Source: Methanomassiliicoccales archaeon
Lineage (GTDB): Archaea > Thermoplasmatota > Thermoplasmata > Methanomassiliicoccales > UBA472
NCBI GenBank assembly: GCA_028682895.1
Contig: JAJRAK010000001.1
Coordinates: 62,001 to 126,000 of the forward strand
Length of the DNA: 64,000 bases
Reading direction: 5' to 3'
Position numbers and translations under genes: made by a program
Shown here: one piece after another, positions 1-64,000 of the stretch
How the letters are laid out: the number at the start of each line of letters is the position of its first letter
How positions within the stretch are numbered: the stretch's first letter is position 1
The notes under the pieces: model-generated
Seen by the model: the letters and a program-made list of their open reading frames with translations, nothing else
What the model was told of the DNA's origin: nothing
Databases searched by the model: none

Positions 1-2
1 CC

Positions 3-566
3 GACACCACGATCACTGACTATGTCAACCTGGACGCTAACGTTACCGCGTCCTACTCTGTATCCATGACCTATTCCGATGGAGAGGACACCGACGGCAC
101 CAGCTACGTTTACAACCTCGAGATCTCCAACGATGGTAATGCCGACGACACCTACACCGTGACCATCGGCAACCTGGAAGAGCTCGAGGCTCTGGGCTGG
201 GAGGTCAAACTGGTCAATGATGATGGGGACCTGGTGGACAGCCTGAGCATCGATGTTGAGGCGGCCGATTCCGGTGAGTTCCAAATATCATTGGTATCTC
301 TCAGGGACAACCCCGACACCACCATCAGCGTGCTGCTGGTGGCCGAGTCCGAAGGGGACGAGTACGTCGTTGCCACCATGGAGATGGAGCCTGAGTTCGC
401 CGGCATAAGCGTGGACGACGGGCTGTCGATCACCGGCGATGATATAGCGAACAGCTCACCAGAGATCGATGATTATACCATCGTTCTGATGTGTGTGATG
501 TTGACCTTCGTGGCCGTGCTTCTAGCCGTCACGATCAAGAAGGGGGTGTTCTCACGAAGAAAGTGA
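3..566 (+). CDS. C-terminal part of a surface/secreted protein with TM anchor and basic tail (5' truncated by window)
   Basis: Frame open to window start (DTTITDYVNLDANVTASYSVSMTYSD...); Asp/Thr-rich CARDB/NEW3-like repeats; C-terminal TM DDYTIVLMCVMLTFVAVLLAVTIKKGVFSRRK. Confidence 0.7.
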   Translation, partial: DTTITDYVNLDANVTASYSVSMTYSDGEDTDGTSYVYNLEISNDGNADDTYTVTIGNLEELEALGWEVKLVNDDGDLVDSLSIDVEAADSGEFQISLVSLRDNPDTTISVLLVAESEGDEYVVATMEMEPEFAGISVDDGLSITGDDIANSSPEIDDYTIVLMCVMLTFVAVLLAVTIKKGVFSRRK

Positions 567-1333
567 TAATACTGTTGCTGACGACATTCCTACTGCTCGG
601 TGCCTTGCCACTGGTACAGGCCGATGACTACAATCCGCTGTACGCTAACCTTGATGGTGACATGCTGGTCTCCACCGAAGGGACTGTGATGTACACGCTA
701 ACCATGGTCGGAGGGCCGGCCGAGGACAGCGATGGTAATTATACCTATGAGGCCGAACTAAGCGGTGATGACGTGTCCGACGCAGAAATAGACGATTCGA
801 GCGGTGAATCGGCCGATTCAGGAATATTCACCTTCAACGTCACTGCGCCATCTGTGGCCCAGACCTTCTACATAGTTGTCAACTGCACCTCGTACAACGA
901 TGATGTGACGCTCTACTCGAACATAACCTTCAAGGTGATTGCTGTGGAGCCAGTTGTGATAACTGCGACGATAACCAATAACGGTGAGGTCTCCGCGACC
1001 GGGATCCCTCTGGTCCTGCAGCTCTATGAGGACGATGAATGGGTCACTCTCTACAATACCACCATAGACCTCGATGCCGAAGGTTCGTATAACTTCTCGT
1101 ATAACTGGACCGTAGAAAACCTTGAATCCGGGGAGTACCGGTTCAGGTTGATACTCGACGAGAACAATACTGTGGTCACCTTCGAGGGCGGTGGAAGCGT
1201 CTACGAGAAGACCGTATACTACGACGTCTCGGGATATGATTGGATGAACACCTTGTTCTGGGTGCTGATCATTGCCTTGGCCATTGTGACGTTCTTCGTC
1301 TGGATACGCCCGGACAAGAAGAGGAAAAAGTAG
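563..1333 (+). CDS. Secreted/TM-anchored surface protein with CARDB-like domain
   Basis: ORF 491..1333; hydrophobic signal IILLLTTFLLLGALPLVQA; ITNNGEVSATGIPLVLQLYEDDE resembles CARDB; C-terminal TM + RPDKKRKK. Start uncertain; GTG at 563 overlaps the upstream TGA (GTGA). Confidence 0.65.
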   Translation: MIILLLTTFLLLGALPLVQADDYNPLYANLDGDMLVSTEGTVMYTLTMVGGPAEDSDGNYTYEAELSGDDVSDAEIDDSSGESADSGIFTFNVTAPSVAQTFYIVVNCTSYNDDVTLYSNITFKVIAVEPVVITATITNNGEVSATGIPLVLQLYEDDEWVTLYNTTIDLDAEGSYNFSYNWTVENLESGEYRFRLILDENNTVVTFEGGGSVYEKTVYYDVSGYDWMNTLFWVLIIALAIVTFFVWIRPDKKRKK

Positions 1334-1377
1334 TCAAAACCTTAAAGCGGCCCGATGGCCGCCATAAAAATATTTTT

Positions 1378-1995
1378 TTACAGTTTTTTCTCCAGCTCTG
1401 ACATGCGGGCGCTAAGCCTCTCTCCGGAGACGGCCACGGCCACGTCCCCCCTGGTCTTTTCCAGGACGGACCGGGCGATGTCCTGCTTCCTTCTGATGGA
1501 GATTATCGCATCAGGGTAGTCGAAGCGCATGATGACCAGGAACATCTCCTCCATCGTGTCCAGGTGCCGTTCCGCGGTAGCGGTGTCGCCCCGGCGCAAG
1601 GCCTCCAACGAGAACCGCCTGAGCTCACCGATGGTGTCGGCCATGCCCATGAGGTATGCTGTCCCCGGCATGCCCAGCTGGTCCGGCGTCGGCAGTTCAT
1701 GTCCTTTCACGATAGCGGTCAATATGGCCGCCTCGGCCACTTCCTGCAGGGCGTCCTGCACGATGCCCGAATGCCAGATGTCGACATGCTCCGAGAGCAC
1801 GCTCTTCAGCTTGTGGGACTCATCGATGGCCTCCATCAGCATCGCTTCGCCGTCCTGACCTTTATGCATGCCGTGGACCACGCTGCTGGACATGCGTATG
1901 AGCGCCCTGGAGGACTTGATGGCGATCTCGCGCACCTCGTCCTTCTCATCTAAGGAGCCCTGTATCCTCTGGGCGATAAGCTCCAGGTTGTGCAT
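1378..1995 (-). CDS. Translin family protein
   Basis: 205 aa helical ORF with translin-like C-terminal motif FLVIMRFDYPDAIISIRRKQDIAR. Confidence 0.7.
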   Translation of the reverse strand: MHNLELIAQRIQGSLDEKDEVREIAIKSSRALIRMSSSVVHGMHKGQDGEAMLMEAIDESHKLKSVLSEHVDIWHSGIVQDALQEVAEAAILTAIVKGHELPTPDQLGMPGTAYLMGMADTIGELRRFSLEALRRGDTATAERHLDTMEEMFLVIMRFDYPDAIISIRRKQDIARSVLEKTRGDVAVAVSGERLSARMSELEKKL

Positions 1996-2030
1996 ATCAG
2001 GGGATTGGACGGAGGGTATGAAAAGATTGC

Positions 2031-3353
2031 CTAGCCCCGGACCTGGCGCATGTGCTCTACACGTCTCCTCACCAGTGCATCCTTTCCTATGTCATGGCGT
2101 ACGAAGACCTCGCCATGGATGTGCTTCAATCCCTCTTCGCACACCGCCTCGGCGTCTTCGATGCTGTCGGCCATGCCCACCACGCCCAGGGAGCGCGAGG
2201 AGGTGGTGTACACCACCCCGTCCCGCTCGTCAACGGACGCATAATAGAGCCTGGCCCCGGCGTTAGAGATGGCCTTCTCGTCCACCTTGACCGGCCGTCC
2301 CGACCTGGATTCCGTTCCATATCCCGCGGGCACAACGTACTTGCAGACGGTGGCCTTCGGCAGGAACGGTACGGCCTTTCCAAGTTTTCCGTCCGCCACT
2401 CCCTGGCACACTTCCAGGAAGCCGTTCTCCAGCAGCGTCAATACGTTCATCGCCTCCGGGTCCCCGAAGCGGGCGTTGAACTCGATGACCTTCGGTCCGT
2501 CCCTGGTCAGCATGAACTGTCCATAGAGCACGCCCCGGTACGGAGCACCCTCGTCCCTCATCGCCCCGATGGTCCGGCGCATGATCTCCTCGGCCTCCTG
2601 GCGTTCGTCCTCGGTGACGAACGGCAGAAGATGGTCCGCGTCGGTGTATGACCCCATTCCCCCGGTGTTCGGACCGACATCGCCGTCATAGGCGCGCTTA
2701 TGGTCCTGGACCAGCGGCATCCCTCGGACGTCCTTACCATCGCAGAAGGCCTGCAGGGTGAACTCCTCCCCGATCAGACGCTCCTCGAGCACCACGCCCG
2801 CGCCGCCGATTCGCTTGTCCAGTATCTCCTTGACATAGTCCATGACCTCTCCCTTGCCGGAGAGGTGCTCCCCTTCCACCTTGACCCCCTTTCCGCCGGT
2901 GAGGCCTTCTGGCTTTACCACCAGCTCCCCGGGGAAATCGTCGACGAAGAGCCGGGCGGACTCCAGGTCCTGGAAGGTGCCGAAGGCCACGTTCCCCGGG
3001 ACGCTATGCTTCTTCAGCAGGCGGCGGGTGAACCTCTTGGACGTCTCCAGGCGTGCTGCGGCCTTGGTCGGTCCGACGCAGCCGATGCCTTGTCGTATCA
3101 GTTCATCGGCCAGACCGGCCTCCAGCGGCGCCTCCGGTCCGATGACCGCAAGCTCGACGCCGCTCGCAAGGGCGAACTCGGTCACCTTGGCCACGTCGGT
3201 CTCGTGCACTAGCGCGTACCTCTGTGCCGAGCGGGCGATGCCCGGGTTCAAGTTCTTCATGGCAGAATAGACGAGGGCGCCATCCCTGGACAGCGCCTCG
3301 ACGATGGCGTGCTCCCGGCCACCGCCGCCCACAACCAGCACCTTGGTCTTCAT
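2031..3353 (-). CDS. purD: Phosphoribosylamine--glycine ligase
   Basis: VLVVGGGGREHAIVEAL, GPEAPLEAGLADEL, VVKPEGLTGGKGV, EFNARFGDPEAMNVL. Confidence 0.95.
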   Translation of the reverse strand: MKTKVLVVGGGGREHAIVEALSRDGALVYSAMKNLNPGIARSAQRYALVHETDVAKVTEFALASGVELAVIGPEAPLEAGLADELIRQGIGCVGPTKAAARLETSKRFTRRLLKKHSVPGNVAFGTFQDLESARLFVDDFPGELVVKPEGLTGGKGVKVEGEHLSGKGEVMDYVKEILDKRIGGAGVVLEERLIGEEFTLQAFCDGKDVRGMPLVQDHKRAYDGDVGPNTGGMGSYTDADHLLPFVTEDERQEAEEIMRRTIGAMRDEGAPYRGVLYGQFMLTRDGPKVIEFNARFGDPEAMNVLTLLENGFLEVCQGVADGKLGKAVPFLPKATVCKYVVPAGYGTESRSGRPVKVDEKAISNAGARLYYASVDERDGVVYTTSSRSLGVVGMADSIEDAEAVCEEGLKHIHGEVFVRHDIGKDALVRRRVEHMRQVRG

Positions 3354-3396
3354 GCACCCCGTGGATTGACGGGGACTTAAATAAACAAATTGGAGC

Positions 3397-4047
3397 TCAA
3401 TCGAGAAGCCGCCCGACCAGCTCCCTTATGCCATCCCCGGTGCGGACGCTCGTGGGCATGAGGTCCTTTCCTCCGGTCAGCTTACGGTAGTCGTCCTTTA
3501 CCCTTTCCACGTCCACCCCCATATATTCGGCCAGGTCCATCTTATTGAACACGGCGATGTCGGCGTCCTGGAATATCATGGGATGCTTGCGCACCATGTC
3601 ATCGCCCTCGGTGACGGATATGACGACCAGGCGTGAATCTGTCCCCAACGGAAAGTCCGCGGGGCAGACGAGGTTTCCCACGTTCTCTACGAAAAGGAAG
3701 TCAAGGTCCAATAGGTCGATCGAGTCTAACGCCTTGTCCACCAGGTTCGCGTCCAAGTGACATTCCTTACCGGTGTTAAGATTGAATGCCTTGACGCCCG
3801 CTTCCTGGAACCGGTCGTAATCGTCCTGCCCGGTGACATCCCCGGCGATGACCCCGACCCTCAACCCCCTCTCCATGATGATCTTGGACAGCTTGATGAT
3901 CAGCGCGGTCTTCCCGGCCCCGGTGGTCCCCATGACGTCCACGGACCTGACCCCGGCACCTCTCAAGGTATACCGGTTGTGATCTGCCAGGTGGCGGTTC
4001 TCAGCGAGGACGTCCGTCTCCATGCTAATGTGGGTTGTCTTGTGCAC
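3397..4047 (-). CDS. hypB: Hydrogenase nickel incorporation GTPase HypB
   Basis: GTTGAGKTALI P-loop, GDVTGQDDYDRF, ENVGNLVCPADFPLG, FNKMDL. Confidence 0.92.
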   Translation of the reverse strand: MHKTTHISMETDVLAENRHLADHNRYTLRGAGVRSVDVMGTTGAGKTALIIKLSKIIMERGLRVGVIAGDVTGQDDYDRFQEAGVKAFNLNTGKECHLDANLVDKALDSIDLLDLDFLFVENVGNLVCPADFPLGTDSRLVVISVTEGDDMVRKHPMIFQDADIAVFNKMDLAEYMGVDVERVKDDYRKLTGGKDLMPTSVRTGDGIRELVGRLLD

Positions 4048-4267
4048 AAGGCCGCATTTTCATCGGTTTTTAATAACTTTGCCTTCTTTCCTCCGATAAA
4101 TAATATTGAAAAGCGACGATAGGCCATCCAGATATCAGGGTATTAGCCGTTAAAAAACCATTCAGCATTGCCATTATATCGAATAACTTTTAAGTAATGT
4201 CACGTAAATATGTACCCCCGACCAGCGATGGTTCCGATAATAAAGGCGGGACCAATGGGGGATTTCT

Positions 4268-7200
4268 ATGGATAATCCAAGTAGTTTGCAAAGCATTAAT
4301 CTGAAAGCCGGTTTGGCTAAGAGGGCCGTCCTATACCTGGGGGTATTGGCGTTCGCCCTCGTTTTGCTCCTGTTTTTGGGAGCGGGACAGGCCAGCGCCG
4401 GTTATGTGCCGGTTTCCGGTGATATCACGTCAAGTGACACCTGGGAATCGGGAAACGTGTATAATGTGACTGGACCGGTAACGATTACCGATGGCACGAC
4501 CCTGACGATCGAGAACAACGTCACCGTGAACTTCATGGGCACCAACGCAAGCCTCACGGTCGACGGGACTCTGATCGTTCAGGGAACTGAGGACCTGCCT
4601 GTTGTATTTGACTCCAACGGGTCCTACTTCTGGGGCAACGTGACCTTCAACGAGGGTTCCGTCGGCAACCTGGCAAACCTGAACATAATAAATGCCACCA
4701 TCGGTATCAACATGGTCGACACGAGCGATGTGGTGACCGACAACGTCACCATCACCGACGCTGCGACGACCGGTATGATGATCACCTTGAACGAGGGCGA
4801 TTGGGAGATCGCGCTGAGCGACCTGAACATCGTCAACGCTTCCTACGGCATATACGTCCAGACCTTCAATGGAAGCCTTGTCTTGGATATGAGCGATGTC
4901 GAGATCACCAATGCTCTGTGCGGACTGTATGTCGAGGTTGGCACGCTGAACGTGAGCGACCTCAGGACACTTGACCTGAGCATTGACAACTGCGTGTTCA
5001 ACGGCGGCTACATCGGTGTGTTCGCCGAGGCGCCCTACTACGGCAACGCGGCAGTGACGAACTCGCAGTTCCTCGGTCAGATGATGGTGTCTTACATCTT
5101 CGATTCCCTCGAGGGCGAGGTCAACGTTGACATAACCGACAGCACCTTCGACGGAAGCAGCAATGATGTTATCACCGCCTACTTGGAAGAACAGATAGAG
5201 TCCGACTATGAACTGATTGGGCGCGAGAGCGATAGGTGGAATGACATCGCCTCCGATGACAACTACCTGTACGTCGAGCTTCCGTTCGACTTCACCTACG
5301 ACTCTGCGACCTATGATCACGTCTACATGTACAACGACGGTTACCTGTACTTCGCCTCTGGCGAGTACATCTATCCGGTCGGTACCAGCGAGCTGTTTTA
5401 CAACGGGATGTACTTCTATGGCTACTCGATAGCTGAGGACAACTCGTCCGTGATCTTCAACTGGGCAGCTACTGTAGACATCGACAACGAAGCGAGCTGC
5501 GCCTTTGAGGTGGAGCTGTTCCCGGATGGTACCGTGCAGATACACCTGGCCGATATGGAGTGCTTCAACGCGTCCAGCACCTTCTGGGGAATAACCACCA
5601 GCAGTGGACCTGGTTATGATTATAACCTCTACAGCCTGTATGGCGACTACGCCTGGAACATGGACTGGACCAGCTGGGAGTTCACCCCGTACGCCATGTC
5701 CTCCTCGATAGCCATGATGATCCTCGCCGATAACGGCAGCATGGACCTGGCCATCGACAACGTCACCGTGGCCAACATGTACGGTGGCGCGCTGCTCGCC
5801 TACGAAGGCAACGGCAGCATGGACCTGGCGATAACTAACAGCACCTTCGAGATATTGTATGGCATGTTCGGCGGCTCCATCATCACTGCATATGGCGTCA
5901 ACGGATCGATGGATGTTGTCATGACCGACAACACCTTCGAGAACGTTTGGAGCGTAGCGGCCTACATCAGAGGTTACGGTCTCAATGGAGGCACGTACAA
6001 CTTCGATGTGTCCGACAACATGTTCACGAAGGTCGCTCTGGGCATCATGACCAGCGTCGAGGTCGAGGCATACAATGACACCGCTGACCAGACGGTCAAC
6101 GTAGTCGCTAACTTCGACAACAACGTCATGACCGACTCCTTCGGGCTTACCAGCTTCGTCCACGTGGGCGACATGTACAACAATGACGAGGGCTTCGGCA
6201 ATGTGAACTGGACCGTCAACGCCGAGCAGACGTTCACCAACAACGTCATGACCCAGGAGAGGTACGACGGCGGATGGTGCTTCGGCGGTTCCTTCAGCAT
6301 CCCGGCCGTCATCGACGCCACCCTGGTCGTCAAGAACCAGGAGTTCGATGACAACACCGAGCTCACCGTGAACCACGATGTGACCATAACCGGCAACGAG
6401 ATCGAAAGCCCCGTGTGGACCTACGATGTCATCGCAGCCGATACCACCGTGGAGAACACCCGCGGCGACCTGACCGTCACCAACACCTATGACGTGTCCG
6501 GCAACGAGATCGCCATGCTGGCCTACTACGGTATCGACTTCGATATCTATTCCAGCTGGGACAACGGTACCGCCGTGATCGGCAACGACATCGTCGTTGA
6601 TGACAACACCATCGAAAACCTCTATGACAACTATGACGACCAGAGCACAGGTATCTATGTCGGGCTCGATGTCGGTGGATTCACCGGAAACTACGCCGGT
6701 CTGCCCTCCGATATGACCCTTGTCGATGTGATATCTGTCAGCGACAACAACATCAACGGCACACCTTCGGGAATATACGCCTATGATAACATGTGGCAGT
6801 TCAATACCGAGGGTGCGTACGCGGCCGATGTGACCATGGACATCGATGACAATGTCATCAACAACACCGTCTGGGGCATATACGCCTATGTCGGGGCTGA
6901 TGTCTGGTTCGGCAACAACTACTGGCCCTACTGGGACCACAACGCCACTGGGACATTCAACCTTGAAGTGTCCGCGAGCATCGACAACAACACCATTATC
7001 GTGATAAACGGCTTCAACCCAAGCAGCACCCACGACGGTGCCATCTACTGGTACCTGGATGCATGCGCCCTCGTTGACAGCAACATCCTGTTCTCCATGG
7101 CCATGATGACCGTGGAGAGCGACTGGTCCGTCAGCGAGAACAACATAACCATGATCGACAGCCAGTTCAGCGCCATATGCGCCTCTGAATCGTTCACCGC

Positions 7201-10200
7201 TAGGAAGACCTCAACGATGACCGTCAGCAGCGATGTGACCGTTGACGACAACACCGTGAACACCACCACGGTGTTCAACGACTATGATCAGGTGCCTAGT
7301 TGGGTCTTCGACCTTTTAACCAATGTTAGCCTGGAAGGGGAGATCGAGACCGATGACCCTGTCTTGGCATACACCGGTGACTGGTCGATCAGCGGGAACA
7401 CCATAGTCGGTGACTTCGAGACCGGTATCATCCTGAACCAGGACATCGACTGCGATGCTGATATGGGTGTCCTGACCGAGGACATAACCGTTGATGTCTC
7501 CGAGAACACTGTCGGGATCGCTATCGAAGGCGGTATCATCCTCGACAACGACTACGACGTGAACGATGGGTTCAGCGACCTGTCGGTCGACATAGAGCTG
7601 ATGAACAACACGATCGAACTGATCAGCTACGACCCGACCACTCTGTCCCCGCTCAAGAGGGACGCGGTCGGTATGTCCGTCGGTGAGATGATGGACAAGT
7701 CCACCTCCGAGGAAGGTATGAACATGACCGCCAGCATCCTCATCTCCGGTAACAATATCACCGGAGGCGATTCTGCGATGGAAGTGTCCACCTTCGACGG
7801 CCCGATCACCGCGGAGTACAACGTCACGATGGTCATGATCATCGAGGACAATGTGATCAGCGGCACCGACTACGGTATCCGCGCCACGGGTGCGAACATC
7901 ACTATAACCGGCAACGTCATCGACGCCTATACCGCCGGTATATACTGGGTGTCCGTCTATGGTGAGGTATCTGGCAACACCATCTCCGCCTTCACCGGTA
8001 TCGAACTGTTCCAGGTCGGAGAGGTGCTCGTCCAGAACAACGACGTCACCTACATGGACGCCGGTGTCGTGGTCGACAATGAAATGGGATACTCGGGCGA
8101 AGTGCAGGTACTGTACAACACATTGACCTGGGCGGACCTCGACGACGAGACCCTGCAGGGCTACATGGCTGGCGTGTTCATCGCCTACGCTGAGAACGTC
8201 ACCGTGATGGGCAACACCATCACCGACGCCTTCGGCGGCGTGTTCCTGGCGGCCGTCACCAACGTGACCGTACAGAACAACACCATTTCGTACACCAACT
8301 ACGGTATCTACCTGACTGCCTTGACCCCCGGCGGCATCCTGCTGATATCGAACAACACCATCGATGAGGTGGACTTCGAAGGCATGATGACGACCGGACG
8401 CGCCATATGGCTGAGCTGGTTCGGAAACGCCACCATCGAGAACAACGTCATCACCGATGCCGGATACGGTATCTATGTGACCTGGTTCAATTACGACCTG
8501 CTGGTCCAGAACAACGATATGACCTACACCATCTACGGTGTGTACGTCCAGTACATAATCACCGGGGCCAACATCGACATACTGGGCAATGACCTCGCCG
8601 AGGTCGACCTGGTCGGAATGCCTCCGATGAGCGGCACTGCTGTCTACGTCTACGGTCAGGCCAACAACGTGACCGTGGCCGACAACACAGTAGCTGACGC
8701 CTCCTACGGTGTATACCTCGGTGGCGTGCTGACCAACGTCACGGTCCAGAACAATGAGATCGAATATGTCTGGAGCGGAATAGGCATCGAAGGCGACTAC
8801 GACTTCTTCCCCGGCATGTTCGAGGGCAGCGTTCAGATACTGAACAACGACCTGACCGAGTTCGATGAGAACACCGGTCAGGGCGATGGTTGGGCCATAT
8901 GGGTTGAAGACCGTGCCAACGTGCTCATTGATGGTAACGTCATGGAGAACGCTGACTACGGCGTATACGTCGAAGAGATCAACAACCTGACCATCAGCGA
9001 CAACGAGATCGCAAGCAGCGGTTGGGGCTACGGTATCTGGCTGTACGAGGACGTCTTCAGTGCCTCGATCGAGTCCAATGTCATCAGCGGCGCCGAGTAC
9101 GGTATCTATGCTGATTACTGTTACGATGTGGTCATTGGCAACAACACCATATCTGACAGCTACGAGTACGGCATATACCTCGACTACAACATGGACACCA
9201 TCCTGTGGAACAACGAGTTCACTGGCAGCAACTCCTACGACGTGTACGGCTATGATGGTGGAAGCACCATCTTCTGGTACATCGACGACACCGTCACCCT
9301 ACGGGGCGGCGTGTATCTCTACCACGCTGTGGTGACCGTCCTTGAGGGCGGGGCCTTGTCCTTCGAGTTCTGCTCGAACCAGATAATAGGCACCGTGAAC
9401 GTCGAGGAAGGCGCACTGCTTCACATGAACGACGCCTCTCTGTACAACTACAATGACGGGCGGAGCATGCTGAACGTATATGGTACCCTGATCGCGCACC
9501 TGAGCGGGTTCTATTACTACTCGATATACCTGGGCCCGACCGCCGACGCAGAGCTTAGAAGCAGCTACATGTACGCCAACGACGTCGCCATCACTATCGA
9601 TGGCTGCGACGCTGTTGTGTCTGACTGCTACATCTATAACTCCGAAATCGGTATACTGGTCCAGGGCGAGGGAGCTGTCGCGACCATAGTCAGCACCTAC
9701 ATAGAGGACTGCTGGATGGGTATCCAGGTCGTCGACGCCGATATGTGCGGCATCTATGACAACATAATTTACGACAACAGCATCGGTGTACTGGCCGAGA
9801 ACGCCACTGGCAGCGTGCACGACAACATCCTTGTCGATAACGGTATCAACGTGTACCTCATCGACAGCGACGTCAGCGTCGTGAACAATGACATAGGCTT
9901 CACCGACCAGTTCGAAGAGATGGCTGCCAGGCAGTTGGAGCTCTATGAGCGCATATGGTTCATGATCAACGATCTGAACAACACCAAGAACGAGAACCTC
10001 GACGAAGATGTTCTCGATGAAATGATGTATATGCTCGAGGACCTGAGCGACTACTGGTACGATGGCATGTACGAGGACGGCGTCTATCTGGCCACTGAGG
10101 ACGCAGGCATATGGACCGAGGGGTCAACCGTGACCACCTCCGGTAACACCTACGGCCTGCTGAAGTGGGCGGTGTACGCCGTTGACAGTACCGTCAACTT

Positions 10201-10882
10201 CGCCGACGATGTTACCACCAGCGAGGTGCAGATACCGCTCATAGAGAGCAATGTGACGTACTACGCCACCATGTACATCTACGTGTACAATGGCATATAC
10301 GCCGCTAACTCCACCGTGAACGTGTCTGGTAGCACCATCGAGGTCGTCAACAACGCCTTGGAATTGGAGAACTCATCGGCCATAATCGAAGACGCTGAGC
10401 TGATGGGCGGAAACCTCGACTATCTCTTGTTCGATGATAGCGTTGCCTACAACGTAGCCAGCAACTTCACCGGCAAGCTGATCGAGGACACCTCCATACT
10501 CTATGTGGCCACCTATCTGACCATACACGCTGAGGACGAGGGAGACCCGGCCGCCAATGTGACCATCGTCATAACCAACGGCAAGGGCGAGACCGTCTTC
10601 AATGGTGTGACCGACGCTAACGGTGAGGTCGTAGCACTGCTCGGACAGTACGCCTACACCTCTAGCGGCAAGGACGACCTGATGAACGACTACCACATAA
10701 ACGCCACCTTCCCCTCCGGAGACGACGATCAGCAGGACATCACTCTCGATGAGAGCTACATGGACGCTACCGTCACCGGCGCTGGTGAGACGGATATGGG
10801 TACCGTACTGGCGGTCGTCGGTGCGCTGGTCATAATCTTGCTCGTCGTGGCCGCAATAGTGGTCATGAGGCGCAGGAAGTAA
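4268..10882 (+). CDS. Giant (2204 aa) surface protein: signal sequence, right-handed beta-helix (NosD-like) repeats, embedded beta-sandwich-like domain, Cna-B/transthyretin-like domain, C-terminal TM + RRRK
   Basis: Recurrent NNTI.../GIYV.../NVTVQNN units; N-terminal hydrophobic segment; C-terminus VLAVVGALVIILLVVAAIVVMRRRK. Confidence 0.9.
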   Translation: MDNPSSLQSINLKAGLAKRAVLYLGVLAFALVLLLFLGAGQASAGYVPVSGDITSSDTWESGNVYNVTGPVTITDGTTLTIENNVTVNFMGTNASLTVDGTLIVQGTEDLPVVFDSNGSYFWGNVTFNEGSVGNLANLNIINATIGINMVDTSDVVTDNVTITDAATTGMMITLNEGDWEIALSDLNIVNASYGIYVQTFNGSLVLDMSDVEITNALCGLYVEVGTLNVSDLRTLDLSIDNCVFNGGYIGVFAEAPYYGNAAVTNSQFLGQMMVSYIFDSLEGEVNVDITDSTFDGSSNDVITAYLEEQIESDYELIGRESDRWNDIASDDNYLYVELPFDFTYDSATYDHVYMYNDGYLYFASGEYIYPVGTSELFYNGMYFYGYSIAEDNSSVIFNWAATVDIDNEASCAFEVELFPDGTVQIHLADMECFNASSTFWGITTSSGPGYDYNLYSLYGDYAWNMDWTSWEFTPYAMSSSIAMMILADNGSMDLAIDNVTVANMYGGALLAYEGNGSMDLAITNSTFEILYGMFGGSIITAYGVNGSMDVVMTDNTFENVWSVAAYIRGYGLNGGTYNFDVSDNMFTKVALGIMTSVEVEAYNDTADQTVNVVANFDNNVMTDSFGLTSFVHVGDMYNNDEGFGNVNWTVNAEQTFTNNVMTQERYDGGWCFGGSFSIPAVIDATLVVKNQEFDDNTELTVNHDVTITGNEIESPVWTYDVIAADTTVENTRGDLTVTNTYDVSGNEIAMLAYYGIDFDIYSSWDNGTAVIGNDIVVDDNTIENLYDNYDDQSTGIYVGLDVGGFTGNYAGLPSDMTLVDVISVSDNNINGTPSGIYAYDNMWQFNTEGAYAADVTMDIDDNVINNTVWGIYAYVGADVWFGNNYWPYWDHNATGTFNLEVSASIDNNTIIVINGFNPSSTHDGAIYWYLDACALVDSNILFSMAMMTVESDWSVSENNITMIDSQFSAICASESFTARKTSTMTVSSDVTVDDNTVNTTTVFNDYDQVPSWVFDLLTNVSLEGEIETDDPVLAYTGDWSISGNTIVGDFETGIILNQDIDCDADMGVLTEDITVDVSENTVGIAIEGGIILDNDYDVNDGFSDLSVDIELMNNTIELISYDPTTLSPLKRDAVGMSVGEMMDKSTSEEGMNMTASILISGNNITGGDSAMEVSTFDGPITAEYNVTMVMIIEDNVISGTDYGIRATGANITITGNVIDAYTAGIYWVSVYGEVSGNTISAFTGIELFQVGEVLVQNNDVTYMDAGVVVDNEMGYSGEVQVLYNTLTWADLDDETLQGYMAGVFIAYAENVTVMGNTITDAFGGVFLAAVTNVTVQNNTISYTNYGIYLTALTPGGILLISNNTIDEVDFEGMMTTGRAIWLSWFGNATIENNVITDAGYGIYVTWFNYDLLVQNNDMTYTIYGVYVQYIITGANIDILGNDLAEVDLVGMPPMSGTAVYVYGQANNVTVADNTVADASYGVYLGGVLTNVTVQNNEIEYVWSGIGIEGDYDFFPGMFEGSVQILNNDLTEFDENTGQGDGWAIWVEDRANVLIDGNVMENADYGVYVEEINNLTISDNEIASSGWGYGIWLYEDVFSASIESNVISGAEYGIYADYCYDVVIGNNTISDSYEYGIYLDYNMDTILWNNEFTGSNSYDVYGYDGGSTIFWYIDDTVTLRGGVYLYHAVVTVLEGGALSFEFCSNQIIGTVNVEEGALLHMNDASLYNYNDGRSMLNVYGTLIAHLSGFYYYSIYLGPTADAELRSSYMYANDVAITIDGCDAVVSDCYIYNSEIGILVQGEGAVATIVSTYIEDCWMGIQVVDADMCGIYDNIIYDNSIGVLAENATGSVHDNILVDNGINVYLIDSDVSVVNNDIGFTDQFEEMAARQLELYERIWFMINDLNNTKNENLDEDVLDEMMYMLEDLSDYWYDGMYEDGVYLATEDAGIWTEGSTVTTSGNTYGLLKWAVYAVDSTVNFADDVTTSEVQIPLIESNVTYYATMYIYVYNGIYAANSTVNVSGSTIEVVNNALELENSSAIIEDAELMGGNLDYLLFDDSVAYNVASNFTGKLIEDTSILYVATYLTIHAEDEGDPAANVTIVITNGKGETVFNGVTDANGEVVALLGQYAYTSSGKDDLMNDYHINATFPSGDDDQQDITLDESYMDATVTGAGETDMGTVLAVVGALVIILLVVAAIVVMRRRK

Positions 10883-10904
10883 GGCCTGGTCAAACCTCTT
10901 TATC

Positions 10905-10934
10905 GTAAACCTTTTCCTCATTTTTCATTTTTTA
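10905..10934 (+). terminator. Possible T-rich archaeal terminator after the giant surface protein gene
   Basis: T-rich tract aaaccttttcctcatttttcatttttt just after the stop codon. Confidence 0.4.
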
Positions 10935-10977
10935 AGATAATTTGTTAAACAGGGAGCACCATCTCCAGCCGGATGCA

Positions 10978-12270
10978 ATGAGCTATTCTGAACGGGCACG
11001 CCAGCTATTGGCCAGCAGTCAGGCGCGCGAGGGGGACACCGTCCGCCTCAAGGTACGGGGGAAGGAGCACGAAGGCATACTGATGCCTCACCATGAGTTC
11101 AGCCACCCCGACGTGATCGTCATCAAGCTGAAGAGCGGCTACAACATGGGCCTCAAGGTCGACGAGGGCTCCGAGCTCACGCTGGAGTCCCGGGCACAGG
11201 AACGGACCAAGAAGGCCAAGGACGCCGTCAATGGGAATGATCTGCCAACGGTCTCATTCCTAGGCACGGGCGGGACCATCGCCAGTTACGTCGATTACCG
11301 CACCGGTGCGGTACATCCCGCGCTGAAGGCCGAGGAGCTGGTGGCCACCGTTCCCGAGCTGTCGGAGATATGCCGCATGCGCTCGCACGTGGTGTTCTCC
11401 ATATTCAGCGAGAACATGACACCGCAGAACTGGCAAACGTTGGCCTCGGCCGTCGCCGATGAACTGAACGACGGTGCTGAAGGCGTCATCGTACCTCACG
11501 GGACGGACACGCTCGGTTTCACCTCGGCCGCATTATCATTCATGCTGGGGGACGTTCCTCGGTCGGTGCTGCTCGTGGGGGCGCAGCGTTCCTCTGACAG
11601 ACCCTCTTCCGATTCATACATCAACCTGCTCTCGTCTGCGCGCTTCTGCGTGAACGCCAACGCGGCAGAGGTGTTCGCCCTCATGCACGGCGAGAGCTCC
11701 GATAGCTATGTGCACATACATCGGGGCACCAAGGTGCGCAAGATGCACACCAGCCGCAGGGACGCCTTCCAGAGCGTCAACTGCGCGCCTGTGGCCCGTC
11801 TCGGCATGCAGGGGGAGCTGGAGATACTGTCAGAGTGCAAGCCAAAGTCCAGGACCAAGGTGGTCCCGGACACACGAATGGAGAAGGACGTGGCATTGCT
11901 TTACTTCTATCCGGGCATGAGCACGGAGATTGTGAAGAAGGTCATGGAAGACCATAAGGGATTGATCATGGCCGGCACCGGTCTGGGCCACGTCTCCCGC
12001 GACATGGTGCACGTACTGAAGGATGTCATCTCGGAAGGCAAACCCGTGGTCATGACATCTCAATGCCTGGGCGGGCGTGTGAATTTGAACGTCTATGATA
12101 CTGGACGAGACCTGCTTTCCGCGGGCGTCATACCGGGCGAGGACATGCTGCCGGAGACGGCGCTCATCAAGCTGATGTGGGTATTGGGACGGACCCAGGA
12201 CATGCCCGAGGTGGAGAAAGAGATGCTCACGGACCGGCGCGCAGAAATATCCAGGAGGCGGGACCTTTGA
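10978..12270 (+). CDS. gatD: Glu-tRNA(Gln) amidotransferase subunit D
   Basis: L-asparaginase-like VSFLGTGGTIASYVDYRTGAV, VPHGTDTLGFTSAAL; start ATG at 10978 (ORF extends to 10942). Confidence 0.93.
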   Translation: MSYSERARQLLASSQAREGDTVRLKVRGKEHEGILMPHHEFSHPDVIVIKLKSGYNMGLKVDEGSELTLESRAQERTKKAKDAVNGNDLPTVSFLGTGGTIASYVDYRTGAVHPALKAEELVATVPELSEICRMRSHVVFSIFSENMTPQNWQTLASAVADELNDGAEGVIVPHGTDTLGFTSAALSFMLGDVPRSVLLVGAQRSSDRPSSDSYINLLSSARFCVNANAAEVFALMHGESSDSYVHIHRGTKVRKMHTSRRDAFQSVNCAPVARLGMQGELEILSECKPKSRTKVVPDTRMEKDVALLYFYPGMSTEIVKKVMEDHKGLIMAGTGLGHVSRDMVHVLKDVISEGKPVVMTSQCLGGRVNLNVYDTGRDLLSAGVIPGEDMLPETALIKLMWVLGRTQDMPEVEKEMLTDRRAEISRRRDL

Positions 12271-14129
12271 CGCACCCTGTGACGGTGGGCATCGAGATCC
12301 ATCAGCAGCTAGACACCTGTAAGCTGTTCTGTTCATGCCGCTCCCAGCTTGTTGAGGAGGAGGGCTCTCAGTTTAGACGCCGCCTGCGGCCGACGCAGAG
12401 CGAGATGGGCGAGATCGACCGGGCGGCATTGGCCCAGGCCGAGAGGCGCATGCACTTCACCTATCAGGCGCCCAAGGGCGTTTCCTGCCTGGTGGAGGCG
12501 GACGAGGAACCGCCGCACGATGCTGACGCAGAAGCGATGCAGACCGTGCTCACAGTGTCCACCATGCTCAAGGCGAGCATCATGGACGAGGTCCATTTCA
12601 TGCGCAAGATCGTGATCGACGGCTCCAACACCAGCGGCTTCCAGCGCACCGCCCTGGTGGCCGTGGACGGCACGGTCGATATCAACGGTAAGAACATCGG
12701 CATCCTTTCCGTCTGCCTGGAAGAGGACGCCGCCCGGAAGGTGGAGACCAAGGACCGCGAGGTCACGTACCGATTGGACCGTCTGGGCATACCGCTCATA
12801 GAGATCGCTACCGCCCCTGACATGCACGATCCGGAGGACGTCAAGGAGGTGGCTCAGCGCCTCGGCTCCATACTGCGTTCGACGCGCAAGGTCAAGCGCG
12901 GGCTGGGCACCATCAGGGAGGACATCAACATCTCCATACCCGGCGGGGCCAGGGTGGAGATAAAAGGAGCACAGGACCTCGGTCTAATCCCCACGTACAT
13001 CAGGAACGAGATGGAACGCCAATCGTCGCTCATCGAGATCAAGAGGATGCTGAACGAAAGGGGCGCTAAGCCAGTGACGGTAGCTGCAAGGGACATCTCC
13101 GACCTTCTGAAGAGCAGTAAGTCCAAGGTCATCGTCTCCGCCCTCTCCAAGGGCGGCAAGGTGTTCTGCGCCCCGCTTCCGCTCTTCGCCGGCACCATGC
13201 GCAGCGCCGACCTGCGGTTGCGTTTAGGGGCGGAGATGGCCCAGCATGCACGGTCCCGGGGCGTGGCGGGCATATTCCATTCCGACGAGCTGCCGGCCTA
13301 CGGCATCACCGCCGACGAGGTGCAGATGATAAGGAAGGAACTGGCGTTGGGCGATATGGACGCCTTCGCGCTCTGCGCCGACCAGGCCGACCGTGCGAAA
13401 CCGGCTTTGCTCGCGGCGCTCGCCAGGGCCAACCAGGCTCTGGTCGGCGTTCCCGAGGAGACACGGGACCCGCTTCCGGACGGAACGTCCGTCTACAGCC
13501 GTCCCTTGCCGGGCGCTGGGCGCATGTACCCCGAGACGGACGTACGGCCGATAATCATCGAGCCGGAACGATTGATGACGATCGCCTCGAACCTTCCCGA
13601 GCTTCCCGAAGCCCGCACTACGCGCCTGGTACGTGAGTACGGCATAAACGAGCAGCAGTCCCGGCAGCTGGTTCGCGAAGGATATGACGATATATTCGAG
13701 GAGGTGGCCAAGGACAAGGGCATGGCCGCCGTGGCCGCACGCACCTTCCTGAGCACCTATCCCGAGCTGCAGAAGGAGGGGGCGGACCTTGACGGTCTGA
13801 CTGGAACGACGGTAAAAGAAGCATTCTCCGCCCTCCTCTCAGGCAAGTTCGCCAAGGAGGCCCTGCCATCCGTACTGAGGGAATTGGCCAAAGGAAGTTC
13901 CGTGGAAGGGGCGGTATCGTCCCTCGGACTTGCAGCGATCGACCAGGGCGAGGCGGAGCGCATCGTGGACGCGATGATACATGAGCGCGCCGATTTCGTG
14001 AATGAGAAGGGCATGGGGTCTGTAGGCCCGCTGATGGGCGTGGCCATGAAGGAGCTGCGCGGCAAGATCGACGGCAAGGAGGCCGCCGATCTGCTGAAGA
14101 GGCGCATCGAGGCGTTCCTCAAAGCGTGA
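12267..14129 (+). CDS. gatE: Glu-tRNA(Gln) amidotransferase subunit E
   Basis: VGIEIHQQLDTCKLFCSC, GatB/E core, GAD and YqeY-like C-terminus; TTG start overlaps gatD stop (TTGA). Confidence 0.93.
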   Translation: MTHPVTVGIEIHQQLDTCKLFCSCRSQLVEEEGSQFRRRLRPTQSEMGEIDRAALAQAERRMHFTYQAPKGVSCLVEADEEPPHDADAEAMQTVLTVSTMLKASIMDEVHFMRKIVIDGSNTSGFQRTALVAVDGTVDINGKNIGILSVCLEEDAARKVETKDREVTYRLDRLGIPLIEIATAPDMHDPEDVKEVAQRLGSILRSTRKVKRGLGTIREDINISIPGGARVEIKGAQDLGLIPTYIRNEMERQSSLIEIKRMLNERGAKPVTVAARDISDLLKSSKSKVIVSALSKGGKVFCAPLPLFAGTMRSADLRLRLGAEMAQHARSRGVAGIFHSDELPAYGITADEVQMIRKELALGDMDAFALCADQADRAKPALLAALARANQALVGVPEETRDPLPDGTSVYSRPLPGAGRMYPETDVRPIIIEPERLMTIASNLPELPEARTTRLVREYGINEQQSRQLVREGYDDIFEEVAKDKGMAAVAARTFLSTYPELQKEGADLDGLTGTTVKEAFSALLSGKFAKEALPSVLRELAKGSSVEGAVSSLGLAAIDQGEAERIVDAMIHERADFVNEKGMGSVGPLMGVAMKELRGKIDGKEAADLLKRRIEAFLKA

Positions 14130-14703
14130 GCTCGAGCACGTCCAGCCTCTCGAAGAACAGGTTCTGTGAGGCTAACTTCCTTATCTTCCACCCCGAAAGC
14201 GCCCTTTCCATCGCCTCCCCCTCGCAATCGCTGGAGACGATGATGATCGCCCTGCCGCCGGTCGCAAGGTGCCCTTTCGCCTCCTGCAGGAAGCGCGCGG
14301 TGATGGTGACGCCGTCCTCGCCGCCGGCCCAGCACAGGTCCTCCTGACCTTCGACGATGCCGCGAAGGTAGGGGGGATTGAAGACCAGCAGGTCGTACGT
14401 TCCCGGAACGTTCTGGAACAGATCGCTGATCAGGACGACGATCTCAAGCCGGTTCAGCTCGGCATTCTTCCTGGTGTTCTCGGCCGCCAGCGGGTCCACG
14501 TCCACCGCTGTGACCGAGGCGCCTGCCTTGGCCATATGCAACGCGATGTGACCGCTGCCGCAGCCCATCTCCAGCGCCCTCTCTCCTTTACGGATCTCCA
14601 GGGCGGACAGCATCAGGAACGTGTCCTCTGCCGGGGCATATACGCCCACGTCCAGGTCCAGTCTGATAGAGCGGTCGCGTTCCACGCATCTGGACCGTCG
14701 CAA
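14119..14703 (-). CDS. HemK/PrmC-like class I SAM methyltransferase
   Basis: ALEMGCGSGHIALHMAKAGA, NPPYLRGI motif. Confidence 0.88.
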   Translation of the reverse strand: MRRSRCVERDRSIRLDLDVGVYAPAEDTFLMLSALEIRKGERALEMGCGSGHIALHMAKAGASVTAVDVDPLAAENTRKNAELNRLEIVVLISDLFQNVPGTYDLLVFNPPYLRGIVEGQEDLCWAGGEDGVTITARFLQEAKGHLATGGRAIIIVSSDCEGEAMERALSGWKIRKLASQNLFFERLDVLELTL

Positions 14704-14756
14704 GGCGTAATAACCTTTCCCGAAGGGTTTATAGCAAAATCGTATATCTGAGGCAC

Positions 14757-15662
14757 GTGGACGTCTTCAGCATCGTCAGCATATGCCTCGTGATCGGAGG
14801 CCTGGCCCTTGTCTATTACAAGAGGTACCCGCTGGCGCACTCGCTGGTATTGATCAACCTGGCCGTGTACATGCTGACCATATTGTCCGCTTCCTGGGGC
14901 GAAAGCTCCTCGATCCTGCCGTCGGTGGAGGAAAACCTCGGTTTCCGTCCCACTTATGTGGACCAGATCGACCGGTACTATACCGTGCTTACATCGATGT
15001 TCGCCCACGCCAGCATGATGCACATACTGTTCAACATGATCTTCCTGTACCTGGTGGGAGTGGCGCTGGAGGAAAGGGTCGGAAGGAAGGCCTTCGCCAT
15101 ATTCTATTTCACCACCGGAATAGCGGCACTGCTCATGGAGTCGTTGTTCCGCGGATTCGATTCGACCGTGCTCATCCTTGGTGCCTCCGGTGCGATATCC
15201 GGGGTGATGGGTGCGCTGCTCTACCTGTACCCCAAGGACGAGATACCCATGTTCCTGGGCTTCTTCCTGCTGCCCCGCGTCCCGGTATGGCTCTCCGTGG
15301 GCGCCTGGTTCGCCATACAGGTGGTGAGCGTTCTGACGCTAACGTCCGGCGTCTCCTCCGGCGGCATCGCCTATGTGGCGCATATCTCCGGGTTCGTAGC
15401 GGGCATGGCGCTGGCCCAGTTCCTTCCCGGGGTCGAGAAGGAGAAGAAGGGAGCGCCCCGCACCGACCTGAGCGAACTGGCCACGACGGACGAGCTGAAG
15501 GGGCTTTGGCAGCGCATCGACGGGGAGAACGAGCCCCAGGTGCGCCAGGCCTGGATCGAGCATTTCGCCAGCAAGGCCAGATGTCCAGTGTGCGGCGGCG
15601 CGCTCATCCTGGAGGGAAACCGTATTAAGTGCGCATGCGGATGGGAGAAGACGGTTAGATGA
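14757..15662 (+). CDS. Rhomboid family intramembrane serine protease with C-terminal Zn-ribbon
   Basis: HILFNMIFLYLVG, GASGAISGVMGALL (GxSG), HISGFVAGMALAQF; C-terminal CPVCGGALILEGNRIKCACGW. Confidence 0.88.
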   Translation: MDVFSIVSICLVIGGLALVYYKRYPLAHSLVLINLAVYMLTILSASWGESSSILPSVEENLGFRPTYVDQIDRYYTVLTSMFAHASMMHILFNMIFLYLVGVALEERVGRKAFAIFYFTTGIAALLMESLFRGFDSTVLILGASGAISGVMGALLYLYPKDEIPMFLGFFLLPRVPVWLSVGAWFAIQVVSVLTLTSGVSSGGIAYVAHISGFVAGMALAQFLPGVEKEKKGAPRTDLSELATTDELKGLWQRIDGENEPQVRQAWIEHFASKARCPVCGGALILEGNRIKCACGWEKTVR

Positions 15663-16249
15663 CCGAGAACAGGGTGGAGGTGCTCTGCCCGGGAATGATA
15701 CGGCGCGACGGGCCTACCGTTCTGGAGGCCCATTCGACCGCGACCTTGGTCAGCCGGGGGCAGAGACGCATGCTCGTGGACACCAGCAGCCCTATGTACC
15801 GCGAGAGGCTGCTGCAGGCGTTGGCGGCGAAGAGCATCGGGCCCGAGGACATCGAGGTCGTGGTGCTGACGCACATGCACCATGACCACACCGGCAACGT
15901 CGGCCTGTTCCCCAACGCGGTGATCTATGTTCATGAGCTGGAATCGCCTGGCAGCGGCATCATGCGTATCAATAAGGACATGGAGCTATGGGACGGAGTG
16001 AGCATGATGCACACTCCCGGGCACACCAGGGGAAGCATGAGCGTGCTGGTGAGGGCGGAACGCAGGTACGCCATGGCCGGTGACGCCATACCGACGCAGG
16101 ACAACGTGCGGAAATGGGTCCCGCCGGGGATGCATTACGACAAGAAGGCGGCCATGGACAGCCTTTCCAGGCTGGTCAGCATGGCCGATACGATAGTTCC
16201 GGGGCACGGCCCCGCTTTCGAGACCAATGAACAAAGGACGGTGATCTGA
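15659..16249 (+). CDS. MBL-fold metallohydrolase
   Basis: LTHMHHDHTGNVG (HxHxDH), HTPGHTRGSMSV, GDAIPT; ATGA overlap with upstream gene. Confidence 0.85.
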   Translation: MTENRVEVLCPGMIRRDGPTVLEAHSTATLVSRGQRRMLVDTSSPMYRERLLQALAAKSIGPEDIEVVVLTHMHHDHTGNVGLFPNAVIYVHELESPGSGIMRINKDMELWDGVSMMHTPGHTRGSMSVLVRAERRYAMAGDAIPTQDNVRKWVPPGMHYDKKAAMDSLSRLVSMADTIVPGHGPAFETNEQRTVI

Positions 16250-16848
16250 TGAGCACACCAAACTCAATCTATGTGGAATGCCCGGACTGCGGGGAAGAGA
16301 CGCTGCACGAGGTGCTGAAGGGAAAGCTTAGCAAGGACGGGGACACCTTCGAGGGCACGCTGAAATGTCAGGAGTGCGGCCGGGTGCATACCGCGGTAGT
16401 GCGGGAGGCCAAGGCGATCAAGGTGCCGATCATCGTCAGCGACCAAGGGGAATCAAGAAGATCCGTGATCGAACTCCCGGAGGACGAGCTGCTCTGCGTC
16501 GAGGACGAGCTGGTGGTGGACGACCTTCCGATAATCATAAGCTCGCTGGAGATGAACGGTGGGCGCGTCCTCAAGGCGGAGGTGAAGGACATCACCACAA
16601 TCTGGGCCAAGCGTTTCGACAAGCTGCACGTGAAGATATCGATAAACGATGTGCACAAGACGATGTCCACCGAGGTCATGGCCCTGCCCGAGGAGGAGTT
16701 CTTCGTAGGCGACATGATGACCATCGGACGCTACAACGTGGTCATCACCAAGATCAAGACCAGGGACTCCATAGCACAGCGCGGGTCGGTCCCGGCACGG
16801 GACATAATCAGGATATATGCCAGGAAGGCACGCATCACCTACTCGTGA
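16249..16848 (+). CDS. HVO_0476 family zinc-finger protein
   Basis: N-terminal CPDCGEETLHEVLKG...CQECGRVH Zn motif and archaeal HVO_0476-like body. Confidence 0.8.
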   Translation: MSTPNSIYVECPDCGEETLHEVLKGKLSKDGDTFEGTLKCQECGRVHTAVVREAKAIKVPIIVSDQGESRRSVIELPEDELLCVEDELVVDDLPIIISSLEMNGGRVLKAEVKDITTIWAKRFDKLHVKISINDVHKTMSTEVMALPEEEFFVGDMMTIGRYNVVITKIKTRDSIAQRGSVPARDIIRIYARKARITYS

Positions 16849-16852
16849 TGCA

Positions 16853-17512
16853 ATGAGGGACGGCAGGGGACGTATGGTGGCCTCTCTGAAGGCCAGAGGT
16901 TACATTCGTTCCCCTGAGGTGGAGCGCGCCATGTCCATCGTCCCCAGGCATCTTTTTCTTCCTGCGGACGTCAGGGGCGAGGCCTACAGCGACACCCCGC
17001 TCTCCATCGGCGAGGGGCAGACCATATCCGCCCCGCACATGGTGGCCATGATGGCCGAGGCGTTGGAACTGAGGCCAGGGCATAAGGTGCTGGAGATCGG
17101 CACCGGTTCCGGATACAACGCTGCGGTCATGGCCGAGGTCGTGGGAAAGGAAGGGAGCACGATCACCATCGAGAGGCACGCCTCTCTTGCCGAGAAAGCC
17201 CGCATCGCCCTGCGGGAAGCGGGATATGACAACGTATCGGTGATGACAGGCGACGGCTCGATAGGGCATGAGGAAGGGGCGCCGTACGACCGGATCGCCG
17301 TCACCTGCGGCGCGCCCTCGATACCACGTCCGTTGATGGACCAATTGAAGGACGGAGGTCTGTTGGTGATCCCAGTGGGAGGGTTGAGCTATCAATCGCT
17401 GCTCCGGGTGAGAAAGATGGGTCAGAACATATCAACAGAGGACCTGGGCTCGGTCGTTTTCGTCCCTCTGCTGGGCGAGAAAGGCCATCGCCCATCAGAT
17501 CAGGTACGGTAG
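16853..17512 (+). CDS. pcm: Protein-L-isoaspartate O-methyltransferase
   Basis: SIGEGQTISAPHMVAMM, VLEIGTGSGYNAAVMAEV; ATG at 16853 within ORF 16817..17512. Confidence 0.92.
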   Translation: MRDGRGRMVASLKARGYIRSPEVERAMSIVPRHLFLPADVRGEAYSDTPLSIGEGQTISAPHMVAMMAEALELRPGHKVLEIGTGSGYNAAVMAEVVGKEGSTITIERHASLAEKARIALREAGYDNVSVMTGDGSIGHEEGAPYDRIAVTCGAPSIPRPLMDQLKDGGLLVIPVGGLSYQSLLRVRKMGQNISTEDLGSVVFVPLLGEKGHRPSDQVR

Positions 17513-18151
17513 CACGGCGCTCAGGCTGGCGTCCCTGACCACCAGGTCCGCTCCCTTCACCACTTCCTCATCGATAGGGTTGAAGGCGATTCCCAATGAC
17601 GAACCGCGGAACATGGAGACATCGATCATGCTGTTCCCGATGCTGGCCGTCCTCTCCGGAGCGATGCCGAAAAGGTCCTGGGCCTGCTGCAGCGCCTTCC
17701 TCTTGTTGCCTAGCTCCACCCGGAGTATGCCCTCCCCGGTCAACCTTCCGTCGGGACAGGACTCCAGGCCGTTGGACCACTGCCCGTCGAAACCGTGCTC
17801 CTTTGCTATCTTCTCGGCGATGATGTCCAGACCACCGCTTATTATGACGGTGCGAACTCCATGCGCCTGAAGCTCTTTTATCGTGCGTCCTATGCCTGGG
17901 TTGATAGGAAGCATCAGCAGCTCCCTCTCCACGTCCGTGAGACCGAGACCGGGGCGGTGCTTGATCCAGAGGTTGATGTCCCGCCGCATGAACTCCATGT
18001 CATCGATATCACCGTCCATGAAGGCGATGACCGACTCATCGTTGCTGACCCCGAAACGGTCATGGACCCAGGTCCAGGAAGAAAGGTAATCGACCAGTAC
18101 GCCGTCCATGTCGAAGGCTACCAGGTCGAACTTGCGGCCGTTGCTGATCAT
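17495..18151 (-). CDS. HAD-IB (SerB-like) phosphatase
   Basis: FDMDGVLVDYLSSW, VIISGGLDIIAEKIAKEHG, SIGNSMIDVSMF. Confidence 0.85.
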   Translation of the reverse strand: MISNGRKFDLVAFDMDGVLVDYLSSWTWVHDRFGVSNDESVIAFMDGDIDDMEFMRRDINLWIKHRPGLGLTDVERELLMLPINPGIGRTIKELQAHGVRTVIISGGLDIIAEKIAKEHGFDGQWSNGLESCPDGRLTGEGILRVELGNKRKALQQAQDLFGIAPERTASIGNSMIDVSMFRGSSLGIAFNPIDEEVVKGADLVVRDASLSAVLPYLI

Positions 18152-18195
18152 CGGCGGTTGCCAGGTGGGAAATATTATATCAAGGTTCCCACGTT

Positions 18196-18906
18196 GTGCG
18201 GAGCATGATCGTGCTCGTAGGCGTAGCCCATGTCATCGACGTCTCCAAGCAGATCGAGATGTTGGTGGAGCATCACGCCCCAGCCGCCGTGGGCGTGGAG
18301 CTGGACCCGGCCCGCTACAAGGCCATGGTCGAGAAGGGCCCGCGGGGAAAGGTGCCGATACAGTACCGCCTGCTGGCGGTGACGCAGAGACGACTGGCCG
18401 ATCAGTTCGGCGGTGAGGTGGGCGCAGAGATGCTGGCGGCCATCGAATCGGCCAAGCGCCACGGTGCCCGTCCCATATTCGTGGACATGGACGCGGGGCG
18501 TCTCTTCAACTCATTATTGCACCAGATGACGTTCAAGGAGAAGGTTCTGATGTTCTTCTCCTCCTTCACCGGGCTGTTCATAAGCCGGAAGAGGGTGGAG
18601 AAGGAACTGGACCAGTTCCAGAAGAACGAGGGTGCGTACATGGAGGCCATGGGGCAGAGCTACCCCACGGTCAAGCGGGTGCTGATCGACGAGCGCAACC
18701 AGTACATGGCCTCGGCATTGCTGAAGGCCCAGAGCACGTACGGTAATGTACTGGCGGTCATCGGGGACGGTCACGTCGAGGGCATACGGAAGATACTGGC
18801 GCGGGAGGACATCGTCGCCTATCGTCTGAAGGACCTCAGCGATCTGAAGCTCGAGCCGAGGACGGGGAACGCCGAGGCGTCCTTCTCCTTTACGGTTGAT
18901 GCGTAA
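18196..18906 (+). CDS. TraB family protein
   Basis: LVGVAHVIDVSKQI, VGVELDPARYKAM, VLAVIGDGHVEGI; C-terminal part replaced by a short tail. Confidence 0.8.
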   Translation: MRSMIVLVGVAHVIDVSKQIEMLVEHHAPAAVGVELDPARYKAMVEKGPRGKVPIQYRLLAVTQRRLADQFGGEVGAEMLAAIESAKRHGARPIFVDMDAGRLFNSLLHQMTFKEKVLMFFSSFTGLFISRKRVEKELDQFQKNEGAYMEAMGQSYPTVKRVLIDERNQYMASALLKAQSTYGNVLAVIGDGHVEGIRKILAREDIVAYRLKDLSDLKLEPRTGNAEASFSFTVDA

Positions 18907-18943
18907 GGCAAACCCTTTTTTCCTGGACGGCATACACGTTGTG

Positions 18944-19618
18944 ATGAAGGTCGTCCTGCTCTCTTATACCAAGGACGCGGAGCGCCTGTGCGCCGCGGCC
19001 GCCCGCTCCTGCTATTCAGATGACGTGCCGAGCGACATACTGGAAAGGATGGAGGAGAGCAAGGCCGGCGCTGCCATAGATCGCGTCGTTGGCATGGGTC
19101 ATCATTCGGTCATCGAGCACGCATCGTACACGTTCTCCTTGGAAGGGGTGTCACGGGTGTTGACGCACCAGCTGGTACGTCACCGCATCGCCAGCTTCTC
19201 CCAGCAGAGCCAGAGGTACGTTTCACTGCTGGAGCCGGACTTCGTTACGCCGGGAACGATACAGTCGGACCCGGTAGCTAACCGGGTGTACGAGGAGGCG
19301 ATGGCCAACGCCTGGGATGCGTATCAGAAGCTGGCCACGATCGTTCCGGTGGAGGACGCCCGCTATGTGCTGCCGAACGCCTGCACCACCAACATCGTGG
19401 TGACCATGAACGCCCGCGAGCTTTGGCATTTCTTTACCTTGCGCACCTGCCGCAGGGCGCAGCAGGAGATCAGGACCGTGGCCGAGCTGATGTTGAAAGA
19501 GGCAAGGGCAGTATCGCCAAGCTTATTCGGCGATGCTGGTCCTTCCTGTCTGCGTGGAAAGTGTCCAGAGGGGAAGCTCAGCTGTGGCAGACCACGCGAG
19601 GAGCTAAAATTTAAATAA
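18944..19618 (+). CDS. thyX: FAD-dependent thymidylate synthase
   Basis: EHASYTFSLEGVSRVLTHQLVRHRIASFSQQSQRYV (ThyX motif); ATG at 18944 in ORF 18896..19618. Confidence 0.93.
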   Translation: MKVVLLSYTKDAERLCAAAARSCYSDDVPSDILERMEESKAGAAIDRVVGMGHHSVIEHASYTFSLEGVSRVLTHQLVRHRIASFSQQSQRYVSLLEPDFVTPGTIQSDPVANRVYEEAMANAWDAYQKLATIVPVEDARYVLPNACTTNIVVTMNARELWHFFTLRTCRRAQQEIRTVAELMLKEARAVSPSLFGDAGPSCLRGKCPEGKLSCGRPREELKFK

Positions 19619-19656
19619 TGCCACGGCTTTGGGCCGCCTTATCTGGGAAGATTGCT

Positions 19657-19848
19657 ATGGGCAACGTCAGACCAACTTACATTAAAAGAGTGGCCGTCGA
19701 ACTGGTCGAGAAGTACCCCCGCGCCTTCAGCGCCGACTTTGAGAACAACAAGGTGCTGGTCCAGCGGCTCACCAATGTGGATTCCATCATGATGAGGAAC
19801 CGCATAGCCGGTTACATCAGCCGATACTGGCAGACCAAAGAGTTCTGA
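19657..19848 (+). CDS. rps17e: 30S ribosomal protein S17e
   Basis: MGNVRPTYIKRVAVELVEKYPRAFSADFENNKVLVQRLTNVDSIMMRNRIAGYISRY. Confidence 0.92.
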   Translation: MGNVRPTYIKRVAVELVEKYPRAFSADFENNKVLVQRLTNVDSIMMRNRIAGYISRYWQTKEF

Positions 19849-19857
19849 ACGACCGTT

Positions 19858-19875
19858 GCGCATGGCGACATGCGC
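19858..19875 (+). terminator. Possible hairpin after rps17e (GCGCAT-ggcgac-ATGCGC)
   Basis: Perfect 6-bp inverted repeat 10 nt after the S17e stop codon; no strong T tract. Confidence 0.3.
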
Positions 19876-20035
19876 TCCGGGTAACGTCTTCTAATTCTCC
19901 AATTTCTCAGGCGACGGACCACCGTCCGCCCCATAAATCCTGTTTTTCATATCTGGCTAGTGCATTTCCGGTTCTATCCGGGCGATGTCGCAATAATTAA
20001 GCTTTAGTAATTGGAGCATATTGTCCAAACTCTAA

Positions 20036-20109
20036 GCCCGGGTGGGGTAGTTTGGATATCCTAAGAGGCTGCGGACCTCTAGACCCGGATTCGAATTCCG
20101 GCCCGGGCG
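20036..20109 (+). tRNA. tRNA-Arg (anticodon GCG)
   Basis: Acceptor GCCCGGG/CCCGGGC, anticodon arm AGAGG-CTGCGGA-CCTCT, T arm CCGGA-TTCGAAT-TCCGG. Confidence 0.93.
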
Positions 20110-20116
20110 CTTATTC

Positions 20117-22039
20117 TCACTCCAAATTCACGCCGTGCGTTTCTCTGATGGTCATGTCGCCCGGCGGCAGGATGCGGGATATCTCCTCTTCTGGCACTTG
20201 GAACGCTCGGGCGAGCGCTGCCGACGTCCTTCCCCGAGGCGCGGACCCCGGCCCCAGGACGACGTACTTCTCTGTGCGACCGAAGATGCTCTCCTTGGGG
20301 GCGCACATGATCTTGCGCGTACCATCGATCTGCACCTCGGCTACCCACATCTCCAGCGGCAGATGGTAGATGTAGTTCCTCTTGCCGCGGATGATGAACG
20401 CCCCCCTGGGGGCGAACTCACCGGCCTCCGGGCGCTTCGATACCTGGTCCGGGAGCACCCAGTAGGCGGTCCCCTCCGCCGCCCCGGCGTTCCAGGCCTT
20501 GGAATGGCATAGGGCGAACTGGCAGACCTCCTTCATCTCCTCCTCGGTGGCGTTCGCCCCTTCCTTTAACACGATGGATGGTGCGCCATGAAGATCGGCG
20601 TGAGAATAGCGCTCATTGTCCCCCAGGTGCTTCTTCACCACCTGGTCGTTGGACTTGGCGTCCCTTCCGCCGACGACAAGATGCCCTCCGGACGTCAGGA
20701 ACCACTTGTAGGCCTCGTACCAGAAGCGCTTCGTAGGTGCTGTCTTTTCCTTCTCCTGCAACGCCTCCTTCTGCCCCCTGACCACGCGCTTCGCGATGGC
20801 CGCCCTGGTCTCATCCATGGCCTCACGGGCACCGGAGGTCTTCTCCTTCAGCTCCTTGGCCTTGGAATAGAGGCGATTGGCGTTCTCATCTATTCCTACG
20901 GTATAATCGAGCGTTACCTGTCCGTCCCCGACCTTCATGACGAAGCTCTTGTCCTTCGGGTCCACAGAAATTACCAAGGGCACCTTCACGCCCTGGTCCT
21001 TGAGCTTCTCCCAGTTGTTCGCCTGCGATAGCGCCCTCATGCGCTCCAGCGTGGCGCTGACCTCGGAATAGCTGGTGTAGAGCAGGTCACCCTGGGCCTG
21101 CAGGGCCAATGCCTCGGCCTCCGTGGCCTCGATCCCCTTGAGCTGTTGCTCCAGCTGCCTTTGCAACCGTTCTAGCTCGGCGTCCTTCCGTTCCACTACA
21201 TCCTTCCGTTGCGAAAGGAAGGTGGCCAAAGCGGCCGACGGTCCGGCCATGTCCATGCACGTCATGCTCGAGTTGACCATCAGTGATATCGGCGTAGCGT
21301 CGATGACATCCTCTCCGTCGAGCACCAGGCAAGCATGCGGCGCATCGTTCAGCTCCTGGAACATATCTAATGTGACCTTACGGAGGACGGATATCTCATC
21401 GGGCGTAAGCGTGGACGCCTTGCGTGCCTTGTCCATGCCGGTGCGCAGGCACACCTCCTCTCCGTACTGCCCACCCAAGTTCACCGACGTCGCCAACGTA
21501 CGTACTAGGTCTGATTTCGAGGTGAGGACGGCCTCCTGATATGCTTCCGGCGAGGCGGTGCGCGGATCGAAGCGCGAGGGCGGATAGACGTAGTCCGCCC
21601 CTATCAGAACGTCCCGGTGGCGCCACTTCTTCTGTTCCAGGGCGTTTATTATCTTTCCCTCGTGAACCACGATGAGGTTGCCTTCACCGATGAGCTCGAT
21701 GATCATCTGGTAGTTACCTTCCCTGGTGGCCAGGTCCATGGTGACGATGCGGTCGAACTCCCGCTGCGTAACCGCCTGGATACGGGCGTTGTACAGCACC
21801 TTGCGCAGATGGACGGCGAATCCGGACGGGGTATCTGGAGTGTCCGGCCGTTCCGCAACCAAGTGCAGCCACCTTCCGTCCCGGAGCACAAGCTCCTTCT
21901 TCCCCTCTCCCTGCACGTTGATCCTTATGAGCACATTGCGGCCCTCCCAGTGGAATATCTTGTCCAGGAAGGCTCCGCGAACGCCCTGTAGCTCCGACGT
22001 GATGGCCGCCACGTCGAATGCTGTCATCTCTTTCTTCAT
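20117..22039 (-). CDS. NFACT / RqcH-like ribosome quality control protein
   Basis: MTAFDVAAITSELQGVRGAFLDKIFH, DLHGAPSIVLK, central coiled coil; likely start MKKEMTAFD inside ORF 20117..22138. Confidence 0.92.
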   Translation of the reverse strand: MKKEMTAFDVAAITSELQGVRGAFLDKIFHWEGRNVLIRINVQGEGKKELVLRDGRWLHLVAERPDTPDTPSGFAVHLRKVLYNARIQAVTQREFDRIVTMDLATREGNYQMIIELIGEGNLIVVHEGKIINALEQKKWRHRDVLIGADYVYPPSRFDPRTASPEAYQEAVLTSKSDLVRTLATSVNLGGQYGEEVCLRTGMDKARKASTLTPDEISVLRKVTLDMFQELNDAPHACLVLDGEDVIDATPISLMVNSSMTCMDMAGPSAALATFLSQRKDVVERKDAELERLQRQLEQQLKGIEATEAEALALQAQGDLLYTSYSEVSATLERMRALSQANNWEKLKDQGVKVPLVISVDPKDKSFVMKVGDGQVTLDYTVGIDENANRLYSKAKELKEKTSGAREAMDETRAAIAKRVVRGQKEALQEKEKTAPTKRFWYEAYKWFLTSGGHLVVGGRDAKSNDQVVKKHLGDNERYSHADLHGAPSIVLKEGANATEEEMKEVCQFALCHSKAWNAGAAEGTAYWVLPDQVSKRPEAGEFAPRGAFIIRGKRNYIYHLPLEMWVAEVQIDGTRKIMCAPKESIFGRTEKYVVLGPGSAPRGRTSAALARAFQVPEEEISRILPPGDMTIRETHGVNLE

Positions 22040-22133
22040 CGCCCCCTCTAAGAGTACGGGAATGAAAAGGATTGTGCCTGTGACCAGTAGCAAAAGGTTT
22101 ATGAACGACCACCGGTTTGTCGGTGGAAGTAAG

Positions 22134-22208
22134 GCCACTGTGGCTTAGCGGTATAGCGACGCCTTGGTAAGGCGTAGGTCGAGGGTTCAATTCCCTCCAG
22201 TGGCTCCA
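22134..22208 (+). tRNA. tRNA-Thr (anticodon GGT), CCA apparently encoded
   Basis: Acceptor GCCACTG/CAGTGGC, anticodon arm ACGCC-TTGGTAA-GGCGT, T arm GAGGG-TTCAATT-CCCTC, discriminator T then CCA. Confidence 0.94.
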
Positions 22209-22242
22209 TTTCTTCAACAAATATTGATAATACAACACTTCC

Positions 22243-25200
22243 ATGGGCAGGGCCATGGTGGGGAATTTCGGGATCGTCAGGTTTCAGGTGATCGTTCTTG
22301 CAGCGCTGTTCCTGCTGCCTGCGATCTCTTCGTGCTCCGAGGGGGCGGAGGTCTTCACGCCCATCGTGGTCGAGGGCGACAGCGGCTTCTCAGCTGCGGG
22401 GTTCAGCGGTAGCGGGACATCTGGTGACCCGTATGTTCTAAACGGCGTATATGTGAACGCCACCGGTCAGCATCATGGGATATTCATCTCGAACACCACC
22501 AAGCATTTCATCATAACGAACTGCAGGGCTAGCGATGCGTTCACATCCGAGACCGATGCGCTGGACCTTCAGGAGAGCGGCTCAGGCATTTTGCTCTACA
22601 ACGTTTCCAACGGCACGATCGAGAACACAGTAACGGACTACAACGCCCGTGGGATCACGATATGCGCATGCCGCGACATCGTTGTGACCAACTGCACTTT
22701 GGACAACAACTACCGTACCGGCGTCTACGTGGTCGATTGCTCTGGTACCGATATCGTCATTTCCGACAGCGGCATCACGGTCAGCGATACCTCGATGGAC
22801 ATCGGTGTGCTGGTGCAGGACAGCTCTGACGTATCGATCAGCGGCAACCACATCTCTTTGGCCACAGAAGCGGGCGTTTGTCTTCGATCCACGACCACCT
22901 CCTGCAGGAACAACACCGTGGCTGACAATATCATCAGCGGGCTCGATGGGACCGGTATATTTCTAACTGGCAGCATCGCAGCAGAGGACAACATCGTCCA
23001 GGATAACTCACTGCTGAGCATATCAGGTCCGGCGATCAAGATCGAGGCAGGATATTCCAATGACATAATCGGCAACGTGATCTCCGGTTGCGATTTCGGC
23101 CTCTCATTATTGTCGGGAGCGGACGGGAACGAGATCGTGGACAACACGATGATGGACTGCGCATACGGTGCTCGTTTCGAGAACGGTGCGAACGGCAACG
23201 TTCTGGAGAACGATACGATGCAGGATGGGATGTACGGAACCTACATCCGATCAAGCGATGGAAATTCAGTGCGCAACTGCTCCATCATCAACATGTCCAC
23301 TACCGGGATCGACATCGGGACGTACGCGACGAACACTACGATCATCGGCAACCTCATCCAAGGATGTGGCTGGGGCATAAGGGCGGTCGCTGGCACCGTT
23401 CAGGTGATCGATGGGCTCGAGGTAATTGACAATATGATCAGCAACTCCTCCATCGGCGGTCTGTACCTCACCTATGTGACAGGATCTCAGGTACTGAACA
23501 ACACTATCCATAACGCATCTGGAAACGGTCTCTACCTGGGCATCTCCTGTGACGATAACGTCCTGCGAGGGAACACCTTCAGCAGCAATAGCCTTCACGG
23601 ATTGATGATACATAACGCTGATGGTAATGACGTCATCGGCAACCTGTTCCGGAACAACACCATGGAAGGCATTTACCTGGACAGCGGTTCCGGGAACACC
23701 ATCAGCGGGAACGTCTTCCTTTACAACAACGGAACAACGACCGTGCATGTCGAAGGACGGCCGCAAGCCTACAGCGCCAACTCGCTCAACAGTTGGTATT
23801 CAAGTACGGGCAATTACTGGTCCGATCGGACCTCTCCCGACGAGAACGGTGACGGTATCGTTGACTCGCCATACATCATTGGGCCGTCAGGCATCGATCG
23901 ATACCCGCTGACGAGCATCATCGGCTCATTGTCGCAAGTGCAGGCCATCGGCCTGTGGCACTCGGTGCAGCTGAACTGGACATTACCCGAGCACGTGCTC
24001 GTCAATGAACTGCAGGAGATAGTGGTGACGCGCGACAGCGGTCCCACCTGGACGTTGGACGGTGATGCGGAAGGACTTCTTGACGATACCGTGTCCTCCA
24101 ATGCCACCTACAGCTACACCATCGTGGCCAGCAATGGCATCGCAGAGGTCACTGCCCATGTCACAGTTACCACTCCCGATGTGTCCTCGCTCCTGGTCAT
24201 CACCGTCCCGCAGGAGGGGCAAGTGCTCCGTTACGAGGAGAGCACACTGTCCTGGGACGTCAACGGTCTCAACGTAAGCTATTATTCTGTATCCCTGGAC
24301 GGCGGCGCGCTCATCAACGTTGGCGATGACAAGCAATATCAGATGGACCTTGCGGACGGAGCGCACCAGGCCATGGTACGGGCGACGTTCGCTAACGCTT
24401 CATACCTCGAGGCGAACGTCAGCTTCACCGTCTCAGGATATCCTCCCTCTGCAGCGTTCCTCTCTCCTTCCAACGGGAGCTACATCTCCAGCAGCGACGT
24501 CGTGATCAACTGGTTCGGGGCCGAGGGCGCTTCGTCCATCGCCAGCTATTCGATATCGGTGGACGGCGGCGATTGGGAGGATGTCGGTCTGGTGAACAAT
24601 ACCACGCTGGACCTGGCCGAAGGGGCGTATCTGATATTGCTCAAGGCAATCGATTCCTCTGGGCGGGAGAGCACTGCGGCCAGCATGAACGTCACGGTCG
24701 ATATGACCTCTCCCAATGTTACAATGTTCTCTCCGCAAGGAGACCATGTCGCCCAGGAAAGCAATGTCAGCATCACCTTCTCCGAGGTCATGAATGCCAG
24801 CTCCGTCAACGTCACGATGAACGGAGCGTCTCTGACAGGCACATGGGAGAACCTCACCTATACGCTGTCCGCGGAACTGGATTACGACACCGAGCACATC
24901 ATCACAGTAAGTGGGCAGGACAGGGCCGGGAACGCCCTGACCGCTTTCCAATGGTCCTTCACGACCGAGATCGGTAACGCTACCATGTCCGGAAGATTGG
25001 TGAACAAGGACGGGGGGGCGCTATCCGGGGCAAAGGTCACCTGTGGGGACGCGGTCGCTTATTCCGATGGGAATGGCAACTTCTCCATACTGCTGTCCCC
25101 GGGCAATCATACTCTGATCATCACCCTGGACGGGTATCAGGACGAGGAGGTCACTGTAGAGGTCATTCCTGGACAGGACCAGGGCCTAGGCGATATCATG

Positions 25201-25299
25201 CTCGAGCGATCTAGCGGAATGATGCTCTATATCGTCGTGATCGGCATAGTGGCCGCCATCTGCACCATCGGCGTATGGCTGTGGCGCCGGAGGAAGTGA
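22243..25299 (+). CDS. NosD-like beta-helix surface protein with Ig-like/Big domains, carboxypeptidase-regulatory-like domain and C-terminal TM + RRRK
   Basis: GNVISGCDFGLSLLSGADGNEIVDNT-type repeats; GRLVNKDGGALSGAKVTCGDA; MLYIVVIGIVAAICTIGVWLWRRRK. Confidence 0.88.
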   Translation: MGRAMVGNFGIVRFQVIVLAALFLLPAISSCSEGAEVFTPIVVEGDSGFSAAGFSGSGTSGDPYVLNGVYVNATGQHHGIFISNTTKHFIITNCRASDAFTSETDALDLQESGSGILLYNVSNGTIENTVTDYNARGITICACRDIVVTNCTLDNNYRTGVYVVDCSGTDIVISDSGITVSDTSMDIGVLVQDSSDVSISGNHISLATEAGVCLRSTTTSCRNNTVADNIISGLDGTGIFLTGSIAAEDNIVQDNSLLSISGPAIKIEAGYSNDIIGNVISGCDFGLSLLSGADGNEIVDNTMMDCAYGARFENGANGNVLENDTMQDGMYGTYIRSSDGNSVRNCSIINMSTTGIDIGTYATNTTIIGNLIQGCGWGIRAVAGTVQVIDGLEVIDNMISNSSIGGLYLTYVTGSQVLNNTIHNASGNGLYLGISCDDNVLRGNTFSSNSLHGLMIHNADGNDVIGNLFRNNTMEGIYLDSGSGNTISGNVFLYNNGTTTVHVEGRPQAYSANSLNSWYSSTGNYWSDRTSPDENGDGIVDSPYIIGPSGIDRYPLTSIIGSLSQVQAIGLWHSVQLNWTLPEHVLVNELQEIVVTRDSGPTWTLDGDAEGLLDDTVSSNATYSYTIVASNGIAEVTAHVTVTTPDVSSLLVITVPQEGQVLRYEESTLSWDVNGLNVSYYSVSLDGGALINVGDDKQYQMDLADGAHQAMVRATFANASYLEANVSFTVSGYPPSAAFLSPSNGSYISSSDVVINWFGAEGASSIASYSISVDGGDWEDVGLVNNTTLDLAEGAYLILLKAIDSSGRESTAASMNVTVDMTSPNVTMFSPQGDHVAQESNVSITFSEVMNASSVNVTMNGASLTGTWENLTYTLSAELDYDTEHIITVSGQDRAGNALTAFQWSFTTEIGNATMSGRLVNKDGGALSGAKVTCGDAVAYSDGNGNFSILLSPGNHTLIITLDGYQDEEVTVEVIPGQDQGLGDIMLERSSGMMLYIVVIGIVAAICTIGVWLWRRRK

Positions 25300-25310
25300 T
25301 CTCACCTCAT

Positions 25311-25410
25311 CCGGTAGAGGACGCGGACCACATGTTCGGCCCGAAGTAGGCGGACCTCTTGGGCATGCGCCGGTCCTGTCGTCCAGCTTCCATGCGATAT
25401 CTTATGGACG
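25311..25410 (-). pseudogene. Decayed duplicate of the 3' end of the DUF1015 gene
   Basis: ccggtagaggacgcggaccacatgttcggcccgaagtaggcggacctcttgggcatgcgccggtcctgtcg... closely matches 26362-26460 (acggtagagcacgaacccggaccacatcttcggccagaagtaggtggacttcttgggcatgcgccggtcctgtcg...) with frameshifting indels. Confidence 0.85.
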
Positions 25411-25465
25411 CCTTGAAGACAATAGTATAATTAGCGGACCTAGCTCATAATCCACTGGTCCCGAC

Positions 25466-26368
25466 ATGAGGCGTACGCTCGGTTATTCCATCATTGCCCT
25501 GTTGGTGGTCATTCTAGGGGGATTCCTAGGATTCCTAATCACTGAGGATTATTGGTCCAGACCCTTCGATGCCTTGTATCTCACGATCGTGACCATGACG
25601 ACGGTCGGTTTCGGGGACGTGGTGCCCGTGACCGTAGCTGGTAAGGTGGTAGCGATGGTCGTGGCCATCAGCGGCATCGCGGTGGGGATCTCAACGATGC
25701 AGGTCATATTCAACATGATCATCAGTAAGAACCTGAGGTCGGAACTAGGTATTCCAGAAAGGAGGATCAGGATGAAGGATCATTTCATAATCTGCGGATA
25801 CGGCAATGTCGGGCGAGAGGTGGCCGTGAGGTTGAACGCGAAGGGGGAATCATATGTGGTGATCGAACAGGACCCTTCTCGCGTACAGGACCTGGTGGAA
25901 GGGGGTGTTTCGGTGGTCAGGGGCGACGCAGAGGACGAGGAGACCTTGCGCAAGGCCGGGATCATGGACGCGAAAGGGCTGATCGCAGCCATGAAAGACC
26001 CTCCCAACATGGTGACCGTCATCACCGCCCGAGGCATGAGGCCGGACCTGCTCATCATCAGCGAGGTCGAGGATGACAGGAACGAGCAAAAGCTTCGCCG
26101 GGTAGGGGCCAACGTCATCGTGAACTGCTACCGCATGGGGGCGCAGATCATGGTTGGCAGGTCAGGACGGAAGGATAGGGACCCGGTATGCGGGTTCGAA
26201 ATGAATGGAAAGAACCCCCTGGAGATGAAGTTCGAGGAGAATACCTATCATTTCTGCTCCAAGGAATGCATGGCCGCCTTCATGGCCCATCCGGAACGTT
26301 TCGTCCAATGGCAAAAGGCCATGGAGGATAACTGCGGGACGACCATCATAGATCAGGCCATACGGTAG
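25466..26368 (+). CDS. Ion channel (K+) with RCK/TrkA-N domain and C-terminal YHS-like domain
   Basis: Pore TMTTVGFGDVVPVT; Rossmann FIICGYGNVGREVAVRL; C-terminal DPVCGFEMNGKNPLEMKFEENTYHFCSKECMAAFMAHPERF. Confidence 0.9.
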   Translation: MRRTLGYSIIALLVVILGGFLGFLITEDYWSRPFDALYLTIVTMTTVGFGDVVPVTVAGKVVAMVVAISGIAVGISTMQVIFNMIISKNLRSELGIPERRIRMKDHFIICGYGNVGREVAVRLNAKGESYVVIEQDPSRVQDLVEGGVSVVRGDAEDEETLRKAGIMDAKGLIAAMKDPPNMVTVITARGMRPDLLIISEVEDDRNEQKLRRVGANVIVNCYRMGAQIMVGRSGRKDRDPVCGFEMNGKNPLEMKFEENTYHFCSKECMAAFMAHPERFVQWQKAMEDNCGTTIIDQAIR

Positions 26369-27540
26369 AGCACGAACCCGGACCACATCTTCGGCCAGAA
26401 GTAGGTGGACTTCTTGGGCATGCGCCGGTCCTGTCGGGCCAGCTCCCATATCATGTCCACGGACGGCGGTCGGAGCAGCACCATCAGCCGGTAGCCGGAA
26501 GCGACCTTGCTCAGCGCCTTCTGCGTATCATGCTCGTACTCCACCGACGGTTCGTTAGGCCAAGCGTCCCCTTTCAGCACCATCTCCTGGCACACGTAGG
26601 AGTCGATCTCCCACATGGGGTCCGATGGTAGATCCTTGGGCGAGGCCAGGTATGACCTGCCCTCGACGACGAGTCCGATATCGGAGGGCCCCCTTCCGTT
26701 CAGAGCAGATTCCAGCGTGGCCGGGTCCTTCATCTGCGTGAGCTCGAAGCCTTCCCCCATGATCTTCAGGAATCTTTCCGCGGGAATCGCCAGCTCCTTC
26801 ACCAGGCGATGCGTCGGATAAACGAGAAGTCCAGGGTCGTTGGAGGGGACCAGTGTGGTCAGCACGTATCCTTTCTTCACATCGTCCGGGTTCTCCTCCG
26901 CGTAGCGCGAGGCGGTCTCGAAACGATGATGACCATCGGCGATGAGCACGGTCTTGTCCTTCAGCTCCTCGGTCAGCGCTTTTATGGCGTCCACGTCGCA
27001 GATGCGGAACAGGCAGTGCCGCACCCCCTGGGGGTCGGTGAACTCCAGCACCCTCGTCTCCTTGTCGTCCATCAGGTCCTTGGTCCTGGCCGACAGCTTG
27101 TCAAAGATGCCGAATATCGATTCGCAATGTGTCTCCGTTCCCCGCAGCAGGTTCAGGCGGTCCTCCTTGACCTTGGAGAAGGTCTCCTCATGGGGGACGA
27201 CACCTTCGGTATACCCCTTGGCGGCCAATATGCCGATGATACCGGTCCTTTGCCAGCAGTTCTCACCCTGGCAAAAGGTCTGCTTGTAGGTGTAGAAGCT
27301 CTCCATCCTGTCCTGGGACAGGGCGCCCTCCTTCAACCATGACTCCAAGAGCTTACCGGCCGCAGAGTAATTACCGTCCACGCCTCCCAGCGTGATATTG
27401 GTGACATTATAGCGCTGTGCCTTGAGCCGGGCAAGCTCCTCAGAGGAGATGACATCGTACGGTGGCGAGACGCGCTCGATCATTCCCTCGCCGTTGCTCA
27501 GGCGGGGTATGAGCGGACGAAACGGACGGAAATCGACCAT
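26353..27540 (-). CDS. DUF1015 family protein
   Basis: FRPLIPR...SPPYDVISSEE, VLIADGHHRFETASRYAEE. Confidence 0.88.
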   Translation of the reverse strand: MVDFRPFRPLIPRLSNGEGMIERVSPPYDVISSEELARLKAQRYNVTNITLGGVDGNYSAAGKLLESWLKEGALSQDRMESFYTYKQTFCQGENCWQRTGIIGILAAKGYTEGVVPHEETFSKVKEDRLNLLRGTETHCESIFGIFDKLSARTKDLMDDKETRVLEFTDPQGVRHCLFRICDVDAIKALTEELKDKTVLIADGHHRFETASRYAEENPDDVKKGYVLTTLVPSNDPGLLVYPTHRLVKELAIPAERFLKIMGEGFELTQMKDPATLESALNGRGPSDIGLVVEGRSYLASPKDLPSDPMWEIDSYVCQEMVLKGDAWPNEPSVEYEHDTQKALSKVASGYRLMVLLRPPSVDMIWELARQDRRMPKKSTYFWPKMWSGFVLYRMA

Positions 27541-27577
27541 GGGGAGGGAATGGAATTATCCATATTATCTTTTACAA

Positions 27578-28687
27578 TCACTTCAGCCGCACCAGTTCGT
27601 AATCGCGGCGGCCGAGCCCTATCTTCTGGGCATGCTCCATCCCGCTCCTCCAATCCGTATTAGGGAACACAGCGTCGAACTTGTCCGTCTTCTTGGCGCC
27701 CTTCTTGTCTATCACGCAACCGCTATTGACCGCCGCCTTGTTCACTAGATCGACACAGGCGCAGTCCAGGGCCACCGGGTCCTTGGAGGCGGCAAGACCG
27801 ATGTCCGGAACGATAGGTATGCCATTGAATGGCCAGCAATCGCAGTTGGGCGAGACGTCCATGATGACGCTGACATGCATGCTAGGCTTGTCCCTCAGCA
27901 CGGCGAAGGCATACTCGGCGATCTTCTTGTTCACTATTCCCGAGGAGCCCTCCCACTCCACCTGGGGGGCGTAATAGCGGCACACGGAGATGCATTGCCC
28001 GCACCCTATGCACTTCTCTTGGTCTATGACCGCCCTCTTCTTCCCGTCGATCACGATGGCGTTCTGGGCGCAGTTCCTTACGCACTGCCCGCAGCCGACG
28101 CATTTCTTGCGGTCCACGCTCGGCTTCGAAGAGGCATGCATCTCCACCTTTCCGCATCGGCTGCCACTTCCCATTCCCAGGTTCTTGATCGCCCCGCCGA
28201 ACCCGGTGAGCTCATGACCCTTGAAATGGCTGAGGGAGATGACAACGTCCGCATCGGCGATGGCACTGCCTATCTTGGCCGTTCGGCACAGCTCCTTTTC
28301 AATCACGACCTCTCTTTGCTCGTTCCCAAGGAGCCCGTCGGCGATGATGACGTCGCAACCCACTGCTATGCGGTTGAAACCGTTCTCCATGGCACTGTTG
28401 AGATGGTCCACAGCGTTCGCCCTCTTTCCCAGGTACAGTGTGTTGCAATCGGTGAGGAACGGTCTCCCTCCCTTTTCCTTGACCATCTTAACCAGGACCG
28501 CGGCCAGGTTCGGTCTGATGTAGGCAAGGTTCCCAGGCTCCCCAAAGTGCATCTTGATCGCTACCAGTTTTCCATCCAGGTCCATGCGGTCCAGGCCTGC
28601 CCGCCGCAGTACTTTCTCCATCTTGTTCAACAGGTTGTTGCCCTGACATGTGTCCATGTCCGTGAAGTAGACCTTGGGAAGTGCCAT
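27578..28687 (-). CDS. DUF362 domain protein with two 4Fe-4S motifs
   Basis: KMHFGEPGNLAYIRP, CVGCGQCVRNCAQNA, CIGCGQCISVCRYYA. Confidence 0.9.
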   Translation of the reverse strand: MALPKVYFTDMDTCQGNNLLNKMEKVLRRAGLDRMDLDGKLVAIKMHFGEPGNLAYIRPNLAAVLVKMVKEKGGRPFLTDCNTLYLGKRANAVDHLNSAMENGFNRIAVGCDVIIADGLLGNEQREVVIEKELCRTAKIGSAIADADVVISLSHFKGHELTGFGGAIKNLGMGSGSRCGKVEMHASSKPSVDRKKCVGCGQCVRNCAQNAIVIDGKKRAVIDQEKCIGCGQCISVCRYYAPQVEWEGSSGIVNKKIAEYAFAVLRDKPSMHVSVIMDVSPNCDCWPFNGIPIVPDIGLAASKDPVALDCACVDLVNKAAVNSGCVIDKKGAKKTDKFDAVFPNTDWRSGMEHAQKIGLGRRDYELVRLK

Positions 28688-28748
28688 GCGATAAAAAACG
28701 GTTAGGCAATAGATAATGATGTCCCTGCGCGGTCGATGGGACCGGCCT

Positions 28749-29801
28749 TCAATCGCGCTCCGACGGCTCCTGCTGGGTCACACAGTGTATCCCGCCATAG
28801 CCGTAGACGAGCTCCTTGGCCAATATGGGCACGATCTCCCTTCCGGGGAAGTGCGAATGCATGATCTCCACGGCCTCGGCATCCTTCGGGTCATCGAAGA
28901 CCGGCAGGAGCACTACCTTGTTGCCAATGTAGAAGTTAGCATAGCTGGCCGGGAGGTTCCTTTCCTCCTCCTCTAGGTAGAGCGGTTCCGGCATCGGGAG
29001 CCGTTGAAGCTCCATGTCACTCTGTTCGCTCCATTGCTCCAGCAGCTTCCAGTTCTTGTTCAAAACCGGGGCGTTCTCTCCCTTCTCCGAATGGGCGCAA
29101 AGGATTGTGGACCTGGATGAGAAGCGGGCGAAGTCGTCGATATGTCCGTCGGTATCGTCCCCCTCTATGCCAGATGACAGCCAGATGACCTCTGGTGCGG
29201 ATATGTAATGGGCAAGATATCCTTCGATGTCCTGTTTCTTCAGATGCGGGTTGCGGTTCTTGTTCAGCAGGCACTGCTCCGTGGTAAGGACGCAGCCATC
29301 CCCGTTCACGTCTATGGACCCGCCCTCCAATACGATGCCTGGTCTGAAGAAGCGCACTCCGGACCGTTCCACCACTTCCTGCCCAGTAATGTTGTCGTAG
29401 AGCAGGTCATCATACTTACCGCCCCAGGCATTGAAGTCCCATTTGACCGCCGCCTTCCTTCCCGTCTCCTTATGCAACAGGAACGTCGGCCCGTAATCGC
29501 GTATCCATACGTCGGCGCTCTTGATGCGCATAAGCTCGACCTTGGACATGTCCGCGCCGGCCCTCTCGATCATGCCGGCAGCCTTGTTCTCAGCATCGGC
29601 ATCGTCCACCAGCATCCTGACCTTCTCCCCTCCGCTGAGGGCGGCGGCCATCTCGGCGAACACGCCTTCAACGTCATCCAGCACCTCCGAGGGGAAGGTC
29701 AGCGGGTTCTTCGGCCAGGAAAGCCACGTGGCCTCGTGCTTTGACCATTCCGGGGGCATGTAATAACCTAGGGCGCAGGGGTCCTTCGTTCTCATTCTCA
29801 C
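28749..29801 (-). CDS. aguA: Agmatine deiminase
   Basis: MPPEWSKHEATWLSWPKNPLTFP, VWIRDYGPTFLL, LEGGSIDVNGDGCVLTTEQCLLN, GGIHCVTQQEP. Confidence 0.93.
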   Translation of the reverse strand: MRMRTKDPCALGYYMPPEWSKHEATWLSWPKNPLTFPSEVLDDVEGVFAEMAAALSGGEKVRMLVDDADAENKAAGMIERAGADMSKVELMRIKSADVWIRDYGPTFLLHKETGRKAAVKWDFNAWGGKYDDLLYDNITGQEVVERSGVRFFRPGIVLEGGSIDVNGDGCVLTTEQCLLNKNRNPHLKKQDIEGYLAHYISAPEVIWLSSGIEGDDTDGHIDDFARFSSRSTILCAHSEKGENAPVLNKNWKLLEQWSEQSDMELQRLPMPEPLYLEEEERNLPASYANFYIGNKVVLLPVFDDPKDAEAVEIMHSHFPGREIVPILAKELVYGYGGIHCVTQQEPSERD

Positions 29802-29804
29802 ACC

Positions 29805-30680
29805 TCAATCCTTCTTCCGCACGAGCTGCCCATAGCATTCCGGTCGGCGGTTATGGAAGAAACGCCATCCTTCCCTCACTTTGGGGCCGTGGTCCATATC
29901 GATATCGGCGATGACGACCTCCTCGCCCTTGCCGCCCCTGGCCAGCGTCTTGCCGAAGGCGTCGCAGACGAAGGAGCCGCCGTAGAACTCGGTTTCTCCT
30001 TCCGTCCCAACGCGGTTGACGGCGCAGACCGGCATGGCGTTCGCTATCGCATGTCCGCGCATGACGTTCTCCCAGGCCTGCTGCCAATCGCCCTCGGCCT
30101 GTCCGATCCCTTTGACGGTGCCGATGGCCGTAGGATAGAACACAAGCTCAGCCCCCATCAGCGCCACGGAACGGGCGGCCTCGGGGAACCACTGGTCATA
30201 GCAGATGAGCGCGGACAGACGGCCGACGGACGTCTGGAACACCTGGAACCCGGTGTCGCCCGGCTTGAAATAATGCTGCTCGAAGAAGCCCTCGTCATCA
30301 GGAATGTGCGTCTTTCGATACTTGCCCAGACAGCGCCCGTCATTCTCGTATACGGTGGCGGTATTGAAATTACCGTCCTCGGTCGCCTCGAAGAGGGAAC
30401 CGCCCACGATCACCGTGCCCGTGCTTCGCGCCAGCTCTCCCAGCGCCTCCGTGACCCTCCCTGGGATGATGTTGAGCAGTCCAGCCTTATCCGCCAGACC
30501 CTCTGCATCCTCCCTCATCGGGAAGTACAAGGTGGTGAATAGCTCGGGAAGGCAGATGACCTGGGCACCAATGGCCGCCGCGCGCTCCGCCATGCTGATC
30601 GCCTTGTGAAGATTATCATCGGCGTCAGGGGACATGGCCATCTGCACCAGTCCCACCCTAAGCATGCGCTCCGTGGACAT
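29805..30680 (-). CDS. aguB: N-carbamoylputrescine amidase (nitrilase superfamily)
   Basis: VICLPELFTTLYFP, KYRKTHIPDD, ALICYDQWFPEAAR; adjacent to agmatine deiminase. Confidence 0.92.
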   Translation of the reverse strand: MSTERMLRVGLVQMAMSPDADDNLHKAISMAERAAAIGAQVICLPELFTTLYFPMREDAEGLADKAGLLNIIPGRVTEALGELARSTGTVIVGGSLFEATEDGNFNTATVYENDGRCLGKYRKTHIPDDEGFFEQHYFKPGDTGFQVFQTSVGRLSALICYDQWFPEAARSVALMGAELVFYPTAIGTVKGIGQAEGDWQQAWENVMRGHAIANAMPVCAVNRVGTEGETEFYGGSFVCDAFGKTLARGGKGEEVVIADIDMDHGPKVREGWRFFHNRRPECYGQLVRKKD

Positions 30681-30726
30681 CTTTTAGCGAATGAGGGGCA
30701 CTAAGATTTAACCATGTCGCCTCAGT

Positions 30727-31275
30727 TCAATGCGGTCGCAGCCGCTCGATGCGCTCCAGGGACCACTCCGCCCCCTTGCGCAAGAACTCGCTGTCGTCCT
30801 GAAGCATGACCTTGAGCAGCGCTATGGAGTAGGGCGACGTGAACCTCATCCTCTCCGCCATCCTTCCCAATGACCAGGCGGCCATTCCGCGCACTTCCTT
30901 CTCCGGGTCGGTGAGCAATATGTTCAGCGCCTCGATGGATATGGTGTCCCCGATACCAATGCCTGCCAGCTCTCCAAGGGCCCAGACGGCGTTCTCCCTG
31001 ACCTCGGCATCCTTGTCCAAGGCCAGCGGCACTAATGTTTCTACGGCGTGGGGGTCCCCCAGCTTCATCATGGCCAGCTTGCCGAGGCACCAAGAGGCGT
31101 CCCGGCGCACCTGAACGTCCTCGGACGACGTCAAGGCGATGAGCGGCTGCAGCAGACGTCGTTCCCCGATGCCGGCCATGAGGATGTCACGGGTCTCCAG
31201 GAGCGCGGCTCGGCACTCCTCCACTCCCAGGGAGCGCAGCCCCTTCAATATGCCACCCAGGTCGATGTCCACCAA
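30727..31275 (-). CDS. HEAT-repeat protein
   Basis: Repeats VQVRRDASWCLGKLAMM, AEVRENAVWALGELAGI, KEVRGMAAWSLGRMAE, EFLRKGAEWSLERI. Confidence 0.85.
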   Translation of the reverse strand: MVDIDLGGILKGLRSLGVEECRAALLETRDILMAGIGERRLLQPLIALTSSEDVQVRRDASWCLGKLAMMKLGDPHAVETLVPLALDKDAEVRENAVWALGELAGIGIGDTISIEALNILLTDPEKEVRGMAAWSLGRMAERMRFTSPYSIALLKVMLQDDSEFLRKGAEWSLERIERLRPH

Positions 31276-31295
31276 AGCGATGCCTCCTCTTCATA

Positions 31296-31484
31296 TCAAT
31301 GACAAGGAACAGGCTTCTCCTTGTAGAACTCGCAGGTATGATAGTCCTTCTGGCCGGAGCACTCACCATATTCATCTTTCATCCCGAGCGCATCATGTCT
31401 GTATCTGCGTGCCTTGCAATTAGCGCACCTGCCGTCAGGTGCGTGCCACAGGCATGGTTTTCTGTCCGGGAGGTCCTCGGCCAT
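31296..31484 (-). CDS. Small Cys/His-rich protein, possible metal-binding
   Basis: 62 aa with CLWHAPDGRCANCKARRYRH...CSGQKDYHTCEFY; Shine-Dalgarno-like gatgagg upstream. Confidence 0.6.
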   Translation of the reverse strand: MAEDLPDRKPCLWHAPDGRCANCKARRYRHDALGMKDEYGECSGQKDYHTCEFYKEKPVPCH

Positions 31485-31627
31485 GGTACCTCATCATAAT
31501 GTTCGTTCGTGTATTTACGAATAATTGATTTGAAAATAAATAGAAATCGTCAATAATAGCGCTGGACCGTCTGAATGCCGAGCCTATAGAACTGATCGGT
31601 CAGTAGCATGCTTTCAGAGGCATTCTC

Positions 31628-32338
31628 CTATCTTTTCTTGATGCCCAGTCTCTGCGGGCAGACGCTCCTGCAGGTGTTGCATCTCATCAGGAAGAACCCC
31701 TTCTCGTTCGTGAAGCCCGATACGGGGCGGCAGAGTTTCTGGTCCACCGCGGTCCCATCGAGCGCCTTTGCAGGGCAAGCGTCAAGGCAACGGCGGCATC
31801 TCTCCGGGCACCCAGCATAAGTGGCGATAGGGTCCGGCTCGATATCCGCGTCCACAAGTATTGCCCCCAGCTTGATCATGTTGCCGTACCTGTCGTTCTT
31901 CAGGAGCGTGTTCCTGCCCATCAGGCCCAATCCGGCAAGATATCCAGCATGTCTCATCGACAGGACCGCCCTTCCGTACTGCCGGTCGGCCTCCCAATGC
32001 TCGTACGGATCGTCGGCGGGCAACGGCACCGCTCTCGCACCAAGGTCCTCGAGGGCAAGGCCGAGCGAAATGCCAAGTTTGTCTAATTCCTGGTTGATGA
32101 TGTGGCTCACCTGAGTATACGGAACGCAGCTCTTAGCATCCAAAAGGCCGGCAGGCATCCTCTTGGCGAACACTATGACCGATCGGCATTCCGGGTAGAT
32201 GTCCTTGGGGTGATGTCCCTTCGGCGCTCCCTCGAAACGGTCCGCTGGAGCTATTCCGCACAGGTCGGCTCCCAGGCTCATCGCGATCTTCTTGACCGTT
32301 ATTGCATCGACGCTTACCTCGCTGTTCGTGAACATCAC
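31628..32338 (-). CDS. QueG-like/4Fe-4S double-cluster protein
   Basis: LGADLCGIAPADRFEGAPKGHHPKDIYPECRSVIVFAKRM; CPERCRRCLDACPAKAL; CNTCRSVCP. Confidence 0.82.
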   Translation of the reverse strand: MMFTNSEVSVDAITVKKIAMSLGADLCGIAPADRFEGAPKGHHPKDIYPECRSVIVFAKRMPAGLLDAKSCVPYTQVSHIINQELDKLGISLGLALEDLGARAVPLPADDPYEHWEADRQYGRAVLSMRHAGYLAGLGLMGRNTLLKNDRYGNMIKLGAILVDADIEPDPIATYAGCPERCRRCLDACPAKALDGTAVDQKLCRPVSGFTNEKGFFLMRCNTCRSVCPQRLGIKKR

Positions 32339-32446
32339 CGCTCAAGCTTTTACGATAGGCGGGAAAACATCATCGTTCAATAAAATATTGTTCCTTAGAA
32401 CAGCCAGTCGGAGACCACGAGGTCCAAATATCATAAGATAAAATAG

Positions 32447-32519
32447 TGGGCCCAGCCGGATTCGAACCGGCGACCTACTCCGTGTAAGGGAGTCGTCATA
32501 ACCGCTAGACCATGGGCCC
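32447..32519 (-). tRNA. tRNA-Val (anticodon TAC)
   Basis: Reverse strand GGGCCCATGGTCTAGCGGTTATGACGACTCCCTTACACGGAGTAGGTCGCCGGTTCGAATCCGGCTGGGCCCA; loop CTTACAC. Confidence 0.94.
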
Positions 32520-32584
32520 TTAGGGTAATCGTCATCGCTCAGGGATTATAAAAAGGAAAAGGAAAAAAAGGGTTTGGTTGTGGT

Positions 32585-34783
32585 TTAGCCCATGAACATT
32601 CCACTGCGGTACGTCATATCGATCGAGTATTCGCCCACACCGTTCATCGGGGAGACCAGTATGAACACTCCAGGGTAGAACATGAACGCGCCCATCAGCC
32701 TCTGCGCCACTTCGGTGGCGTCATTGGTAGGCATGTTCATGACCATCGGTCCCATCCCATCATAGCCAGGGGCATAGATGGTGACCAGGAAGTCCTGTTC
32801 TGGGTAGGTGGTCTGGAACTCGGACATGTCCAATGATACGCCATCGATTTGGACCCCGTATATGGTCCAACCGTCATAGTATGTATACGGGTCGGTCACG
32901 TAACGGAAACCGAGCATGATCTCCTGACCAGCGTAATCGGACAGATCGAAGTAAAGGTAGCTTGGGCCACCCGTACCGGTCAGTCCGGGTAGCATGTCCA
33001 CGGTCGTCTGGTCCACATCGCCATAATGGAGCTCTGTGAAGTGATCTCCTGTGTCGTTCAGCGACGTCCAGGTCAGACCGCCATCGGTGGACACTTGCAC
33101 GAAGGCGAAGTCGTAGTAATCCTCGATGTCCCATTCGCTGTACATTCGCATCAGGCAATCGTCCCCGACCTTGTCGGTCAGGTCCACGTCGGCCGTCAGC
33201 AGGACGTTCATATTGTTGCTGGAACCGGAGTACCACCAGTCTGAGGGTGCCCTCCGGGACCTGTCCTCATAGTACAGCCACCCTTCCTTGGCGTTCTCAT
33301 CACCGTCGAATACCAGCTTAGAGAACAAGGCCTGCAGGAGTTCGTAGGAATAACCGCCCGCTACTGTCTCGAAGTCCACATAGATGTAGTCAGTACCGTA
33401 CTCATCAAGCCAGTAATATCCGGTGTTGTCGTTCTCGTAGGTGTAGGTAGGTCCCCAATCCTCGCCGAAGACCTTGCCATCATCTATGTCGTACTCCAAA
33501 ACGCGCAGCTCCTCTCCGATGTCCTCCCAGGTCAAGCTCTCATAATTATACAGACCGTTCCCAGGGGAATCGGACCAGATGAGGTTGGCCAGCCTCCAGT
33601 TCAGGAACACCTTGTCGAAGTTCATGCGGTTATACCCCATGTCTCTAAAGGCATCATCGATGCTGGCCATGCCCTGCAGCTGGTTGGTGAATATGCTCTG
33701 CATCATCTCAGTGCCGCCATAGTGGTCGTACATGTAGGCCATGAACATAGCGACCGCACCGTAGTCAGCAAGGGAATTAATGTCACCCTGGTCCTCCCAA
33801 ATTGTCAGGGAGTTGTCCGGGGTGGCCATGAACCAGGCCATATGGTTGTACGAGAATCCATATCCGCATAGGTACTCGGAGAACATGGACAACCCTTCGT
33901 TGATCCAGCTCTCCTCGGCAGAGTCCATCACATCATGTAATAGGTGCTGGTACTCATGGGCCACGGTCGACTCGTAAACATACGAGTAATGACCAGAGTC
34001 GGGTATGTCCGATTGAACACCTGTCCGGTTTGCCCAATCGAAGCAATCGATGTTGATTATGTTTCGGTTGTACATGGCGCTCATGTAGCTCCAATAAAAC
34101 CCAGCGACGTATCCACCATTATAATCATCATCATACCAGCTAATGTCGCGGATGTTGAAGATCATTATCATGAGCTTGCCCGAATCGTTCGTTGTGAACA
34201 GCTCATCAGCGATATCCTCTTCAGTAAGGTTGTAATCCTCATATCCAGCCATGTAATAGGTATATTCCCAATACTCCATGCCTGGTACTGATCCATTGAG
34301 CGCCGGAGAGCTGATGAACGTCTCGGTCATCACAGTATAAATCTGATCATCGAAGTTCTCTATGATGAGGTCCACCATATCATCCGTGATGTCGGTCCGG
34401 TTGTCTCGCGGGTCAAAAGCGCCGAAATAGTATGAAAGGTCGTTCGCGACCCACACCTCACAATAATTCCCCTCGCCACGCTTGGTCATTTCTTCTTGGT
34501 AGAAAGCACCACTGGCTGTGTTCTGTGTCCAGTAATTCATCACCGTTCCATTCGCCATGTCCCCTGCCTTAGAGACCGTGGTGATGGACCTGTCTTCTTG
34601 GACATCGTCAGTATGGGCGTTTCTGATCATCTCGCTTGCATAGATAGGAACCTGGTCCGCAATTCCATCTGTGGTCGCCTGGGACGACAAACCTGAATAT
34701 GGAATCACCACCAGAAAAGCTCCTGATATCATCGTAAGTGCAATGACCGTAGCCATTATCTTTTTCAAACTATCCATTCTCAA
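32585..34783 (-). CDS. Secreted HExxH metallopeptidase (M6/M30-like) with immune-inhibitor-A-like beta-sandwich module
   Basis: Signal peptide; STVAHEYQHLLHDVMDSAEESWINEGLSMFSEYLCGYG; VSTDGGLTWTSLNDTG...DLSDYAGQEIMLGFRYVTD; TTG start with GGAGG upstream. Confidence 0.85.
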   Translation of the reverse strand: MRMDSLKKIMATVIALTMISGAFLVVIPYSGLSSQATTDGIADQVPIYASEMIRNAHTDDVQEDRSITTVSKAGDMANGTVMNYWTQNTASGAFYQEEMTKRGEGNYCEVWVANDLSYYFGAFDPRDNRTDITDDMVDLIIENFDDQIYTVMTETFISSPALNGSVPGMEYWEYTYYMAGYEDYNLTEEDIADELFTTNDSGKLMIMIFNIRDISWYDDDYNGGYVAGFYWSYMSAMYNRNIINIDCFDWANRTGVQSDIPDSGHYSYVYESTVAHEYQHLLHDVMDSAEESWINEGLSMFSEYLCGYGFSYNHMAWFMATPDNSLTIWEDQGDINSLADYGAVAMFMAYMYDHYGGTEMMQSIFTNQLQGMASIDDAFRDMGYNRMNFDKVFLNWRLANLIWSDSPGNGLYNYESLTWEDIGEELRVLEYDIDDGKVFGEDWGPTYTYENDNTGYYWLDEYGTDYIYVDFETVAGGYSYELLQALFSKLVFDGDENAKEGWLYYEDRSRRAPSDWWYSGSSNNMNVLLTADVDLTDKVGDDCLMRMYSEWDIEDYYDFAFVQVSTDGGLTWTSLNDTGDHFTELHYGDVDQTTVDMLPGLTGTGGPSYLYFDLSDYAGQEIMLGFRYVTDPYTYYDGWTIYGVQIDGVSLDMSEFQTTYPEQDFLVTIYAPGYDGMGPMVMNMPTNDATEVAQRLMGAFMFYPGVFILVSPMNGVGEYSIDMTYRSGMFMG

Positions 34784-34998
34784 TCATCCTCCCGCCCCCG
34801 TATTAGAACAGTCCCGAAGGGGCAATGGGTACATAATTTACATGACAGTTATTTATAGCATCGTTCAAAATGGGTGTCTAAAAAGGTCATTTACCCTTCA
34901 TTGCTCCCTCTATTTCTAGGTCAATTGGCCAACGAACAGCTATGTCATCAATGATATTTGATTGAATAAATAAAAAAAATAAGAATAGAAAAGGTTTG

Positions 34999-37221
34999 TT
35001 ACCGGGCGAAGAACATGTTGTCGCGGTAGTCGATCCCGAACTCATAGTCCACAGGCCCTTGGGTCGGAGATACCAGGAGGGTTATCTCATCGTAGAACGT
35101 GAACGCCCCCATCAACCGCTGTGCTACCTCGGTCGCATCGTTGGTCGGTATGTTCACGATCATCGGGTTAAGGCCATGACCGGTGGCGACGATGGTCACC
35201 AAGAAGTCGGTCTCATCCTGGACCGCAGTGAAGGCGTCCGTGGGGATCAGCACGTTGTCCACCGATGCCGAGGTGATCTCCCAGCCCCAGTTGGTCGTGC
35301 TCCGGTCCGTCATATAGCGGAACCCGAGCATGATCTCTTGCCCGTCGTATGCCGTCAGATTGAAGGTGAGGTTGATGTAATCCCCCGAATGACCTGTCAA
35401 TCCCGGAACGTTCGCAGCTATGCTCTCCATGCAGCTCTCGTCCACTACTTCAGTACAGTAGTCCCCGGTATCGTTCAGCGATTCCCAGGTCAGACCGCCA
35501 TCGGTGGACACCTGTACGAAGCCGAAGTCCCACCCATCTTCGATATTATAATAGGTGGTCATGTTCAGCCAGTGGGTGCAGTTCTCGTATTCCATGTCGG
35601 CCGCATCGGTCAGATCGACCTCGGTGGTCAGCAGGAAGTCCGCCTCATCATATGAATAGCCGACCTCGTCAAAGTAATTTACAATGTTGATGCCGGTCCA
35701 CCAATAACCGAAAGAGTTGCTCTGCCAACCGATATCAACATCGTCCTCTCCGTCGAAGTACAGTTTAGAGAACAGCATGCTGAAGAGATCCTCCGAAGGA
35801 TCGCTATCCGTTCTGGATTCCATATTCAGCTCGATATAGTCGGTTCCGTACTCTCCCAGTCTGGACTCGTAGGTCAAATACCCGTCTATGTTGTAACGGT
35901 AACCAAAGTAGTTGGCGGCACTTACCATGCCATCATCAGCATCGTAATGAAGTGGGTCGATGTAGTAATAATCCCCATCATGCACGATGTCGTCAAGGGT
36001 CAGGGACTCATAGTTATAGATCCCGTTCCCGACATCATCGGTCCACAGCAGGTTGGCCAGCCTCCAGTTGTTGAAAACCTTGTCGAAGTTCATGCGGCTG
36101 TAGCCAGCGTCCCTCAGGCAATCGGTGATGCTCTCCATGCTCTGCAACTGGTTCTGCATTATGGCGGAGATCATATCCGAACCGCCATAATGGTCGTTCA
36201 TGTAGATCATGAACAGCAATGCGGCGCCATAGTCGGCCAGTATATTATTCTGTCCCTGGTCGCTCCACTGGGTCAGGGAGTTGTCCGGGGTATAGAAGAA
36301 GCAGGCGATGTGAGAGTAGCTGTATCCATATCCGCAAAGACCCTCAGAGTACATGGAGCAGCCTTCATTGAGCCAGGTGCTCTCATTGGTGTCCACATAG
36401 TCATGCAGCAGGTGCTGATACTCGTGAACCAAGGTAGACTCATAGACATATGATGAATGCAAAACGTTGTCGATTTTAATATCCTCTTGTTCGCCGGTCC
36501 TGTTCACCCAATCATAACTGTCGATGTGTATGATGTTACGGTCATAATAGGCCGTCTGGCTAGGGGAATAGAATCCAACGATATAGTACGGATATGATGG
36601 GTTGACGAAGTTCGTGTCCTTGATGTTGAAGATCATTATCATGACCTTTCCATCATCAGTGGTGTTGTAGTAATCGTTAGGATCATCAGTGTATGTAGGC
36701 ATCAGGGCATTGGAGCCATTGTATGCTGGCGGCTCGGAGAAATACTCGCTCTCGGTCGGGTAGATAACCTCATCGAACTGCTGCGCGGCATACTCTGCCT
36801 GGTCCATAGTGATGTTAAGCCTATTGGTGTAAGCGTTACGGGCATCTCCGGATGAGAAGGTCAGATCGTTTGCGACCCAAACCTCGCAATAGTTACCCTC
36901 GGCCATCTTGGTGAAAACCATCCAAGGGCTCTTTCCATATGATCCAACGAAATACCAGTTGGTATCACTGACCGACCAGTCCTTCGAGATGGTGCTCTTG
37001 CTCGAGGATATTCCCTGAGCATCAGCGCTCTCCAGAACCTCTTCTGGGTCTATGGTCTCTGCCCTGATCTGATAACCAAGGTCGATCCCGATGGGATCTG
37101 CTATCCCATCAATATCGGTGTCCGAGGCTGTGCTATATGGTAACAAAATAGCGAACCCCCCAGCCACCATGGTGAACGCCATAATCACTGAAATTAATTT
37201 TTTCAAACCATCCCTTCTCAA
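34999..37221 (-). CDS. Secreted HExxH metallopeptidase, tandem paralogue of 32585..34783
   Basis: STLVHEYQHLLHDYVDTNESTWLNEGCSMYSEGLCGYGYS; same module order and C-terminus (TNDATEVAQRLMGAF). Confidence 0.85.
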   Translation of the reverse strand: MRRDGLKKLISVIMAFTMVAGGFAILLPYSTASDTDIDGIADPIGIDLGYQIRAETIDPEEVLESADAQGISSSKSTISKDWSVSDTNWYFVGSYGKSPWMVFTKMAEGNYCEVWVANDLTFSSGDARNAYTNRLNITMDQAEYAAQQFDEVIYPTESEYFSEPPAYNGSNALMPTYTDDPNDYYNTTDDGKVMIMIFNIKDTNFVNPSYPYYIVGFYSPSQTAYYDRNIIHIDSYDWVNRTGEQEDIKIDNVLHSSYVYESTLVHEYQHLLHDYVDTNESTWLNEGCSMYSEGLCGYGYSYSHIACFFYTPDNSLTQWSDQGQNNILADYGAALLFMIYMNDHYGGSDMISAIMQNQLQSMESITDCLRDAGYSRMNFDKVFNNWRLANLLWTDDVGNGIYNYESLTLDDIVHDGDYYYIDPLHYDADDGMVSAANYFGYRYNIDGYLTYESRLGEYGTDYIELNMESRTDSDPSEDLFSMLFSKLYFDGEDDVDIGWQSNSFGYWWTGINIVNYFDEVGYSYDEADFLLTTEVDLTDAADMEYENCTHWLNMTTYYNIEDGWDFGFVQVSTDGGLTWESLNDTGDYCTEVVDESCMESIAANVPGLTGHSGDYINLTFNLTAYDGQEIMLGFRYMTDRSTTNWGWEITSASVDNVLIPTDAFTAVQDETDFLVTIVATGHGLNPMIVNIPTNDATEVAQRLMGAFTFYDEITLLVSPTQGPVDYEFGIDYRDNMFFAR

Positions 37222-37436
37222 TCATCCTCCCGCCCGTCCCCTCATTTTATAGATATGGGCGATAAATGCAACGTTTCATCGTCTTTATTTAAAAATACCA
37301 TCTGTCAGCATTCGATTCATCGGGAATTTTGGGGTGATCTCAATTAAATATGGAAAAAATGATGAACCGCTCGATGAAGGTCCGAAAAGGATTTAGTCAG
37401 GCTCCTATATGGGATAGGTCGAAATGGTGAGATCAG

Positions 37437-38027
37437 TTGGAAAGGAACGAACGTAAGGGCTCCTGGTTCAAGGAGGCCATGAGCCTTCCCGAGACCGGAC
37501 CCGCGCTCAGAAGGTATTTTGTCAACACCATGTTCGACACCACCTTCGCGGTGCTGGGCATAATCATCGGCTCCGCCCTCACTGCGGATGCTGACAAGGG
37601 TCTAGTGATCACCACCATCATCACCAGCGCCGTGGCGTTAGCAATATCCACTGGCAGCAGCGTTTACGAGGCCGAGAGCATAGAGCAGTCCAGGCGCTTG
37701 GACGAGATCGGCCGGGCCATGCTCCGACCCGTTGACGGGACGAACCTTGGAAAAGCCTCGAAAGCGAGCGCGGCCATAATCGCCATCTCCAATTCCATGG
37801 CCCCCCTGATGGCATCGACCATCATTCTCATGCCGTTCCTGCTCATGGCCGGGAACATATTAGAAGCGGCCAAGGTGGCGATAGTGCTGGCGATATCCAT
37901 ACTGTTCGTCACAGGCTTCATCATGGGACGCCTCAGCGAAAAGAACCCCTGGTGGAAAGGACTCAGGATGGCCTGCATCGGTCTGGTGGCGTTCGTGATA
38001 TGCTATATGATCGGAGGAGCCGTCTGA
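37437..38027 (+). CDS. VIT1/CCC1-like (TIGR00267-type) membrane protein
   Basis: RRYFVNTMFDTTFAVLGIIIGSAL, ISTGSSVYEAESIEQSRRLDEI, multiple TMs. Confidence 0.75.
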   Translation: MERNERKGSWFKEAMSLPETGPALRRYFVNTMFDTTFAVLGIIIGSALTADADKGLVITTIITSAVALAISTGSSVYEAESIEQSRRLDEIGRAMLRPVDGTNLGKASKASAAIIAISNSMAPLMASTIILMPFLLMAGNILEAAKVAIVLAISILFVTGFIMGRLSEKNPWWKGLRMACIGLVAFVICYMIGGAV

Positions 38028-38681
38028 TCATGCTTTCTTGAGGAGCACCTCATAGAGCTTCTTGGTGAACGGGGGCGAAGGGTCGTCGAACTCCCTGATA
38101 TGGACGATTTCATATCCTTTGGCCAGACGTCTTATCTTCTCCTCGGGGAAGAAGTGGACCACGAAACCGATGGGATTCTGCCACATGTCCTCCCCCTTGT
38201 GCGGTCCTTTGCCGAAGTGAGGGTCGTGGTCGTTACGCACCGAATAGAGGTTCAGTCCGCCGGGCCTCAGCACCCTCCGGCACTCCTCCAGGATGAACGA
38301 GATCTCCTTTTCCCACAGCTCCATGGTGAACAGCATGTGCGAGTAGATGGCATCGACGGAGGCATCGGGAAGCGGGATGCCCGAGCGGACGTCATGCACT
38401 ACGCATTCGATGTTAGGGTCCAGGCAGAGCTTGCAGGCCCTCTCCCTGATCTGGCATATGCCCGATTCGGAGTAGTCCAGGGCGGTCACCTTGAACCCCT
38501 CGCGGGCGAACAGCATGCTGTCCCGCCCCTGTCCACAGCCCAGTTCGACTATCCTGTGGCACCCGTTCTTCTTGAATATCTCCACCGCCCGATACCCAAG
38601 GTCGCTGGGCTGCTGGCCGAAGAAATCGGCCTTGGAGGTATAGGTCGAGTCCCATTGCTTGCGCTGATCGATCTCGTCCAT
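38028..38681 (-). CDS. Class I SAM methyltransferase
   Basis: IVELGCGQGRDSMLFAREGFKVTALDYSESGI, VDAIYSHMLFTM, ECRRVLRPGGLNLYSVRN. Confidence 0.87.
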   Translation of the reverse strand: MDEIDQRKQWDSTYTSKADFFGQQPSDLGYRAVEIFKKNGCHRIVELGCGQGRDSMLFAREGFKVTALDYSESGICQIRERACKLCLDPNIECVVHDVRSGIPLPDASVDAIYSHMLFTMELWEKEISFILEECRRVLRPGGLNLYSVRNDHDPHFGKGPHKGEDMWQNPIGFVVHFFPEEKIRRLAKGYEIVHIREFDDPSPPFTKKLYEVLLKKA

Positions 38682-38694
38682 GATGGACCCCCGA

Positions 38695-39405
38695 TCAAAC
38701 GGTCTTGGCCCTTGATTTGGGGATGGCCCCTGCTCCCAATACCTTCAATGCCTTCACGGTGTCCTCGAAGTGCTTGAACGGTATGCCTACGAACATCTCC
38801 TCGGCCATTATGTCGGTGGTCTTGCGGCAGCCGAAGCAGCCCAGGGATATGTTCGTCTTGCCCTTCATGATCGGTATGGCGGTGGCATCGACGCAGCTGG
38901 CCTGAACGGCCGCCATCTCCACGGTCACACGGCCGCCCTTCTCAAAGGTAGCAGCAGCCGGCAGTATCCAGAAGACCTGTTCCGGCAATGCGGTGACGAT
39001 AACGACGTCCGGTACGAGCGTCGCCTTGGACAGCGGTGATGCCGCCACGGCCACGACACTTCCCAAGGGGAAGGACGTCCTAAGTTCCAGCGTTGTCTTG
39101 GCCGCGCTCGGGTCCTTGTACATTCCCATGTTGGAATGGAACTCGCCAGACGCTACCTTCTCTGGCACAGGGACCAATCCCAACGCCGAGGCCCCTACCG
39201 GGCAGGCTTCCTTGTCCGCAGGGACGAGAAGCTTCTCGCCGTGCCTGGCCCTCATGATGGTGCCGCAATGTCTCACCGGGGTCTCCGTGACCGGATAATC
39301 AGAGGGCATCGGCATCCCCTTTTTAATGAGCGTGATGGCCACTGGCTCGTGTTTCAATCCTAGTATCTCCTTCATCTCTTTTGCCATCAATGCGTAGTCC
39401 GTCAT
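38695..39405 (-). CDS. DUF169 family protein
   Basis: LGLKHEPVAITLIKKGMP, Cys-containing ASCVDATAIPIMKGKTNISLGCFGCRKTTD. Confidence 0.8.
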   Translation of the reverse strand: MTDYALMAKEMKEILGLKHEPVAITLIKKGMPMPSDYPVTETPVRHCGTIMRARHGEKLLVPADKEACPVGASALGLVPVPEKVASGEFHSNMGMYKDPSAAKTTLELRTSFPLGSVVAVAASPLSKATLVPDVVIVTALPEQVFWILPAAATFEKGGRVTVEMAAVQASCVDATAIPIMKGKTNISLGCFGCRKTTDIMAEEMFVGIPFKHFEDTVKALKVLGAGAIPKSRAKTV

Positions 39406-39571
39406 TTTATCCCTTGATTAATACTGGTGCGCATTGCTTATATACATTTATTATATCTATATTAAATAATACAAATAAAAAAGTACACCCCAGCATATCC
39501 ATGGAATGTATCACGATTGATAAGGAAAACGGGATAGGAAAGATATACAGGGATCGATCCCGTAACCGGGA

Positions 39572-40618
39572 TCAGCATATGCGCGGCACGGGGTCTCCCA
39601 CCGGCGGCTCGAGTATGCGTCGTCCGCCCACCTCGGTGCGCAGCATGACGTGCTTGGTGTCCTTGCTGGCACGACCGACGATAGCCGCGTTCCGCCCGTG
39701 CTCGTCCTTCTTCAACGCCTTGAGGACCTCTTCCGCCATATCAGGCACGCAGGCGATGATGACCTTTCCTTCGTTGCCAATGGTCAGCGGGTCCAGTCCG
39801 AGCATCTCGCTAGCGTTACGTACAGCGTCCGCAATAGGGATGTCCTTCTCTGTCAGTTCGATGCCCACCTTGGACTTGGAGCTCCATTCGTTGATGGCGT
39901 TGGCGAAGCCGCCACGTGTGGCGTCCTTCATCGAGGTGATACCGCCGACCTCCAGCAGCTTTGCGATCATATGGTTCAAGGGAGCGCAGTCGCTCTGCAC
40001 CTTGCTCTCGAATCCATAACCCTCGCGGAAGGAAAGAAGTGAGATCCCATGGTCTCCCAGCGTCCCAGAGACAAGGATCGCATCACCATCCCTGACGTTA
40101 TCGTCCGTGAGCCAGCGGGAATCGACCTTGCGGTATGAGGAGGCCACTTTCAGGTTGTGGTCCATGGCCGGATGGCGCTTGCCAACGGCTGCGGCCGATA
40201 TGACCATCCTGTCGATCGCCCCCTTCTCCATGACCTTGGTATCGCCCGTGACGACCGGGACCTCGGCTATCCTGGAGCACTCGCCGATGCTCTTGGAGAC
40301 CCTTTCTAGAACATCGATCTCCAGTCCTTCCTCCAGTATCATGGACATGGAGAGGGCCAGAGGCCTTCCGCCCATGACCGCGATGTCGTTGACCGTGCCG
40401 CTCACGGCCAGGGTGCCGATGTCACCGCCCGGGAAGAATATCGGTTTGACAGTATGACCGTCGGTGGTGAAGACGATGTCATCGACCACCGCGGAATCGT
40501 CCAGCGAATCCAATGGCACCTCGCTCTTGAGCTTGGGAAAGAAAGGCGCTATCGATCTGGCGATGAGCTCCTGCATCATCTCTCCGCCGGCCCCGTGGCC
40601 CATGGTGACCCGCTTCAT
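39572..40618 (-). CDS. hypE: Hydrogenase expression/formation protein HypE
   Basis: MGHGAGGEMMQELI, DDSAVVDDIVFTTDGHTVKPIFFPGGDIGTLAVSGTVNDIAVMGG; C-terminal PRIC. Confidence 0.95.
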   Translation of the reverse strand: MKRVTMGHGAGGEMMQELIARSIAPFFPKLKSEVPLDSLDDSAVVDDIVFTTDGHTVKPIFFPGGDIGTLAVSGTVNDIAVMGGRPLALSMSMILEEGLEIDVLERVSKSIGECSRIAEVPVVTGDTKVMEKGAIDRMVISAAAVGKRHPAMDHNLKVASSYRKVDSRWLTDDNVRDGDAILVSGTLGDHGISLLSFREGYGFESKVQSDCAPLNHMIAKLLEVGGITSMKDATRGGFANAINEWSSKSKVGIELTEKDIPIADAVRNASEMLGLDPLTIGNEGKVIIACVPDMAEEVLKALKKDEHGRNAAIVGRASKDTKHVMLRTEVGGRRILEPPVGDPVPRIC

Positions 40619-40726
40619 GCGCCTCGAAAGAATGGAAGCAGATAAAAAAGGTTGCTTTTGAAGGGAAGGAAGGGCAGAATAAAATGAAAAATGGATAGGT
40701 GGCCGTCCAGGCCACGTTCTATTGGC

Positions 40727-43714
40727 CTACTCCCTCTGCTGCTTCTCCGCCTTCCTTCTCATCTTCTCCTCACGGCCCTCCCTCTGCAGCCTGCCAGGGG
40801 CCCACCAGGCCTTCTTGCCCATGACGGTCAGAGCGGCTGGCACTATGTAGGTCCTAACGATCATGGCGTCGAGCAGGACCGCGACCGACAGAGCGAACCC
40901 GAACTCCTGGAGCATGGCGTTGCTGGACAGCATCATGGCACCGAAGGCCCCGACCATTATCAGTGCCAAGGCGGTAATGATGCCACCGGTCCAGTCCACA
41001 GCGTCAACCACGGCCTCCTTCGTTTCCTTCCCTTTGTGTATCTCTTCCCGGATGCGGGTCAGGATGAACACGTTGTAATCGATACCAATGCCCATCAGGA
41101 TGACGAACAGTATGAGCGGGATGAGCCAGAGAATGGGCAGTCCGAGCAAGGAGCCGAAGACCAGATGGGTCAGGGCGAAGGCCCAGGATATGCTCATAGC
41201 TATGGAGAGCACTGCGAACGCCGGAAGCAGGATGGAGCCAAGCACGATCATCAGCACGATGAATATGCCTATGACCACCAGTATCTCGATGTTGGTGAAC
41301 TCCGAGGCCGTACTGAGGCTGGTATCGTACAGTGCAGCGGTCGTTCCGCCCACCCGTATCTCCGATCCGACCAGCTGGGATTCCTGCCCCTTCCATACCA
41401 CTATCTCATCCCTTAGGTCGTGGATGAAGTCCACGGAGTCCGCGCTCTGTGGCTGGTCGGCCAGGATCACCGTGAGCAATATGCTCTGATCGTCGTCGCC
41501 GATGCACGAGAGCATGGCGGACAGTATCTGCGCGCTCTCCTCATCGGAGAAGGAATCGAGGTTGCGATAATCGATATGCTCACCATAGGGGCGGGTAATG
41601 CCCGTGACCTTCTGCACCTCCGATTTCGCACCGATGGACGCTGTTATGTTCTCGATCGCGTCCAGATATTCGTAGTTGAATGCCGTACCATTATAGATCA
41701 CGACATCACTGGTGATCACTATTTGAGTGGGCTGGATGGAACCAGCACCGAAATCATCGGTCATGGCCTTCATACCATTGATGCTCTCTGAGTCCCCCAT
41801 CACTCCGATGAAATCGAAGCTGGTCTCAGCGGTCACGAACAGGTAGGTAGTGGGGACGGTCACCAATATGGCCGCCACCAGCACTATCTTGGCGTGGTTC
41901 ACCGAGAAGGTCGCGGCCTTGTGGAAGTAACCGTGGTTACCGGTCCTCTTCTTCTCCATGAACTTATGAACATAGTCGTCCCACCGCTTTCCGGTCGTAG
42001 GCCAGAATAACTTGTTACCCACGAGCATCAGTATGGACGGGATCAAGGTCAGGGAGACCAGTAGCGCGATGACGATGGCGCCGCTTATGATGACGCCCAT
42101 GGTCTGCACGAAGCCGAAGTCAGCTGTGGCCATGGCCAAGAAGGCGATGATCACGGTGGAGGCGCTGGTGGCAACGGACTCGCCGGCCCAGGTCAGTGCG
42201 GTCTGGACGGCCTCCTCTCTGGTCGCACCCTTTATGCGTTCCTCACGGTAGCGGGTGATGATGAAGATGGAATAGTCAGTACCCACTCCCATCAGGATGG
42301 CGAACAGCATGGTGGAGATCATGTAGTTGACATCAAGCACGGTGGACGCCAGGATGAACACCATGGCCTGGCTCACACCCACCGCGACACCCACCGCCCC
42401 CAAAGGCAGGAACTGTCCGATGACCGTGCGGAACAGATAGCCCATTAGGACCAATATCACGGTGATGGTGATCGGTTCGATCAACATCATGTCGTCCTCG
42501 GACTCGTTAGCCATGTCCTCGGATATGGCGGCCATCCCGGTGACATAGGTGGTTACGTCATAACCTGTGCTCTCCTTCGTTTCGTCGATTATCGCTCGCA
42601 CATCGCCCACCACATCCGTCATGGGCGTGTCCCCGTCCTCGGTGATGTAGTCCGCCGCCACGCTGAAGGACAAGAGCATCAGCATGGTCTGGTTGCTAGA
42701 CGAGACGAACCCGCTCAGCAGCTGGTCCGGCATCTCGACCGGGTAGCTCTGGAGTGTGCCAGTGCTGATGATCGAAGCAACGGCGATGGTGATGTTTATC
42801 TGACCGCCGAGGCTGGTATAATCCGGGCCCATATCATAGGTCTCCTGCAGGAACATCATGTTGTTGATCCCGGACATATTGGACATCATTCCAAGCGTGA
42901 AATTGTGTACCACCGACCCATTGTTGAAGGTCGCCATGTCAAAGGCATCCTGGACGTCGGACATGACCTGTTTCTCGGATTCATCCAATGGTAAGCTATC
43001 GATGAATGACGTGGCAGTGGAGTTGGCGCAATATTCACCGCGGGAGATGGGGCCCGCAAACAACGAATAATTGATGGCCGTAGCGTTCCAGGACCCGGCG
43101 AAAGCACTATAATAGCCGAAGGCCAAGGACGTCATGTTGGCGTCCATGCCGGACAGGTAGGTGCTCAGTGCTGCGCTGGTGGCCGCATAGGCGTAGGCGG
43201 TGGCGTTCGTTTCATTAGCATCTCCAGCAAAATATCCAGCCCAGTTCTGCGCATGCATGGCCGGTATCCCCCAGAACAGGAACGCGCTCTGGTTGATCTG
43301 CTCCTCGGCAGCATACATCCGAGGCCCGAGCTCGTAAATGGTCAGGAACAATATCTGGGCCGAGTAGGAGTATATCGATGCTGTGCTTTCGAGATATGGC
43401 AGGTCCGCGCTCTCCAGGTCCTGTTGGAGCTCGATGACATAATCCCGGGCATCGGCCTCGGTCATGTTATCAGATTGCAGGACGATGATGAGCGTGCTGT
43501 TCGACACGGAACCTTGGAAGTTCTCAGCGATGATCTGCGATGCGATGGTGGACTCGCTCTTATCCTCCGAGGTCATCTCGGTGTCATAGCTGACCACGTC
43601 ACCGAGGCTCATCATGGCCGGCACGCTGAACAGCAGGGCGATCACCCAAATGACAATGATGACCTTGTAATGCTTGGTGACCGCCTTGGCAAGCTTATCG
43701 AATACCATCGTCAA
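40727..43714 (-). CDS. MMPL/RND superfamily transporter
   Basis: 995 aa, two MMPL halves: GVGTDYSIFIITRYREE and GIGIDYNVFILTRIREE; about 12 TMs. Confidence 0.92.
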   Translation of the reverse strand: MTMVFDKLAKAVTKHYKVIIVIWVIALLFSVPAMMSLGDVVSYDTEMTSEDKSESTIASQIIAENFQGSVSNSTLIIVLQSDNMTEADARDYVIELQQDLESADLPYLESTASIYSYSAQILFLTIYELGPRMYAAEEQINQSAFLFWGIPAMHAQNWAGYFAGDANETNATAYAYAATSAALSTYLSGMDANMTSLAFGYYSAFAGSWNATAINYSLFAGPISRGEYCANSTATSFIDSLPLDESEKQVMSDVQDAFDMATFNNGSVVHNFTLGMMSNMSGINNMMFLQETYDMGPDYTSLGGQINITIAVASIISTGTLQSYPVEMPDQLLSGFVSSSNQTMLMLLSFSVAADYITEDGDTPMTDVVGDVRAIIDETKESTGYDVTTYVTGMAAISEDMANESEDDMMLIEPITITVILVLMGYLFRTVIGQFLPLGAVGVAVGVSQAMVFILASTVLDVNYMISTMLFAILMGVGTDYSIFIITRYREERIKGATREEAVQTALTWAGESVATSASTVIIAFLAMATADFGFVQTMGVIISGAIVIALLVSLTLIPSILMLVGNKLFWPTTGKRWDDYVHKFMEKKRTGNHGYFHKAATFSVNHAKIVLVAAILVTVPTTYLFVTAETSFDFIGVMGDSESINGMKAMTDDFGAGSIQPTQIVITSDVVIYNGTAFNYEYLDAIENITASIGAKSEVQKVTGITRPYGEHIDYRNLDSFSDEESAQILSAMLSCIGDDDQSILLTVILADQPQSADSVDFIHDLRDEIVVWKGQESQLVGSEIRVGGTTAALYDTSLSTASEFTNIEILVVIGIFIVLMIVLGSILLPAFAVLSIAMSISWAFALTHLVFGSLLGLPILWLIPLILFVILMGIGIDYNVFILTRIREEIHKGKETKEAVVDAVDWTGGIITALALIMVGAFGAMMLSSNAMLQEFGFALSVAVLLDAMIVRTYIVPAALTVMGKKAWWAPGRLQREGREEKMRRKAEKQQRE

Positions 43715-43918
43715 CCCTCTTTATCGATGGGATAGTTGGCGGCATCTGGCATATATATAGCTTTCTTGCGGTCAACATTTTTTTCTGGCATTTTTATCAC
43801 GATCTATCCAAGTCTAGTTTGGATCAGTACGAGGTCAGGTCCTTCCAATGCGTTGTTGATCATGAACGGATGATGAACAATAATCTTATCAAGTACCGTC
43901 ATTTTACCTCTATCTGCG

Positions 43919-43996
43919 GGGCTCGTAGGGTAGCCTGGATTATCCTTTTGGCCTTCGAAGCCGACGACTGGGGTTCAAATCCCCACGGGCCCGCCA
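43919..43996 (+). tRNA. tRNA-Arg (anticodon TCG), CCA encoded
   Basis: Acceptor GGGCTCG/CGGGCCC (one GU), anticodon arm TTGGC-CTTCGAA-GCCGA, T arm TGGGG-TTCAAAT-CCCCA, then G-CCA. Confidence 0.93.
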
Positions 43997-44085
43997 TCTT
44001 GTTCTTGCTCCATTTGAGGAATTCGACAACAATTCCAAGGGCGCTCCGATATCGATGAACGATGGAACACAATTTACAGACATAT

Positions 44086-44110
44086 TTTCTTTCTATTTTT
44101 TAGAAAGAAA
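44086..44110. repeat. Perfect 10-bp inverted repeat TTTCTTTCTA-TTTTT-TAGAAAGAAA
   Basis: Read directly; 76 bp upstream of the surface protein start at 44186. Confidence 0.85.
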
Positions 44111-44185
44111 CCAAATGATACTTATTATAGGATAAATCTCCAATCATTTGCTTCCAGGTCACTGGGGGGAAGTGGGGAATGGAAC

Positions 44186-46489
44186 ATGATGATGTCCAAA
44201 ACATTAGCTTTAGCTATGGCATTATCAATGCTCATTATCGGTCTTGTACCGATATGCACCGATGCATCGAGCATTGATTCAGATAGGTATATTGAAAAAA
44301 CAATCGACGATCGGATAGATATCAATGGGACCGCGGATTTCCATGCGCAAGCGGACCATAAGAACTGGGCCGGAACAGGCACTAAAGCGAATCCGTACAT
44401 CATCTCCGGTCTCGTCATAGAATGTGACGCCAATCAGACGGCGATCAATATCATGAACACTGATGCATACTTCTCGATAAGAGACTGTTCGATGACCGCG
44501 ATATCCCAAGACAACATCGACAAAGGCTCATCCTCCTCGGGTGTGGAGCTGGTTAACGTCACCAATGGAAGGTTAAGCGATCTTGCCATCAACGGTTTCG
44601 TTTACGGCATCACAATATTTTCCTGCGGCAACATCATCGTGGACAACTCCTCGATGTCCGATGCAGCGTACAACGGTCTCGAGGCCCGGTACTCGAACGA
44701 TATCGTGTTCGAGAACAATTCCGTTACTAGATGCGATGCGGGCGGGGTCGACGCCAATAACTGCGACGGACTATTGATCCAAGGCAACAACGTCTCCTTC
44801 AACTCCAATTATGGGTTCAACCTCTGGATGTCGATCACCGACTCTCTTATAAGATGGAACCTGGCTTCACGAAATGGATGGTACAGCGGGCATGCTGCGC
44901 TGTTCATTGCTGGAACAGGTAACACCATCTACGGAAACATCTTGGTGTCTCCTGGCGGTCCCAACTCGATGCCGGCAGAGTACGGGTCCGGGGCGGATAA
45001 CAAATGGAACTCATCCAATGGCGTTGGCAACTTCTACGGAAAGAACTACAACCTCTGGCCTGGAAAATACACCAGTTTCCTTGGTGATCCGATTTGCTCC
45101 ACACTGGACGAGAATGGAGATGGTATATCAGACGTTTCTTATAAACCGAAAAATGGTGGCAGCAGTTACGAAGGGGAGAACGAGGTCGATCATTATCCTT
45201 TGATAAGCCCGACCTCTGCCCCCCGAAACCTCAGCGCTACGGTCGATTCCAACCAAATAACTTTGAGCTGGGACGACCCCTTCTATATGACCGGTTGCAT
45301 CGATCATTACATGATCGTTCGGAACGACGGTGTCTCCACGACTAGGATCAATGTTACCGGGGCCTCCTACATCGATACCATCGGTAACGTCGATGAATGG
45401 ACCTCGATCTCCTATTCGGTCGTCTGGGCCAGCAAGTTCATGACCAGCGGTCCCAGCAACATAGCGGTCGGGCAAAACCCGGACTGCCCCTCGGTGTCCA
45501 TCATCTCCGAGCTCGGCATCAAGGTACAGGCAGTGAACGACGTCATCACCTATTCTAACAGCACCGTTGACCCGCAGGACGTTCTTGTGCAGTGGAGCGG
45601 ATTCGATTCGGACTCGACAACAATGGTATACCAGGTGAGGATGGACGATGGCGACTGGGTAGATAAGGGACAGGCGACCAATCATACCTTCACCAACCTA
45701 TCGCAGGGTAACCACACGGTCACCGTCAAGGCCACGGATAACGACAACAATCTGGCAGAGTGCTCAAAGACGTTCGTAGTCCGCAAGCACGTTCAGATGT
45801 CCGTCTCCTGTTTCCCGGTCGTTGATGGGGACAACTATGACCTGATGCTGAAAGGCAAGGCTTGGGACCTCGTCACCGGGGATGCCATTCCTGCCCTTGA
45901 TATCAGCATCGCATATAGTATCGAGAGGGGGCAGTCTTGGAACTTCCAAGCGGTCTCCACCGGGACCGATGGAAGCTTCCAGGTCACCATAGACCTTGAC
46001 CTGAAGGCCATAATGGCCATCATGCTCTCGACATGCTTGGTAGACCAGTACTCGGACTCGTGCTATTACTACGAGAACGTGACCTATGCTGCTCTGACCT
46101 TGGAGGGCAGGGACGGGGTCTTCCTGACCAAGTCCACGTCGACCATCTCTGACTTCCTGTTCTCCTCCAACATGCTGAAGTTCAATGTGACCGGTGAGAA
46201 CGGCACGTCCGGGTCGACCAGCATATATATCCCCAAGGCCGAGATGAGCGAAGTGGAAGGCATCGAGGTCCTTCTAGACGGGGCCGAGAGCACTTATTCG
46301 ATCGAAAGCACCGAGGATTACTGGATACTGACCGTGAACTATTCGCACAGCATGCACCAGATCACTGTGAACATGGAGCCCACTGCTGCACTAGGTGATT
46401 CCAGCACCGTTCTGATGATGGTCCTGGTGATCGTCATCGCCGCGGTTGTGATCGGAATCGTGCTGATAAGACGGAGGAGGAAGGCCTGA
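44186..46489 (+). CDS. NosD-like beta-helix surface protein with FnIII/Ig-like domains and C-terminal TM + RRRRK
   Basis: Signal peptide; GNIIVDNSSMSDAAYNGLEARYSNDIVFENNSV repeats; SAPRNLSATVDSNQITLSWDDP; MVLVIVIAAVVIGIVLIRRRRKA. Confidence 0.88.
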   Translation: MMMSKTLALAMALSMLIIGLVPICTDASSIDSDRYIEKTIDDRIDINGTADFHAQADHKNWAGTGTKANPYIISGLVIECDANQTAINIMNTDAYFSIRDCSMTAISQDNIDKGSSSSGVELVNVTNGRLSDLAINGFVYGITIFSCGNIIVDNSSMSDAAYNGLEARYSNDIVFENNSVTRCDAGGVDANNCDGLLIQGNNVSFNSNYGFNLWMSITDSLIRWNLASRNGWYSGHAALFIAGTGNTIYGNILVSPGGPNSMPAEYGSGADNKWNSSNGVGNFYGKNYNLWPGKYTSFLGDPICSTLDENGDGISDVSYKPKNGGSSYEGENEVDHYPLISPTSAPRNLSATVDSNQITLSWDDPFYMTGCIDHYMIVRNDGVSTTRINVTGASYIDTIGNVDEWTSISYSVVWASKFMTSGPSNIAVGQNPDCPSVSIISELGIKVQAVNDVITYSNSTVDPQDVLVQWSGFDSDSTTMVYQVRMDDGDWVDKGQATNHTFTNLSQGNHTVTVKATDNDNNLAECSKTFVVRKHVQMSVSCFPVVDGDNYDLMLKGKAWDLVTGDAIPALDISIAYSIERGQSWNFQAVSTGTDGSFQVTIDLDLKAIMAIMLSTCLVDQYSDSCYYYENVTYAALTLEGRDGVFLTKSTSTISDFLFSSNMLKFNVTGENGTSGSTSIYIPKAEMSEVEGIEVLLDGAESTYSIESTEDYWILTVNYSHSMHQITVNMEPTAALGDSSTVLMMVLVIVIAAVVIGIVLIRRRRKA

Positions 46490-46734
46490 GAACGCACAAC
46501 CGGCATCCTTCCTGCCCTTGCTCCAGCGTTGCCCGGCAAGGGTCCATTCTTTTCTTTTTATTTTCATGATCATCGACCTCAAAGTGGTCGATTCACGACC
46601 GTTCAACGAAACGAAGCGAAGGACCGGGTCGGGCAGGGACGCCGCATCGAGGTGCCTTCATGCCTACGATGATGTCTCTACATCAGCGCCACGTAACAAA
46701 AGGGTCATTAGCGCCTATGACATGATGTGGTCCT

Positions 46735-47007
46735 ATGGACCCCGAGACCATGCTGGGCCTGTTGGCCGGTTTCCTGACCACCGTAGGCTACATTCCTCAG
46801 ATCATAAGGGCGCTGAAGACCCATAGCATGGACGACTTCTCGTTATCTATGCCGCTCCTGCTGATGATCGGCATGGGCCTCTGGCTCGTCTATGGCATCA
46901 TGCTGAACGACCTTCCACTGATCATATGGAACATGGTGGCCATGGCCTTCAACGCGGGGCTGGTGCTGTTGAAGCTCATCTACTCCAAGCCCAAGCCGTC
47001 CCCGTGA
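46735..47007 (+). CDS. SemiSWEET / PQ-loop family small transporter
   Basis: GLLAGFLTTVGYIPQIIRALKTHSMDDFSLSMPLLLMIGMGLWLVYGI. Confidence 0.88.
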   Translation: MDPETMLGLLAGFLTTVGYIPQIIRALKTHSMDDFSLSMPLLLMIGMGLWLVYGIMLNDLPLIIWNMVAMAFNAGLVLLKLIYSKPKPSP

Positions 47008-47014
47008 TCGCCGT

Positions 47015-47731
47015 TCATTTGTTCGGGAACGAGAACGGGCACACGGCGATGCATCTTCCGCAGGCCATCTCCGGCTTGCTCCCGTCGCCGATCAATCTTT
47101 TCTCATAGTCCCCGCATTTGGCCCAATCGATGACATCGTCCCTGGACGCTGGGTGATGCTTGAAGCCAGCTCCTTTCAGCACCTTCATGGCGCACTTGTC
47201 TATGCAGGCGGTGCAATCGCCGCACTTGTTGTCGATGAGCGTCGCTCCCTCCCTCATCGGCATGTCAGTGAGCACGGCTCCCATGCGCTGACGCGGACCA
47301 CATCTCTCGGTGATGAACAGTCCGTTCTTCCCTATCCATCCCAATCCCGCCTGGGCGGCGATGGCCTTCTGGGAGATCGCACCGAGGAGGCGCTCAGGGT
47401 CGACCCGCTGCGCAGGGTCGATGAAACGGGCCTTGTACCCGGCCTCGGTCAGCATGGCGACGATCTTCTCACCGGCGGCCTTCAGCTTCTTATTGCACAT
47501 CTTATAGGCCTCTCTCATCTCGGTGCTTGGTTTGTTCATTGATGCTCTGACAGCGGCCTCTGGTATCTCCACGGCGAAGGTGATGGCCGATGGGAATTGG
47601 AGGACGGTATCGTCCCCGGTCTGGATCCCCTTCAACGGTGCAAGGTCGGCGAACCCGACAAGGAAGGAGCCTTCGTTCATTGCGGTCTCCATTATCCTGT
47701 TATACATGACCTCGATCGGATCAGATATCAT
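47015..47731 (-). CDS. 4Fe-4S protein (QueG-like reductase family)
   Basis: CGDCTACIDKCAMKVLKGAGFKHHPASRDDVIDW, CGRCIAVCPFSFP; likely start MISDPIEVMYNRI inside ORF 47015..47809. Confidence 0.8.
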   Translation of the reverse strand: MISDPIEVMYNRIMETAMNEGSFLVGFADLAPLKGIQTGDDTVLQFPSAITFAVEIPEAAVRASMNKPSTEMREAYKMCNKKLKAAGEKIVAMLTEAGYKARFIDPAQRVDPERLLGAISQKAIAAQAGLGWIGKNGLFITERCGPRQRMGAVLTDMPMREGATLIDNKCGDCTACIDKCAMKVLKGAGFKHHPASRDDVIDWAKCGDYEKRLIGDGSKPEMACGRCIAVCPFSFPNK

Positions 47732-47778
47732 GCTTATTCGATTGCTCCGCCCATGATTAATAGGTTGTCCCGGACACC

Positions 47779-48492
47779 CTACCGTTCGCCAGGGAAAGAG
47801 AACGGGCATGTGGAGATGCAGTTACCGCATACTTTCGGATGGCGATCATCCAATAACTTGTCCTCGTTCTCACCGCACTTGACCCAATCTATCACTAGGT
47901 CGCGTGAACCCGGATGGTGCTGGAACCTTGCACCTTTCAACGCCTTCATCGGGCAATTATCGATGCAGATCGTGCATTCGCCGCACTTGCTGTCGATGAG
48001 AGGCGCATTCTTCAGCACGGGCATGTCCGTGAGCACGGCGCCCAACCGTTGCCGGGCACCATTGATGTCTGTCATGAACAACCCGTTCCGTCCGATCCAT
48101 CCCAATCCCGCCTGGGCGGCTATGGCCTTCTGGGATATCGGGCCGATGAGATGCTTCTGGTCCACATTCTGGGTCCGGTTGACGAAGCGGGCATTGTACC
48201 CGGCCTCGGTCAGCATGGCGACGATCTTGTCACCGATGGCGAGCACCCTCTCATTGTTCGCTAAGTATCCCCTATGCAATTTGGCACTGGGGCCGGTCCT
48301 GCTCATCGGGATGGTGTCTTTCGGTATCTCCACAGCATAACTGACGGCTGAAGGGAACTCGAACACCGTAGGGTCCCCGATCTGGATCCCTTTGAGGTGT
48401 GAGAGGTCAGCGAACCCGACAAGGCCGGAACATTCTCTGGACGCGACCTCCTCGATCCTTGTCTGGAGCATCTCCAAAGGGGTTGGGGCCAT
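47779..48492 (-). CDS. 4Fe-4S protein, tandem paralogue of 47015..47731
   Basis: CGECTICIDNCPMKALKGARFQHHPGSRDLVIDWVKCGENEDKLL, CGNCISTCPFSFPGE. Confidence 0.8.
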   Translation of the reverse strand: MAPTPLEMLQTRIEEVASRECSGLVGFADLSHLKGIQIGDPTVFEFPSAVSYAVEIPKDTIPMSRTGPSAKLHRGYLANNERVLAIGDKIVAMLTEAGYNARFVNRTQNVDQKHLIGPISQKAIAAQAGLGWIGRNGLFMTDINGARQRLGAVLTDMPVLKNAPLIDSKCGECTICIDNCPMKALKGARFQHHPGSRDLVIDWVKCGENEDKLLDDRHPKVCGNCISTCPFSFPGER

Positions 48493-48549
48493 ACTGGTCC
48501 TATCGCTGCATGGTCGATTAATATATTTTCATCGGTCCTAAAGAAAACA

Positions 48550-48912
48550 TCAGGGTATGGACGTTCGACCGAGCTCGGTGAGGCTGTACACACGCCAGTT
48601 CTTGCTCTGACGCCAGACGATCATCTTCGCCCTCTCCAATATGCTAAGATGATATGACAGCTTGGAGTCACTCAGGCCGGTGGCATCCTTCAGGACACAG
48701 GGGCACAGATCGCTGCGCTTCAAAAAGAAAAGTATGGAGAGCCGCACTGGGTCCGAAAGTGCTTGATGCCTTTCGGCCAATGCTCTCATTGCCATATCGT
48801 CCGGAAGGTCAGCCCTCAGTCCGGTCATCCCTCCGATACCGGTCAGTCCGGCGGCCACCTCTGGGGGTAAGGTCACGCACTTCTCCCCGACCCGGTCATT
48901 TTCCGATGCCAT
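48550..48912 (-). CDS. ArsR-family winged-helix transcription regulator
   Basis: ALSDPVRLSILFFLKRSDLCPCVLKDATGLSDSKLSYHLSILERAKMI. Confidence 0.85.
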   Translation of the reverse strand: MASENDRVGEKCVTLPPEVAAGLTGIGGMTGLRADLPDDMAMRALAERHQALSDPVRLSILFFLKRSDLCPCVLKDATGLSDSKLSYHLSILERAKMIVWRQSKNWRVYSLTELGRTSIP

Positions 48913-48975
48913 GCTGCAACGTCCTCAAAGGAGGAACAATCATCGGAAATTATTAGTTTATGTTCAGGTCCAACG

Positions 48976-49653
48976 TCATTCCAGAAGCAATAGTCCGATG
49001 GAGACGAGGTCGAACCGCATCACCTTCCCGTACTGCATGTCCTTGCAGGGCACGGTGCGTAGTTCCCACCCCACCTTCCTGGCCGTGGCGAACACGTCCA
49101 TCCCGGCCGCCTCCATGCTGGGGCGGACCAGGTCCATATGCCTGCACCTCCGTCGCACGCTTTCGTCCACTATGCCGATCTCCTCCTCGGCCACGCAATG
49201 TTCGCAATAGATGCATGGGTACGCGCCGAAGGCGAACGCCTTGTAATGACCGTCGTAGAACGCGGTCTTCTCCAGCATATGGACGGTCCGGTTCACCCAG
49301 AGTATGAGGTCCTTGTACCAGGGGTGAAAGTCCTCCGGCACGTCCTCCGGTCGGACGTTCTCATGCCCAGGCACGCCGTCGAAACGGAGCAATAGGGCGT
49401 GATCGTACTCGGCCAGCATCCGTCTGGTCTCCTCCGGGCTGGGGGCGTACGGCGGACAGGAGAGATGCTTGGCGTACCCTTTGCATCCATAGCGGCACTT
49501 GAACCTGACCCAATCGGACACCACGACATCGTGTGAGCTGATGGGCGCAGCGAAGGCGCCTTGCTCATCGGCCATGTGCACCAGCTTGATGATCTCCTCG
49601 GACGGTCGGTCCGTCAGCATCACCGATGATACATTCGGGCATCGGCGTATCAA
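48976..49653 (-). CDS. DUF2284 family predicted metal-binding protein
   Basis: WVRFKCRYGCKGYAKHLSCPPYAPSPEETRRML, YPCIYCEHCVAEE. Confidence 0.82.
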   Translation of the reverse strand: MIRRCPNVSSVMLTDRPSEEIIKLVHMADEQGAFAAPISSHDVVVSDWVRFKCRYGCKGYAKHLSCPPYAPSPEETRRMLAEYDHALLLRFDGVPGHENVRPEDVPEDFHPWYKDLILWVNRTVHMLEKTAFYDGHYKAFAFGAYPCIYCEHCVAEEEIGIVDESVRRRCRHMDLVRPSMEAAGMDVFATARKVGWELRTVPCKDMQYGKVMRFDLVSIGLLLLE

Positions 49654-49675
49654 CCCTGCGGTCCCTTGGGCCGTT

Positions 49676-49939
49676 CTAGAACATATCCCAAGAGCGCACG
49701 TACTTCAGGAGCAAGAAGACGAACAGGGCGTAGGCCACTACGCGGAACAGGATGGAAACGACGTCGATGGCCATGGAAGGCTCCAGCAATTCCAAGAAAT
49801 GAGAGACGGTGAAGAACGCGAAGGCCACGGCAACGAACAAGGGCAGCTCGTGTCGGCTCTTCCAGTACCCGACGATGCCCACGCCGACGATGGCCGCGCA
49901 TAGCAGGATATTGATCACGTTATCGATGTCCGCATCCAT
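49676..49939 (-). CDS. Small multi-TM membrane protein
   Basis: MDADIDNVINILLCAAIVGVGIVGYW...FLLLKYVRSWDMF; internal Met of ORF 49676..50068 at 49939. Confidence 0.6.
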   Translation of the reverse strand: MDADIDNVINILLCAAIVGVGIVGYWKSRHELPLFVAVAFAFFTVSHFLELLEPSMAIDVVSILFRVVAYALFVFLLLKYVRSWDMF

Positions 49940-49995
49940 GTTCAGCACTCCTCGTTCCCGTCCATGGCGTTCATGACATTTAAGAATGACCGCTC

Positions 49996-50766
49996 CTAGC
50001 GTTGGCACGACGGGCAAAAGATGGTCGTGCGCCCGCCCACCACCATCGTCCGCAGCTCTTGGCCGCATCGGGGGCAGCGCCCGTCCCTTCTCCGGTCCTT
50101 CAAAAGGTATCCTTTTGGAAGGGAAGAGAGATCGCCCTCCGCGGCGATCGAGGCGTTCAGGACCTCACCGATCCGGCGACATATGCCCGACAGGTCGTCA
50201 TCGTCAAGGGATGCCGTGGACGTCCAGGGAGATATCCTCTCCTGGAAGAGCACCTCGTCCGCGTAGAGATTCCCGACCCCGGCCAGGATGGACTGGTCAA
50301 GGAGCACGGACTTGATGGCCTTCTTACGTCCGCCTGCCCCGGAGACGAGATCGTCCTCGCTGATCGATAGGGCATCCGGTCCCAGCCCCCTCTCCTTGAC
50401 GAACGGAAGTATGCCATCCACGTACTGGAACCGGCCGAAGCGTCGCGGGTCATTGAGGACGATGGAACCACGGTCCAACCTCAATCTCAACCTCTGATGC
50501 GACGTGCTCTCATCATCACCAATAAGATGAACGCTACCGCTCATACCCAGATGTATGCGAAGGGCGCCCCTGTCCAGCAACAGGAAAAGATGTTTGCCAT
50601 GGCGGCCTGTTCCGATGACCTTCCGACGCAATATCTTCGAGACGAACTCATCGCGGTCCCCCTCGAGCATCTTGGGGTCCAGGACGATGACGCCCTCTAT
50701 GCGACGGCCCAATGTGCGTTCGTGAAGGTACCGTCTGGCGGCCTCCACCTCGGGCAGCTCGGGCAC
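49996..50766 (-). CDS. mutM: Formamidopyrimidine-DNA glycosylase
   Basis: (GTG)PELPEVEAARRYL, zinc finger CPRCGQELRTMVVGGRTTIFCPSCQR; GTG at 50766 gives the catalytic N-terminal Pro-Glu. Confidence 0.93.
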   Translation of the reverse strand: MPELPEVEAARRYLHERTLGRRIEGVIVLDPKMLEGDRDEFVSKILRRKVIGTGRHGKHLFLLLDRGALRIHLGMSGSVHLIGDDESTSHQRLRLRLDRGSIVLNDPRRFGRFQYVDGILPFVKERGLGPDALSISEDDLVSGAGGRKKAIKSVLLDQSILAGVGNLYADEVLFQERISPWTSTASLDDDDLSGICRRIGEVLNASIAAEGDLSSLPKGYLLKDRRRDGRCPRCGQELRTMVVGGRTTIFCPSCQR

Positions 50767-50768
50767 GT

Positions 50769-51107
50769 TCACCACATTGGCAACGAGGTATCGTTGGCCG
50801 CGGCTACGAGCACTTCCTTGAGCTTCTCCGGCGTGGGCACTCCACCGAACAGCTTCAGGCGCTCGTTCACGAAGAGCGCCGGGGCGACGCCGGACCCGTA
50901 CTTCTTGTACAGGGGCATGATCTCGCCGACGAAATAGTACTGCCTGCTCATCTGCGCTTCCGTCGCCGTGACCAGGTCAAGGTCCGCTTCCAGACCCGTC
51001 TCGGCCAATACCTGCTTGATCAGGTCGATATATTTCTTATCGTACACCGCATGCTGCGGCTGGCAGCATGATACGGAGAATATCGTCACCTTGATCTTAT
51101 TCGCCAT
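50769..51107 (-). CDS. Thioredoxin-fold-like small protein with CC motif, possible ArsD-like partner
   Basis: IKVTIFSVSCCQPQHAVYDKKY...GSGVAPALFVNERLKLFGGVPTPEKLKEVL; overlaps arsA end by 11 nt. Confidence 0.6.
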   Translation of the reverse strand: MANKIKVTIFSVSCCQPQHAVYDKKYIDLIKQVLAETGLEADLDLVTATEAQMSRQYYFVGEIMPLYKKYGSGVAPALFVNERLKLFGGVPTPEKLKEVLVAAANDTSLPMW

Positions 51108-52014
51108 AGAGCTCCCTGCCCACCCGTCTCAGTATGTCCATGCCGTAGATGTCCGTGTCGAACAGCGGCACCTGTCTGCGGGTGATGGTGGGGAACCTCT
51201 GCTCTATCTCGGTCAGGTACTTGTCCTGGGTGGCCCTTCTCCTCTCCAGGAACCAGTTGCCCTTCAGCACGTCCTTGGGTATGACCTCGTTGATGATCAG
51301 CGACCTTACCTTGATCCCGAACCCGCCCAGGTCCTCAACGGCCCTGGCAGTTTCCTCTATGGGCAGCTTTTCGGGCAGGAGCACCAAATTGAAGGCGGAT
51401 ACGCTCTCATCAGAGAGCCCCTTCACCGAATGATCATACCTCGCCTTCTCCACCTCCAGGTCGGCCACCATCTTCTCGTCGTAGACGAAGCCGAGCACTT
51501 CCGAAAGCTCGCGGCGGTTCTTGATCTGGTTGGCGATGTAGCCGGACCAGTCGAAAGGCATGGACAGCTCACGGAGCGTGTGCCCGGTGGGCGCGGTATC
51601 GAAAACGACCTTGTCGTGAGTAGTATCATCGAAGAAGCTGACGAACTGGTCGAAGGCGGCGATCTCCTCCGTGCATGGTGTGGACAGCAGCTCGCTGCCG
51701 AACATCGTCGAAAAGCCCTGCATCATCCCCTCCAACCTGCTCTGGAAGACCCCCATGGCCTTCTTGGGGTTTATGTTGAGCCCGCACAGGTTGCGCTCGG
51801 TGCCGATCTTGGTGATGTCGGTGGCACTGATGTCCTGGCCATAGATGGCCGATAGGCTGACGGTCGGGTCGGTGGCCACGATCAAGGTCTTGTAGCCATG
51901 GTCTGACAGCCAGGTAGCTGTCGTTGCGGCCATGGTCGTCTTGCCCACGCCGCCCTTCCCTCCGAAGAACAAGAACTTCTTGCTTTCGATTATATCTCTC
52001 ATCTCATTTTTCAT
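51097..52014 (-). CDS. ArsA/Get3 family ATPase
   Basis: FFGGKGGVGKTTMAATTATWL, VATDPTVSLSAIYG, VFDTAPTGHTLRELSMPFDW. Confidence 0.92.
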   Translation of the reverse strand: MKNEMRDIIESKKFLFFGGKGGVGKTTMAATTATWLSDHGYKTLIVATDPTVSLSAIYGQDISATDITKIGTERNLCGLNINPKKAMGVFQSRLEGMMQGFSTMFGSELLSTPCTEEIAAFDQFVSFFDDTTHDKVVFDTAPTGHTLRELSMPFDWSGYIANQIKNRRELSEVLGFVYDEKMVADLEVEKARYDHSVKGLSDESVSAFNLVLLPEKLPIEETARAVEDLGGFGIKVRSLIINEVIPKDVLKGNWFLERRRATQDKYLTEIEQRFPTITRRQVPLFDTDIYGMDILRRVGRELYGE

Positions 52015-52096
52015 GCGGATCGGTGTGAAAACGCAAGCAACATAGATATTGGTATTCCCGAACCCACCTCCATGTTAGCACTGGGCTCGCCTACGA

Positions 52097-52148
52097 TAAT
52101 ATTTAATATCAATTGGTCAAATTATTTATTTAGTCTTTTCTGGGAGGT
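52097..52148 (+). promoter_or_regulatory. Putative promoter and Shine-Dalgarno of the heliorhodopsin gene
   Basis: AT-rich ataatatttaata / attatttatttag followed by GGGAGGT 6 nt before the TTG start. Confidence 0.5.
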
Positions 52149-52154
52149 TTAAAA

Positions 52155-52934
52155 TTGGAGGAAACTACGACAGACGATGTCAAGTTCAAAAAATTGAGGA
52201 GGTTCAACCTAATAATGGGGTTGTTCCACTTCATCCAGGCAGCGGTGATGTTGGCCATCGCGAACTACGACGTGAAGATGATGTTCACCACTTCGTACAT
52301 CGACGCCTCCGGCGGTTTCCCGCCCATGGGCCCCGGTTCGGCGGTGGAGCTCTTCTCCGTTCCCTTGGGCCCGATGGTGGCCGTGTTCCTGCTGATGTCT
52401 GCCATAGCTCATCTCAGCGTCTCGACGTTCGGTTACAACTGGTACGTCAAGAACCTGAAGATGAACATCAACAAGGCACGCTGGTTCGAGTACGCCCTGT
52501 CGTCATCGTTCATGCTGGTGGTCATTGCCTGGCTTTGCGGCATGTTCGACTTCGTGTCGATAATACTGCTCTTTAGCCTGAATGCCTGCATGAACCTGTT
52601 CGGCTACATGATGGAGCTGCATAACCAGAGGACGGAGAGGACCGATTGGACATCGTTCATATTCGGATGCTTTGCCGGGCTGATCCCGTGGGTGGCGCTG
52701 TTCATGTACTTCACCGGGGTCAGGGGCGGAAGCCCACCGGGCTTCGTGTACGGGATCATGATCTCCATCTGCTTCTTCTTCAACGTGTTCGCCATCAACA
52801 TGCTGCTGCAATACCGGAAGAAGGGCAAGTACCAGGACTACCTCTACGGGGAGTACATCTACATCGTCCTGAGCCTGGTGGCCAAGACCGCACTGGCATG
52901 GCAGGTGTTCTCCGGTACGATGGTCGGAAGCTGA
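52155..52934 (+). CDS. Heliorhodopsin
   Basis: Seven-TM; RWFEYALSSSFM (counterion Glu112), NACMNLFGYMMELHN, FNVFAINMLLQYRKKGKYQDYLYGEYIYIVLSLVAKTALAWQVFSGT with predicted retinal Lys244 (codon 52884-52886). Confidence 0.95.
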   Translation: MEETTTDDVKFKKLRRFNLIMGLFHFIQAAVMLAIANYDVKMMFTTSYIDASGGFPPMGPGSAVELFSVPLGPMVAVFLLMSAIAHLSVSTFGYNWYVKNLKMNINKARWFEYALSSSFMLVVIAWLCGMFDFVSIILLFSLNACMNLFGYMMELHNQRTERTDWTSFIFGCFAGLIPWVALFMYFTGVRGGSPPGFVYGIMISICFFFNVFAINMLLQYRKKGKYQDYLYGEYIYIVLSLVAKTALAWQVFSGTMVGS

Positions 52935-52961
52935 GACCATCGAAACCTCTTACTTCCCTTT

Positions 52962-54461
52962 TTATCTCGCTTTATAAGTACGGGCATCCCCGCATTGCAC
53001 CAGTTTGCCGTCCTCAAGGTAGGATATCGCCCCGTGCCCTCCGCAGACCAGGCACTTCCGCCCGTCGTTCGTCCTCTCCACCTCTTCAATGAGGCCGAGG
53101 AGCCCCTTCCTTTCCTTCGAGGCCTTACCGCTGTCGACGTTCACCGTGGTCATCAGGTTCTTGGCCAAGGTGGCGAAGCCCTTGCGGTCCTCGGTCAGAC
53201 TGTCGAAGTTGATGAGGCTATCTCCGGTGAAGAGCACCAGTTTCTCAGGCAGGAAGAAGAACACCTGTCCTATCTGGTGCCCGCCGAACCCTTCCAGCAC
53301 CTCGCATCTCATGCCGGCCACGTCCATTATGGACAGGACGTTGAACTCACCCCTTTTTCCAATGGCGGAGCGCGGGAACGTTCGTGGCGTACTGCACACC
53401 GAGAAGTCGGAGAAGAGGTTGATCAGCTTGGTGTAGATCTCCTCCAGGATTGAACCCTCGCTCTCCGAGCCATAGGCCCTGTTCGCTTGACGGATGACCT
53501 CAACGGTATCGGGGTGCATCCACACCTCAGCGTTCAGAAGTCCAGCAGAGCCTGAATGGTCAGCGTCCCCGTGTGTCAGCATGGTCCTTTTCACCATGCC
53601 CATCCCTCCCCATCCTTCCTTCTCCATCAGGAGGTCCAGGTCACGGTAGTAGATGCCGAACCCAGTATCGATCAGGGTGACATCGGTCCCTTGGCGCAGA
53701 AGGTAGGTGTTCCCTCCGCATGGCAGCTGCACGCACAGGATGTGCGCTCCACCAATGTCCACGTCCTGCAGTTCGGCATAGAAACCGTCCCCGCTCGTCC
53801 TTTTAAGATCACCGCCGCTGCGCAGGATGTCCGAGAAGACCAGATGCGGGTCCTTCCCCAGGTTCATAAGCTCCTGTACGATGTGATTGACATCCGAAAG
53901 GAGGCGTAGAAGGAAGGCATCCTCGGTCTTGTCCAGCAGGCGCCGCAGTTCCTGGGCGAAGCGAATGTAGAAGACCGTATCGTCAAGGTGTTGGCCCGTT
54001 GTATCGTATTCTATGATCTCCAGGGGGTAGCGTGACTTGAGCGCTTCCAGCAGGCGGTCCACCGACTCGCCGCTCTCTACGGTGAGGGAGACGGTCAACC
54101 GCTCCGGGTGCTTCCCGCGGTCATCGAAGTCCAAGAAGGCGATGTTGCACTTCGAGGCCGTGGTGAAGTTAAGAAAATCGAAGAGGGCGCCGCTGCGGTT
54201 CGGCAACATGACCTGGAACTTGAGGAAGCTGGGTGTGATTATCTGCCCCTGGAGGTACCCGATGGCCTCCAGCTCTGCCCGCATGGCCAAATAATCATCG
54301 TCCGAGCACCGGGCCTCGAAGAACACAGTATAAGGGTCGATCCTCTTGTCATACTGGATCCGGTCGATGTTGCCCCCGTGGCGTTTCACTATCTCGGCCG
54401 CGCGATGCAACGCTCCTGGCTCATCAGGCATCTTGGCGACGAAGTAGTGCCTCTGCATCAT
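52962..54461 (-). CDS. Two N-terminal ACT domains fused to an MBL-fold domain with HGDADH motif
   Basis: FVAKMPDEPGALHRAAEIVKRHGGNI, FQVMLPNRSGALFDFLNF, LTHGDADHSGSAGLLNAEVWMHP, GGHQIGQVFFFLPEKLVLFTGDSL. Confidence 0.85.
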   Translation of the reverse strand: MMQRHYFVAKMPDEPGALHRAAEIVKRHGGNIDRIQYDKRIDPYTVFFEARCSDDDYLAMRAELEAIGYLQGQIITPSFLKFQVMLPNRSGALFDFLNFTTASKCNIAFLDFDDRGKHPERLTVSLTVESGESVDRLLEALKSRYPLEIIEYDTTGQHLDDTVFYIRFAQELRRLLDKTEDAFLLRLLSDVNHIVQELMNLGKDPHLVFSDILRSGGDLKRTSGDGFYAELQDVDIGGAHILCVQLPCGGNTYLLRQGTDVTLIDTGFGIYYRDLDLLMEKEGWGGMGMVKRTMLTHGDADHSGSAGLLNAEVWMHPDTVEVIRQANRAYGSESEGSILEEIYTKLINLFSDFSVCSTPRTFPRSAIGKRGEFNVLSIMDVAGMRCEVLEGFGGHQIGQVFFFLPEKLVLFTGDSLINFDSLTEDRKGFATLAKNLMTTVNVDSGKASKERKGLLGLIEEVERTNDGRKCLVCGGHGAISYLEDGKLVQCGDARTYKAR

Positions 54462-54571
54462 GAGGCGGAACGCTCGCTGAATCTTATATTTTGGTCTCTC
54501 ACCACAACTGCGTTGACAGAACGGTCAACGGCAACTGTGAGTTCATATACTGGTCGAGCGAATCAAAACAT

Positions 54572-56359
54572 ATGGCGGAACGGCAAGCGGTCAGGATCCT
54601 GGTCGCGATATTCATCGTGGCGTCCTTGATCACTGTAAGTTTGGCCATGCTGTTCGTATGGCCGAGCGAGAACTGGCCCGATGGCGATCTGCCGGCCTTC
54701 GAGAGCGAATCCCAGATGCGGGAGTACCTGGAGCAGAACCAAGAGGATGACGGTAACGACTGGTCTTGGACATGGTGGTGGGACCAGGGTTTCACTTCCA
54801 CTGGCGAATCTGACGGGGCGTACTATACCGGGACCAATGTTCAGGTCGCCGGTGTGGACGAGCTAGATATCGTGAAAACGAACGGTGAGCAGATATTCGT
54901 GTGCCGTTGGAACGGCGTGTCGATAATCGATGCCACGCCATCATCGTCCATGCGGAACATATCTGAGATCAACACCACCGAGCTGATCGGGAACGATTCG
55001 TACGCTTCGGTGCAGGGGATCTTCCTCTGTGGCGATATCCTGGCGATCATCATCGACCAGTATGAGAACGGGGCGATGTATGACATCTATGATGATGCAT
55101 ATTCGGTCGACTCCTTCTATTACTGGTATTTCGATGCCATTGTGACGTGTTGCCTGGTCGACGTGTCCGACCCCACGCACCCGTCTCTTATAACTAGCAC
55201 GTCGCAGAGCGGTGACTTCACCGGCGCAAGGCTCATCGGCGAGAACATGTACCTGATATCCGAAGAGTATGCCTGGCAGGACGGGGGCGTCGAGAGACCA
55301 TCCGTCGGGACCGAAGGCGACATGCAGGACGTGGATGCCACCAGCATAAGGTTCGATCCCGATTCCGAGGACGCCAACGCATTCCTCAACATCCTCGCTT
55401 TGGACCTCGGGTCCTATGAGAGCAACTTCACCTCGATTGTGACAGGGTATTCCAGCGTCATGTACGTGTCCATGGACGACCTGTACATCACCTACGTCGA
55501 ATACAGCTCAGGGGACTGGACCATCGACGACTCCGATGCTACAACGACGACCATCTTCCGTCTGAGCTTGGACGGTCTGAACGTGGTCCCAGAGGCCAAA
55601 GGCCAGGTGAAAGGGTATCCACGGGACCAGTTCGCTCTCGACGAAAAGGACGGCGTGCTGCGCATGGCGGTATGCACCAGCTCGTTCAACGGCGAGAGCG
55701 GCGTCTACACGTTCGATCAAGGATTGAACGTCATCGGCTCCCTCACGGGGTTGGCCCCGGGGGAGACCATCCAATCCGTGAGGTTCGTAGGCGACATGCT
55801 CTATCTTGTCACATTCTTGCAGACCGATCCCCTGTTCATCATCGACATGAGCGATGCGACCGAGCCAGAGCTGCTCGGGGAACTGGTCGTCCCCGGTTTC
55901 TCCACCTATCTGCACCCCTGCGGCAACGGGACCCTGGTCGGGATCGGCCTGGAGAACTGGGACCTGAAGATATCCCTCTTCAACGTGAGCGACCCGACCG
56001 CGCCGAAGGAGGTCGACACCCTGCGATCATCGCTGGGCGCCTCGTCCGAGGCCCTATGGGAGCACAAGGCGGTGCTCTACGACCAGGGACTGTTGATGAT
56101 ACCGGTCTCCGTGTACAACAGTACGAACTATGGACGGGCCCAGCAGGTCCTCGTCATCCAGGTGGACAGCGACGGTCTGACGGTCATCGAGAAATTGGAC
56201 GTCGGCACAGGCTACGGATCTGTGCGCTGCGTCATCATCGATGATGCTCTTTATACGGTGACAACATCATCCGTGATCGCCTGGGAGAACGGCACGTATG
56301 ATAAGGTCGGGGAGGTCATCATCGGACCATCGGAAGACCACTACCAGCTCGAGGACTAG
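54572..56359 (+). CDS. TM-anchored C-terminal beta-propeller domain protein
   Basis: N-terminal TM; TNVQVAGVDELDIVKTNGEQIFVC, IDMSDATEPELLGELVVPGFSTYLHPCGNGTLVGIG; ATG at 54572 in ORF 54491..56359. Confidence 0.85.
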   Translation: MAERQAVRILVAIFIVASLITVSLAMLFVWPSENWPDGDLPAFESESQMREYLEQNQEDDGNDWSWTWWWDQGFTSTGESDGAYYTGTNVQVAGVDELDIVKTNGEQIFVCRWNGVSIIDATPSSSMRNISEINTTELIGNDSYASVQGIFLCGDILAIIIDQYENGAMYDIYDDAYSVDSFYYWYFDAIVTCCLVDVSDPTHPSLITSTSQSGDFTGARLIGENMYLISEEYAWQDGGVERPSVGTEGDMQDVDATSIRFDPDSEDANAFLNILALDLGSYESNFTSIVTGYSSVMYVSMDDLYITYVEYSSGDWTIDDSDATTTTIFRLSLDGLNVVPEAKGQVKGYPRDQFALDEKDGVLRMAVCTSSFNGESGVYTFDQGLNVIGSLTGLAPGETIQSVRFVGDMLYLVTFLQTDPLFIIDMSDATEPELLGELVVPGFSTYLHPCGNGTLVGIGLENWDLKISLFNVSDPTAPKEVDTLRSSLGASSEALWEHKAVLYDQGLLMIPVSVYNSTNYGRAQQVLVIQVDSDGLTVIEKLDVGTGYGSVRCVIIDDALYTVTTSSVIAWENGTYDKVGEVIIGPSEDHYQLED

Positions 56360-56362
56360 ACG

Positions 56363-57067
56363 ATGGGCTGGATGGAGGCGGACCGCATGAAGGTCGAGCT
56401 GGACAGGGTCGCCCTGTTCGCCTTGGCCTCGGACACCAGGCTCGAGCTTCTAAGGGCGCTCCAGAACGATCGCAAGACCCTCGCCCAGCTGACGGAAAAG
56501 CTCAATGTCGACAAGGCCGCGGTGCACCGGCATCTCAAGAAGTTGGAAGAGGGCGGTCTGGTGAGCAAGGAGGATGACCACGGTTTCATCTATTACTCGC
56601 TGACATGGAAGGCTAAGAACCTGGTGTCGCCCGGTGAAAGGACGCATGTGGTCGTGCTTTTGGCGTCCGCCCTGGCGATCACGGCCATCGTAGTGGTCCT
56701 CATGGCCTACGTAATGATGACGGGCATTAGCGGCGGCGATGGAACGAGCACCCCGACCGGGCTCCTTGACTCCCCCGAGGTATCTGGAACATCAACGTTC
56801 AACGCGACGGTCGAGATCGGGTCGATCACTCCCAGCACCGCAATATCTGATATGGACTTCAAGATCGGGACCCTCAGCGCAATGGACGTTTCGACGACCA
56901 ATACCTACGCCCTGCCCTATATGGTCACGTTCTATGACATGGACGGGGACCTCACGGCATCGGACGGTGATTACTTCACCATCACCGGGATAACCGAGGA
57001 CGTCACCTTCTACCTGATATACGAGCCGACCGGCGAGGTCATCGACTCAGTGATGATAGACGTTTAG
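56363..57067 (+). CDS. Membrane-anchored winged-helix regulator (wHTH-TM-extracytoplasmic domain)
   Basis: FALASDTRLELLRALQNDRKTLAQLTEKLNVDKAAVHRHLKKLEEGGLV then VVVLLASALAITAIVVVLMAYVMM and about 120 aa Thr/Ser/Asp-rich segment. Confidence 0.82.
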   Translation: MGWMEADRMKVELDRVALFALASDTRLELLRALQNDRKTLAQLTEKLNVDKAAVHRHLKKLEEGGLVSKEDDHGFIYYSLTWKAKNLVSPGERTHVVVLLASALAITAIVVVLMAYVMMTGISGGDGTSTPTGLLDSPEVSGTSTFNATVEIGSITPSTAISDMDFKIGTLSAMDVSTTNTYALPYMVTFYDMDGDLTASDGDYFTITGITEDVTFYLIYEPTGEVIDSVMIDV

Positions 57068-57111
57068 AATTGGTCATAAGCGCGGAAGGCCGAGAACAGG
57101 ACGACTGGAGA

Positions 57112-57339
57112 TCATCTCATCTTGGCGGCCATGCTGACGGCCACCTTGAGCTGGTTCAGCATGCACGGCTCAACATAATAACCCTTCATGCTGCGAAGCT
57201 CTCCGTACATGTCTTCAGGGGACCTGCCGATAAGTTCCTTTACGGACCTTATTCCCAAGATGTACAATGGCTCGGCCACCTTCTCCCCTACCACGGGGAT
57301 GGTCCTCAGTTCCATCATGACCGCTTCCTTGTCGTCCAT
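57112..57339 (-). CDS. Helix-hairpin-helix protein (Cdd1/pathogenicity-locus-like)
   Basis: ELRTIPVVGEKVAEPLYILGIRSVKELIGRSPEDMYGELRSMKG. Confidence 0.75.
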   Translation of the reverse strand: MDDKEAVMMELRTIPVVGEKVAEPLYILGIRSVKELIGRSPEDMYGELRSMKGYYVEPCMLNQLKVAVSMAAKMR

Positions 57340-57384
57340 AGGTCGAACTACGCAGCGCTGAGGATATAATCATTTTCCGATCGC

Positions 57385-57969
57385 TCACGGACGAAGCTGG
57401 GATGCCCGGCGGAACAGCTCCTTGACGGACTCAGTGACCTGGCCCTCTTCCAAGGTCCCTATCAACATGTAGAACATGGTGAACGCGAAGTAGGGCGCCA
57501 GGTAGAACCAGCTGAACGGTGTGAACGCAATCAACAGCACTAGGGCGATGTCGCTGAACGGCCGGTAGTGCAGGAAGTATTCCATGGCCGGTCCGAACCT
57601 TCTCTTGTGGGCAATCCCGTCAGCTATCTCGTCCACCGCCCCTGCGATGAGGAACACTGCCAAGGGCACCAGCATGAGCTCTGCGCCCCAGATGAAGGCC
57701 CCGGCGATATAGGTGACCAGGGCCACCAAGGTCCCGACCATGAAGCTCCAGTTGTCGATCTTCTTGGTGAGCACCAGGCTGATGAGCATGGCCAGGTAGA
57801 ACGCGGTGGAGAACCCGCCATCAAAGATCATGCAGGCCCCCATGACCAGCCCGGAGACGATGGCAAGCATCTTGGAGATCCTTATCGAACCTATGCCCTC
57901 GTCATATGCCTGATCTATGTACTTTATCGCCCCTCCCAAGAAGGCGTAGGCGACCACCAGGAAGATCAC
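57385..57969 (-). CDS. Integral membrane protein of unknown function
   Basis: 194 aa, multiple TMs with KYIDQAYDEG and GAVDEIADGIAH. Confidence 0.7.
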   Translation of the reverse strand: MIFLVVAYAFLGGAIKYIDQAYDEGIGSIRISKMLAIVSGLVMGACMIFDGGFSTAFYLAMLISLVLTKKIDNWSFMVGTLVALVTYIAGAFIWGAELMLVPLAVFLIAGAVDEIADGIAHKRRFGPAMEYFLHYRPFSDIALVLLIAFTPFSWFYLAPYFAFTMFYMLIGTLEEGQVTESVKELFRRASQLRP

Positions 57970-58113
57970 GTCAATGAACGTAAGGTCCCCGGCGGTGAAT
58001 AATTCTAAAGCTATGAGAATCCGCTCCTGGTCGTATTAATTCGGAGCACATCAGTGGGAACTGATTAGATAAGCGTTTCCCCTGATAAGATGACGATAAT
58101 AGATGGCGTATGA

Positions 58114-58125
58114 CGTCAATTGACG
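58114..58125. repeat. 12-bp perfect palindrome CGTCAATTGACG overlapping TGACGTCA
   Basis: Read directly within an AT-rich region at 58081-58140. Confidence 0.8.
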
Positions 58126-58348
58126 ATAAATATGGGTAAAAATCCCCATTTATTAGTGTTTTTAAGGCGTTGATATAATTATTGTCGAATCGATATTCAT
58201 TCATCCGAATCTTACTCAAACGATCAAATTTTTTCACCCTCCTTTCCTTCCGGTCCGATGGGGTAACACTGGTTAATAAAAAAACATTTAGATATTAGAA
58301 AAACCATATATCCACTGGCCCCCACCAGGGACTGGAGGTGGTTTACCA

Positions 58349-58396
58349 ATGGCTAAGGACAAGAAGCCGAAGGAGAAGGCGAAGGAGAAGAAGTAA
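58349..58396 (+). CDS. Micro-ORF, 15-aa lysine-rich peptide MAKDKKPKEKAKEKK
   Basis: ATG ... TAA with Shine-Dalgarno GGAGGTGG at 58334-58341, at optimal spacing, downstream of an AT-rich region. Confidence 0.5.
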   Translation: MAKDKKPKEKAKEKK

Positions 58397-58503
58397 ATTC
58401 TCACTTCGTCGGCTTTTAAACCAACCTCGTCAGGACGAAATGCCCTGGCGTATTTCCCTATTTTGTTCAACTTTTATATACTGGCCATTGTTCTTGAGTC
58501 CCT

Positions 58504-59244
58504 ATGAAATGGGCATCACACATCGCCATCGGAAAGGTGATAGCCGATGCCCTTGAACTTTCTCCGGGGGAGAGGAAGGCCTTCCTTGACGGAATTGTGG
58601 AGCCGGACCGTCACAAGGAAAGGGGGAACAGGGACGGACGGTCCTACCGTCTCAGTCATCATGATCCCTCGGACCGGGTGATAATGCTGCATGTATGGAT
58701 GGCCCGCAGGTCGATGCTCCGAAATGATACCTACCAAGGGTATCGGCACCTAGGGATGGCCCTTCATTACATCCAGGACAAGTCGACATCCAAGGGATTC
58801 CTGGGGCTTACCCACGAGCGCAGGGAAGAGAAGCTGGCCAAGGTCGAACCGTCCCGCGATGAGGTGATGAAAGGATTGAAAGAGCACGCTTCCTCGTCCG
58901 AGTTCGTCCGGCGCTCCCTATCTGAGATCAAGCCGCTGAAGGATCCCAAGAGGATAATGGCCCAAGCGTCCTACCGCTCGGCGTCGGTGGCCGCGGCGGT
59001 CATCGATATGGATGGGCAGACGCATGTGAAGAAGGACTACGCCCGGGCCCGCAGGAAGCACGCCCTGGCGACCGTTCCGCTGATCATTGGCTCTCTGGCC
59101 ATTGGCGCTTCCATTTCCATCCTATGGTCCTCTCCGTACCCGATGGTCCCCGCGGCCGTCCTAGCCCTCATCGCGGTCCTGCTGGACCGTCCATACCGTC
59201 AGCTCAGGCGTCTGGCCGAATGGAACGGGCTGGGGAAGCATTGA
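58504..59244 (+). CDS. Possible Zn-dependent phospholipase C/S1-P1 nuclease-fold protein with C-terminal TMs
   Basis: WASHIAIGKVIADAL...GIVEPDRH...YRLSHHDPSDRVIMLHVW...YQGYRHLGMALHYIQDKST; C-terminal hydrophobic pair. Confidence 0.6.
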   Translation: MKWASHIAIGKVIADALELSPGERKAFLDGIVEPDRHKERGNRDGRSYRLSHHDPSDRVIMLHVWMARRSMLRNDTYQGYRHLGMALHYIQDKSTSKGFLGLTHERREEKLAKVEPSRDEVMKGLKEHASSSEFVRRSLSEIKPLKDPKRIMAQASYRSASVAAAVIDMDGQTHVKKDYARARRKHALATVPLIIGSLAIGASISILWSSPYPMVPAAVLALIAVLLDRPYRQLRRLAEWNGLGKH

Positions 59245-59302
59245 GCAAGAGGTTCGATGACGCACGCGTCGAACAGCTCCAGAACGACCCTCGATCATAT
59301 CC

Positions 59303-60820
59303 TCAATAAAGGTCCATATCGATGGCCTGCCCTTTGACAGGAACTACGGTACGCAACGGGCACAGCTCCCTGAACCTCTCCGGGTCGGGGCAGTGCACCG
59401 GTATGACCACCTCGGGCGATATCCTCTCCACCACCTGCCATAGATGGTCCAATGAAAGGTGCCCGGAACTATGGAAGCCCCTCTCGAAGTCCAACTTTCC
59501 ATCCACCAGGGCCAGTCCCCGACAGTTGAAACCGAACAGCTCTATCCAGTTCATCAGCTTCTGCAGGTTGTCCATCTGCTTCAGGTCATAGGCCATGCTG
59601 TTAGAGTAGACGTACGTGCCGCCCTTAGGTCCGATGTCCAGCAGCTTTGTCATGTCAAAGAACGAGAAGCAGAGCATGTGCTCATCAGGCTCCCTGGCCA
59701 CGTCCTGGGGGTCGGCCACCTGCCAGCCTTTCTCTTGGAGGTCGTTGACGGTGGAGACGTCGTCCGGGCTCAGGGACCTGTACACCCAAAGAAGGTCCTT
59801 GCGTACGTTGCCATCCACCTTGGCTATGCTCTCTAGGAGTGCCACGTCCTTGTGGGTCACCACCATCCTCTTGCCGGTGGTGTTGGCGATGTCGATGAAG
59901 GTGTCTAATCGTTCGAAGTTATTGGCAGAGAAATCGGCGATGGTCAGTCCCTTCCCCGCCTCTACCGCGGCCCGGCAGTTCTCCCTGACCATGGCCTCGG
60001 TCATCTCCCTGCCATCGATGGGCCGACCGATCCGCGTTCCTTCGATGATGAGGGCCTTGGGGGCAAGTTCCCTGGCCGAGTCCGCGAAGCGCGAGGTGCA
60101 CTCCCCGTTCACTCCATGCATCCTCAGGTCACCGGAATAGACGAGCCAATCACCTTCACCGCGCCGGACGGCGAAGGCCGTGGCGCCATACACCGAATGG
60201 TCGACCGGGAACGAGCGGTACTCTATTCCATCGATCTCCCCCTCCCCCTGAGATACGTCGCACAGCGAACCCTTCTTCCACTGGGGGTCGTCATCTATGA
60301 CATCGCCGGTCAGCACCCATCTTCGACCGCGCATCTGCTTTTCCTTGGTGCGAGGGGAGAAAAGCACCCTGGGCTCCTCTTCCTTCCTTTCCCTTACCAC
60401 ATGGTCGAAGAGCTCTGTAGGGGCACCGGCCCTGCCCATCTCGCTGGAGGTGCGGAGGAGGGCGTAGGTCATGGGGCTGGCGACTATCGGGATGTCCTGG
60501 CGCAGGAACCCTATCTGCCCGTAATGGTCGAAATGCGCGTGGGAAAGGAACAGAGCGTCCACCCGCACCGGCCTCATTTCCGAGGGCGGCAGGTCGCTGG
60601 GGAAAAGGTCGGGACGATAACAGTCCAGGGCGGGCAGCATGCCCATGCGGACATAGTCCCACAGTCCCCGACCGGACCGCGGCTTGGAATATTCGGTGTA
60701 ATAGTCCTTGCTGACATCGAACGGCTCGCCGAAATCGAAGAACAGTCCGCGGTCGCCCAGATCGACGTGTATCTTGTTCCCGCCGACGACGCCCGCCCCA
60801 CCGTAGACCGTGATGTCCAT
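59303..60820 (-). CDS. RNase J/beta-CASP-like MBL-fold hydrolase
   Basis: VYGGAGVVGGNKIHVDLGDRGLFFDFG, LFLSHAHFDHYGQIGFLR, FPVDHSVYGATAF, YSGDLRMHG, SGHLSLDHLWQVVERISPEVVIPVH. Confidence 0.82.
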   Translation of the reverse strand: MDITVYGGAGVVGGNKIHVDLGDRGLFFDFGEPFDVSKDYYTEYSKPRSGRGLWDYVRMGMLPALDCYRPDLFPSDLPPSEMRPVRVDALFLSHAHFDHYGQIGFLRQDIPIVASPMTYALLRTSSEMGRAGAPTELFDHVVRERKEEEPRVLFSPRTKEKQMRGRRWVLTGDVIDDDPQWKKGSLCDVSQGEGEIDGIEYRSFPVDHSVYGATAFAVRRGEGDWLVYSGDLRMHGVNGECTSRFADSARELAPKALIIEGTRIGRPIDGREMTEAMVRENCRAAVEAGKGLTIADFSANNFERLDTFIDIANTTGKRMVVTHKDVALLESIAKVDGNVRKDLLWVYRSLSPDDVSTVNDLQEKGWQVADPQDVAREPDEHMLCFSFFDMTKLLDIGPKGGTYVYSNSMAYDLKQMDNLQKLMNWIELFGFNCRGLALVDGKLDFERGFHSSGHLSLDHLWQVVERISPEVVIPVHCPDPERFRELCPLRTVVPVKGQAIDMDLY

Positions 60821-60983
60821 GTCGATCGAATGGAAGGTCCGGTGGGGATTTATGACTATGCTCTCGGTTTTACATCGATTACCAAATAATTATTCGTGAA
60901 AACGAGCGACAATATTTTTATGAACGGTCTACTAAAATGAAAATCTCGAAACGCATATATCTGGCGAACATGTTGGAGCACTC

Positions 60984-62243
60984 ATGGCAGCCATGACCTT
61001 CGCCCAGAAGGTTCTATCCCGGACCAGTGGAAAGGAGGCGTTCCCCGGTGACATTGTTTCGGCCAAGATCGACCTGGCGATGTCCCATGAGAACGCCGCC
61101 CTGGTGCTCCGTTCGTTCAAGGAGATTGGAGCGAAGCAGCTTTGGGACCCGGAGAAGGTGGTGCTGCTCTTCGATCACAGGATACCGGCCAATACCACCA
61201 AGGCCGCTGAAGGGCATCAGACGGTGCGTAACTTCGTGCGGCAGGAAGGTTTGCCAAACTTTTACGATATGAAGGAAGGCATCTGCCATCAGGTCCTTCC
61301 TGAGAAAGGGCACGTCCTCCCGGGCATGCTCATCGTCGGGACGGACTCGCATACCACGACGTATGGTGCGTTGGGGGCGTTCTCCACCGGCATCGGTGCC
61401 ACCGAGATGGCCGCCGCCTGGGCCACGGGAGAGCTGTGGATGAAGGTCCCACAGACTTTCCGATTCCATCTGAACGGGAAGTTGGACGGCATCACCTCGG
61501 CCAAGGACGTCATACTTCATCTCATCGGCAAGATGGGAGCGGACGGTTGCGATTACCGCTGCACGGAGTTCGTCGGTCCGGTCGTGGACGCCATGTCAGT
61601 GTCCGGCCGCATGACCATGTGCAACATGAGCATGGAGATGGGAGCCAAGGCCGGGGTATGCTTCCCTGACCAGAGGACGGAGGAGTACCTCAAGGGAAGG
61701 GCGAAAGGCCCATGGCAGCCGATCACCTCCGACAAGGGCGCAGAGGTGGAGAAGGAGCTCGACCTGGACCTCACCGGCCTATCACCCCAGGTGGCCTACC
61801 CGCACTCCGTTGACAATGTGAAGGCGGTGGAGGAGATGGTCGGGATACCGATAGACCAGGCGGTCATCGGCTCCTGCACTAACGGACGGGCGGAGGACCT
61901 GCTCGCCGCCGAGCGCATCCTGCACGGACGAAAGGTGGCCGAGAGCGTTCGCCTGATCGTCGTCCCTGCGTCAAAAGAGGTGTATCTGTGGGCGGCGGAC
62001 AGTGGCATACTATCATCGCTCGTAAGGTCGGGCGCGATCGTGACGAACCCCGGGTGCGGTCCCTGCCTGGGTGCGCACCAAGGCCTGCTGGCTCCAGGGG
62101 AGCGTTGCATCGCCACCACGAACCGTAATTTCAAGGGCAGGATGGGCTCCCCGGAGTCCGAGGTGTACTTGGCATCCCCGGCCACGGTAGCGGCAAGTGC
62201 GATGAAGGGAGAGATCGCAGACCCCCGGGAAGTGGGACCATGA
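60984..62243 (+). CDS. leuC: 3-isopropylmalate dehydratase/homoaconitase large subunit
   Basis: LFDHRIPANTTKAAEGHQTVRNF, GTDSHTTTYGALGAFSTGIGATEMA, IGSCTNGRAEDL, NPGCGPCLGAHQG. Confidence 0.93.
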   Translation: MAAMTFAQKVLSRTSGKEAFPGDIVSAKIDLAMSHENAALVLRSFKEIGAKQLWDPEKVVLLFDHRIPANTTKAAEGHQTVRNFVRQEGLPNFYDMKEGICHQVLPEKGHVLPGMLIVGTDSHTTTYGALGAFSTGIGATEMAAAWATGELWMKVPQTFRFHLNGKLDGITSAKDVILHLIGKMGADGCDYRCTEFVGPVVDAMSVSGRMTMCNMSMEMGAKAGVCFPDQRTEEYLKGRAKGPWQPITSDKGAEVEKELDLDLTGLSPQVAYPHSVDNVKAVEEMVGIPIDQAVIGSCTNGRAEDLLAAERILHGRKVAESVRLIVVPASKEVYLWAADSGILSSLVRSGAIVTNPGCGPCLGAHQGLLAPGERCIATTNRNFKGRMGSPESEVYLASPATVAASAMKGEIADPREVGP

Positions 62244-62722
62244 AGGGAAAGGTATGGAAGTACGGCGATCACGTCAACACCGACGTGATCATACCCGGAA
62301 GGTACCTGGACGATTACGACCCGAAGCACCTGGCGAGGCATGCGATGGAGGACATCGACGTCACGTTCGCAAAGGACGTTTCATATGGGGACATCATCGT
62401 AGCGGGACGGAACTTCGGCTGCGGCTCCAGCCGAGAGCAGGCGCCTCTCGCTCTCAAGTTCGCCGGCGTAGGCGCGGTCGTCGCCCCTAGCTTCGCCCGG
62501 ATCTTTTACCGGAACGCTATCAACATCGGCCTTCCGGTCATCGAGCTCGACGCCCGGGAGATGTTCAACAAAGGGGACACAGCGCTCATCAACTTGGAGA
62601 AAGGCATAATGGTCAACGAGGCCAGCGGCAAGAGCGTCAAGTTCGAACCGCTGCCCGATTTCCTGCTGGCCATACTCAAAGAAGGAGGCCTGGTCGCTCA
62701 CACCGCGAAGAGGTTCCGTTAG
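62240..62722 (+). CDS. leuD: 3-isopropylmalate dehydratase/homoaconitase small subunit
   Basis: [70 protein letters not shown] overlap with leuC. Confidence 0.93.
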
Positions 62723-62756
62723 AGGAAGTTATATAAGGGGGGAAGGATTGGGCTAG

Positions 62757-62827
62757 CTCAAGGACGCTCCCAGTCACCTGCTGGAATACAGCGAAAAACA
62801 TGTCTGGGTCATCCTATGCGGGGCGTG
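62757..62827 (+). ncRNA. Candidate structured RNA or leader between leuD and rpoK
   Basis: TATA-like ttatataag at 62729-62737; closing stem ACGCTCC (62764-62770)/GGGGCGT (62820-62826) with one GU; inner hairpin GCTG-GAATA-CAGC (62780-62792). Confidence 0.35.
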
Positions 62828-62829
62828 AA

Positions 62830-62842
62830 AAAATTTATAAGC
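62830..62842 (+). promoter_or_regulatory. TATA box for rpoK
   Basis: aaatttataagc about 45 nt before the rpoK ATG. Confidence 0.6.
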
Positions 62843-62882
62843 CCCTCGATAATATGGGGACACTTCCCCTTATGGTGAATTC

Positions 62883-63056
62883 ATGAAGTATACTAGATTT
62901 GAGAAGGCGCGGATCATCGGTGCCAGGGCACTCCAGATATCCCTAGGCGCGCCTGTGCTTCTAGAGATCCCTGAAGGGATGATCGATCCGATCACCATCT
63001 CTCAGTTGGAATACGACAGGGGAATTATCCCTATAACGGTAAAACGCGACATATGA
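62883..63056 (+). CDS. rpoK: DNA-directed RNA polymerase subunit K
   Basis: [57 protein letters not shown]; below the ORF-track length cutoff. Confidence 0.93.
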
Positions 63057-63066
63057 GGTTATTAAA

Positions 63067-63678
63067 ATGAGCGACGAGACCAAGACCGATCTTCTCGTAC
63101 CGGAGGACGTCTATCTGACCTCCGGCGTCCACATAGGCACCCAGCAGAAGAGTGCTGACATGAAGGATTTCATCTTCAAGGTCAGGACCGATGGCCTGTA
63201 CGTCATGGACGTCAAGCAGACCGACGTCAGAATAAGGGCAGCGGCCAAGTTCCTTTCCCGCTTCAAGGCCGACCGTATATTGGTCGTGTCCGCCAGGCAG
63301 TACGGGCAGAAGCCCGTCAGGATCATGTCCAAGGCCATTGGCGCCATGTACTTCGAGGAGAGGCTCATACCCGGTTCATTGACCAACCCGGTGCTCAACC
63401 GTTTCATCGAGCCCGATGTCATCATCGTGACCGACCCCGCCGCCGACCAGCAGGCCGTCGCCGAGGCCTTGAACGTGGGCATACCGATCGTCGCCCTCTG
63501 TGACGCCAACAATGAGACCAGGAACGTTGATTTGGTAATACCGACCAACAACAAGGGGAGGCGCTCCCTGGCCTGCGTCTACTGGCTGCTGACCCGCGAG
63601 ATCCTGAAGGAGCGCGGACAACTGCTGAGGGACGAGGATTTCAAGCTGGGCATCGACGATTTCGAAGCCAGCCTGTAA
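63067..63678 (+). CDS. rpsB: 30S ribosomal protein S2
   Basis: [72 protein letters not shown]. Confidence 0.95.
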
Positions 63679-63718
63679 ACCCCAACCCTTTTCAACTTCC
63701 TTCCCTATATTTTCATTC

Positions 63719-64000
63719 ATGGTGCGCCGACCGGCCGTCGCCGGACAGTTCTACTCTTCTCGCAAGGACGATCTCGTCGATGAGCTGAAGCGATGCTTCC
63801 TTTCCCCATTGGGGCCTGGGCATCTTCCTGAGGTCAACAAGGACGGGCCGCGCCGGATCGTTGGCGCGGTCGTGCCGCACGCCGGTCTGATGTTCTCCGG
63901 GCCTGTGGCCGCACACCTGTATGCCGAACTGGCAAAGGATGGACTGCCGGAGACGGTGGTCCTCATCGGTCCCAACCACACCGGTTATGGGAGGCCGATG
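63719..64000 (+). CDS. Memo family protein (AmmeMemoRadiSam system protein B), truncated by window end
   Basis: MVRRPAVAGQFYSSRKDDLVDELKRCF...VGAVVPHAGLMFSGPVAAHLY...VVLIGPNHTGYGRPM. Confidence 0.9.
   Translation, partial: MVRRPAVAGQFYSSRKDDLVDELKRCFLSPLGPGHLPEVNKDGPRRIVGAVVPHAGLMFSGPVAAHLYAELAKDGLPETVVLIGPNHTGYGRPM

Follow-up and report, generated by a model that had tools for sequence, protein, structure and literature searches.

A heliorhodopsin in a methanogen of the order Methanomassiliicoccales that has no recognisable route to its own retinal

The heliorhodopsin locus and its host

The window, the whole 64,000-nucleotide stretch of DNA analysed, corresponds to G000:C5:62001-126000 of an archaeal assembly of 1.66 Mb that is estimated to be 91% complete. 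It harbors a heliorhodopsin gene that is divergent from an ArsA-type ATPase gene and convergent with a metallo-beta-lactamase-type gene. The features relevant to the analysis are as follows.

46735..47007, plus strand: SemiSWEET transporter (NF037968 above cut-off), relatives of which lie upstream of heliorhodopsin in a gut-type clade
47015..48492, minus strand: a tandem pair of QueG/reductive-dehalogenase-like ferredoxin proteins, a type found repeatedly near heliorhodopsin in families f1 and f6
49996..50775, minus strand: Fpg-type DNA glycosylase for oxidative DNA damage repair (PF01149, PF06831), in the same conserved block as the next gene
50769..51107, minus strand: thioredoxin-fold protein (PF13192) with a weak match to the ArsE-type family (TIGR00412, below cut-off), in conserved order
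51097..52014, minus strand: ArsA/Get3-type ATPase (PF02374, 239.7 bits), the divergent neighbour, beside heliorhodopsin in 8 loci of its own family
52015..52154, plus strand: 140-bp intergenic region common to the divergent ArsA and heliorhodopsin genes, read directly from the sequence
52155..52934, plus strand: heliorhodopsin gene, 259 amino acids, TTG start, counterion E112, Schiff-base lysine K244 in S240xxxK244
52962..54461, minus strand: ACT and metallo-beta-lactamase (MBL) protein, the convergent neighbour, conserved in 8 loci
59245..59302, no strand: 58-bp junction at which relatives carry a photolyase gene, missing here and in genome G018

Direct reading of the sequence places a GGGAGG ribosome-binding site immediately 5' of the TTG start and an AT-rich TATA-like stretch at about 52098-52109 in the intergenic region, the latter a putative promoter. 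A scan of the immediate neighbours revealed no recognisable histidine kinase or dedicated transducer.

The host genome encodes McrA and its closest named relatives are Methanomassiliicoccales, RumEn M2 among them, which together identify the host as a methanogen; the order is known for H2-dependent methyl reduction. The sequence-only reading had correctly placed the DNA in the archaea (Thermoplasmatota) and recognised the heliorhodopsin, and had missed the methanogen host, the history of gene transfer and the link to an SDR described below.

Family membership and constraint on the protein

The claim of a 259-residue heliorhodopsin is borne out by profile, fold and diagnostic residues, and the window protein is a bona fide member of the family. 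It matches PF18761 end to end (profile positions 1-242, 320.7 bits against a cut-off of 26.7, E=6.7e-96), which is its sole Pfam match, the type-1 microbial rhodopsin profile PF01036 being absent, and it matches the NCBIfam HeR equivalog NF038020 at 309.8 bits (cut-off 100). The best solved homologue is TaHeR of Thermoplasmatales archaeon SG8-52-1 (PDB 6is6; E=5e-74, ~49% identity). An AlphaFold2 model (pLDDT 87) has the seven-helix heliorhodopsin fold and superposes on 6is6 in Foldseek with TM scores of 0.91/0.94 and an rmsd of 1.4, the best non-heliorhodopsin structure reaching only E=3e-3. The counterion Glu112 and Lys244, both proposed at these positions from the sequence alone, are present, and the glutamate and the helix 7 SxxxK motif, which TaHeR shares, are invariant in 39 relatives. 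From homology to TaHeR and 48C12, the protein would adopt the inverted topology of the family with its N terminus in the cytoplasm. The 48C12 heliorhodopsin (PDB 6su3/6uh3) is 44% identical to the window protein and differs in being actinobacterial.

The proton network of 48C12 consists of 15 residues (PMC9726877), and all 15 are identical in the window protein. Across 39 complete proteins 13 of them are invariant, including E112, K244, H25, H86 and W249, with S82 replaced by C or T and S116 by T only; compared with polar columns, this invariance has a P value of about 5e-8. Estimates of dN/dS are mostly 0.05-0.2 (about 0.1) across clades, those of the gut-type clade included, and the close relatives of the protein in the cow-rumen archaeon retain every light-reaction residue. 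The invariant network and the low dN/dS together indicate that a retinal-type protein is being maintained.

Heliorhodopsin is present in 39 of the 147 Methanomassiliicoccales genomes, several of which are incomplete assemblies, and in five of the six families, the cow-rumen strain RumEn M2 included; the 39 comprise one genome (G021) whose short match falls below the cut-off. This patchy distribution, the broken or partial copies that a few genomes carry (with stops in G024, incomplete in G021 and G032) and the lack of retinal synthesis genes are what a relic or nearly neutral gene would leave, one kept by recent transfer and free of chromophore in vivo. Such a relic is nevertheless highly improbable and already disfavoured, given the strong purifying selection across clades and the conservation of the lysine, the glutamate and the network residues.

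Two loci (L061 8784-10488 and L066 8493-10281) each contain two tandem heliorhodopsins that are 48-51% identical and belong to different deep clades, and hence did not arise by recent duplication. One IMG/VR contig with a heliorhodopsin (L166 3387-4202, 44% identity) was set aside as a viral example, as its neighbours look bacterial and it is possibly a misfiled host contig.

In the literature searched, no paper pairs heliorhodopsin with Methanomassiliicoccales, and a Methanomassiliicoccus-type word occurs together with heliorhodopsin in a single paper, as one mention in an Asgard transporter study. Bulzu et al. scanned GTDB r89 and list 469 heliorhodopsins, and their tables may include members of the order. 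Family membership itself is ordinary; what is of interest is the methanogen and rumen setting together with the SDR link, neither of which seems to have been discussed in the literature searched.

Retinal supply, photolyase and the linked dehydrogenase

The sequence-only reading had noted that the window holds neither a type-1 rhodopsin nor genes for carotenoid or retinal synthesis and had left the source of retinal open. Both points hold well beyond the window, in the host genome (91% complete) and in the order. Profile searches of the 147 genomes, the host among them, returned nothing over cut-off for Blh/Brp, carotenoid oxygenase or type-1 rhodopsin (PF01036). Sub-threshold Blh matches, of which the host's own scores 20.7 bits, were rejected, the two inspected overlapping secretion/pilus-type membrane proteins beside an ATPase. 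Phytoene synthase was likewise rejected as a source of retinal: it is absent from the host genome and present in 11 of the 147 genomes (10 of the 11 heliorhodopsin-positive), where the loci scanned (L138-L147) are crtI-crtB-UbiA clusters that look like a pathway to an acyclic, perhaps C50, carotenoid and not to beta-carotene. The host therefore has no recognisable route to its own retinal. Both known retinal-forming enzymes need oxygen, from which exogenous retinal or retinol follows as the natural inference.

The surroundings of the gene are conserved among relatives. In genus g1 of family f1, the order is ArsR, DUF2284, Fpg, thioredoxin-fold protein, ArsA, heliorhodopsin and ACT-MBL, and the segment from the thioredoxin-fold gene to ACT-MBL is also conserved in g4 and g7. 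Six complete loci of relatives in the host's family have a photolyase gene further on, at a distance of 4-8 kb from heliorhodopsin; the corresponding junction is empty, at 58-72 bp, in the window and in G018, and photolyase is absent from the entire host genome. The host has thus lost the photolyase that stands near heliorhodopsin in its relatives.

This neighbourhood might be read as an island for the repair of light damage, in which heliorhodopsin binds photolyase and activates it in light. A precedent exists in the TfHeR-photolyase pair of Trichococcus flocculiformis (PMC9769723), the Fpg gene is also close to heliorhodopsin, and of the 147 genomes, 28 have photolyase over cut-off and 23 of these are heliorhodopsin-positive. 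Unlike in the T. flocculiformis case, however, the window genome has no photolyase at all, and 16 of the 39 heliorhodopsin genomes lack it as well, among them every one of the five in the gut-type clade. As heliorhodopsin persists in the window genome and G018, and under strong constraint, it does not depend on photolyase here, and a role as repair helper is considered rather unlikely.

The heliorhodopsins of genera g27 and g30 of family f6 nest with those of f1 genus g1 (support 95/96). Their identity to the window protein is 80-83%, against 72-75% for the McrA proteins of the same pairs. A retinol-dehydrogenase-like SDR of the PRK06197 family displays the same nesting; its gene stands upstream of heliorhodopsin, in the same orientation, in each of the five g27/g30 genomes, and about 5.6 kb away in G020. 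In L085, L086 and L089, a relative of the tandem QueG-like genes separates SemiSWEET from heliorhodopsin. The simplest reading is a block transfer from f1 to f6, in which the gut-type clade acquired heliorhodopsin and SDR from the host's genus. RumEn M2 originates from the cow rumen (PMC10658910) and is assigned to a host-associated clade (PMC7824343); from this strain and the genome numbering, f6 is probably the gut family Methanomethylophilaceae, with a presumed size of 102 genomes.

In f5, genomes G033 and G044 have a distinct SDR from the same broad family 17-20 bp downstream of heliorhodopsin, which brings to two the number of separate heliorhodopsin clades with an adjoining SDR. In f6, every one of the 10 genomes with heliorhodopsin carries the SDR, and a genus-level count of the association there gives 1/1001; within f1 and f5 the association is weak (P 0.37 and 0.21, values that ignore shared ancestry). 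Fifteen heliorhodopsin genomes, some with fragmentary copies, have no SDR at or above 200 bits. The linked clade-I SDR, exemplified by the minus-strand gene at L086:10462-11400, is absent from the host and from G018; the one SDR of this kind that the host encodes is a distant relative (35% identity) at an unlinked site.

SDR family oxidoreductases are among ten frequent heliorhodopsin neighbours (PMC11109279), and retinol dehydrogenases were raised as a possibility for Bathyarchaeota, likewise anaerobic archaea that possess heliorhodopsins and retinol dehydrogenase genes and whose retinal synthesis is incomplete (PMC7110647). Those archaea are not methanogens of this order, and the part of that report available does not describe linkage or co-inheritance of the dehydrogenase with heliorhodopsin. 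The linkage and co-inheritance in Methanomassiliicoccales are what is newly added here, and the linked gene suggests that members of the gut-type clade may make retinal from scavenged retinol.

A probably functional heliorhodopsin and its possible roles

The preferred reading, to which we assign a probability of roughly 0.6, is that the protein works as a heliorhodopsin in a methyl-reducing methanogen, using scavenged retinal for light-driven sensing and pumping no ions. The apoprotein would sit in the membrane in the inverted topology and take up retinal from outside the cell, which would form the Schiff base at K244. Green light would then move the Schiff-base proton via E112 to the H86/H25 network, and the ensuing conformational change would pass a signal to a cytoplasmic partner. 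The likely role would be to sense light or oxidative damage during occasional exposure, consistent with the Fpg glycosylase, the thioredoxin-fold protein and, in the six relative loci, photolyase around the gene. In some relatives, retinal may arise anaerobically from exogenous retinol via the linked SDR, if retinol is indeed its substrate. Counted against this reading are the host and G018, which keep heliorhodopsin with neither photolyase nor clade-I SDR, the lack of a recognised transducer nearby and the 15 genomes below the SDR threshold; the rumen relatives, with no known light exposure, count against light sensing in particular.

In dark gut lineages the protein could instead be a light-independent retinoid receptor or carrier, for which retinal or retinol is a chemical cue and the SDR interconverts the two. 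RumEn M2 has an intact heliorhodopsin with the SDR upstream on the same strand, and the gut-type clade combines the absence of photolyase with equally strong constraint. The invariance, however, extends beyond the binding pocket to the whole photochemical proton network, which fits a light reaction, and both the SDR substrate and the habitat of most clade members are putative; we regard a receptor of this kind as quite improbable. A broader proposal is an oxygen-independent retinoid system in methanogens of anoxic, partly gut habitats, in which a mobile cassette of SDR, SemiSWEET and heliorhodopsin would turn scavenged vitamin A into chromophore and sense light, redox state or retinoid, in the rumen as elsewhere. 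It is speculative and, on present evidence, doubtful.

The window protein resembles TaHeR in counterion, lysine and fold, and differs in its setting, an McrA-encoding methanogen without heliorhodopsin-linked carotenoid genes. Heliorhodopsin function is largely unsettled across the family. Methanomassiliicoccales are strict anaerobes in which no pathway to retinal has been recognised, and they include a rumen enrichment strain; the order provides a direct test of an oxygen-free origin of retinal and allows one to ask whether heliorhodopsin acts in the dark. As an anaerobic source of retinal from retinol, the SDR encoded beside heliorhodopsin in relatives is a specific candidate.
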